A DNA stretch of 37,222 nt from a bacterium (GTDB lineage: Bacteria > ARS69): positions 1 through 37,222 of the forward strand of contig JALGZR010000024.1 of assembly GCA_025774805.1 (NCBI GenBank). Direction: 5' to 3'. Of the stretch, positions 1 to 37,222 are shown in pieces; the first letter of the stretch is position 1; each line of letters starts with the position of its first letter. The position numbers were made by a program, and so were the translations under genes. The notes under the pieces were generated by a model. The model searched no databases and was not told where the DNA came from. It worked only from the letters and a program-made list of their open reading frames with translations.

Positions 1-334
1 CGCAGTTGACCACGTAGAGATCGAGCCAGCCGTCGCCGTCATAGTCGAAGAAGGCGCACCCCGATCCGGACGACTCGATGATGTTGCTCATCTCGTCGTC
101 CCCGAACGTGTGGAAGAACTCGATCTGCGCCGTCTCGGTGACGTCGACGAAGGACGGGGCCGGGCACTCGGCGCTTCCCGCGGGCGCCGCAACGAGAACG
201 GCGAGAGCGCCGAGGACAGGCGGAAGCCGGACGGCGCGGAGCCGAGGGGACGCGAGGGGCGCGCCGGGCGCGGAGTTCGGGGAGCCCGCGATGCCGGGAC
301 CAGGGCGGTCGTGTCTGCCGTTTCGATTCCGCAT
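1..334 (-). CDS. FG-GAP/VCBS (ASPIC-type) exported protein, C-terminus cut by window edge
   Basis: Only the first 111 codons lie in the window. I chose the ATG at 332-334; it gives a long Arg-rich leader, then a hydrophobic stretch (LPPVLGALAVLVAAPAGSAE) that looks like a signal peptide. The mature part begins with Cys-Pro-Ala-Pro-Ser-Phe-Val-Asp-Val-Thr and reaches a calcium-binding-like repeat with FFDYDGDGWLDLYVVN, the Dx(D/N)xDGxxD pattern of FG-GAP/VCBS blades. The phrase 'SGSGCAFFDYDGDGWLDLYVVN' is typical of CRTAC1/ASPIC-UnbV proteins, which are secreted beta-propellers of unknown substrate. It has its own strong promoter at 409-437, so it need not be part of the operon upstream. The rest of the propeller and any ASPIC domain lie outside the window. 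Confidence 0.8.
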   Translation of the reverse strand, partial: MRNRNGRHDRPGPGIAGSPNSAPGAPLASPRLRAVRLPPVLGALAVLVAAPAGSAECPAPSFVDVTETAQIEFFHTFGDDEMSNIIESSGSGCAFFDYDGDGWLDLYVVNC

Positions 335-408
335 GCCGCCTCGAGGCCGTTGGAGAGGTCCCTGGAGAGGTCCCGGCGTCCGGCGGGGTTCCGGACGCCC
401 GGATCGCG

Positions 409-437
409 ATTATATCGGGGTCGCGGTCCCGGGGCAA
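409..437 (-). promoter_or_regulatory. sigma70-type promoter for the FG-GAP gene
   Basis: On the minus strand there is TTGCCC (432-437), a 17-nt spacer and a perfect TATAAT (409-414). Transcription would start near 401, giving a leader of about 67 nt before the ATG at 334. The same -35 hexamer with a 17-nt spacer appears in front of the aconitase gene. Confidence 0.75.
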
Positions 438-465
438 TCGGCTCGCCGGGACCGGGCTCTGCGCG

Positions 466-975
466 CTACGGTTCGATCAGGGCGAGGCAATTGGCCGCGG
501 ACTCCCGAAGGGCAGGATCCTCCGTCTCCAGGGCGCGCAGGAGATGCGGCCGGGCCTCCTCCGGCCGTCCGCCACGAACAAGGGCGAGTCCGCGATTGTA
601 GGCCGAGAGGTGGACCGGTGCGCCCAGCCGCTCCGCCTTCTCGAAGAGGTCGGCCGCTCGGAGCCAGTCCTGCTTCGCGAAGGCCAGATTCCCTTCCAGC
701 GACCAGTAGTCGGCGGTCTCGGGAGGAGAGCCCCGCACCGGAACGATCGCGTCTTCCGCCTCGTCGAGACGACCGATCTTCGCGAGATAGGAAGCGAGGA
801 TGACCGCGTTCCCTCCGAGCCGGACGGAGGTCCGAAAGGACGCGACGGCTCCCTCCACGTCTCCCCGTCGATCGAGGAGCGAGCCGAGCACCTCGTGGAT
901 CTCGGGATTCGCGGGATCGAGCTGCAGTGCGTCCCGTAGAAGTCGATCCGCTTCGTCCAGGTTTCCATGCCTCAT
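466..975 (-). CDS. TPR protein, probably the detached C-terminus of the membrane glycosyltransferase
   Basis: This frame encodes 169 aa of tetratricopeptide repeats, for example GNLDEADRLLRDALQLDPAN near residues 4-23 followed by further TPR-like helices ending in ESAANCLALIEP. The ATG at 973-975 overlaps the stop of the upstream gene as ATGA, so reinitiation is possible. However, the frame stays open upstream, and the residues just before the ATG (DRAEVFIE) read like a natural TPR helix. Adding one G at the GG near 993-994 joins the two frames as ...RDAHWDRAEVFIEMRHGN.... Membrane glycosyltransferases with C-terminal TPRs are a common architecture, so I favour one gene of about 600 aa broken by a frameshift or a sequencing error. 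The function of the TPR part is unknown; it would face the periplasm or bind a partner. Confidence 0.75.
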   Translation of the reverse strand: MRHGNLDEADRLLRDALQLDPANPEIHEVLGSLLDRRGDVEGAVASFRTSVRLGGNAVILASYLAKIGRLDEAEDAIVPVRGSPPETADYWSLEGNLAFAKQDWLRAADLFEKAERLGAPVHLSAYNRGLALVRGGRPEEARPHLLRALETEDPALRESAANCLALIEP

Positions 976-2300
976 CTCGATGAAGACCTCCGCCCGATCC
1001 AGTGGGCGTCTCGGGAGCGGCGCATCGCGCCGACGATCCCGGCGGTGCCGACGAGAAGCCCGAGCGCCAGGACCCCGGCCGCGGCCGGACGCCGGCGGAG
1101 GAGGCCCCAACGACGATGGAGCTCCGCGATCCCGCTTCCGACCCCCCAGGCGAAGCCGGGAACCGCGATCAACGAGTACCGGGCGATCGGAGTGTACATG
1201 ACGGGGATCGCCGCAAGGGGCGCGGCGGAGGCGAGGGCCAGGACCCGGGCTCGACGGCCGTCCCGCCCGCCGAGGAGGAGGCCGACCAATCCGGCGATCC
1301 AGAACAGGTTGATCAGGAGCGGGTTCCGGTGAAACGCGAGACGGACGTTTCGCGGCCATGCCGCGTAGGGTTCGCGGCTGGTGAAGAAGCGACGGGTGTC
1401 GAACCCCTGCGCGAGTTTCCGGGGATCCAGCTCACCGTTTTCGTCCTCGAATCGCTCCGCGTACTCGTCCCACACGACGCGCGCCTCGACGAAGTCGGAT
1501 CGCCCCCGGTATACGCTCTGCTTCAGGAAGTTGAACTGGGACTTGAGGGTGAGCGCCCACGCCCCTGAGACGTGGTGCAGGCCGACGACGTACGGGGCGA
1601 CGATCAGGAGCGTGATCAGGCCGTACCCGATGATGCGGCGTCGCGCCTCTCTCGAGACCAGCCATCCGATGACGCCGTAGAGCAGTACGGAGAGAGCGAT
1701 CTCCGGACGGCACAGGATCGCCAGCCCGCCGGCCGCTCCCGCCGTGACGGCCCAGCGGCGGCTCCGCGTTCGAATCGTCGTCTCCAACGCGAGGGCTGCC
1801 AGCACGCTGAGAAAGAGCGCCGGGGCCCCGGAGAGCGGAAGGGCGGAGGCATAGACGGCTTCCGGGTGGAAGGCCACGATCCACGCGGCGATCGTTGCGG
1901 TAAGGCGCAGACCGGGACGCCGTCCCGCCAGGAGGAGGATAACGGGAGTCGCGGCCCCGGTGATGAAGGAGATCGCCTGAAGGGCCGCTCCCGAGCCGAG
2001 GAGAGGTCGGAGCGGAATCGCGAGAACGGGATAGCCGGGAGGCCAGATCCACATCTCGGGTGTCGGCCGGCCGGCCAGCAGCCCGTCCAGGATCTCGAGG
2101 TACGTCTTCGGATCCCCGCCCCAGGTCTCCGGAGGCTCGATCGTTCGAAGGAGGACGACGGCGCGAAGGATGATCCCGGCGAGGGCGACGAGGGCCGGAA
2201 CCATCCACGGCCGCGACCGATCCGCGGGCGAGCCCCGTGACGGGGCTCGCGCCGGGCCGGTTCCGGAGCGTGCCCGAGTCCTCGATCGCCTGCGAGTCAT
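972..2300 (-). CDS. GT-C-like polytopic membrane glycosyltransferase (ArnT/PMT-like)
   Basis: 442 aa with a basic N-terminus followed by roughly ten hydrophobic segments. The first membrane helix (near residues 32-50) leads into a loop with ETWGGDPKTYLEILDGLLAG and WIWPPGYPVLAIPL. An acidic residue followed by a P-P-G-Y-P motif in the first external loop is the signature of GT-C enzymes of the GT39/ArnT class, which move sugars from polyprenyl-phosphate carriers onto lipids, glycans or proteins outside the cytoplasm. The exact substrate cannot be read from the sequence. The gene starts 4 nt after yhbY and follows ugd-rfbB on the same strand, consistent with surface-glycan synthesis. The end at 972 looks artificial: a TPR-coding frame continues immediately (see 466-975). 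Confidence 0.8.
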   Translation of the reverse strand: MTRRRSRTRARSGTGPARAPSRGSPADRSRPWMVPALVALAGIILRAVVLLRTIEPPETWGGDPKTYLEILDGLLAGRPTPEMWIWPPGYPVLAIPLRPLLGSGAALQAISFITGAATPVILLLAGRRPGLRLTATIAAWIVAFHPEAVYASALPLSGAPALFLSVLAALALETTIRTRSRRWAVTAGAAGGLAILCRPEIALSVLLYGVIGWLVSREARRRIIGYGLITLLIVAPYVVGLHHVSGAWALTLKSQFNFLKQSVYRGRSDFVEARVVWDEYAERFEDENGELDPRKLAQGFDTRRFFTSREPYAAWPRNVRLAFHRNPLLINLFWIAGLVGLLLGGRDGRRARVLALASAAPLAAIPVMYTPIARYSLIAVPGFAWGVGSGIAELHRRWGLLRRRPAAAGVLALGLLVGTAGIVGAMRRSRDAHWIGRRSSSR

Positions 2301-2304
2301 GCCG

Positions 2305-2616
2305 TCACTCCGGCAATTCGATCCGGGGTTCCTCGTCGTTCCGACGCCAGAGAAGCGCCGTGCGGCCCAGCACCTGGACGAGGTCGGTCCCCGAGCGGCG
2401 GGCCAGCTCGGCGGACAGCTCCCTCCGGTCGCCGACGACGCTGTTGAGAAGACGGACCTTGATGAGCTCGCGATCCGTGATCTCCCGCTCGACCGCCTCC
2501 AGGACGGAGTCGGTCAGCCCCTCCTTCCCGACGAAGACCACGGGCTTCAGGGCGACCCCGAGACCTCGGAGATGGCGGCGCTGCTTCCCGCGCAGGGAGC
2601 TCGATGTGCCCGTCAT
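2305..2616 (-). CDS. yhbY: CRS1/YhbY-domain RNA-binding protein
   Basis: A 103-aa protein consisting only of a CRM (CRS1-YhbY) domain. The order of features is typical: LRGKQRRHLRGLG, then PVVFVGKEGLTDSVLEAVE, HELIK-like (DRELIKVRLLN), RRELSAELARRSGTDLVQVLGRTALLWRR. YhbY family proteins bind precursor 50S particles and assist 23S rRNA assembly. I chose the ATG at 2614-2616; a GTG four codons upstream (2626-2628) is also in frame. It lies between rfbB (ends 2696) and the membrane glycosyltransferase (starts 2300), so it is probably cotranscribed with surface-glycan genes without sharing their role. Confidence 0.92.
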   Translation of the reverse strand: MTGTSSSLRGKQRRHLRGLGVALKPVVFVGKEGLTDSVLEAVEREITDRELIKVRLLNSVVGDRRELSAELARRSGTDLVQVLGRTALLWRRNDEEPRIELPE

Positions 2617-2695
2617 GACCCGCCCCACCCGGTGATGCGAAGACGGCCCGCGCCTCGGGCGCCGGCCGTCCTCTCCCGTCCGTGCGACGTCACGC

Positions 2696-3709
2696 TCACC
2701 GGGCGATCTCGGCGTACTGCTTGCGGTAGTACTCCCGGAACTCGCCCGACTTGATCTTTCGCCACCAGTCCTCGTTCTCCCGGTACCACCGCACCGTCTC
2801 CTCGATCCCGGACTCGAACGTGTCCCGCAGCTCCCAGCCGAGATGTTCCCGGAGCTTCGCCGAGCTCAGCCAGTACCGCTGGTCGTGCCCCGGCCGGTCG
2901 GCCACGTGTCGTATCAACGAGTCGGGCTTCTCGAGAGCCCGAAGGATCTTCTCCGTGATCGTGAGGACGTCGAGCGCGTTCTCCGCCGCGATGTTGTAGA
3001 CCTCGCCGTTCACGCGCCCGTCGGCGAAGAGGATGAGATCGAGGGCCTCCGCGTGGTCCCGCACGTGAATCCAATCGCGGATGTTCCGGCCCGTTCCGTA
3101 CACCGGAAGGGGCTCGTCGTCGATCGCGTTCGTGGCGAACAGCGGGATGAGCTTCTCGGGGTACTGGTACGGTCCATAGTTGTTGGAGCAGCGGGTGACC
3201 ACGACCGGGATCTCGTACGTCGCCCAGTAGGAGTAGGCGAGACGGTCTCCGCCGGCCTTCGAGGCCGCGTAGGGATTGCGGGGCATCAGCGGCGACTCCT
3301 CGGTCGCGGGGGACTCCAGCCGCTCGCCGTATACCTCGTCGGTCGAGATCTGGATGAACCGCGTCAAGCCGAGATCCTTCGCCGCCTCCAGGAGAACGTA
3401 AACCCCGTAGACATCGGTCAGAACGAAGTGTCCCGGATCTCCGATCGAGCGATCGACGTGCGTCTCGGCCGCGAAGTTCAATGCCGCGTCGCACCCCTTC
3501 ATCGCGGCGCGCACCGCAGCGTCATCGCAGATGTCGCCCTTGACGAAGGAATAGCGGGGATCCCGGGAGACGCTGGTGAGGTTTTCGAGGTTGCCCGCGT
3601 ACGTGAGCTTGTCGAACACCACGACTTCGAGGTCGGGATGCTTGCCCATCGCGTGACGGACGAAGTTCGACCCGATGAACCCCGCCCCTCCGGTCACCAG
3701 GATTCTCAT
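2696..3709 (-). CDS. rfbB: dTDP-glucose 4,6-dehydratase
   Basis: A 337-aa extended short-chain dehydrogenase. Residues 7-14 form the NAD-binding GGAGFIGS loop. TDEVYG at 123-128 carries the Thr-Asp-Glu catalytic set of RmlB, and Tyr147 with Lys151 (YAASK) is the YxxxK pair. RCSNNYGPYQYPEKLIP is the usual nucleotide-sugar region. The enzyme converts dTDP-glucose to dTDP-4-keto-6-deoxyglucose, the entry to rhamnose and other deoxysugars. The ATG at 3707-3709 overlaps the ugd stop as ATGA, which decides the start. rfbA, rfbC and rfbD are not in the window, so the final sugar is not known. Confidence 0.95.
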   Translation of the reverse strand: MRILVTGGAGFIGSNFVRHAMGKHPDLEVVVFDKLTYAGNLENLTSVSRDPRYSFVKGDICDDAAVRAAMKGCDAALNFAAETHVDRSIGDPGHFVLTDVYGVYVLLEAAKDLGLTRFIQISTDEVYGERLESPATEESPLMPRNPYAASKAGGDRLAYSYWATYEIPVVVTRCSNNYGPYQYPEKLIPLFATNAIDDEPLPVYGTGRNIRDWIHVRDHAEALDLILFADGRVNGEVYNIAAENALDVLTITEKILRALEKPDSLIRHVADRPGHDQRYWLSSAKLREHLGWELRDTFESGIEETVRWYRENEDWWRKIKSGEFREYYRKQYAEIAR

Positions 3710-5097
3710 CCGCTCTTCTCTGTCGTCACCGAGGGGCGCTCGACGGCGTCGCCCGATTCCCGAACGAGCACGTCGCCCATGGCCCACGGCGCGCCCGCCT
3801 CGTAGCTCCGCCCCACACCGGCGTAGTCGAATCCGTGCTTCCGTACCTCGCGCGGCTCGTAGACGTTACGACAGTCCACGAGAGCGGGACGCCGCATGGT
3901 CTCCTTGAGACGACCGAACTCGAGATTGCGGTACTCGTTCCACTCGGTCAGGAGGAGGACGCAGTCGGCCCCCCGCGCGGCGTCGTAGGCATCCGAGCAC
4001 CAGGTCACGTCCGTGAGTCCGGGAACGTCCTTCACGACCGGATCGTGAGCCCGGATCGTGGCTCCCTGTCGCCGCAGCTCGGGAATGATCGTGAGGGAGG
4101 GGGCCTCCCGCACGTCGTCGGTGTTCGGCTTGAACGTGATCCCGAGCACCGCGATCGTCTTGCCACCGAGCTCTCCGAGAAGATTCCGTGCCTTCTCCAC
4201 CATGCGCTGCTGCTGGAGCCGATTGACCTCGAGAACCGCCTCGAGCGTCCGGAACTTGTAGCCGACCTTTTCGGCGATGTGGGTGAGCGCGAGCGTGTCC
4301 TTCGGGAAGCACGATCCGCCGTACCCGGGCCCGGCGTGCAGGAACTTGTCGGAGATCCGGCCGTCCAGGCCCATGGCCCTCGCCACGACTGCGACGTCGG
4401 CCCCCACGAAGTCGCAGAGATTCGCGATCTCGTTGATGTAGGAGATCTTGAGCGCCAGAAACGCGTTCGAGGCGTACTTGATCATCTCCGCGTTGGCGAC
4501 CGTCGTGCGAACGATGGGCGTCCGGAGGAGGTAGAGCGGCCGATAGATCTGCTCCATGACGTCCATCGCCCGCTCGGAGGAGGCCCCGATGACCACGCGG
4601 TCCGGACGCATGAAATCCCCGATGGCCGACCCCTCCCGGAGGAACTCGGGATTCGAGACGACGTCGAACTCGCCGTCGGGCCGGCGCTCCTGCAGGATCG
4701 ACTCGACCAGCTTTCCGGTGCCGGTCGGGACCGTCGACTTCGTGACCACGATCGTGTAGCCCTTCGCGTGGTCGGCGATGGCGGCCGCGACCTCCCGCAC
4801 GTAACGGAGATCGGCGTGACCCTGCTCGTCGGGGGGAGTCCCGACGGCGATGAAGACCACGTCGGACTGAGGAACCGCCTCGGCCACGTCGCCACAGAAG
4901 ACGAGACGCTCTCGCGCCCGGTTCATCTCCACGAGCTCCTTGAGTCCGGGCTCGTAGAACGGGATCTCTCCCCGTTTCAGGGTCGTGAGCTTCCGGGGAT
5001 CGTTGTCGACGCAGATCACGCGGTTTCCGAAATCCGCGAGACACGCCCCCGTCACGAGGCCGACGTATCCGGTGCCGACAACCGTGATGTTGACCAT
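3706..5097 (-). CDS. ugd: UDP-glucose 6-dehydrogenase
   Basis: 463 aa, the usual length for the family. The N-terminal Rossmann fold starts at GTGYVGLVTG (8-17). NPEFLREGSA (149-158) and KYASNAFLALKISYINE (207-223) carry the conserved Glu, Lys and Asn. The catalytic Cys263 lies in GPGYGGSCFPKD, with Lys266 nearby. The C-terminal UDP-binding domain has LGITFKPNTDDVREAPS. It oxidises UDP-glucose to UDP-glucuronate using two NAD+. First gene of a minus-strand operon with rfbB; the start ATG follows a GGGGGAG ribosome-binding site. The last ~25 residues are poorly conserved and overlap the rfbB start by 4 nt. Confidence 0.95.
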   Translation of the reverse strand: MVNITVVGTGYVGLVTGACLADFGNRVICVDNDPRKLTTLKRGEIPFYEPGLKELVEMNRARERLVFCGDVAEAVPQSDVVFIAVGTPPDEQGHADLRYVREVAAAIADHAKGYTIVVTKSTVPTGTGKLVESILQERRPDGEFDVVSNPEFLREGSAIGDFMRPDRVVIGASSERAMDVMEQIYRPLYLLRTPIVRTTVANAEMIKYASNAFLALKISYINEIANLCDFVGADVAVVARAMGLDGRISDKFLHAGPGYGGSCFPKDTLALTHIAEKVGYKFRTLEAVLEVNRLQQQRMVEKARNLLGELGGKTIAVLGITFKPNTDDVREAPSLTIIPELRRQGATIRAHDPVVKDVPGLTDVTWCSDAYDAARGADCVLLLTEWNEYRNLEFGRLKETMRRPALVDCRNVYEPREVRKHGFDYAGVGRSYEAGAPWAMGDVLVRESGDAVERPSVTTEKSG

Positions 5098-5141
5098 GCC
5101 GCTCCCCCGCTTCTCCGACCCGTTCCGGAGCTGAACCGAGC

Positions 5142-5170
5142 ATTCTAGCTCGAAGGTGGGCCGCGATCCA
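5142..5170 (-). promoter_or_regulatory. candidate promoter for ugd
   Basis: Minus strand TAGAAT (-10, 5142-5147) with a weak -35 (TGGATC) 17 nt upstream. The start site would fall near 5134, about 37 nt before the ugd ATG. Only the -10 is convincing. Confidence 0.4.
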
Positions 5171-5188
5171 CCACGGCCTCACGGGAAA

Positions 5189-5222
5189 CCGGCTCCCCGG
5201 GGAGTGGACCCCGGGGAGCCGG
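5189..5222. repeat. perfect 14-bp inverted repeat in the ugd/wHTH divergent region
   Basis: CCGGCTCCCCGGGG (5189-5202) and its exact complement (5209-5222) flank a 6-nt spacer. It sits just upstream of the candidate ugd promoter and 115 nt before the divergent gene at 5337. With no T-run and genes pointing away on both sides it is not an ordinary terminator; an operator or a leader hairpin is possible. Confidence 0.7.
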
Positions 5223-5336
5223 GCCTCGGGCTTCTCGGCCCTGGTGTCGGCGGTGTCTCTCCCCGGCTTGACCTTCCCCGGGCTGGCGCCGACCCGGGGG
5301 GGCCGGTATGCTCGGATCAGGATCAGGAGGTGCCCC

Positions 5337-5774
5337 GTGGACGTCACGATCACCTACGAAGAGGGTCATGCGCACGTCGCCGCGGTCCGGGTATTGACGT
5401 ACCGGCTCCAGCGCCCCCCCACGCTGGAGGAGGTGGCCGAGGTCCTGGGATCCCAGGTGGAGATCACGAACCACCGTCTCCGTGCCCTCGAAAAGCTAGG
5501 AATCATAACAATCGTCGAGAACCCCTTCGAGGCCCACGTTTCCGTCGAGGACCATCTCGCCCTCGAGAAGCTGCCCGCGGAGGCATCCGCCACCGCTCTC
5601 GCCGATGCGGTTCAGGACTTTCGCAGGCGCCAAGAGGAGAAGGCGAGCGAGATGATGCGGAAGTTCGAGGAGGACGACGAGAAGGGCGAAAAGAAGAAAA
5701 AGCACGACCGCATCGCAGAGGACCTCCGCGGCTACAAGAAGAAGCCTGCCCGAAAGGCCCCCTGGGAGAAGTAG
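5337..5774 (+). CDS. small winged-helix-like protein with a charged C-terminal tail
   Basis: 145 aa starting at the GTG at 5337, which is preceded by AGGAGG at a good distance; the open frame extends upstream but without a better start. Residues ~12-60 read like a winged helix: VLTYRLQRPPTLEEVAEVLG, then a recognition-helix-like EITNHRLRALEKLGIITIVE with a short wing. Residues ~90-145 are almost entirely charged (RRRQEEKASEMMRKFEEDDE, then a Lys/Arg-rich end), suggesting a helical or disordered tail. I do not recognise a named family. It is transcribed divergently from ugd. A role as a DNA-binding regulator is inference from the fold-like pattern only. Confidence 0.75.
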   Translation: MDVTITYEEGHAHVAAVRVLTYRLQRPPTLEEVAEVLGSQVEITNHRLRALEKLGIITIVENPFEAHVSVEDHLALEKLPAEASATALADAVQDFRRRQEEKASEMMRKFEEDDEKGEKKKKHDRIAEDLRGYKKKPARKAPWEK

Positions 5775-6056
5775 CGCCGGAGCGGAGCGGCTCCACCCTC
5801 CCGCCTCCCCCGGCGCCGGACCCTCCGCTCCCCCCGGACCCCGCTTCGGATCCTCACCGGGGCGAGATCCGAGCTTGGCCGTCCGCCCATTCGTGGGGAT
5901 AGTTGCAGGGACGCCGTCCTGATTTCCATGTCTTTCGCCGATGACCGCAGCGGCTGTCATGGCGTGAGCAAGTTGGCGCAGGGTTGGCGTTCTCTTGAGA
6001 AGAAAAACCTCATCACCGTCAGGATTCCAGCCGACGAGCATCGGAGGGTGCGGGTC

Positions 6057-6434
6057 ATGGGTTTCGGGAGGTCCGAGATGCTCTTTCGATTGAAGGTCCT
6101 GGCCGAAAGTCTGGACGCGACGAACCTGTCGTTCCAGGCTCGGGGGGAGACCCCCGATGCGACGCCGGAGCAAGTCGCGACGGTGGCGCGGGACCTGGAG
6201 GGGGGTGCGGTCGCCCGCTTCTATCGGGGGGGAGAGCCCCGGGGAAGATTGGTCGCGGCCCGTGCCGTCCCCGACGGTCTCTGGGTGAAGGTCCGGTTCA
6301 CGAGCCGCGGCAGCGACAGTTGGCGGCTCGTCGAGACCGGAGCGGTGAACACGGTCGAGGTCCAGACGCTTCCCCGGGGCGTCGACGTGTTTCTCAAATC
6401 GGTCGCGGCCACCTATCCGGAGACGGTGGTCTGA
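6057..6434 (+). CDS. hypothetical protein, 125 aa
   Basis: I see no known domain. The ATG at 6057 is preceded by GGAGGG with an 8-nt spacer, better than the in-frame ATG further upstream at 5928. Third codon positions are strongly G/C, as in neighbouring real genes. The protein has a short basic start (MGFGRSEMLFRLKVLAE), a middle with VATVARDLEGGAVARFYRGG, and a beta-rich half (GLWVKVRFTSRGSDSWRLVE). It ends in a hairpin terminator shared with the convergent transporter gene. The long frame on the opposite strand is Pro/Arg-rich and looks like a shadow. The 282 nt between 5774 and this start hold nothing else I can identify. Confidence 0.6.
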   Translation: MGFGRSEMLFRLKVLAESLDATNLSFQARGETPDATPEQVATVARDLEGGAVARFYRGGEPRGRLVAARAVPDGLWVKVRFTSRGSDSWRLVETGAVNTVEVQTLPRGVDVFLKSVAATYPETVV

Positions 6435-6456
6435 GGGGGGGGCTCTCCCCCCCCTC
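6433..6456. terminator. GC-only hairpin between convergent genes
   Basis: GAGGGGGGGG (6433-6442) pairs with CCCCCCCCTC (6447-6456) around the loop CTCT, a 10-bp stem. It overlaps the TGA of the plus-strand orphan and lies 5 nt from the end of the minus-strand transporter. There is no long T-run, so its strength is uncertain. Confidence 0.6.
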
Positions 6457-6460
6457 CCCC

Positions 6461-7732
6461 CTACATCCAGATCCACCAGAGGAAGGCCCCGCCGCTCGCG
6501 ATCGCCACGAGCGTGAAGGGAACACCGATCTTCAGGAACTCCACCGTCGAGACGGCGATCCCCTCCTTGCGCAGAAGCCCGACCGCCACCACGTTCGCGG
6601 ACGCGCCGAAGGGCGTGATGTTGCCTCCCAGGCTCGCCCCCAGGACCATCGCGAAAATGAACGGAACGGGATTCGCGTCGATCCTCACGCCGACCTCCTG
6701 AACCAGCGGGATCATCGTCGTGATGTACGGAATGTTGTCGATGAAGGCGGAGAGCAGGACGGAAAGGGCGACCAGGGAGACGTAGACGACGATCGGCGAG
6801 TCGCCGGTGAGACGGGCGAACTGGTGCGCGAGGTCGTCGATCAGCCCGACCGAGACCATCGCCTCCACGACGATGAACACCGCGATGAGGAAGAAAGAGG
6901 TGTTCCAGTCGTAGCGGCGGAGAAGCCGGGCCGCCTGGCCCGGATTCCGGAACGCCGTCCAGGCCACCAGACCCAGACCCATGACCATGCAGATCGTCCC
7001 GCCGAGCCAGTGAAAGCCGGGATCGAATATCGGGGAGAGGGCGAGGAGAACGATCACCGTCACGATGGACCCCGTGGGCACCCAGGACTCGAGCTTCTCG
7101 GGCTCGATGTAGTGCACCGGTTGCCGGTACTTGCGGAAGATCCACCAGAGCACGCCGGCGCTGGTGAACGCTCCCACCTGCACCGGCCAGAAGATCGACG
7201 GTTTCCCCAGGTAGACGAAGAAGTCGTTGAAGTTCATCCGGAGAAAGCTCGCCAGGATCATGCTCGGGGGATCGCCGATCAGAGTGCCCGCCCCCTGGAG
7301 GTTCGAGGAGATCGCGATGCCGATCAGAAACGGGGTCGGGCTCACCCCGACCCGACGGGCGACCTCTATCGCGACGGGCGCCACGATCAGCACCGTCGCG
7401 ACGTTCTCCACGAAGATCGAGACGAATCCGGAGAAGAGGCAGACGAGCAGAATCGCCATTCCCACGTTGCGGGAGCGATCGATGAGGAGATCGGCAATTC
7501 GCAGGGGCATCCCCGAGTCCGTGAAGACCTCGGCGAGCAGGAGAATCCCGGCGAAGATGCCCAGGACGTTCCACTCGACGGCGTGAAACGCCTCCCACGG
7601 CGTCAGAATCCGGACGGCGAGCAGGGCGATCACGCCGACCCAGAGGGCTTCGGTGCGTCTCCTCTTCCAGATGACGAGCGCCGTGTAGACCAGGATGAAG
7701 ACGACGAGACAGTAGGCTTTGGGTCCGGTCAT
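6461..7732 (-). CDS. ArsB/CitM (ion transporter superfamily) membrane protein
   Basis: 423 aa, nearly all membrane, with about eleven hydrophobic helices. Two internally related signature loops are visible: QGAGTLIGDPPSMILASF (near 146-163) in the first half and LGGNITPFGASANVVAVG in the second, together with ENVATVLIVAP and FIDNIPYITTMIPLV. These are the paired re-entrant motifs of the IT superfamily (ArsB, CitMHS, P-protein, NhaD-like). Members export arsenite, or exchange Na+ or dicarboxylates with protons. No arsR, arsC or arsA is adjacent, so arsenite specificity should not be assumed. Single-gene unit, divergent from the gene at 7950. Confidence 0.85.
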   Translation of the reverse strand: MTGPKAYCLVVFILVYTALVIWKRRRTEALWVGVIALLAVRILTPWEAFHAVEWNVLGIFAGILLLAEVFTDSGMPLRIADLLIDRSRNVGMAILLVCLFSGFVSIFVENVATVLIVAPVAIEVARRVGVSPTPFLIGIAISSNLQGAGTLIGDPPSMILASFLRMNFNDFFVYLGKPSIFWPVQVGAFTSAGVLWWIFRKYRQPVHYIEPEKLESWVPTGSIVTVIVLLALSPIFDPGFHWLGGTICMVMGLGLVAWTAFRNPGQAARLLRRYDWNTSFFLIAVFIVVEAMVSVGLIDDLAHQFARLTGDSPIVVYVSLVALSVLLSAFIDNIPYITTMIPLVQEVGVRIDANPVPFIFAMVLGASLGGNITPFGASANVVAVGLLRKEGIAVSTVEFLKIGVPFTLVAIASGGAFLWWIWM

Positions 7733-7856
7733 GGGATCACGGCCGCTCGAGGAGGCGAGGTCGGGCTCGAAACGCCGGCAAACCTATCACGGAGTCGTTT
7801 CGCCGGGTAGGCCGGCGACGAGCCGGGAGACCGACCGGCGGTCGAGACCCTCCCTG

Positions 7857-7886
7857 TTGACACGGTCCGAAGAACTCCCACAGAAT
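7857..7886 (+). promoter_or_regulatory. promoter for the membrane/TPR gene
   Basis: Perfect TTGACA (7857-7862), an 18-nt spacer and CAGAAT (7881-7886). Transcription would start near 7893, some 57 nt before the ATG. Confidence 0.6.
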
Positions 7887-7949
7887 CCGTGGCTGATTTC
7901 GCTCCCGTGTGGTCTGCCGGGACCCGATCCGCTTTCCCCCGTTGGTGCG

Positions 7950-9968
7950 ATGAGCATGACGTCCCTGCGAGCTCTCTCCGTCGCGGTCTTCCTCTGCGGA
8001 CTCGCGATGGCCGCATCGTTCCACGCCAGCGGCGCCCTCGACGTGGAGGATGCCGAGGTCGCGGCCACCCTCCGCGAAGGAGTCGCGGGTTCGCCTCCCG
8101 GGCCCCTGACCTCCCGCGGACTCGGCCTCGGGGTCGACCTCGCGCGATTGGTGCACGCACGCGTGGACCTCTTCCGCGCAATGCACCTGTCGGCGGGAGT
8201 CCTGCTCGCGATCGCCGCCGCCCTGTCGGCCCGCCTCGTGGCGGGTTCCGCCGGGCGCTTCCCCGACGCTCCCGTCGGTCCGGGGCTGGGGGCCGGCCTG
8301 GCGGTCGGGGTCGCTACGCTTCTCGGCGCCGATCTGGGCACTCTTGGGCTGAAGGGCGGACCGCTTCCGGTCCTTCTGGTCCTGCTCGCGGGGGCCGCCG
8401 CGGCCTGGACCGCCTCCGTTCCGCGGGCGTTCTGGGGCGGTCTCCTTCTCGGAGCGGCGACGGCGGAACACCCGGTCGTTCTCTTTCTCCTTCCGGGGTT
8501 CGGCGGCCTCGCCATGGGAGCGCCCCTTCGCATCCCGCCGAACCGGTCGGGGGGATTCCTGCGACGGGCCATGGGAGGATTCGTTCTCGGCCTTTTGGCG
8601 CTGGCCCTTCCCGTCCTCGACTCCGCCGGACACCCGCTTCTCGACTTCGGAGATCCCGAGACTCCCGCCCGCGCCGTCCGGCTCTGGTGGGGTGGCGACG
8701 ACCCGGCGTGGAGCCCGGTCTCCCCGGGCGAATGGGGCCGAGGTCTCGTCGAGACTCTGGCCGCCGTCTGGAGGAACCTGGGACCGATCGGGATCGTACT
8801 GGCCTACGGCGGGCTCTTCGCGTTCTTCTCAGGTAGGGCCAGCCGCCTGCGGCCGTTTCTCCTCGTGCACGGTATTCTCGTGATCGCGAACATCGTCGGC
8901 GACTTCCGGTTCCCCGGTCTCGTCGACGCCCTGCTCGGCTGGTCCCTCCTCTTCTGGATCGCACCCGCGATGATGGCCGTGCACGCGCGCCTCGATGGTG
9001 AGCGGCCCCCCTGGCGATCACCGGCGCTCGCGTTGCTTCTCGGCGGGACGCTGTTGTTCCTGAACGCCGGGACGATCGATCGGTCGGCGGAGCGGGGGGT
9101 CGACTGGGCTCGCTGCGTCCTCGAGCCGCTTCCGCCCGACGCCGTTCTGATCACGAGGAACCCCGTCCACGTCGCGCTGGCCGCGGACGGCCTGCGATCC
9201 GACGTCGACGTGGTCTACGTTCCGGAGCCCTCCTCGTTGCGGGCGCGCCGGGAGGGTAGGACGCTCCCGGTTCCCGAGCTTCCTCCCGGAAGGGAGATGA
9301 GCGGTCCCTATCTGCATGAGCTGGTGAATCGGTTGCGGCCCTCCCGGCCGGTGGCCCTCGCGCCCGGTCTCTTCTTCGACCGGGGGATTTCGACGCCCTT
9401 GCTCGGGACCCGGTGGAGTCCTCGACCGTTCGGACTCGCGTTTCTCATCGAGCCCTCCGAGTCGAAGGGTGATCCCGAGCTGTCCGACCGGGCCGCGGGC
9501 ATCTGGGATCCTCTGAACGTGATCCCGGGGTCTCCGGAGTCTCCGCTCCGCGATGGCCTTCGGGGATCCGAGTACTACGCACGGGGTCTCATGCAATCCG
9601 CGTCTCTCCACCTCGACCAAGGCCGATTGGACGACGCGGAACGCGAGTTCCTCGCCGCTCTCTCCCATCCCGACGCCAACCGGCCCCTGGTCGCCTTCGG
9701 ACTCGGCCAGGTGTTCCTCAAACGCGACCAGCGCAAGGAGGCGCTCCAGGTCCTCGAGGACCTCGTCCGGGACGGGGACGCCAATGCGTGGATCCCCTGC
9801 CGACTCCTCGCGGAAACATACTTCCTCGTGAAGAGGGACGAAGAGGGGGTGGCCGCGTTGGAGCGTGCTTTACGCCTCGTGCCGCCGGAGAACCGCCGGG
9901 AGATCGAGTCGATGACGAAGAACCTCGAGAGGCGGCGGGCCATTCTCGGTGCCCGGACGGACGGCTAG
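7950..9968 (+). CDS. polytopic membrane protein with C-terminal TPR, DUF2723-like
   Basis: 672 aa. The first ~400 residues are hydrophobic helices starting with a signal-anchor-like LRALSVAVFLCGLAMAASF. The first loop, LDVEDAEVAATLREGVAGSP, resembles the acidic loop (DSGEFxxxAxxLGxxHPPG) of DUF2723 protein-O-mannosyltransferase-like proteins, but the match is loose and the HPPG is replaced by SPPG. A soluble segment (EPLPPDAVLITRNPVHVALA) follows, as in DUF2723 proteins, then TPRs at about 580-660 (GRLDDAEREFLAALSHPDAN). The ATG at 7950 or the one at 7956 could be used. A glycosyltransferase role is inference. It ends convergently with the HARE-HTH gene, sharing a hairpin. Confidence 0.8.
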   Translation: MSMTSLRALSVAVFLCGLAMAASFHASGALDVEDAEVAATLREGVAGSPPGPLTSRGLGLGVDLARLVHARVDLFRAMHLSAGVLLAIAAALSARLVAGSAGRFPDAPVGPGLGAGLAVGVATLLGADLGTLGLKGGPLPVLLVLLAGAAAAWTASVPRAFWGGLLLGAATAEHPVVLFLLPGFGGLAMGAPLRIPPNRSGGFLRRAMGGFVLGLLALALPVLDSAGHPLLDFGDPETPARAVRLWWGGDDPAWSPVSPGEWGRGLVETLAAVWRNLGPIGIVLAYGGLFAFFSGRASRLRPFLLVHGILVIANIVGDFRFPGLVDALLGWSLLFWIAPAMMAVHARLDGERPPWRSPALALLLGGTLLFLNAGTIDRSAERGVDWARCVLEPLPPDAVLITRNPVHVALAADGLRSDVDVVYVPEPSSLRARREGRTLPVPELPPGREMSGPYLHELVNRLRPSRPVALAPGLFFDRGISTPLLGTRWSPRPFGLAFLIEPSESKGDPELSDRAAGIWDPLNVIPGSPESPLRDGLRGSEYYARGLMQSASLHLDQGRLDDAEREFLAALSHPDANRPLVAFGLGQVFLKRDQRKEALQVLEDLVRDGDANAWIPCRLLAETYFLVKRDEEGVAALERALRLVPPENRREIESMTKNLERRRAILGARTDG

Positions 9969-9973
9969 CCCGG

Positions 9974-9999
9974 CTAGCCTGCATTTCTCACCAGGCTAG
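9974..9999. terminator. hairpin between convergent genes, loop carries half of the CTCACC element
   Basis: CTAGCCTG (9974-9981) pairs with CAGGCTAG (9992-9999) around a 10-nt loop. The right arm overlaps the TAG of the minus-strand HARE-HTH gene. Across the left-arm end and loop lies GCATTTCTCACC (9981-9992), identical to the 5' half of the interspersed element at 17920-17940 read on its own strand. Confidence 0.5.
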
Positions 10000-10397
10000 G
10001 AGACTTTCGCGCCCTTTCGCAGAGCGTAGACACCGGGCTTGACCTTCTTCAGTCTCCGGTCGCGCATGATCGTGATGGCGACGGTGGAGAGGAAGTTCTT
10101 GCTCCGGGTCCGGTAGCGACCCTCCTCGAGCAAGATCTCGGTGATCTCTTTGTAGTGCATCGGACGTCGTCGTTCTTTCAACAGCTTGACGATGGCGTCC
10201 TTCACCGTCAGCTCGTTGAGCCGACGCGCGTTCGGCCGTCGCAGCGGAGCAACGGAGGGGTTCCGTCGCCCGCGACCGAGTCCGAGGTCCTTGCGTAGAC
10301 GCCCGATCTCCCGGTCGAGACCACGGATCTCGTTGTAGATCTTGCTTTGCTTGCGGCGGAGTCGCTTGACTCGCGGTGACGTCACTCTGGCAGGCAA
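9996..10397 (-). CDS. stand-alone HARE-HTH domain protein
   Basis: 133 aa starting at a TTG (10395-10397). The start is supported by AAGGAGG six nt upstream and the absence of a better candidate. Residues ~1-40 are basic and coiled-coil-like (QSKIYNEIRGLDREIGRLRK). Residues ~63-128 match the HARE-HTH fold (HB1, ASXL, restriction endonuclease HTH): LTVKDAIVKLLKERRRPMHY, KEITEILLEEGRYRTRSKNF, LSTVAITIMRD...FxKVKPGVYALRK-like end. HARE-HTH domains occur in RNA polymerase delta subunits, ASXL proteins and restriction enzymes and are predicted to bind DNA. Here the domain is alone, with no nuclease or methylase next to it, so a regulator is more likely than a restriction component. Confidence 0.8.
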   Translation of the reverse strand: MPARVTSPRVKRLRRKQSKIYNEIRGLDREIGRLRKDLGLGRGRRNPSVAPLRRPNARRLNELTVKDAIVKLLKERRRPMHYKEITEILLEEGRYRTRSKNFLSTVAITIMRDRRLKKVKPGVYALRKGAKVS

Positions 10398-10498
10398 ACC
10401 GATCCTCCTTATCCTGCACGGGGTCGATCAAGTCGAAGTCGCCTGCAAAGATACGGCCGGAACGCCGAGAAGGGAAGTCAAGAGACAAGAAATGAAAT

Positions 10499-10525
10499 GC
10501 GCCGCCTCCGTGACGGAGGCGGCGC
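10499..10525 (-). terminator. intrinsic terminator of the 124-aa gene
   Basis: GCGCCGCCTCCGT and its exact complement (13-bp arms, one central base) span 10499-10525. On the minus strand the hairpin is followed by ATTTCATTTCTTG, a U-rich tract. It lies 27 nt after the stop of the 10553-10927 gene. Confidence 0.75.
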
Positions 10526-10552
10526 AAGGGTGGGGCCGGCGGGGATGCTTCC

Positions 10553-10927
10553 TTACTCGTCGTCGAGGAGGATTGCCGGGAGAGACTCGCGAGTGTGCGG
10601 AAGCGTTCGGGAGAGGCCGAATCCCGCCGGCCCGGGTCGAGAGAGAAGCCAGGCGCCGGACTCGTAAGAAATCGTGCCGATCGGTGGCTTCCGGGCGATC
10701 CGTGGCGTCAGCCCCGGATGGAGAGGGAGAAAATGCCCCGGAACTCGAGAGTCCCGGTTCGAGGAAAGGTTCGAGGAAGGGGACGGGTCGATCATCAGGG
10801 CGATGCGTTCGGATGCCTCGAAGTCCGCCTGCGGGGCGGGCTCCCGGGAGATCGCGACGGATCCGGTGAGCGCGACCACGGCAAGGACCGCGACAGTGAG
10901 GGTCTTCGACTCGCTCGGACGCGACAT
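10553..10927 (-). CDS. small exported orphan protein, 124 aa
   Basis: The ATG at 10925-10927 follows GGAGAACCCTGT. The protein starts with a basic segment and one hydrophobic stretch (TLTVAVLAVVALTGSVA, near 9-25), a signal peptide or anchor. The rest is Pro/Ser/Arg-rich without a recognisable domain, ending LPHTRESLPAILLDDE. A convincing intrinsic terminator follows, which supports a real transcription unit. The interspersed CTCACC element lies upstream in its 5' region (10968-10988), reading away from the gene. No function can be assigned. Confidence 0.6.
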   Translation of the reverse strand: MSRPSESKTLTVAVLAVVALTGSVAISREPAPQADFEASERIALMIDPSPSSNLSSNRDSRVPGHFLPLHPGLTPRIARKPPIGTISYESGAWLLSRPGPAGFGLSRTLPHTRESLPAILLDDE

Positions 10928-11371
10928 ACAGGGTTCTCCGCTCTCTTCCCGGACCGAGCCCGTGCCTCTCACCGGTCTCTGCTGCGGCGGCGGCCAAGCC
11001 GAGCGGTGGGAAACGCGGGCCAGGGGAATCTGGGAGGCTCGGTTCCGGAGGACGTGGGCGGGCGCGCTCATCGGAGTGGAGACCACCGGCGCCCCCAAAC
11101 ACCCGCAGTCCGCAATGAGCAACCGCTCCCGGCGCGCTCCGCCCCGTCACCACCGGAAACTTCCGGTTCCGGTGTTCGTGACAGCAGGAACCGGGCCAGG
11201 TGACCGCGGAGCGAGGGTGGCTGGGAGACCGCGGCAGAAACCGATAGATTCCGGGCAGGAGTGATCGGAATCGACGACCGGGCCGAAAACGCCGGAACCG
11301 CGGGCTGCTGGCCGGTCGAACAGCTTTTCGAGCGCCTGATTAACGCGTGAGCAACCGGAGGCGAGTTCCGG
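10928..11371. other. 444-bp intergenic region
   Basis: Divergent region between the small exported orphan and the CPBP protease. It holds the interspersed element at 10968-10988 and no supported ORF; the long frames crossing it are Pro/Arg-rich and cover both strands. I found no clear sigma70 promoter. Confidence 0.5.
10968..10988 (+). repeat. interspersed CTCACC-CTCTGCTGCG element, copy A
   Basis: Reads TCACCGGTCTCTGCTGCGGC (10969-10988) preceded by C. A GGC-CAA-GCC stem-loop follows within 13 nt. Located 41 nt upstream of the orphan gene start, on the opposite strand to that gene. Confidence 0.65.
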
Positions 11372-12451
11372 ATGACCGGGACGGAAGAGGAAGTCGATTC
11401 TCCACGAGGGGTCGATCGGGAACGGGATGCCGCGACCGGGCCGTGGATCGCGGGAAGAAGGGTGTCCGGCGCCGAGGTTCTGGAACGACTTCTCCTCGTG
11501 GCCCGTGGCCTCGGGTTCGTCGTTCTCGTGTTCTTCCTCCCCGACGTCGCGCGCAGGATCGCGGCGCGCGAGTTGCCCGGAGGCGGATTCGCGGGGCTTC
11601 TGCAGAGTCACCCCGACGGCCCGCTCGCACCGCTCTTGACACTGGCCGCCTCGGTCCTGCTGTCCGGACTGATCGTGACCCTCCACGCGCGACTCGGTCG
11701 GGGCGCCGACCGGCCGCGTCCGTTGCTCCGTCCCGACCGGCACTGGGCTCTCGAATGGGGCCGAGGATTCCTGCTCGGCGGCGGGTTGGCCTCCGCCGCC
11801 GTGATCCCTCTCTGGGGCGCCGGCCTGGTGCGGATCCGAGGTCTCTCGGAAAGCTGCCTGGTGACGACGGGAGGACTCGGCCCTCTCGAGGCCGTCGGGT
11901 TTGCCGGGGCGATCCTCGTCGCTCTCGCACTCCGCGCGGCCCAGGAGGAGATGGGATTTCGCGGTCCGTCCCTCCGCGATCTCACCGGGGGGGTCGGGGC
12001 ACCGCTCGGCGCGTTCTTTCTCGCCGCCTCCTTCGCGATCATTCACGGTCGAAACCCGGCCCTGGGGCGCGCCGGTCTCCTGGGCATCTTTCTCGCCGGA
12101 TTCGCCCTGGCCGGAATCGTGCGCGCGCGCGGCGACCTGGGGATGGCCTGCGGGATCCACTTCGGTTGGAACGCGTTTCTCGGACTCGTCTGGTCGATGC
12201 CGGTGAGCGGTTACTTGCTGTCGGGCCGGTTGCTGGTCGTCGAGCCGTCCCCGTCGTCGGACGTCGCCCTCTGGACGGGGGGGGACTTCGGCGTGGAGGG
12301 AGGGGTCACCGGCATTGCGGTCCTCTTCCTCTTCGGTTTCTTCGCCTGGAGACTGCCGGCCGCCTCCGGTCGCGCGGTCGAGGGAATCTCGGGGAACCGC
12401 GGCGGTGCGTCGGCGGATGCGGGGTCGCCCGACGGATCGCCCTCTCCGTAG
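11372..12451 (+). CDS. CPBP family intramembrane metalloprotease (CAAX protease-like)
   Basis: 359 aa with about eight hydrophobic helices. The family's active-site motifs are in order: QEEMGFRG (Glu192, Glu193, Arg197), FAIIHGRNP (His225), and GIHFGWNAF (His263, Asn267). CPBP/Abi proteins are glutamate-type intramembrane proteases related to Rce1 and often involved in bacteriocin immunity or envelope processing; the substrate here is unknown. The start ATG follows GGAGG with a 10-nt spacer. The last 80 codons, which include one more membrane helix (near 310-327), overlap the opposing M50 gene by 241 bp. Confidence 0.85.
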   Translation: MTGTEEEVDSPRGVDRERDAATGPWIAGRRVSGAEVLERLLLVARGLGFVVLVFFLPDVARRIAARELPGGGFAGLLQSHPDGPLAPLLTLAASVLLSGLIVTLHARLGRGADRPRPLLRPDRHWALEWGRGFLLGGGLASAAVIPLWGAGLVRIRGLSESCLVTTGGLGPLEAVGFAGAILVALALRAAQEEMGFRGPSLRDLTGGVGAPLGAFFLAASFAIIHGRNPALGRAGLLGIFLAGFALAGIVRARGDLGMACGIHFGWNAFLGLVWSMPVSGYLLSGRLLVVEPSPSSDVALWTGGDFGVEGGVTGIAVLFLFGFFAWRLPAASGRAVEGISGNRGGASADAGSPDGSPSP

Positions 12452-13251
12452 GCCGCGACGATTCGGGACACCCGGCGGCGCTCGACCTCTTCTTCCCACT
12501 GAGCCGTCTCGGCCGCGTGCCCCGCCGACTCCCCGAGAAACCAGCCGAGAAACGCGATTCCGATTCCGAGGAGACTTCCGCGCGAGAGGACGACGGCCCC
12601 GACGACGAGGAGCGAGAGGGCGAACACCGTGGTGACCCGCGTCGCGAGCCGGGTGGAGCGCGTTCGGCTTCCGTTGATGCGCCAGAGCATGGAACGAAGC
12701 ACGCGTCCTCCGTCGAGCGGATAGGCGGGAAAGAGATTGAGAAGGGCGAGACCTGCGTTCACGAGCGCGATGAGTCCCACAAAGGCGGCCGGTGGAGCGG
12801 CGGCCGACTCGCGAAGCAGAGTGAACGCGAGCGTGAAGACCAGCGCCAGGCTGACGCTCGCGGTCGGACCGGCGACGGCGATGCGGAGATCCTCGGACGG
12901 ATGCGCGGGTTCCCGGGGGATCGAGACCGCGCCCCCGAAGAGATAGAGAGTGACGCGGGCCTCCCCGAGGTCGGTGCGGCGGGCCGCGATCGCGTGGGCG
13001 ATCTCGTGCACGAGAATCGATCCGGCGAGCGCCCCCGTGAGGGCGGCGGCGACGATCCCCCGGGTCAGCCCGGAGTGATCGGGAAGAAGAAGGGGAACAA
13101 GCGAAGCCCCCAGAGAGACCGCGACGATCACGGCCACGAAGATTCCGCTCGCGTGGATCTCGACCGGAACTCCGAAATAGCGTCCCGCCGGAAGCGCGGC
13201 CTCGCCGAGAAGGCGCGCGGCGAGATGGGGAAGTAGGCGGCTTCGGAACAC
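12211..13251 (-). CDS. site-2 protease family (M50) zinc metalloprotease
   Basis: 346 aa from the GTG at 13251, which has GAGGA six nt upstream; another in-frame GTG at 13299 lacks a good ribosome-binding site. With the 13251 start the zinc motif HEIAH is at 82-86 and the third ligand motif NLFPAYPLDGGR has Asp180, both within membrane helices. GRYFGVPVEIHASGIF at the start of the first helix is typical of SpoIVFB-like M50B proteases. The membrane domain ends near residue 265. The following tail (Lys/Arg/Pro-rich, TPPSTPKSPPVQ) is low-complexity and lies entirely opposite CPBP coding sequence, so the tail may be read-through of antisense DNA rather than a functional domain. Confidence 0.85.
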   Translation of the reverse strand: MFRSRLLPHLAARLLGEAALPAGRYFGVPVEIHASGIFVAVIVAVSLGASLVPLLLPDHSGLTRGIVAAALTGALAGSILVHEIAHAIAARRTDLGEARVTLYLFGGAVSIPREPAHPSEDLRIAVAGPTASVSLALVFTLAFTLLRESAAAPPAAFVGLIALVNAGLALLNLFPAYPLDGGRVLRSMLWRINGSRTRSTRLATRVTTVFALSLLVVGAVVLSRGSLLGIGIAFLGWFLGESAGHAAETAQWEEEVERRRVSRIVAAYGEGDPSGDPASADAPPRFPEIPSTARPEAAGSLQAKKPKRKRTAMPVTPPSTPKSPPVQRATSDDGDGSTTSNRPDSK

Positions 13252-13419
13252 GACGGATCCTCGGGCGCAGGCGCTCTCTCGTCTATCGGGGGATCCCACC
13301 CGGATCTGAACCCGCCTCCCGTCTCCCCTACTGGGAAACCCCTCCGGAAGGAGGGAAGATCCGCTGCCGTTCCCGACGAGACTCCGCCGCTCAGGACATT
13401 GGATGAGTCAGCTGTCCGT

Positions 13420-16400
13420 TCAATCCGCGCAGCGCGGAATCGTCGCAAGTTGGCGCGACCAGATTGGAGAGGGAACCGTAGACAGGGAGAGTAAGTCCCG
13501 CAATCGGCTTTGGACGTGATTGGGGAAGACCACCCCCGCGATCCGATGGAGCTCGGAGCCCTCTTTCCACCTTCCGATCCTGACGAGGGCATCCCCGCGA
13601 CCGAGGAGTGCCAGGCATACGAGCTCTCTCTCCCTCGGGCCGGGTGCTGCCGGGTTGTCCTCGAGCCGCCGGAGGATCCAGTCACCGGGTGCAGGCGAGC
13701 GGTCGTCGTCGATCGGGACGGATCCCAGAAGCTCTCGGCAGAACCGGTCGAGCGTCTTGTCGGCTTCCTGAAGGTGTTCTCGCAGATAGCCGTACTCCAG
13801 ATAGACCATGCCCCTCCGGAACTGTGGCCAGAGCCTGTCCAGGGAGGTCTCGCTGATCTTCGACAGGCAGTTCGGAAATGAGTCGTCCTTCACGTCTGCG
13901 AGCTTCCGCTCGAGCAACCGATCCGCAGCTCGCAGACTCAAACCGTCGAGGAATGTCCGTCCGGGCTTCGGCATACGATCCAGGGGAGGGGAAGCCACGG
14001 TCGACATCTCAACGGCGAGAGGAGAATACTGCGCTTCCTCTTCCAACCAGGGGAGCTCGGGAGCGGGGAGCACATCGAAGCCTCTCTCGAGCACACAGAA
14101 ACCTTCGATCTCATCGATCGCCAGGGCAAGTCTCCGATGGAGCTCTTCGTTCTCGGGAAAGACCTTCACGCCTTGCTCCCAGACCGCCCTTGCCTCGACG
14201 GGTTCTCCCATCAGCCCGTAAGCATCGCCCAGTCCCAGGAACACCTCTACGAAGTGCTCGGCCTGCCGGCTCTGCTGCAGGCGCCGGCAAGTCTCCAGTG
14301 ACGAAACGGCATGGCCGGTCTGCTCGAAGAAGGCGGGCCAGTAGAGAAGGTTGAGACCCGTCAAGAAGTGCACAATCCACGTGTCGGGATACATCAGGTC
14401 CAGCCGCTCCAACTCGAATACGGCATGGCCGGCGAACCTCCCCAAGTCCCGACCATCCAGTCGGGCATCATGCAGCGCAGAGACATAGGAATGAACGCGT
14501 TGAAGGGACCAGGCGAAGGGCGCCCGAGGGTCTTCACGTTCACCAAAGAACGCAATGGGCCTTCGGGCGAGACCACGTTGCAGACACGCCGCTCGGTAGG
14601 CATGGCCGAGATCGAAATCCGTCGGATCGGCCAGGAGGGCTCGCTCCAGGCGGAACACCGGATCTTGCTCGTCCGGACGGATCCGCGTCCGCTCGGGAAG
14701 CGATCTTTCGATTCCGGATCGATCCGGCGCGTCCGCACCGTCTCTCAGCCAGTGAGGCGGATTCGGCCTCGTGTCCGGGGGATCCTCCGTGATTTGGAAG
14801 CGCTGGGGTCTTCCCGGAGCATACCGGTTCTCCGGCGAAGCGGTTTGCCAAACTCCATGCGGCCATCGCACCGCCAAACCCAGAACCCTCCCTTCGCCCA
14901 AGCCGAAGTGCACCATACCCTCGGCGGCCCGAAAGTCGGAGCGGCCGGGCATGACGGTCCGTACTTGGACGCCGACCGTTGTGCGGAGGTACACCTTTGC
15001 TCCAATTCCCATCCGGTTCCGCTTCAAAGCCCGGACGGAAACTCGGGCGCTCGCCGCGCCTTCTCCCATTCTGTTCAGGAACAGATTGACTGCACCCCCC
15101 TGCTCGGCAACAAGCACGTCCATTCGTCCATCTTCGTCGGCGTCAAAGCACACGAGAGCTCGCGTCGGCCGCCGCTGATAATTCAAGGCACGTGAGTGCA
15201 CCGGCTCCATCCATCCCGCGCCCTGGTTTCGAAGGAGGGTCCACGGACCGTCCTCTTCTCGAAACCGATTGCCCGGTCGCTCGTCGGGGAAGCGGGGTCT
15301 GAATCCGACCACGGGATCCTGCTCGATCGACATCCATGCGGTGAACAACATGTTCGGTCGAAGCTTCGACATGTCGACACACCTCCCGAAGAGGAGATCG
15401 AGGCGGACGTCGTTGTCGAAATCGAGAAACCGGGGCCAAGCGGCCATCAGATGGCGCGCCAGACCGAGACGGCCGTGTGCGTTCCGGCTCTCGCCTCCGG
15501 ACAGCTTCACGCGGGTCTGCTCGAGGTTCGCTCCCGGATGCCCTGCCGAGGAGATCAGAAGGTCGGGCCGAAGATCACCGTCCAGATCCGCTGCGTCGGA
15601 CCCGAGATACAGGATGGACGAAGAGTCGGCCTCGTGGAGAACGAACTTCCCGGTTCCCTCATTGAGATACGTGTTGGCCCCTCCCAGGTAATTCACCACC
15701 AGGACGTCCGGATCTCCGTCGCCGTCGAGATCGGTCACCAGGAGCGAGACCGTCATTCCGACTTCCCCGAGTCCCGACGAACTCGTTTCCTCCACGAATC
15801 CCGCCCCCGCATTCCGGTAGAACCGATTGAGCCCTCCGCGGAAGGGGGCCCTGGAATCAAGGACGTTTCCGACGTAGACGTCGAGATCTCCATCTCCGTC
15901 CGCGTCGAAGAACGCAGCGGTTGTCCCCAGCCCGTCATCGTCGAGACCGGATCGATTCCCTGATTGGGACGGCTCAAAGCGCCCGGAGCCATCATTGATG
16001 AGCACCTCGTTCCGACCCCATCGCACCAGATACAGATCGAGGTCCAAATCGTCATCGATGTCGACCGGGAGGATGGAGATCAATGGGGCGAGGGCCGAGC
16101 GCCTCGATGTGGAGACTGCCCTCGGCTTCCGGAACTCCCCGGAGCCACGGCCGGCGAGCAAGAGAAGGCGCCCGCCGATACTCGCCTCGCCGACGATGAT
16201 GTCGGCGTGGCCGTCTCCGTCGAAGTCCCCGGCCGCCAGCCCCGAAGGGAGAGGGGGAAGATGAGGAAGCCAGTCCTGCCATGCCGCGGGCCAAGTTCGT
16301 TGCTGCTCCGGCCAGGGTTCCAGATGCAGAACTTCCACACGTTCCAGGGGGAGGAGCCGTCTGGATCCGGGGGGAGATGCGCGTACGGTCGAGTCTTCGG

Positions 16401-16509
16401 CCCGTGGACCGGGCGTCTCCGGCGCGTCCGCGCCGCACAGCCCCATCGCGAGAAACAGAGGCACGAAGCGGCGAAGCCCCAGCCCGACCGCGCATTTCAA
16501 CCACGGCAT
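13420..16509 (-). CDS. secreted FG-GAP/ASPIC-UnbV protein with TPR-like C-terminal half
   Basis: 1029 aa. I chose the ATG at 16507-16509 because it places a signal peptide (GLGLRRFVPLFLAMGLCGAD, possible lipobox MGLC) at the start; the frame is open 46 codons further but that part covers a perfect palindrome. Seven calcium-binding blades are visible, including GDFDGDGHADI, DADGDGDLDVY, DLDGDGDPDVL, DLDGDLRPDLL and DADEDGRMDVL. The ASPIC/UnbV domain follows: GAKVYLRTTVGVQVR, HFGLGEGRVLGLAVRWPHG. The last ~370 residues are helical with TPR character (VEVFLGLGDAYGLMGEPVEA). Some partners in the family are eukaryotic-like extracellular proteins of unknown ligand. Single-gene unit. The domain layout is unusually long for the family. 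Confidence 0.85.
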   Translation of the reverse strand: MPWLKCAVGLGLRRFVPLFLAMGLCGADAPETPGPRAEDSTVRASPPGSRRLLPLERVEVLHLEPWPEQQRTWPAAWQDWLPHLPPLPSGLAAGDFDGDGHADIIVGEASIGGRLLLLAGRGSGEFRKPRAVSTSRRSALAPLISILPVDIDDDLDLDLYLVRWGRNEVLINDGSGRFEPSQSGNRSGLDDDGLGTTAAFFDADGDGDLDVYVGNVLDSRAPFRGGLNRFYRNAGAGFVEETSSSGLGEVGMTVSLLVTDLDGDGDPDVLVVNYLGGANTYLNEGTGKFVLHEADSSSILYLGSDAADLDGDLRPDLLISSAGHPGANLEQTRVKLSGGESRNAHGRLGLARHLMAAWPRFLDFDNDVRLDLLFGRCVDMSKLRPNMLFTAWMSIEQDPVVGFRPRFPDERPGNRFREEDGPWTLLRNQGAGWMEPVHSRALNYQRRPTRALVCFDADEDGRMDVLVAEQGGAVNLFLNRMGEGAASARVSVRALKRNRMGIGAKVYLRTTVGVQVRTVMPGRSDFRAAEGMVHFGLGEGRVLGLAVRWPHGVWQTASPENRYAPGRPQRFQITEDPPDTRPNPPHWLRDGADAPDRSGIERSLPERTRIRPDEQDPVFRLERALLADPTDFDLGHAYRAACLQRGLARRPIAFFGEREDPRAPFAWSLQRVHSYVSALHDARLDGRDLGRFAGHAVFELERLDLMYPDTWIVHFLTGLNLLYWPAFFEQTGHAVSSLETCRRLQQSRQAEHFVEVFLGLGDAYGLMGEPVEARAVWEQGVKVFPENEELHRRLALAIDEIEGFCVLERGFDVLPAPELPWLEEEAQYSPLAVEMSTVASPPLDRMPKPGRTFLDGLSLRAADRLLERKLADVKDDSFPNCLSKISETSLDRLWPQFRRGMVYLEYGYLREHLQEADKTLDRFCRELLGSVPIDDDRSPAPGDWILRRLEDNPAAPGPRERELVCLALLGRGDALVRIGRWKEGSELHRIAGVVFPNHVQSRLRDLLSLSTVPSPIWSRQLATIPRCAD

Positions 16510-16543
16510 CGAGAACCCGGATCGGGATCCTCGTCGCCCGCAC

Positions 16544-16570
16544 CGATGCCGGATGCAGCATCCGGCATCG
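16544..16570. repeat. perfect 27-bp palindrome upstream of the ASPIC/TPR gene
   Basis: CGATGCCGGATGC and its exact reverse complement are separated by a single A. It lies 34 nt upstream of the ATG at 16509, inside the putative leader of the minus-strand gene. It could be an operator for a dimeric repressor or an RNA hairpin close to the ribosome-binding region. Confidence 0.8.
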
Positions 16571-16750
16571 CGGCCTGCGCCTGCCAGGGGGGATTCCACA
16601 CGGCCCTTCCCCGGACTCCGGACAGCCGCGACTGGGTCCTGATGCAAAGTCCCGTTCCCTCCGGCTGGCTGGCATCCCCGACGAGAATACTCCAGGAGAG
16701 TATCCCGGTGAGGACAACCGGGGAACGCGTTCTCCCGACCGAAGATGCAC

Positions 16751-16776
16751 CATTGTATGTTATTGACATTGTATGT
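16751..16776. repeat. two CATTGTATGT direct repeats at 16-bp period
   Basis: CATTGTATGT occurs at 16751-16760 and 16767-16776. The second copy sits inside a small dyad, GACAT-TGT-ATGTC (16764-16776). On the minus strand each copy contains TACAAT, a good -10 hexamer, so this may be tandem -10 boxes for the ASPIC/TPR gene or a pair of regulator sites. Confidence 0.6.
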
Positions 16777-16798
16777 CTTAGAGCGACGCCCGATCGGC

Positions 16799-16827
16799 TT
16801 GAAGTCACTGGCACTTTGTGATAGAGG
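16799..16827 (+). promoter_or_regulatory. candidate promoter for the secreted-protein gene
   Basis: TTGAAG (16799-16804), 17-nt spacer, TAGAGG (16822-16827) with an upstream TGTGA extension. The start site near 16834 gives a leader of about 225 nt. Confidence 0.4.
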
Positions 16828-17059
16828 TCACTCGGCCGTGGGAGTGGCCGACATCTTCCCCCCGCATTTCCTCTGCACCTCTTCCCCGGGGGTCCGTGCC
16901 GCCCCGGCTGCTGACGCATCTCTCGCCCGGCCATGGGGCCTTTGACGCGAAGGCCGGCGAGAGACGGGAGAAGAGATCCAGCACCTCTCCCGACCGATGT
17001 TGTCCTCAGGGCCCCCGGGACGTGCGTGCCTCCCTTCAGGGCCAGGAAGGAGTAAGCAA

Positions 17060-17773
17060 ATGAACAGGTCGACGGCAGGAATCATCCCGCTGATTCTACT
17101 GGTCGTGCCGGTCGGCGTCTTCGCGCAGGGGGGTCCCTGCCCGGACGGTCCGGGCGAAGATGAGTTTCCGAGCACCGTGGCGATTGTCTTCGATCTGGAT
17201 GTTCCCCCTCTCGGCCCGGGAATCGTCGTCGCCAGCGGGCCGATCACGGTGTCCCGCGGGTCCAGCGACGGTGGCGATCCCTGTGTCATCGAGACGGAGA
17301 TCATCGCGATGTCCTTGACCGGCACTTTCGACGCGGTGCCCGGGCCGAAGAACGTCACGATCACCCTGGACCCGGAGCCGAGCACCGGAACGATGACGTC
17401 CTCTCCGGGGCCGGCATTTCCCGTCATCAGTTGCTTCGACACCGTGTACGTTTCCGTCGTGGTCGAGGATGCGGAAGCTCCTGTCTCGCTCTCGGTCCCC
17501 GACATGTGTGCGATCCTGGGCGACGATAACCTGTGGAGTGGATCCCCGGAGCCGGACGACGACACGGTATACGAGAACCCATTCGGGGGTTACGAACTCC
17601 ACTTTCCGGTACCGACCCCGCCGGGGCCCGGCAACAAGTGTCCCTGCGAGCTCCCGAACGGCGCGATCGTTCACACGACTCCCCTCCTCTGCCAGCTGAT
17701 GGGAGGTGCATGCCTCCCCATTGCGACAGAGAAGGAGTCGTGGGGCCGGGTCAAGTCCGAATACCGGGAGTAG
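17060..17773 (+). CDS. secreted Cys-containing protein of unknown function
   Basis: 237 aa. AAGGAG eight nt upstream fixes the ATG at 17060. A clear signal peptide (IIPLILLVVPVGVFA) ends near residue 22 with QGGPCPDG following. The mature protein is acidic, beta-rich and Pro/Gly-rich, with Cys residues in pairs (GPCPDG, GDPCVIE, NKCPCELP, LLCQLMGGACLP), suggesting disulfides. I do not recognise a domain. An intrinsic-type hairpin follows 37 nt after the stop. It is divergent from the ASPIC/TPR gene; nothing else indicates partners. Confidence 0.75.
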   Translation: MNRSTAGIIPLILLVVPVGVFAQGGPCPDGPGEDEFPSTVAIVFDLDVPPLGPGIVVASGPITVSRGSSDGGDPCVIETEIIAMSLTGTFDAVPGPKNVTITLDPEPSTGTMTSSPGPAFPVISCFDTVYVSVVVEDAEAPVSLSVPDMCAILGDDNLWSGSPEPDDDTVYENPFGGYELHFPVPTPPGPGNKCPCELPNGAIVHTTPLLCQLMGGACLPIATEKESWGRVKSEYRE

Positions 17774-17810
17774 AGCCGGTACGCTGATCCGCCTGCTGAC
17801 GCAGGATTCT

Positions 17811-17838
17811 GGGCGGCTCCGGGCGGGGCCGCCCTTTC
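17811..17838 (+). terminator. terminator of the secreted-protein gene
   Basis: GGGCGGC (17811-17817) pairs with GCCGCCC (17829-17835), followed by TTTCTCG. Short T-run but correctly placed after the stop at 17773. Confidence 0.6.
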
Positions 17839-17919
17839 TCGTGAGCCGGGTGCGCATCACCACTTCAGCCTGCACCTCTCAACCGGCCCGCGATGACACC
17901 AGGCGCGGCTTTCGCCGTT

Positions 17920-17940
17920 GCCGCAGCAGAGACCGGTGAG
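17920..17940 (-). repeat. interspersed CTCACC-CTCTGCTGCG element, copy B
   Basis: On the minus strand it reads TCACCGGTCTCTGCTGCGGC (preceded by C), identical to copy A over 21 nt. It is preceded by GCATTT, as in the half copy near 9981, and followed by a CGGC-GAAA-GCCG hairpin. Confidence 0.7.
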
Positions 17941-18136
17941 AAATGCGGGAGGGGGCTCGAGCGCACCCGGGAGACCGTCTGGGAACTGCGTGAGCACCGA
18001 CGTCGCGAGAATGCCCGGCTCGAACGTCGCCGGCGGGGCCAGGATCCCCTGACCGAGAATCGCCGACGCGTGGTACCGGACCGTCACGACCGAGGCCCTA
18101 CCATGGCCGCCGGCGCGGGCCACCTGCCCGTCCCGC

Positions 18137-19423
18137 TCAGGGCAGGAACTGCCGCGGGTTCGCGAGCTTTCTCGGCAGGTACTCGTCGATCACGTAGTTC
18201 AGCCCGTGCTTCGCGAGCGCCTGCTGCTCCACCCGTACGCCCAGCTTCACGATCTGCTTCAGCGCCTCCTGCCACGGTTTGTGGTGCCGGATGAACGGGT
18301 CGTTCTTCAGCGCGTCCTTGGCCCGCTTCACGTCCACGTCTTTGAGGGGGTGCGTGGGCAGCTCGTAGTCGGAGATGTCCTGGGGCGTGACGCCGAGAAA
18401 CTTTGCCTGCGGAACACAAAAGAACTCGTTCAGGTGCGCGGCGTTGCCGCTGCCGACCTTCAGTGTGCGGTAGATGTTCGAGTACCCGTAGGGGTCGCCG
18501 TCGACGAAGACGTATACGGGCAGGGTGCAGTCGTCGGCGAGGCGGCGGATGAAGCGGCGACAAGCGCGGGTGGGCACGCCGCCCAGAGAGATCAGGATGC
18601 ACTGCGCCGACCGCCAGTAGGCGTGCTTGACGAGCCGCTGGAACATGCCGGCGGTCTCGATCGCCAGCACGAACTTCGCCCGGGTCCGAAACCGGAGAGC
18701 CTCCACTGAGATGGGGATGGAGTACGCGCCGGAGCCGAAGCGCGTGCAGTCGATCTCCAGCTCTTCGCCGGTCTCGCGGTCGTGGTCCACAACGACGAGC
18801 TCGCCGGCGACATCGCCGCCTTTCTCCTCCGGGATGAATCCGAGCTGCTCCCGGTTCACGCCGAAGAGCGCCTCCACATCCTCCATGACGGCGTCGCTCT
18901 CGGGTTGCTCGTTGAAGCGACAGTCGTCCCAGTTCTTGCTGACGTAGTACGCTTCCCGCTTCGTAGCGATGTCGTCCGCCTCCACGAGCTCCTTGGAAAA
19001 GGACATCATCCGAAGGGTCTGCGCGAACGTCTTGACGGTGCCGACAGTGAGTGTGCGTTCCTTCGTCTTCCCCTTGATGCGGAAGTAGCCCTCCCGTGGG
19101 TGGTATACGACGTTCGCCAGCGACCGCAGGGGGAAGCGGAGCGAAGGCGTGCGTTTCTTCAGAATGCGATCCCGGACCCCGGTGGCCTCGGAGCGGATCC
19201 GGTTCACGATCTTCGTGGGGCTCACGACCGCGGCCCTTTCCGGGCTCGGCTTCGCAGCCCCTCTCGCGGAGCCGGACCGGGACCTCGGCTCGCCCTTGGC
19301 CTTCGCCTTGCCCTTCGTCTTCACGTTTCCCCTGGAACCGGCCCTGCCCTTCGCGCCGGGTCGCGCTCTCGGGCCGGCCTTCGACTTCGATTTCGCCGCG
19401 CTCCGCGTCCGTTTCGGTGGCAT
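18137..19423 (-). CDS. top6A: DNA topoisomerase VI subunit A
   Basis: 428 aa. Residues 1-60 are a Lys/Arg/Ala/Gly-rich tail absent from archaeal Top6A. The winged-helix/CAP domain carries TKREAYYVSKNW with the catalytic Tyr at 159/160. The Toprim domain shows AIETAGMFQRL (Glu256) and VFVDGDPYGYSNIYRTLK (Asp308, Asp310), which bind Mg2+. With subunit B it makes the type IIB enzyme that cleaves duplex DNA with 2-nt overhangs and relaxes or decatenates DNA using ATP. The ATG at 19421-19423 follows GGAGGAACGG, 17 nt after the top6B stop, so the two are one operon. Spo11-like single proteins lack an adjacent B subunit; this pair has it. Confidence 0.93.
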   Translation of the reverse strand: MPPKRTRSAAKSKSKAGPRARPGAKGRAGSRGNVKTKGKAKAKGEPRSRSGSARGAAKPSPERAAVVSPTKIVNRIRSEATGVRDRILKKRTPSLRFPLRSLANVVYHPREGYFRIKGKTKERTLTVGTVKTFAQTLRMMSFSKELVEADDIATKREAYYVSKNWDDCRFNEQPESDAVMEDVEALFGVNREQLGFIPEEKGGDVAGELVVVDHDRETGEELEIDCTRFGSGAYSIPISVEALRFRTRAKFVLAIETAGMFQRLVKHAYWRSAQCILISLGGVPTRACRRFIRRLADDCTLPVYVFVDGDPYGYSNIYRTLKVGSGNAAHLNEFFCVPQAKFLGVTPQDISDYELPTHPLKDVDVKRAKDALKNDPFIRHHKPWQEALKQIVKLGVRVEQQALAKHGLNYVIDEYLPRKLANPRQFLP

Positions 19424-19440
19424 CCGTTCCTCCCGCCGAA

Positions 19441-21177
19441 TCACATCTTCCGGCTGCGCTCGAGCGTGCCGGTCAGCGTGGTGACGATCTTCCGTTCCTC
19501 CCGCTCCGAAAACCCGAGGATCTCCTGCAGCGCGATGCCGATGTGCGGGATGTACTTCTCGATGTAGGCGCGCTTGCGCGCCGCGTCTCGCTCCCGGTGC
19601 CCCCGCCGAACGAAGCGACCGAGCCGGCGCCCCACGTCCTGCAGCCCGAGCCGGAGCTCCCTGATGATCTCGTCGTAGCCGGCGACGGCCTCCTTGCTCT
19701 CGCTCGTGAACGGAACCCACACGCTCGCGATGTGCACCAGCAGCGTCAGGGGCCCGGCCGGAAGGGCGCCTCGGCCCTGCGCGAGCCCGTACGCGCGCCA
19801 GTTCGTCGACAGAACGGACTTCGTGATCGCGCAGGCCCCCCGTTGGTACTGGAGCGGCACGCGGTTCGCGAACCGGAGGACGGACGCGAGCTCGTCCGCG
19901 GGCTGCTCGCCGCCGAACGCCAGCCCCACCTCCACCTGGAAGGGGTTGCCGCGGTAGACGGACGGCGCGCGCGTGACCGCCGTCACGAATTCGCAGGAAA
20001 TCTGCTCCTCCAGGCTCGCGGTCAGCCGCTCGGCACCGATCGGGGAGAGGCAGTTCATGGGCGGCGCGGGGACCCTCGTCTCGCGGATCGCCGCGATGAG
20101 CCGCTCCGCCGCCTCCGTCGTGATCCGCTTGGGCGACATTTTCCCGTTCATCCCGGCGCCCTCCACGATCGCGGTCGCCGCCTTCGGCCCGACCCGGCTG
20201 AACTCCTCCCGGAAGAAGGCGCGCAGCTGGCGACACCGCGTGTCCTTCGCCATGCGCATCAGCGTGCCCACCTCCACGCCGTACGGGTGCGGCTTGATCT
20301 CCAGCGCCGGTTCGGGCAGCGCAGTGGTCGTGCGCTCCCAGGTGGTCTCCTCGCCTTTGGGGCCGCGGTACGTCAGCTTCACGTGCGGGTTCGCGAGCGC
20401 CGTCTGGCCAAGGTACGCCTCAGGACCGTGGCGGCCTCCCTTGTGCACCCCCTCCAGCTCGATCCCGACTCGCGTGCCGTGCGCTTTCTCCTTCCAGTCC
20501 ACCTCGGTGTCCTTTCGGATGACCGGCTCGTTCTTTGCCGTGTCGATGACGAGCTCGAAGCGGTGGGCCGGCTTGCGAACTCCGGTCCGGCTCTCGATGA
20601 CGATCGGCTTGCCGGTCGTGAGCTGCCCGTACATGCCTGCGGCCGAGATCCCGATGCCCTGTTGCCCGCGGCTCTGGCGCAGGCGATGGAACTTCGAGCC
20701 GTAGAGCAGCTTCCCGAAGATGCGCGGGATCTGGGCCCGTACGATGCCCGGGCCGTTGTCCTCGACGATCACGCGGAATCGGTTTTCGGCAACGGTCACG
20801 ATCTCGACGCGCAATTCCGGCAGCAGCTCCGCCTCTTCGCAGGCGTCGAGCGAGTTGTCGACGGCCTCCTTGACCGTCGTGAGCAGCGCCTTGGTCGGAC
20901 TGTCGAAGCCGAGCAGGTGGCGGTTCTTCGTGAAGAACTCGCTGACCGAGATCTCTCGCTGCTGCCTGGCCATGGAGCGCGCGTCGGCCCGCGCGGGACG
21001 GGTCCGGACGCGGGGAGCGGTGGGCGCCCGCTTCGTCGCCCGTTTCGCGGCGGGCCGGGCCGTGGTCTTCGCCTTGCGCTTCGCGGCCGTCCTCCCCGCC
21101 GGCTTCTCGGTGGAGGGCTTCCGCTTCGCCTTGGGCTTCGCCGCTCGCTTCGCGGCCCGCCTTCTCGTCTTCCTCAT
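19441..21177 (-). CDS. top6B: DNA topoisomerase VI subunit B
   Basis: 578 aa. The GHKL ATPase starts around residue 75: [21 protein letters not shown]-box [13 protein letters not shown] (Glu104, Asn108), VEDNGPGI (140-145) and [16 protein letters not shown] (171-186). The H2TH and transducer regions follow ([32 protein letters not shown]). Residues 1-68 are a histone-H1-like stretch of Lys, Arg, Ala and Pro. The conserved domain could start at Met69, but that ATG has no ribosome-binding site, while the ATG at 21177 lies 20 nt after a predicted transcription start with GGAAG in between. The subunit binds ATP, dimerises and drives strand passage with Top6A. Confidence 0.93.
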
Positions 21178-21203
21178 CGTCACCCCGCTTCCGGAAAGTC
21201 GGC

Positions 21204-21232
21204 ATGCTAGCCGCTGCATCCCTCGATGTCAC
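21204..21232 (-). promoter_or_regulatory. promoter for the top6BA operon
   Basis: Minus strand GTGACA (21227-21232), 17-nt spacer, TAGCAT (21204-21209). The start near 21197 leaves a 20-nt leader, just enough for the ribosome-binding site of top6B. Confidence 0.6.
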
Positions 21233-21302
21233 GCCCGGGCTGACGCTCCCCCGTCCTCACCCACCCTTCGAACCTCCTCTCTGCGGAGGAGACCCATCTT
21301 CC

Positions 21303-21331
21303 TTGTCCTCCCCGATCCGGTCCGCTACACT
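21303..21331 (+). promoter_or_regulatory. promoter for the metalloprotease gene
   Basis: TTGTCC (21303-21308), 17-nt spacer, TACACT (21326-21331). Start near 21338, about 68 nt before the ATG at 21406. It diverges from the top6 promoter 70 bp away. Confidence 0.6.
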
Positions 21332-21405
21332 CGATACCGGTTTTCCTCGGCCGCGCCGTTCCGTCCGCGTCGTTCCGTCGTCGAACTCACCCTGGAGTGC
21401 CGCTC

Positions 21406-23250
21406 ATGAAGTCCCCCAACTCGCTCTCGACACTTTGGTCGCCCGGTCTCTTCGCCATTCTCGCCGGTGGGCTCCTGGTCTCGGCCGTCGCCCCCGCCGC
21501 CGATCACCACGCCGCCCCGACCGAGGCCGTGAGGATCCAGCCGGTGCTGAAGGCCGATCTCGAGGCGGGTCGCCTCACCCACGAGAACTACCTGCTGCAG
21601 ACCTTCCGGCTCGCCTTCGCCCCCGAGAAGGCCGACCCGACCTACACCGCCGTCGCCTATCTCCTGGAGCCGTGCCTCACCCCCTGGATCGCCGAGTTCG
21701 GAAGCACCCGCGAGTCGCTGGGCGCGGCCGCCGTCGCCGAGATCGAGGCCTACCTGCTCCCCGACCGGTCGATGCTCCTGACCTCGACCTACGTCAGCCC
21801 GTCGGGCATTTTCGAGCTCCACTACGAGACGGCGGGGGTGGACGCGGTTCCCCTCGAGGACGTCGATCCGGCCAACGGGATCCCCGACTTCGTCGAACGG
21901 TGCGGAGAGTACTTCGACACATCCTGGCAGGTCGTGATTACCGATCTCGGCTTCGCCGCCCCGCTGATGCCGGCCGACGGCACGTACGACGTCTTCTTCG
22001 TGGCACTCTCGCCGGGCCTCTTCGGCTACACGGCACAGATCGGCGTGGGGCGCACCGAGATCACGATCGACAACAACTTCACCGGGCCCGGGCACGTTCC
22101 GAGCCCCGATCCGGACGGCGCCCAGCTCGGCAGGGCGAAGGGCGTGATCGCGCACGAGTTCAAGCACGCGAGCCAGTGGAGGCAAAGCTCGTGGACCGAA
22201 GGCACCTGGAACGAGCTCGACTCGAACTGGGTGATGGACGTCGTCTTCGACCCCTCGGACATCTATCACGCGTGGCTCGGCCCCCCGTACCCCAGCCAGC
22301 TCAACTCCCCGCGGACCCGGCTCGACAACAACAACTCGGCCGGCAACTACGAGGACCTCCTCTGGGAGACCTACATGGGTGAGCGCTTCGGCGTGCAGTG
22401 CGTCGTCGACTTCGGAGCCCGCCGCGGATCCGCCGGCGGGGAGACCGTGAAAAAGTCCTACCAGGAGACGCTGGCGCTGTACGGCTCGGAATGGGACGTG
22501 GCCTATCCCGAGTACATGGAGTGGTGCTGGTTCACGGGGTCGCGGTCGATCGCCGGCTTCGGCTTCGAGGAAGCTTCCGACATGATGCGGATGAACCTCT
22601 ACCAGAGCACGATCAGCACCTATCCGTTCAGCACGACCACGTCCGTCAACCAGCTCGCCGCCCACCACCGGCGGTTCAACCCGGGCACTTCGACCGGAAA
22701 CCTCCGGATCCTCTTCGACGGCGACGACGCGCACGAGAACTTCACGGTTTCGGTCCTGGCGGTCGAGCCGGACAACACCATCACGATCGTCCAGCCAACC
22801 CTCGACGCGAACAACGATTTCGACTACACGATGCCGTTCGCGATCCAGAACCTCACGTACGCGGGGGTCATCGTCACGAACTCGAAGCGTGCGGGCGGGA
22901 ACCAGATCTACTCGCTCGACGTCGAGCTCTCCGGCTCGGGCCTCGACGCGCCGGTGGTGGCCGCGCCGACACCCGCCCTCTCGCTCTCGTCCGCGACGCC
23001 GAACCCGTTCCGCGGCGCGACGCGCATCGCGTTCTCGCTGCCGACCGCGGGCCACATGCGCATCGACGTGCACGACGTGCGGAGCCGGCAGGTCCGTCGC
23101 CTGGTTGACGACACGGTTCCGGCCGGACCGGGCGATGTGGTTTGGGGCGGCGACGACGACGCCGGCCGCGCCCTTCCCGCCGGCGTGTACTGGGTCCGGC
23201 TCGTCACGGCGGAGGGCTCCGTCAACAAGAAGGTGACCATGCTCCGCTGA
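21406..23250 (+). CDS. secreted putative metalloprotease with C-terminal FlgD-Ig/T9SS-like tail
   Basis: 614 aa from the ATG at 21406 (TGGAG upstream). A signal peptide covers about residues 1-32 (LFAILAGGLLVSAVAPAADH). Residues 248-256 read IAHEFKHAS, a zincin HExxH motif (His250, Glu251, His254), followed by TEGTWNELDSNWVMDVVFDP, which supplies acidic candidates for the third ligand; this matches the MXAN_6640-type putative metalloproteases. The last ~85 residues are a beta-sandwich tail starting SATPNPFRGATRIAFSLPTA and ending GVYWVRLVTAEGSVNKKVTM, which is the FlgD-Ig/type IX sorting pattern. The protein is presumably exported and anchored or released at the cell surface. Substrate unknown. 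Confidence 0.85.
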   Translation: MKSPNSLSTLWSPGLFAILAGGLLVSAVAPAADHHAAPTEAVRIQPVLKADLEAGRLTHENYLLQTFRLAFAPEKADPTYTAVAYLLEPCLTPWIAEFGSTRESLGAAAVAEIEAYLLPDRSMLLTSTYVSPSGIFELHYETAGVDAVPLEDVDPANGIPDFVERCGEYFDTSWQVVITDLGFAAPLMPADGTYDVFFVALSPGLFGYTAQIGVGRTEITIDNNFTGPGHVPSPDPDGAQLGRAKGVIAHEFKHASQWRQSSWTEGTWNELDSNWVMDVVFDPSDIYHAWLGPPYPSQLNSPRTRLDNNNSAGNYEDLLWETYMGERFGVQCVVDFGARRGSAGGETVKKSYQETLALYGSEWDVAYPEYMEWCWFTGSRSIAGFGFEEASDMMRMNLYQSTISTYPFSTTTSVNQLAAHHRRFNPGTSTGNLRILFDGDDAHENFTVSVLAVEPDNTITIVQPTLDANNDFDYTMPFAIQNLTYAGVIVTNSKRAGGNQIYSLDVELSGSGLDAPVVAAPTPALSLSSATPNPFRGATRIAFSLPTAGHMRIDVHDVRSRQVRRLVDDTVPAGPGDVVWGGDDDAGRALPAGVYWVRLVTAEGSVNKKVTMLR

Positions 23251-23280
23251 CAGGGAACGGCTGAGGAAGGACCAGGGAGC

Positions 23281-23297
23281 GGGGGGATTGTCCCCCC
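23281..23297. terminator. hairpin between metalloprotease and pyrE ends
   Basis: GGGGGGA-TTG-TCCCCCC, a 7-bp stem, 30 nt after the plus-strand stop and 53 nt past the pyrE stop on the other strand. No T-run; possibly bidirectional. Confidence 0.5.
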
Positions 23298-23309
23298 CTC
23301 CCGCGTTCC

Positions 23310-23330
23310 GTCGCAGCAGAGCGTGGTGAG
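23310..23330 (-). repeat. interspersed CTCACC-CTCTGCTGCG element, copy D
   Basis: Minus strand CTCACCACGCTCTGCTGCGAC, four differences from copies A and B, begins 20 nt after the pyrE stop. A short GCG-ACGGAA-CGC stem-loop follows. Confidence 0.6.
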
Positions 23331-23350
23331 ATCTCCAGGCCGGCTTCGCC

Positions 23351-23938
23351 TCAAACCGCTTTCGCGGCTCCCTCCCGACTTCCCGGCTTCTCCACCGGCC
23401 GGCCCTCGGCACAGTCGGGGCACTTCTCGGGAGACAGGGCGTCCACCGCCAGGCTCAGGAGCGGGTGGAACGGGACCCTGAAGTCCACCTCGCCCGCGCT
23501 CCGGTCCACGATCGCTCCGACACCGACCACGTCGCCTCCCGCTTCGATCAGGGCGTCGATCGTCTCGCGAGTCGATTTGCCGGTCGTCACGACGTCTTCC
23601 ACGACGACGACACGCTCGTCCGGTCGAAGCGTGAAACCGCGACGCAGCATCATCACGCCCTTTTTGCGCTCCGTGAAGAGACCGCGCACGTCGAGCTCGC
23701 GGGCGACCTCCCACGCGATGATGAGCCCTCCGAGCGCGGGTCCCACGACGACCTCGGGACGCAGCGGTGCCAGCGTCCGGGCCAGCGATCGTCCGAGAAT
23801 CTCCGCCCGATCGGGGTGCTGCAGCACCAGCGCCGACTGGAAGTACACCCCCGAGTGGAGGCCCGAGGAGAGCTGGAAGTGCCCACGCCGGAGCGCCCCC
23901 GTCTCCTGAAACAGCTTGAGCAGCGCCTCTTCTCTCAC
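23351..23938 (-). CDS. pyrE: orotate phosphoribosyltransferase
   Basis: 195 aa, normal length. The PRPP-binding motif is VVVVEDVVTTGKST (111-123 region). The orotate/PRPP loop RKKGVMMLRRGFTL (91-104) and the N-terminal GHFQLSSGLHSGVYFQ (19-34) are standard. It joins orotate to PRPP to give OMP. GTG start overlaps the pyrF stop as GTGA. The last ~35 residues carry a CPDC pair (KCPDCAEGRP) not typical of PyrE and of unknown meaning. Last gene of the pyr operon; the stop is followed by interspersed element copy D. Confidence 0.95.
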   Translation of the reverse strand: MREEALLKLFQETGALRRGHFQLSSGLHSGVYFQSALVLQHPDRAEILGRSLARTLAPLRPEVVVGPALGGLIIAWEVARELDVRGLFTERKKGVMMLRRGFTLRPDERVVVVEDVVTTGKSTRETIDALIEAGGDVVGVGAIVDRSAGEVDFRVPFHPLLSLAVDALSPEKCPDCAEGRPVEKPGSREGAAKAV

Positions 23939-24660
23939 GACACCATCTCCTCGAGAGCTCTCTGAATGGAACGCAGGGCGGCCGCGGGATCCGGGGCCGC
24001 CCTCACGCCCCGCCCGACCACCAGGATGTCCGCACCGCTCTGCACGGCCTCCTCGACCGACACGACTCTCGTCTGGTCGGGGGACTCCGTACCGGGCACG
24101 CGAATCCCCGGAGTCGCGATGATCGACTCGGGGCCTCCCACCTCCCGGAGGACGGCGGCCTCCCGAGCCGACCCGACCAGACCGTGCGCCCCCGCACCGG
24201 AGGCGAGCGACGCGAGCCGCCGCACCGCGGACTCCACCGACTCCTCGGCCGGGGAGGGGCCCGCCCTCCAGTCGTCGATACCGAGGCTGGTCAGCACCGT
24301 CACCGCCAGAACCTTCGTCGTGCCGCCGTGGCGCTCGACCGCGCCGACGGCCGCCTCGACCATTGGGGCACCGCCCGACGCGTGTACGGTGAGGTAGTCG
24401 ACCCCCTCGACGGTCGCCTTTTCGACGGCCTTGCCGACGACGCTCGGGATGTCGTGGAACTTGAGATCGAGGAAGACCTTCGTCCCGCTCTTCTTCAGCT
24501 CCGAGACCAGGCCCATTCCCTCTCGGACGAAGAGGGCCGATCCGACTTTCGCCAGGCCGAGGGCCGGTCCGAGCCGCTCGCGCAGCTTCCGCGCCTCGGC
24601 TCCTGTCTCCACGTCGAGGGCGACGGCCACCCGCTCGGTGGGGGTCATGATCGGGCTCAC
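23935..24660 (-). CDS. pyrF: orotidine 5'-phosphate decarboxylase
   Basis: 241 aa. The catalytic DxKxxD set is in FLDLKFHDIP (Asp65, Lys67, Asp70). VALDVETGAEA near the start, KVGSALF, and ATPGIRVP...ADILVVGRGV (phosphate-gripper loop) complete the TIM barrel. It decarboxylates OMP to UMP. The GTG at 24658-24660 overlaps the pyrD stop (GTGA) and sits 10 nt after GGAGG; an ATG four codons later is less well placed. Translationally coupled to pyrD and pyrE. Confidence 0.95.
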   Translation of the reverse strand: MSPIMTPTERVAVALDVETGAEARKLRERLGPALGLAKVGSALFVREGMGLVSELKKSGTKVFLDLKFHDIPSVVGKAVEKATVEGVDYLTVHASGGAPMVEAAVGAVERHGGTTKVLAVTVLTSLGIDDWRAGPSPAEESVESAVRRLASLASGAGAHGLVGSAREAAVLREVGGPESIIATPGIRVPGTESPDQTRVVSVEEAVQSGADILVVGRGVRAAPDPAAALRSIQRALEEMVS

Positions 24661-25592
24661 GCGTGCACTCCCTCCAGGATCAAGTCACCGCTCTCGAGGG
24701 CTCCGATCACCCCCGTGATCGACTCGTGCCCGTGTCGGACGCAGTACTCGTTCAAGCCGGCGATCATCTCGATCGGGGCGACGGGATCGCTGAACAGCGC
24801 CGTCCCGACCTGCACCGCCGTAGCGCCGACGAGCAGGAACTCGACGACGTCCGACCAGGTGGAGATGCCGCCGATGCCGATCACGGGCAGGCTCGTCGTC
24901 CGGCAGACCCGGTAGGTCATCGCCAGCGCCACCGGCCGGATCGCCGGACCCGAGAGCCCACCCATCCCCATGGCGAGCTTCGGGCGCCGCCGCTCGACGT
25001 CGATCGCCATGCCCAGCAGCGTGTTGATGAGCGACAATCCGTCGGCCCCTCCCGCCTCCGCGCCCCGCGCGATGGGGACGGGATCGGTGTTCGGGGTCAG
25101 CTTCGCGATGAGGAAGGCGGAGGTCTCTCTCCGGCAGCCCCGCAGAATCGACTCCACGACCCTCGGATCCGTGCCGAACGTCCTGCCTCCCTCCTTCACG
25201 TTCGGGCAGGAGAGATTGATCTCGATCGCGCGGACTCCCCCCGCTCTCTCCGCCTTCGCGCACATCTCGGCGTACTCCTCGGCGGCGCTCGCGGCGATCG
25301 ACAGGATCGGCACGCAGGGTTTCTCGAGAACGGCGGGCCACTCGCGCTCCAGGAAGTGATCGATTCCGGAGTTCTCCAGTCCGATCGAGTTGAGCATTCC
25401 GCAGGGGGTCTCGGCGACCCGGGGATGAGGATTCCCGCGACGGGGTCGAGGGGTGACGCTCTTCGTGACGAAACCGCCGATCACCGAGTTGTCGAAGAAC
25501 GCGGAGTAGTCGTCGCCGTAGCCGTAGGCGCCGCTCGCCACCAGGACGGGATTGCGCAGGACGATATCGCCGAGCTTCACCTCGAGACTCAT
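24657..25592 (-). CDS. pyrD: dihydroorotate dehydrogenase, class 1B catalytic subunit
   Basis: 311 aa. FMN-binding barrel with FVTKSVTPRP (41-50), GMLNSIGLEN (65-74) and the catalytic Cys129 in EINLSCPNVKEGG. Cys rather than Ser, together with the adjacent pyrK, marks class 1B, which passes electrons from dihydroorotate to NAD+ through the PyrK FAD and [2Fe-2S]. GGLSGPAIRPVALAMTYRV and IGIGGISTWSDVVEFLLVGA complete the FMN-phosphate site. Start overlaps the pyrK stop as ATGA. The soluble NAD-linked enzyme does not depend on quinones. Confidence 0.95.
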   Translation of the reverse strand: MSLEVKLGDIVLRNPVLVASGAYGYGDDYSAFFDNSVIGGFVTKSVTPRPRRGNPHPRVAETPCGMLNSIGLENSGIDHFLEREWPAVLEKPCVPILSIAASAAEEYAEMCAKAERAGGVRAIEINLSCPNVKEGGRTFGTDPRVVESILRGCRRETSAFLIAKLTPNTDPVPIARGAEAGGADGLSLINTLLGMAIDVERRRPKLAMGMGGLSGPAIRPVALAMTYRVCRTTSLPVIGIGGISTWSDVVEFLLVGATAVQVGTALFSDPVAPIEMIAGLNEYCVRHGHESITGVIGALESGDLILEGVHA

Positions 25593-26431
25593 CGACCGAC
25601 CTCCTCCCAGAGAATCTCGCTCGCGTCGAACACCGGTCCCTCGCGGCAGACCCGCCCGTTGATCCGCGCGCGGTCCTTCCAGGCGACGATCCCGCAGGCG
25701 CGGCAGGCGCCCACTCCGCACGCCATGTGCGCCTCCATCGACACCTGGAGGTCGACGCCCCGCGCCGCGGCGACCCCCGCGGCCGCCTCCAGCATCGGTA
25801 CGGGCCCCGAAGCGTACACGGTCAGCCCGGAGAGGGAATCCTCTCCCCCGTTCGCGGCCATCTCTCCGAGTCGCTCCTCCAGCAGGTCCACGACCGTTCC
25901 GGTGAATCCCGCGCTGCCGTCGTCCGAGGCGATTCGCCAGATCGGTCCCCCGGGCGGATCGATCAGGCCGGGGCCCGGAATCTCGTCCTCGGTCCGGACC
26001 CCGAAGAGCGCATCCACGTTCTCGACGCCTCCCGTCGCCCGGAGCTCGTCGGCCAGACCGAGGAGCGGGGCGAGCCCGAGACCGCCGGCGACGAGGAACA
26101 CCCGCCGGGATGCCGGCACCAGCGTGAACGGAGTGCCGAGAGGACCGGCCGCATCGATCCGGTCTCCCGGTTCGCATGCGCCCAGCCACCCGGTGCCGGC
26201 ACCGATCACCCGGAAGAGCAGGATCACCTCGTCGCCGGCGACCCGGGCGATGCTGAACGGTCGCCGGAGCGGAGTGGAGGAGTCGCCGGTCCTCAGGTGG
26301 ACGAAGGTCCCGGGCCGGTAGGAGCGGGCGATCCCCGGCGCGGCGAACGTCAAGAGTCGCACGTCGGGCGCGACGCGCTCGTTGCGCCGCACGACGCCGA
26401 TCTCAATCCCGGGAGCGAGGCTAGCCGGCAC
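25589..26431 (-). CDS. pyrK: dihydroorotate dehydrogenase electron-transfer subunit
   Basis: 280 aa. FAD domain with RRPFSIAR (57-63 region), NAD domain with LVAGGLGLAPLLGLADEL (113-130), and a [2Fe-2S] cluster at Cys238, Cys243, Cys246 and Cys262 (ACGVGACRACG...C). It shuttles electrons from PyrD to NAD+. Start GTG lies 2 nt after the stop of the TPR lipoprotein gene, and the end overlaps pyrD by 4 nt. Position and motifs agree, so the call is firm. Confidence 0.95.
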   Translation of the reverse strand: MPASLAPGIEIGVVRRNERVAPDVRLLTFAAPGIARSYRPGTFVHLRTGDSSTPLRRPFSIARVAGDEVILLFRVIGAGTGWLGACEPGDRIDAAGPLGTPFTLVPASRRVFLVAGGLGLAPLLGLADELRATGGVENVDALFGVRTEDEIPGPGLIDPPGGPIWRIASDDGSAGFTGTVVDLLEERLGEMAANGGEDSLSGLTVYASGPVPMLEAAAGVAAARGVDLQVSMEAHMACGVGACRACGIVAWKDRARINGRVCREGPVFDASEILWEEVGR

Positions 26432-26433
26432 GT

Positions 26434-28488
26434 CTAGTACTCACGGTCTCTCAACCTCCGTTGGGGCTCGCGCGCCCTCTCGGGCACGGAGTCGGCCGGA
26501 GCCGCCGAGGAGTCGACGGCGACGGGCACGGTCTCGGCCCCCGCGAGTGAGTCGCTCGGTGCAGGGGTCTCGGTCGCGGGGAGCGAATCGCCCGGGGCCG
26601 CCGAGGAGTCGGGGGCGGCGCGGCCGGTCCCGGCCGCCGCGAGCGAATCGCTCGGCGCGGGTGTCCCCGTCGCCGCCAGAGAATCGCCCGGCGTGCCCGC
26701 GTCTGCACCGAGGGCGGCATCCCGCGCATCCAAGGTGTCCAGTGCCGCGTCGCGGTCGTCGGCGGTCGGCTCGCTCACATCCTCCCCGGGGATCTCGTCC
26801 TCCGGCGGGAACGAGTACTCGAGGACGGTGATCGCCGACCCGCCCTCGCTCGGAGAGAGGAAGGACGAGGCGCTCGCGGCCTCGACGACCGCGGCGTCGA
26901 TCTCATCGCCCGCCGACTTCACGATCTTCACCTTTTCGACCGATCCGTCGTCATCGATGTGCAGCCGGGCCCAGACTCGGACCCGGTCGACCCCCGCCGG
27001 AAGCGGCACGTCCCGGGGCGGCACGCGGTTCACTGCGATGTCCGAAGGGGTCGCGCCCTCGCCCTCGGGCCGGATGAACACCACCTTCGGGGGCTCGAGC
27101 TTCTCGACTTTCCAGATGGGGTAGCCGAGTCGCTGCCGCGCGTAGGCGTCGACCGGTGTGCCCGAGTAGTAGTTCGCGAGGCGGTGCAGGAGCGCTTCCG
27201 CGGTGTCGGGTCGATCCAAGCGGTGCTCGAGCAACCAGGCCTGCGCGTAGAGCGCCCGCGCCCCCCACTCGGTCCGGAACGCGTCGTCCGCAAGGGACTC
27301 ATACTCCGAGAGCGCCGCATCCACGTCCCCGATCTTCTCCAGGAGCTGCTCCGCGAGGAGATACCGCTTGTGCTCCTTCTCCTCGACATCTTCCGCGGCG
27401 ATCTCCTCCCGGAGGTCGAGCACGCGCTGGATCTTCGAGATCCTCGACGACGCTTCCTGCCAGGCGGGATGCCCCGTCCCCTGGTCCTTCACGAGCTCGT
27501 ACAGCTCCTTCGCCTTCACCAGATCACCCGCCCCGTCCTGGATGCTCGCGATGGCCAACTGGGCCTCCCCCGCCGCCTCGCTTCTCGGGAACTTCTCTAT
27601 CACCTCGTCATAGGTGCGGGTCGCCTCCTTGTTGTCCCCGGCGGCCGCGGCGGCCCTCCCCTTCATCACGAGCGCATGCGCCTGGTCGTCCTCGTTCGTG
27701 GATCGTCTCGACACGTCGTGAAACGTGGTCTTCGCCCGCTCGAACTCCCCGTGTGCGAGCAGTACCTCTCCCTTTCGCATGCCTCCCCGGTAGCGCTCCT
27801 CGGGGGTCCTGCCTCTCGCGCGGACGCGCTCGTAGAAGGACGTCGCGAGCCCCGGATCGCCCTGGGACTCCGAGATCTCCCCGGCCTTCATCCCGGCATC
27901 GGCAAACCAGGGGCTCTTGCGGTGACGCTCGACGACCTCGGTGAAGGACTCCAGCGCCTTCTCCCGGTTCTCCTGTTCGTAGTGGACCAGACCGAGGAAG
28001 TAGACGACGTCGTCGCGCAGGTCCTTGCGATCGATCGCAGCGGCCCGGGTCAGGGCCTCTCTCGCCTCGGCGAACTCCCGGGTGGCGATCAACGAGCGTC
28101 CCTTGTTCAGATGGGCCTCCCCGACCAGCTTCGAGTCCGGGAAGAAGACCAGGATCTCCTCGAACTTCCGAAGAGCCGTGGAGTAGTCGCCCTTCTCGAA
28201 CGAGGCCTTTCCCATCAAGAGAAGTGCGTCGTCGACCCACCGGCTGTCCGGGTGATACTTGACGACCTTGGCCGCCTTCTCGAAGGATTCGGTATAGAGC
28301 GTCTCCTCCTGCTTCGTGATCGTCTTCCGCTCGGGATCAGATCGCTCCAGGATCTCCTGGGCCTCCCGGAACTTGAGCCTCGCGTTGTAGAGCGTGTTGA
28401 AGTACGCGCAGCCGGTCAGCCCTCCCGTCAGAAGGAGGGCCGTCCCGCCGGTGAGCCCGATCCATCGACCGACCTCGCGGGTCGTCAT
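26434..28488 (-). CDS. TPR lipoprotein with TonB-C-like domain, embedded in the pyr operon
   Basis: 684 aa. Signal peptide with lipobox LTGC (Cys27) then AYFNTLYNARLKFREAQEIL, an opening seen in outer-membrane TPR lipoproteins of the FCB group. Residues ~60-440 are TPRs in BamD/YbgF style (VVKYHPDSRWVDDALLLMGK, EILVFFPDSKLVGEAHLNKG). Residues ~475-565 resemble a TonB C-terminal or energy-transduction domain (GVDRVRVWARLHIDDDGSVE, KVKIVKSAGDEIDAAVVEAA). The tail is Ala/Ser/Pro-rich with two 32-residue repeats (601-664). Start overlaps the pyrC stop (ATGA) and pyrK begins 2 nt after its stop. The gene is therefore expressed with pyrimidine synthesis although its features suggest an envelope role. 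Function unknown. Confidence 0.85.
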   Translation of the reverse strand: MTTREVGRWIGLTGGTALLLTGGLTGCAYFNTLYNARLKFREAQEILERSDPERKTITKQEETLYTESFEKAAKVVKYHPDSRWVDDALLLMGKASFEKGDYSTALRKFEEILVFFPDSKLVGEAHLNKGRSLIATREFAEAREALTRAAAIDRKDLRDDVVYFLGLVHYEQENREKALESFTEVVERHRKSPWFADAGMKAGEISESQGDPGLATSFYERVRARGRTPEERYRGGMRKGEVLLAHGEFERAKTTFHDVSRRSTNEDDQAHALVMKGRAAAAAGDNKEATRTYDEVIEKFPRSEAAGEAQLAIASIQDGAGDLVKAKELYELVKDQGTGHPAWQEASSRISKIQRVLDLREEIAAEDVEEKEHKRYLLAEQLLEKIGDVDAALSEYESLADDAFRTEWGARALYAQAWLLEHRLDRPDTAEALLHRLANYYSGTPVDAYARQRLGYPIWKVEKLEPPKVVFIRPEGEGATPSDIAVNRVPPRDVPLPAGVDRVRVWARLHIDDDGSVEKVKIVKSAGDEIDAAVVEAASASSFLSPSEGGSAITVLEYSFPPEDEIPGEDVSEPTADDRDAALDTLDARDAALGADAGTPGDSLAATGTPAPSDSLAAAGTGRAAPDSSAAPGDSLPATETPAPSDSLAGAETVPVAVDSSAAPADSVPERAREPQRRLRDREY
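26497..26688 (-). repeat. two tandem 96-bp repeats in the lipoprotein tail
   Basis: Protein residues 601-632 and 633-664 align without gaps: GDSLxATxTPAPSDSLAxA...DSSAAP. The repeats are Ala/Ser/Pro/Asp-rich, which suggests a flexible linker or a cell-wall-spanning tail. Confidence 0.8.
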
Positions 28489-29849
28489 CGCGCGCGCGCC
28501 TCCTCCGGGGAGATGACGTCCGGCTCGGGATTCGATCCGTCGCCGGAGCGGAGACCGGTCGAGGCCGGGGATCGCTCCCACGTCGGCCGTCCGGCCAGGA
28601 GCGTGAGTCGGACTCGTCCCGTCAGCTTCGTTCCGAGAAAAGGTGTGTTGTTGGACCTGGACACGATATCCGACGCGGCGAACGTCCAACGGTGAGCCGG
28701 ATCGAACACCACCACGTCGGCGGGGGCGCCGTGGCGGAGCGTGCCCGCTCCGATCCCGAGAATGCGGGCGGGCGCCCACGTCATGCGCTCGATCAGCTCC
28801 GGCAATCCGAGACGCCCGGTCTCCACCAGGTGGGTCATCCCGAGCGCGAGCGCGGTCTCGAGCCCGATGATGCCGAACGGCGCCCGGTCGAACTCGACGA
28901 GCTTCTCTCGCTCGGCGTGGGGGGCGTGATCCGTGGCGATGGCGTCGAGGGTTCCGTCGACCAGCCCCTCGATCACGGCCTGGCGATCCGCCTCCGAGCG
29001 GAGCGGCGGGTTCATCTTCGTGTTCGCGTCGAAACCGGAATCCGCGACCGCCTCGTCGGTCAGACAGAAGTGATGGGGAGTGGCCTCGGCGGTCACTCGG
29101 ATGCCGTGGTCTTTCGCCCGGCGAATCAACTCGACCGACCGGGCGCTCGACACGTGGCAGACGTGGAGACGACCGCCGGTGACTTCGGCCAGCCGCACGT
29201 CGCGCGCCACTGCGATGTCCTCGGAAGCGCTCGGGATTCCGGGAACCCCCAGCCGCGTGCTGACCGCTCCCTCGTGCATGTGGCCGCCCGCCGCAAGGGA
29301 CTTCTCCTCGCAGTGGGAGATGATCGGTCTCCGGGTCATGCGGGAGTACTCGAGCGCCCGGCGCATCACGCGGGGGCTCTCCACCGGAAGCCCGTCGTCG
29401 GAGAACCCCACCGCACCCGCCTCCTCGAGCACCCGCATCTCCGTGAGCTCTTTCCCCTTCTGTCCCTTGGTGATGGCCGCGATGGGATGAACGCGGGTCA
29501 GCCCCGTCTCCTCTCCCAATCGCGGGATCCGCGCTACGAGCGCTTCGTTGTCGAGAACGGGATTCGTGTTCGGCATGCAGGCGACCGTCGTGAAGCCGCC
29601 GGCGGCCGCGGCCCGCGAGCCGGAGGCCACGTCCTCCTTGTACTCGTAGCCCGGCTCCCGGAAGTGGACGTGCATGTCGACGAGACCGGGCGCCACCACC
29701 AGATCTCCGGCGTCGAAGACCCGCGCGTCCTCCGCGGGGAGATTCGGCTCCACCGATGCGATCCGTCCATTCTCGATCAGGACGTCGGCGATCCCGTCGT
29801 GATCGCTCGACGGGTCGATCACGCGGCCGCCACGGATGAGGATTCTCAA
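28485..29849 (-). CDS. pyrC: dihydroorotase
   Basis: 454 aa, class I dihydroorotase. Metal site DMHVHFREPG (His60, His62), ISHCEE, HVCHVSSARS and the catalytic Asp in DAIATDHAPH. The N- and C-terminal beta domains typical of the amidohydrolase family are present (IRGGRVIDP; GAPADVVVFDP). It closes carbamoyl aspartate to dihydroorotate. The ATG overlaps the pyrB stop (ATGA) and the TGA overlaps the start of the TPR lipoprotein gene. The last ~40 residues (ERSPASTG... onward) are not conserved and carry no motif. Confidence 0.95.
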   Translation of the reverse strand: MRILIRGGRVIDPSSDHDGIADVLIENGRIASVEPNLPAEDARVFDAGDLVVAPGLVDMHVHFREPGYEYKEDVASGSRAAAAGGFTTVACMPNTNPVLDNEALVARIPRLGEETGLTRVHPIAAITKGQKGKELTEMRVLEEAGAVGFSDDGLPVESPRVMRRALEYSRMTRRPIISHCEEKSLAAGGHMHEGAVSTRLGVPGIPSASEDIAVARDVRLAEVTGGRLHVCHVSSARSVELIRRAKDHGIRVTAEATPHHFCLTDEAVADSGFDANTKMNPPLRSEADRQAVIEGLVDGTLDAIATDHAPHAEREKLVEFDRAPFGIIGLETALALGMTHLVETGRLGLPELIERMTWAPARILGIGAGTLRHGAPADVVVFDPAHRWTFAASDIVSRSNNTPFLGTKLTGRVRLTLLAGRPTWERSPASTGLRSGDGSNPEPDVISPEEARAR

Positions 29850-30778
29850 CTCGGCACCTCCCCCCCGCCATAGAGGAGATAGAGCACGGCCATCCGTACG
29901 GCCACCCCGTTCGAGACCTGGCGGAGGATCACGTCGGAGTGATCTTCGGCGACCTTGTGCGAGATCTCCGTGCCCCGGTTGATCGGCCCCGGGTGGAGGA
30001 CCGTAATGCCCTCTCCCGACTCACGGAGCTTGTCCTCGGTGATGCCGAAGTACTGCGCGTATTCGCGGATGCTGGGGATGAGCGGCTCTTGTTGTCTTTC
30101 GAACTGGATTCGGAGGACGTTGACGGCATCGGCGTTCCGCAACGCCGTTCGCACGTCGCTGGTGCGCGTGACGCCGAGCCTCTCGATCTCCACGGGCAGC
30201 ATCGTCGGGGGTCCGCATACGGTGACCTTCGCACCCAGCTTGGTCAGGAGGTGGATGTTCGACCGCGCGACGCGACTGTGCTCGATGTCCCCGAGGATGA
30301 CGATCTTCAGCCCTTCGATCTCGCCGAAGATCTCGCGCAGCGTCGATGCGTCGAGCAGTGCCTGGGTCGGATGTTCGTGCTGGCCGTCGCCCGCGTTGAT
30401 GACCGAGCCACGCACGTGACGGTCGAGGAAGTGACAGGCGCCGGCGCTTCCATGGCGCATGACGATCATGTTCGTGCTCATCGCCTCGATGTTCTTGGCC
30501 GTGTCGCGGAGCGACTCTCCCTTCTTCACCGAGGACGTGGAGGCGGAGAAGTTGAGCACGTCGGCGGACAGGCGCTTCTCGGCGAGCTCGAAGCTCGAAC
30601 GGGTGCGGGTGGAGTTCTCGAAGAAGAGGTTCGCCACGGTGACTCCGCGCAGCGCGGGCACCTTCTTGATCTCTCGCGACTGCACTTCCTTGAAAGACTC
30701 CGCCGTGTCGAGAATCTCCAGGATCTCGTCCGGATCGAGTTCGCGGATGCCCAGCAGGGATTTCCGTTGGGAGATCAC
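29846..30778 (-). CDS. pyrB: aspartate carbamoyltransferase catalytic subunit
   Basis: 310 aa from the GTG at 30776-30778, chosen because it overlaps the pyrR stop as GTGA; a GTG five codons upstream is also open. Carbamoyl phosphate site [12 protein letters not shown] (53-64), Lys86 in [31 protein letters not shown], and HPGPINRG near the C-terminus. Makes N-carbamoyl-L-aspartate. No pyrI regulatory subunit is next to it, and regulation here appears to be through PyrR. Confidence 0.95.
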
Positions 30779-31386
30779 GCTTCTTCCTTCCACTCACAGA
30801 CGACGACCGCGTCCCTATCGTCCACCTCCTCGAACCGGACTCGGACGGCCTCGTGCGGCGCGGTCGGGACGTTTTTGCCGACGTAGTCGGCGCGAATCGG
30901 AAACTCGCGGTGCCCGCGATCGACGAGAACCGCGAGCTGGATCGTCTTCGGACGGCCGAAGTCGATGATCGCGTCCATGGCCGCCCGGACCGTTCGGCCC
31001 GTGTAGAGCACGTCGTCGACGAGGATCACGTGCTGGTCGGAGATCGACACGGGGATCTCGGTCGATCGGACGACAGGTTGCTTCGCGGCGGTCTGCAGAT
31101 CGTCCCGATAGAGAGTGATGTCGAGAATCCCGAGGGGCAGAAGCACTCCCTCGATCTCCTCGATCTTGCGCACGATCCTCTCGGCCATGAACTGCCCGCG
31201 GGTCCGAATGCCCACGATCACGAGTCCGGAGGGTCCTCCGTTTCTCTCGAGGATCTCGTGAGAGAGGCGCGTGATGGCCCGCCGCATGTCGTCGGCGCAG
31301 AGGATCTGGGCCTTTTCGACAAGTCGCTGAATCGGCGACGAGCGACTCGCGCTGGCGACCCGGGGGTTCGGTGTGGCTTCTCTCAT
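30775..31386 (-). CDS. pyrR: PyrR, pyr operon attenuator protein / uracil phosphoribosyltransferase
   Basis: 203 aa. The PRPP motif [20 protein letters not shown] (120-139) is diagnostic, with [10 protein letters not shown] (40-49), [13 protein letters not shown] and [29 protein letters not shown] completes the uracil site. PyrR senses UMP/UTP and binds the pyr mRNA leader so that the terminator forms. ATG at 31384-31386 has GGAGGGACC upstream. It is the first gene after the leader, and its binding hairpin is recognisable at 31506-31539, so the circuit is complete. The first 20 residues are an extra, poorly conserved extension. Confidence 0.95.
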
Positions 31387-31436
31387 GGTCCCTCCGCGGG
31401 AGGAGTTCCGATCGATCGAGGGCGGGGTCCGGCCAC

Positions 31437-31472
31437 AAAAAACCGCCTCGGCCGTGGGACGGGACCGGGCGG
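31437..31472 (-). terminator. attenuator terminator of the pyr leader
   Basis: CCGCCCGG (31465-31472 on the plus strand as CCGGGCGG) pairs with CCGAGGCGG (31443-31451) with one bulge. Six T residues follow on the minus strand (31437-31442). Lies 51 nt upstream of pyrR. Confidence 0.85.
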
Positions 31473-31505
31473 ACGAATTCCGGCAGGGGTACCGAAACGG
31501 CGCCG

Positions 31506-31539
31506 ACCCTTCCCGGCCTCACGGGACCGGATTAAAGGT
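31506..31539 (-). promoter_or_regulatory. PyrR-binding leader hairpin
   Basis: Read on the minus strand: ACCTTTAATCCGG, then TCCCGTGAGG, then CCGGGAAGGGT. Stem CCTT/AAGG plus CCGG/CCGG encloses a loop with UCCxGUGAGG, the known PyrR consensus (ARUCCNGNGAGGYU-type). The terminator follows about 35 nt downstream. PyrR bound to this hairpin would let the terminator form when UMP is high. Confidence 0.85.
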
Positions 31540-31598
31540 AGCTACGCCTTGTTGTTCTCGGCCTTGGCTGTTCCTGGCCTTTGGTTTGTAGCCGAAGA

Positions 31599-31627
31599 AG
31601 GGTAGTCCGCGGGGACCGCGAAGTCAA
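31599..31627 (-). promoter_or_regulatory. pyr operon promoter
   Basis: TTGACT (31622-31627), 17-nt spacer, TACCCT (31599-31604) on the minus strand. The -35 overlaps the stop codon of the upstream gene (31624-31626). The start near 31592 yields a leader of about 206 nt containing the PyrR hairpin and the terminator. Confidence 0.75.
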
Positions 31628-32316
31628 GGGGATCGGGTGTCCCGGAAGCGCGCCTTGACCGCACCCCAGCTGTCGGAGTCGACGGACACCGGGTCGATCT
31701 TGCGGTGGAGCACGACCCGATCGACGACGAGCTCTCCACCGATCCCGGTGGAGTCCTTGCTGAGCAGGACGCGGAGAGGAATTCGCGGCACCCAGGGGCG
31801 GGCGAACGCGGCGACGAGCTCTCCATCCACAAAGAAGCGGGCCGTGTGCCCGACGATGTCGATCCGGTAGGCGGCCATGATGTCGCGGTGGAAGATCGAG
31901 ACCCACATCATCTGACCCAGCCCGTCTCTCCTCACCTCGGCCCAGAGCTCCGGATCGCCGCCGGGCGGTTCGATCACCCGGAAGCCGATGAGGTCTTGGT
32001 CGTCGCCTCGGCCGTGGGAGAGCCCCCAAAAGGCATCGAGAGTGGCATCGAGCGGAGACCGGCAGGTGGCTCGAACGGTGAGACGGTACTCGTAGGCCAT
32101 GGACCGCAGGTGCTCGGTCCCGCTCTCCGCGGACGTCGAGGTCCCCGCGACCGAGCCCCCCCGCAGGAGGAGGCACGACTCGTTGCCGAGGATCACGCGG
32201 CCCCCGAAGGCGGAGTCGACCCGCCAGACCCACATGGTCAGGGGGTTGTCGAAGTCGTCGAAGAGCCTCGTTTCCCAGGCCCCGAACGCCGGAGTGGCGA
32301 TTGCGAGTGCGGTCAC
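31624..32316 (-). CDS. secreted beta-sandwich (LamG/GH16-like) protein
   Basis: About 230 aa from the GTG at 32316; the in-frame CTG further upstream (LTRSVALVTALAIATPAFGA) would give a better signal peptide, but no ATG or GTG is available there. After cleavage the protein starts WETRLFDDFDNPLTMWVWRV, a pattern typical of concanavalin-like lectin/glucanase folds. Trp-rich segments (AFWGLSHGRGDDQDLIGFRV, MAAYRIDIVGHTARFFVDGE, FVDGELVAAFARPW) fit strands that bind sugars or pack as in LamG. I cannot see catalytic GH16 residues (ExDxxE), so a non-enzymatic ligand-binding role is more likely. Its promoter is at 32446-32474. Confidence 0.65.
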   Translation of the reverse strand: MTALAIATPAFGAWETRLFDDFDNPLTMWVWRVDSAFGGRVILGNESCLLLRGGSVAGTSTSAESGTEHLRSMAYEYRLTVRATCRSPLDATLDAFWGLSHGRGDDQDLIGFRVIEPPGGDPELWAEVRRDGLGQMMWVSIFHRDIMAAYRIDIVGHTARFFVDGELVAAFARPWVPRIPLRVLLSKDSTGIGGELVVDRVVLHRKIDPVSVDSDSWGAVKARFRDTRSP

Positions 32317-32445
32317 GAGGGCGACGCTGCGTGTCAGCGCACTTATTCCGGAGAATCCTCCCGCCCCTGGCTGGATGCCGGCTCCGAAGTGCCGAACGGA
32401 GAGGAGGGGAGCTGCTCAAGTCGTGCGAACGAGGCTTCGAGTTAT

Positions 32446-32474
32446 ATTTTATCACAAATCTCGCCGAGCGTCAG
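32446..32474 (-). promoter_or_regulatory. promoter for the secreted beta-sandwich protein
   Basis: CTGACG (32469-32474), 17-nt spacer, TAAAAT (32446-32451) on the minus strand within an AT-rich island (TATATTTTATCACAAAT). Start near 32439, leader of about 123 nt. Confidence 0.6.
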
Positions 32475-32627
32475 GCAGAGAATCCCGAACGTCGGGCCGT
32501 AATCGCGAGGGAGACGACGGGGACGACGCGAGGTGGCCGCGGGGGAAGACCGCCCGAATGGCGACCGGCGGCCGCCGAGAGGGCCGCCCGAGCCCTCCGG
32601 ACCCCATCGGGGGGAGAGGGAGGCCGA

Positions 32628-32669
32628 ATCGGCGGGGGCTCTCGGATTCCCGCACCCCACCCCGCCGAT
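32628..32669. repeat. 10-bp inverted repeat
   Basis: ATCGGCGGGG (32628-32637) and CCCCGCCGAT (32660-32669) around a 22-nt spacer. No T-run; may act as a weak 3' hairpin for the DUF2461 transcript. Confidence 0.45.
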
Positions 32670-32800
32670 CCGCTCCCGAGCTTCATCCCAGCAAGGCGCG
32701 TGCCCCCCCGGGACAGCCGGGGAGGCGCGCACCGGGGGCGTTTCCGCCTCCGAGGCACTCCCGTTACGGTACGGCGGGTGGCGAGGGCGACACCTCCGGT

Positions 32801-32821
32801 GCCGCAGCAGAGACTGGTGAG
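32801..32821 (-). repeat. interspersed CTCACC-CTCTGCTGCG element, copy C
   Basis: Minus strand TCACCAGTCTCTGCTGCGGC (preceded by C), one difference from copies A and B. Preceded by GCATGT, and followed by a GGCACC-GGA-GGTGTC stem-loop. The CTCACC begins 19 nt after the stop of the DUF2461 gene. Confidence 0.7.
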
Positions 32822-32840
32822 ACATGCGGGCCAACCCGGA

Positions 32841-33524
32841 CTAATACTCCAGATCGAGCGCTTCCGTCAGGAACCGGACGAATGGACCGGCCGTCCGGAA
32901 GCCGTCGGCGACCCGGTTCGTGAAGCCGGGCGAGCACGCCTCCTTCTGGGAGAGGTTGCGCACCGCGATGAAGTCCTTGCGCCGCAGGTCCTCGACGAGA
33001 GGATGCTCGGGGTCGAACCCTCGGGGCGGACGTTTCAGCGAGTCTCCGGCGAGCTCGAAGGCATCGCGAAACCGCTTCGCCTTCGAGATTCGCTTCCATC
33101 GAGCCGGATCGTCCACGATCGCCTCCCGGATCCGGAGCAGGGTCTTCGTCTCCGGATGCCAGATGCCCGCGCCGAGAAACACGTTTCCCGGCTCCAGGTG
33201 CAGATAGAACCCGGGGGCGTGGACGTCCTTCCCCCGCGCGTGACGAAAGTGAATGCCCACGTGGACCTTGTACGGGCTCTTGTCGCGGGAGAACCGGGTG
33301 TCCCGGTGGATGCGGAAGAGAGAGCCTCCCACGGGACGCGGGTCGGCAACGAAGTGAGGACTGATCTTGCGCAGGGGACCCGAGAAGGCGGCGACGAACC
33401 TCAGCGCGGGCTCCTTGACATCGGCGTCGTAGCGATCCCGGTTCTCGCGGAACCACTCGCGGTCGTTGTTACGCTTCAGGTCCGTGAGGAAACCGAACAG
33501 CGCGGGGGAGAACGGTGCGGACAC
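32841..33524 (-). CDS. DUF2461 (TIGR02453) family protein
   Basis: 227 aa, family length. Recognised from its N-terminus (FLTDLKRNNDREWFRENRDRY), the middle RIHRDTRFSRDKSPYKVHVG and the C-terminus (LEDLRRKDF-like, FVRFLTEALDLEY). Members are conserved, cytosolic and of unknown function. GTG start at 33522-33524 with GGAGGAG upstream. Its candidate promoter (33615-33643) and an array of 7-bp repeats lie in the leader; element copy C follows the stop. Confidence 0.9.
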   Translation of the reverse strand: MSAPFSPALFGFLTDLKRNNDREWFRENRDRYDADVKEPALRFVAAFSGPLRKISPHFVADPRPVGGSLFRIHRDTRFSRDKSPYKVHVGIHFRHARGKDVHAPGFYLHLEPGNVFLGAGIWHPETKTLLRIREAIVDDPARWKRISKAKRFRDAFELAGDSLKRPPRGFDPEHPLVEDLRRKDFIAVRNLSQKEACSPGFTNRVADGFRTAGPFVRFLTEALDLEY

Positions 33525-33581
33525 GGGCGTGCTCCTCCGGAGGGGTGGGTGGTCGTCGTGGGAGGGGGCGACACGGGTCGA

Positions 33582-33614
33582 GACCGGCGACCGGCGACCG
33601 GCGACCGGCGACCG
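33582..33614. repeat. GACCGGC tandem repeat, 4.7 copies
   Basis: Perfect 7-bp units at 33582-33609 plus a partial. They lie directly downstream of the candidate -10 of the DUF2461 gene, so they would form the 5' end of that mRNA. Confidence 0.85.
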
Positions 33615-33643
33615 AGAATAGCGGCTGCCGGGCCCCGTGGGAA
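33615..33643 (-). promoter_or_regulatory. candidate promoter for DUF2461 gene
   Basis: TTCCCA (33638-33643), 17-nt spacer, TATTCT (33615-33620) on the minus strand. Weak -35, good -10. Confidence 0.4.
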
Positions 33644-33663
33644 GACGAGCGGGTCCGGATCAC

Positions 33664-34479
33664 TCAGACGAGGAGGACTCCGCGCAGCACGGTGTGCGCC
33701 CGGCCCCGCAGGAGTGCGCGATCTCCCCGAAGCTCCACCTCGATCACTCCCCCGCGTGACGACGCCTGGAACGCCTTGAACCGGGTCTTCCCCAACCGCG
33801 GACTCCAGTAGGGCCCCAGAGCGCAATGCATGGAGCCGGTGACCGGATCCTCGTCGATCCCCACCGCAGGAGCGAAGTAGCGGGAGACGAAGTCGAACTC
33901 CCCCGAGCCACGGGCGGTCGCCATGATCGTGGCGGAGCCCGACTCCCGCAGCGCCGCGAAGTCCGGTGAGAGGTTCCGCAACACCTCCTCCGACTCGAGC
34001 TCCACGATCCAGTTGTCCTCCCCGATGGATCGCGCGGGAACGAGAGCCACGTTTCTCGCGGTTACGCCGAGTGCTCGTCGCGCCCCGGCGGAGAGCTCGG
34101 CCGGGTCGGAGGGCAACGCGGGAAAGTCGAGCTCGATCGCGGTGCCGCGACGCACCGCCCGAAGCTCTCCGCTCTTCGTGTGGAAGACGGCCTCGCGGTC
34201 TGCCGCGAGACGTCCCGTCTCCCAGAGGACGTGCGCCGTCGCGAGCGTCGCGTGCCCGCACAGGGCGACCTCGAGGGCGGGAGTGAACCAGCGAAGCGCG
34301 TACCCTCTCTCGACGGGCCGGGGGAATGCGGTCTCCGAGAGGTTCATCTCCGCGGCGACCGCCTGCATCCACCCCTCGTCCCGCTCCTCGTCGAGCAGAC
34401 AGACGGCGGCCGGGTTTCCCCGGAAGGGCTCCTCCGTGAACGCATCCACTTGGAAGATCGGGATCTCGCTTCGGGACAT
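33664..34479 (-). CDS. PhzF family isomerase-like protein
   Basis: 271 aa. N-terminal VDAFTEEPFRGNPAAVCLLD (11-30), catalytic Glu in AEMNLSETAF (Glu44), CGHATLATAHVL (74-85), and the second-half signature GIDEDPVTGSMHCALG. PhzF enzymes are diaminopimelate-epimerase-fold isomerases; only some act in phenazine synthesis, and no phz genes are present here, so the substrate is open. The ATG at 34477-34479 is preceded by GGGGGT. The gene stands alone between DUF2461 and the small-ORF region. Confidence 0.92.
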   Translation of the reverse strand: MSRSEIPIFQVDAFTEEPFRGNPAAVCLLDEERDEGWMQAVAAEMNLSETAFPRPVERGYALRWFTPALEVALCGHATLATAHVLWETGRLAADREAVFHTKSGELRAVRRGTAIELDFPALPSDPAELSAGARRALGVTARNVALVPARSIGEDNWIVELESEEVLRNLSPDFAALRESGSATIMATARGSGEFDFVSRYFAPAVGIDEDPVTGSMHCALGPYWSPRLGKTRFKAFQASSRGGVIEVELRGDRALLRGRAHTVLRGVLLV

Positions 34480-34761
34480 TGCCTGGACCCCCGGGGGTAT
34501 GAGGCTCGCAGGGCGGGCCGCGAAGAAGCAGGATACCGCGAAGCGGCGGCGGGGGGGAGCGGCAGCGGCTCGCCTCGCCCGGCGAGACGCACTGGCCCGA
34601 GGTCGGCCCTTTCGCGGGGCAGGGTTCTGTTCTATCCTATGGGTCGAGCTCCGCGACGCTCTCTCGGGGGTGCGCGGCGGTCCCGATGGCTCGGGGCGGC
34701 CCGAGGGACCGGGCGGTGGGGTGCCGCCGGGAGCGACCACGCCCGGGAAGGAGGTGATCCA

Positions 34762-34806
34762 GTGGGTAGTACCAGTAGCGGCTCGGCGGAGGTGGCGTCC
34801 CCGTAG
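34762..34806 (+). CDS. 14-codon ORF behind a 13-nt perfect Shine-Dalgarno
   Basis: GTG at 34762-34764 is preceded, two nt away, by AAGGAGGTGATCC (34748-34760). This is the full complement of the conserved 3' tail of bacterial 16S rRNA (GGATCACCTCCTT). The frame encodes MGSTSSGSAEVASP and stops at TAG. A strong hairpin at 34885-34918 would end the transcript. A possible -10 (TATCCT) is at 34633-34638, but the -35 is not convincing. It may be a leader peptide, a small protein, or a non-coding RNA that touches the ribosome. The same frame is open upstream but that part is Gly/Arg-rich and lacks support. Confidence 0.45.
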   Translation: MGSTSSGSAEVASP

Positions 34807-34884
34807 GGGCCTCCCGAGTGACCGCGAAGGTAGCTTGGATCGAGCCCCTTCCTGGGGGCACCCAGCGCCATCGAAACCGACCCG

Positions 34885-34918
34885 AACGACCCCGGGGCCG
34901 AACGGCTCCGGGGTCGTT
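34885..34918. terminator. strong hairpin downstream of the small ORF
   Basis: AACGACCCCGG pairs perfectly with CCGGGGTCGTT (11 bp), and an inner GCCG-AA-CGGC can extend it. CCCTTT follows on the plus strand. It also lies 15 nt past the stop of the minus-strand secreted protein, so it may terminate both transcripts. Confidence 0.7.
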
Positions 34919-34933
34919 CCCTTTCCGGGTCGA

Positions 34934-36595
34934 TCACTTCAGTCGCACGAGCTTCGCGGTCGCCCGGGAGCCGTCCGCGGCGACCGCACGCACGAAGTAG
35001 GTTCCCGGAGCCGTCCCCCGAAGATCCCACGCCGTGGCCCGGACCCCCGACGCGTGGCCTCCGAGGTCCCGGCGGGCGACGAGCCGGCCGATCACGTCGT
35101 ACATCGCGACCCGGAACCGTCCCGCGATCGGCGGGACGAAGCGGAGCTCGACGCGTTCGCGCGCGGGATTCGGCTCGATGCGGATCGCGAGAGCGCTGGG
35201 ACGCGGGGCGAGCCCGAGCGCCGCCGTCGGATCCGACCCGTACGGCGAGATCTCGACTCCGATCGGACTCGCCCTCTCGGCGGCGAAGGTCTCTGCGAAG
35301 TCGGCCCCCTGATTCGGCGGCCCGTAGGCGATCGTGCGCAGGGGCCGGAAGCGAAAGTGCGGCCCGAGTGCCGGATCGGTGTTCGGGATCGGATCGGTCT
35401 CCCAGAGTCCGCTCGCCCCGTATTCGTACGCGTCTCCCGTGCACTGCGTCTCGGGCGGGGTCTCGTCATCCGAGTAGTAGGTCGTCCAGTCGAAGCCGGG
35501 GATGTCCGTGTCGATGGAGAAGTGATGGGCGATCGTCCCCGAGTCTCCCGAGACCTGCTGCCAGGTGACGGGCGCCGACGTAATCGCGTCCGGGTTGCCG
35601 TCGACGAGAACGCCGGCGGGGTTGGCCTCGTCGCGGTAGACCATCCCGGAGGCGGACGGCTCGTAGTCCCAGTAGTCGACGACCCCGGAGATGGCGTGGA
35701 CGCGGAGAACCGTGAGGAGGTCCTCCCGTTCCTCGTAGAAGGCGTGGATGCGGTGCGTCGTGGGTCCGCTGTTCGCGCCGACGTATCCCCGCAGCGCCCG
35801 GATCGGACCCGTGCGATTCACGATCATCGCGCCCTCCCCCGCGCTGAACGTGTCCTCCGATCGCACGCAGACGCCCGGCGCGAAGAGCGACTTGTGGCGA
35901 TCCAGGATGTCCACCCCGGTCGCACCACCCGCCGTCACCGCCGTCTCGTCGCGAATCCACCGGTCGGCGAAGTGCACGGTATAGGCCCCCGTGGTCACGC
36001 GCGAGTCTTCCGGGTTGGGACCGGACATGGTGTTGTAGGTGGCCTTGTATCCTCCCGACAGGAGCACGAACTGGTAGTCGATGGAGGGAACTCCCGCGGC
36101 CGGATCCAGGCTGCCGTCGCTCTCGAAGAGGTAGAGTCGCCCCGTGGATCCGCAGAGGGGGTCGGTGAGCGTGAGCTCGAGTCCGGTGCCGAGCACGACC
36201 CCGGAGGGGTGCCCGGTCCCGGGATCTCCCGCGTCGCCCGCCCGCAACACGATCTCGTCGTCTCCGTCGATGCCGGGGACGGGGTCCGCGCCGGTGAATG
36301 TCGAGGTATCGGCGTACGTCAGGATCTCGGAGCCGGTGGGATCGATGTTGTAGATCGTGCCGAAGTCCACGGTGGCCCGCTCGTCGACCTGAGCGGGGAC
36401 GGGGACCCATCCCCCGTCGTAACGAAACGCCACGACCCTCTCCGTCGAGACCCCGTCGAGGGAGGGCACCTCCGCTCCCGTCAGGACCACGGGATCGCGG
36501 GATCTCGGAAACGCGATCGCGGAGGAGGCGGCCGCCACCAGCGCGAGCGTGGCGACGTAACCCGCGAGTCCGGGATATCCGTTCTTCACTCTCAT
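34934..36595 (-). CDS. secreted protein with C-terminal FlgD-Ig/T9SS-like tail
   Basis: 553 aa. The ATG at 36593-36595 follows GGAGGAG. Signal peptide near 12-28 (YVATLALVAAASSAIAF). The central region is rich in beta-strand with acidic stretches (GIDGDDEIVLRAGDAGDP, SIDTDIPGFDWTTYYSDDET) and a few Cys residues (LCGSTG, GVCVRSED, TQCTGD); I do not recognise a catalytic domain. The last ~80 residues (RIEPNPARERVELRFVPPIA, then GTAPGTYFVRAVAADGSRAT) are the FlgD-Ig/type IX sorting pattern, as in the metalloprotease at 21406. Presumably exported to the outer surface. No partner genes adjacent. Confidence 0.8.
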   Translation of the reverse strand: MRVKNGYPGLAGYVATLALVAAASSAIAFPRSRDPVVLTGAEVPSLDGVSTERVVAFRYDGGWVPVPAQVDERATVDFGTIYNIDPTGSEILTYADTSTFTGADPVPGIDGDDEIVLRAGDAGDPGTGHPSGVVLGTGLELTLTDPLCGSTGRLYLFESDGSLDPAAGVPSIDYQFVLLSGGYKATYNTMSGPNPEDSRVTTGAYTVHFADRWIRDETAVTAGGATGVDILDRHKSLFAPGVCVRSEDTFSAGEGAMIVNRTGPIRALRGYVGANSGPTTHRIHAFYEEREDLLTVLRVHAISGVVDYWDYEPSASGMVYRDEANPAGVLVDGNPDAITSAPVTWQQVSGDSGTIAHHFSIDTDIPGFDWTTYYSDDETPPETQCTGDAYEYGASGLWETDPIPNTDPALGPHFRFRPLRTIAYGPPNQGADFAETFAAERASPIGVEISPYGSDPTAALGLAPRPSALAIRIEPNPARERVELRFVPPIAGRFRVAMYDVIGRLVARRDLGGHASGVRATAWDLRGTAPGTYFVRAVAADGSRATAKLVRLK

Positions 36596-36690
36596 CGGCT
36601 CTCCTCCCGGAACGGTCCGCGGGGGCGAGCCCCGACGCCGGCTCGGGGGCGGCCTCCCAGGGTCCCGTTCCCGTTCTCCGTCCCGCAACC

Positions 36691-36721
36691 ATCATACGCC
36701 TCCGGACCGGACCGATTCCAA
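36691..36721 (-). promoter_or_regulatory. possible promoter for the secreted protein at 34934-36595
   Basis: TATGAT (36691-36696) is a good -10; TTGGAA (36716-36721) is a fair -35 but the spacer is 19 nt. Confidence 0.3.
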
Positions 36722-36758
36722 CCGGTCGAGCACCGGGCCCGCGGCGCAGGGCGTGAAG

Positions 36759-36787
36759 TTGCCCTTCCCCCGGGATCCCGATAGATT
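36759..36787 (+). promoter_or_regulatory. promoter for aconitase
   Basis: TTGCCC (36759-36764), 17-nt spacer, TAGATT (36782-36787). Start near 36794, about 59 nt before the ATG. Confidence 0.6.
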
Positions 36788-36852
36788 CGGTCCGGCAAGA
36801 GACCCCGCGGCATCCGATTCTCTCGAGAGACGCTTCCGACGAAGGACGAACC

Positions 36853-37222
36853 CATGAGCGGAGACAAGGAGACGTATCCCCTCGCGAAGAGGGTCTATTC
36901 CGACCTCGCCGAAAAGCTCGCGCGGTTGCGCGGGCGCCTCGGCCGCCCTTTGACCTATGCGGAGAAGGTGGTCCTCTCCCACCTCGACGATCCGGAGAGG
37001 GCGGAGCTCGAAGCCGGAAAGGCGTTCCTCTTGCTGAGGCCCGACCGCGTCGCGATGCAGGATGCCACCGCCCAGATGGCGCTTCTCCAGTTCATGATGG
37101 CGGGGCGGAGGACGACGGCCGTGCCCTCCACCGTGCACTGCGACCATCTGATCCAGGCGCGGTCGGGGGCCGGAGAGGACATGATGAACGCCATCGAGGT
37201 GAACCGGGAGGTCTACAACTTC
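36853..37222 (+). CDS. acn: aconitate hydratase, N-terminal part (truncated by window)
   Basis: The first 123 codons are visible. [20 protein letters not shown] and [15 protein letters not shown] are the strongly conserved N-terminal segments of aconitases of the mitochondrial type, which isomerise citrate to isocitrate with a [4Fe-4S] cluster; the cluster cysteines lie downstream, outside the window. The ATG at 36853 follows GGACGAACCC, a moderate ribosome-binding site, and a sigma70-like promoter is upstream. The gene is divergent from the secreted protein at 34934-36595. Confidence 0.93.

Follow-up and report, generated by a model that had tools for sequence, protein, structure and literature searches.

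The locus described here is a free-standing, single-copy structured RNA gene that belongs to a family spanning several bacterial phyla. Our preferred reading, to which we assign a probability of about one half, is that the RNAs of this multi-phylum family, including the actinobacterial Ms_IGR-5 (Rfam RF02471), act in trans and toggle between a ribosome-engaged and a folded state, with the encoded peptide being a by-product. An sRNA filed as actinobacterial and functionless appears to be part of a family that is present in several phyla and possesses a conserved, probably translated micro-ORF; moreover, the family carries a helix that translation must break, suggestive of a ribosome-sensing RNA. 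Such RNAs are missed by annotation because the ORF is so short and the available RNA models are lineage-bound. The window, that is, the entire 37,222-nucleotide stretch of bacterial DNA that was analyzed, contains the following features of the locus and its surroundings:

34633-34638 (+): candidate -10 element TATCCT; a TAT-N-CT-like element is similarly placed in several homologs, as judged by eye
34643-34922 (+): whole RNA gene, 5' end approximate; the unit is conserved from the 5' domain through the hairpin
34712-34728 (+): 5' hairpin GGCGG...CCGCC of the window-type subfamily; RNAalifold prediction from ten sequences, with double changes
34748-34760 (+): extended Shine-Dalgarno (SD) sequence AAGGAGGTGATCC, complement of the 16S 3' tail
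34762-34806 (+): micro-ORF with GTG start, 14 codons (MGSTSSGSAEVASP) and TAG stop; a short in-frame ORF occupies the same place in 60 RNAs
34789-34794 (+): SD-like GAGGTG, encoding Glu-Val, with the stop 9 nt downstream; Glu in 59 and Val in all of 60 RNAs
34791-34798 (+): 5' arm of P1, GGUGGCGU, pairing with 34865-34872, with covariation
34798-34802 (+): 5' arm of P2, UCCCC, adjoining the stop codon; pairing with the G run at about 34854-34858 by RNAalifold
34837-34852 (+): GGATCGAGCCCCTTCC, an imperfect complement of the SD (-18.4 kcal/mol, z -2.7) that masks it in the predicted minimum-energy fold
34854-34858 (+): 3' arm of P2, GGGGG, by RNAalifold
34865-34872 (+): 3' arm of P1, GCGCCAUC, pairing with 34791-34798, with covariation
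34884-34919 (+): 16-bp terminator-like hairpin, z -6.1; a hairpin is similarly placed in homologs, with compensatory changes
33664-34479 (-): flanking gene for a PhzC-PhzF protein (PF02567, E 3e-67)
34934-36688 (-): flanking gene whose protein product matches Por_Secre_tail weakly, below the Pfam cut-off

The first-pass annotation of the window had called attention to a 13-nt perfect anti-16S sequence, and AAGGAGGTGATCC is indeed present at 34748-34760, as the sole exact copy both in the window and in the 5.10-Mb genome, with the complementarity running on through a further AG to 15 nt (AAGGAGGTGATCCAG, compared to CTGGATCACCTCCTT). The genome's own 16S gene is only partly assembled (model positions 9-871) and lacks the 3' part, so the tail was checked by proxy, in a genome of the same family (G002) whose 16S ends with CTGGATCACCTCCTTTCT. 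Across the members, the complement of the 16S tail extends over 13-16 nt, and the predicted duplex amounts to -23 to -30 kcal/mol, compared to about -6.6 to -10.3 kcal/mol for ordinary SDs, in agreement with the earlier assertion that this element exceeds ordinary ribosome-binding sites. The GTG ORF likewise reads exactly as described, with GTG at 34762-34764 and TAG at 34804-34806 delimiting the 14 codons of MGSTSSGSAEVASP. The downstream hairpin, previously given as an 11-bp GC-rich strong terminator, is present and is both longer and stronger (-35.4 kcal/mol); the U tract that follows it (CCCTTTCC) is weak, which explains why a strict terminator scan missed this hairpin. The proposed setting between PhzF and a secreted-protein gene is supported on the PhzF side, whereas the secretion match is weak. 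The PhzF-like gene is adjoined by a gene for a DUF2461 protein (PF09365, E 1.3e-70; 32841-33524, minus strand); elsewhere in the window, at 13288-13384 (minus strand), ARAGORN reports a tRNA-like match with no clear anticodon that is probably spurious. A scan of the locus for consensus promoters found none, and because the resemblance to the homologs was judged by eye, TATCCT is a weak -10 candidate, which would place the transcription start near 34643.

Taken alone, the anti-16S sequence could be a chance match or a remnant of antisense 16S DNA, given that a genome as large as this one should contain any particular 13-mer about 0.15 times under a simple 4^13 estimate. This explanation is scarcely credible because covariation and a fixed ORF accompany the conservation of the unit. 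The search of related genomes for the combination of 13-mer, ORF and hairpin, advocated in the first-pass annotation, recovered the whole unit, excluding chance. The antisense debris variant was rejected specifically: beyond CAG, the sequence departs from antisense 16S (CAGTGGG versus CAGCCGC), in addition to the unit being conserved.

A DNA search of 98 genomes detected the unit in three further genomes of the window's family and in one genome of another family (G029). Within the window's family, four of the five genomes, the window included, possess the RNA; in the fifth, G002, no match was obtained either by DNA search or with the covariance models R1 and R2 described below. Scanning the species-genome collection for the exact pattern yielded six stretches, some of them from metagenome-assembled genomes (MAGs) that bear the titles Thermoanaerobaculia, Myxococcales and Gemmatimonadetes; the stretch from the Gemmatimonadetes MAG has the sequence found in G001, on an equally long contig. 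Model R1, built from ten window-type RNAs without any RF02471 matches, added seven loci from a set of 386 genomes: four were strong, and of the three weak ones, L059 and L060 show the layout and L061 does not. Model R2, built from 25 RNAs, detected the RNA in 28 of the 386 genomes sampled across the domain and, among 198 genomes from the phylum of G375, in 63, always as a single match. G375 scores 175.9 bits against RF02471, from which, together with the literature, we infer that this phylum is the actinobacteria. The SD is kept in all members, nearly always as GGAGGTGRTCC; in G029 it reads GGAGGTGGTCC, and the pairing with 16S is retained through G-U wobble. The distribution is patchy, with no match in most of the sampled genomes or in G002, which weighs against the preferred reading.

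The gene neighborhoods bear on how the RNA might act. At the loci inspected, the neighbors are not conserved, and in many of them a terminator-like hairpin lies directly 3' of the unit; the downstream genes include carB (L039), a pilQ-like gene (L077) and, on the other strand, a DEAD-box helicase (L086), all identified by eye from the protein sequences. The suggestion of the first-pass annotation that the unit could be a leader, that is, a cis-acting leader or attenuator of a downstream gene, is therefore very unlikely: the short leader-like ORF and the overlapping helices would fit, but the downstream genes vary, leaving no conserved regulated gene, and the next gene in the window is on the opposite strand. 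Because the neighbors are not conserved, action would be in trans. One way to act in trans is by base-pairing, whereby the 3' element or loops would pair with target mRNAs and the ORF would serve as a stability control or be a side product. The free-standing, terminated, single-copy nature of the gene, with no shared neighbors, accords with such an sRNA, but a pure antisense RNA would not need a frame and a stop position that are held over several phyla, so that we consider this possibility unlikely.

The connection to Ms_IGR-5, the 5' domain and the stop-enclosing helix were all overlooked in the first-pass annotation. Although built without RF02471 matches, R1 recognizes an RF02471-type RNA: it picks up L060 (from G044) weakly, at E 0.004, and the RF02471 model independently matches the same locus with an end-to-end alignment (39.9 bits, E 4e-6). 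Matches to the RF02471 model were detected in 13 of the 386 genomes, and all share the layout (L069 when read from the reverse complement). Like the window RNA, Ms_IGR-5 combines an extended SD, a short ORF ending in E-V-x-x-x before the stop, GAGGUG, P1-type pairing and a terminator, and it is recovered by the same covariance models. In contrast, Rfam files Ms_IGR-5 as a non-coding actinobacterial sRNA with no known function, the structure line of the alignment examined lacks P1, and the window type has a 5' domain of its own and a different P2. At the gathering thresholds, Rfam returned nothing for the window, which scores 14.3 bits against RF02471 (cut-off 45, also above the score of L060) and 19.4 bits against the Caulobacter sRNA CC2171 (RF01867, gathering cut-off 75); being far below both thresholds, the window RNA is a relative rather than a member of these Rfam families. 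Hence the window type is a new branch of a known, uncharacterized RNA, outside the bounds of the Rfam family.

The CC2171 family also starts with GAAAGGAGGUGAUCCAGUG, and its consensus, read by eye, seemingly contains a GTG-initiated ORF, with a long-range stem preceding the terminator; the apparent ORF, of about 22 codons, lies directly after GAAAGGAGGUGAUCCA. However, the consensus lacks GAG-GUG near the stop, and the best members other than the window reach about 32 bits against CC2171. Direct homology was rejected on the grounds of the subthreshold score and the missing GAG-GUG, and CC2171 is possibly an analog. Among the CC2171 matches, L160 looks like genuine antisense 16S and L156 shows no short ORF. 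Two loci from other families (L153 and L159, both at about 1513 on the minus strand) show a similar layout with a different sequence, namely, a long SD, an ORF of 10 or 15 codons, a helix containing the stop codon and a terminator-like hairpin; judging from these loci, the layout may extend beyond the family.

The micro-ORF was analyzed in 60 RNAs extracted by script; L121, which by eye carries MKIHCRDEVTGA, was left out. The start codons are TTG (27), GTG (18), ATG (11), CTG (3) and ACG (1), a few of these assignments (CTG, ACG) being uncertain. Counted from the first base of GGAGG, the start is 12-17 nt downstream; it is in frame with Glu-Val (Gly-Val in one case), the ORF comprises 11-16 codons, and the stop follows Glu by five codons in 54 RNAs and by six in 5, with GAG-GUG being near-invariant. 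In a comparison of ten RNAs, the SD, start codon and stop are all retained, while the ORF length shifts by whole codons (13, 14 or 15), as in G003, where a TTG-initiated ORF has 13 codons. The presence of the ORF results in part from selection, because the search demanded a short frame containing E-V or G-V, and this weakens the case for the preferred reading; the constancy of the frame, despite the varying spacer and length, is not due to this selection. The window itself shows the features of the wider family, with an extended SD, an in-frame ORF within the 11-16 codon range, Glu-Val and a stop five to six codons on. The micro-ORF is very probably translated.

A conserved micropeptide gene, in which a peptide of 11-16 residues with an E-V-x-x-x C-terminus would be the product and the RNA its mRNA, could account for the strong SD, the kept frame, the near-invariant E-V and the Thr two residues before Glu in 35 of the 60 RNAs. 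However, E-V is also fixed at the RNA level, by the GGUG of P1, and the ORF body lacks visible amino acid constraint. In 50 similar pairs, which are not independent, the codons before Glu accumulated 133 non-synonymous and 45 synonymous changes, a ratio near the random-change expectation, and the third codon position changed least (78, 104 and 50 changes at the three positions, respectively). With this ratio, the residues of the ORF body are not visibly selected, and there is no sign of purifying selection on the amino acid sequence. Accordingly, of the earlier proposal of a highly translated micropeptide, translation and the conserved unit hold up, whereas the residues upstream of E-V are not conserved, and a micropeptide gene is in our view unlikely. 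On the evidence of these sequence comparisons, it is the frame, the length class and the stop position, rather than the peptide, that appear to be selected.

Part of the ORF also forms a long-range helix, P1, around the stop codon, in which GGUGNNNN of the ORF is paired with an element immediately 5' of the terminator. In the Ms_IGR-5 type, P1 consists of GGUGNCUG with CAG(n)UCACC, and in the window type, of GGUGGCGU with ACGCCACC; in the window, 34791-34798 and 34865-34872 form eight pairs, wobbles included. All eight pairs are complete at the best-scoring site in 52 of the 60 RNAs, an approximate figure because the script placed the site off the conserved position in about nine RNAs, and there are compensatory changes at several positions. 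The RNAs' own P1 pairing score was 18.9, compared to a mean of 16.6 and a maximum of 17.3 in 40 permutations of the 3' regions, and the covariation score for P1 and P2 combined was 0.301 in an alignment-based count, compared to 0.167 for shuffled and at most 0.172 for slid alignments. P2, which adjoins or overlies the stop codon, is not as secure as P1 (paired in 64.6% of cells) and differs between the subfamilies, which tells against the preferred reading. An AAUCC(C)A or ACCCA motif recurs between the 3' arms of P2 and P1.

Other folds involve the SD itself. In the Ms_IGR-5 type, its 3' half has an alternative partner in GGAC within the ORF, a pairing that the Rfam structure shows. When the window core is folded in isolation, the prediction favors an SD-sequestering structure over P1, again at odds with the preferred reading. 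In L125, L134, L140, L141 and L150, the 16S tail is copied almost perfectly, as GGACCACCTCC or similar, 20-35 nt past the stop, and such an internal copy could mask the RNA's own SD in a minority of members; the element at 34837-34852 of the window is a weaker version. As a family-wide feature, the internal anti-SD was rejected, with z below -2 in only 13 of the 60 RNAs. These observations are pertinent to the possibility, raised in the first-pass annotation, that the RNA titrates or stores 30S subunits, with the extended SD being the active part. The near-invariant SD and the strength of its duplex with 16S are in line with such a role, but titration would require high RNA abundance, the SD can be masked in some members, and neither the conserved stop position nor P1 would be explained; we find this role quite improbable.

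Under the preferred reading of an RNA that alternates between ribosome engagement and folding, the long SD would recruit 30S subunits, which should load readily, given the great strength of the SD duplex relative to ordinary ones, unless the SD is masked. The ribosome would then read the 11-16 codons and arrive at a stop codon 9 nt past the SD-like GAGGUG, which may serve as an internal SD. With the stop codon in the A site, GAGGUG would precede the P-site codon by 6 nt, and at this distance it could pair with the anti-SD and hold the ribosome. A ribosome at the stop would cover P1 and P2, and in its absence the 3' domain would close over the stop. Because codons of the ORF form part of P1, folding of the 3' domain should be incompatible with a ribosome that is translating or terminating there. 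With its long SD, short ORF and stop enclosed by the fold, the RNA resembles a sensor of ribosome activity more than a peptide gene. In this scheme, the conservation, the ORF frame and the P1 covariation were computed here, and the transcription of Ms_IGR-5 and its ribosome protection in mycobacteria come from published work; we infer the switch or sensor acting in trans, the dependence of its state on ribosome engagement and the by-product status of the peptide.

According to the available portions of the published reports, IGR-5 of Mycobacterium smegmatis overlaps an RNA-seq transcript (PMC10454040), Ms_IGR-5 has RNA-seq support in Streptomyces lividans (PMC8079986) and is among the mapped sRNA transcription units of S. 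avermitilis (PMC8780764), and ribosome footprints cover MS_IGR-5 homologs in M. abscessus and M. smegmatis (PMC4974804). The accessible text of the latter study also describes footprints over other non-coding RNAs, which reduces the weight of this observation for the preferred reading (PMC4974804). As far as excerpts of a study on Staphylococcus aureus go, extended SD-anti-SD pairing is used there for initiation, but at mRNA ORFs and uORFs of one species rather than in a conserved free-standing RNA (PMC13009471). Those parts of the literature on Ms_IGR-5, RF02471 and 16S-complementary sRNAs that were accessible contain no description of the micro-ORF, a mechanism, the cross-phylum link or the stop-enclosing helix; relative to the Ms_IGR-5 literature found, the micro-ORF, the link and the helix are new.

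A more far-reaching version of the preferred reading is that the family is a widespread readout of ribosome state, in which the full-tail SD would capture 30S subunits and the position of a terminating ribosome, parked by the internal SD at a favorable distance from the stop codon, would decide whether the stop-enclosing helix forms and thus how the RNA acts in trans. We hold this version to be possible, if on balance doubtful. 6S RNA and Ms1 are RNA polymerase-binding RNAs, and the likeness to them would be confined to the idea of an RNA reporting the state of a core machine that it engages; the machine is a different one, and the analogy is functional, with no homology claimed. If the version holds, such an RNA would be a ribosomal counterpart of 6S RNA. 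In trp leaders, including the trans-acting trp leader RNA of Sinorhizobium, translation of a short ORF controls RNA folding. The family may be analogous to these leader-peptide RNAs in this respect, but it has neither a downstream operon nor a run of regulatory codons.

Two members carry unusual sequences. The RNA of G102 (L058:1329-1512) contains a variable-loop insertion flanked by perfect inverted repeats of 24 nt (CTAGCCTGGATTATGCACGCGTTT) that are 136 nt apart, and keeps the 3' arm of P1 beyond it; this insertion could represent either a small mobile element or a nested hairpin. In L059, positions 203-338 form a long imperfect inverted repeat of the GGGGATGGGGG type that produces weak matches to microRNA models on both strands.
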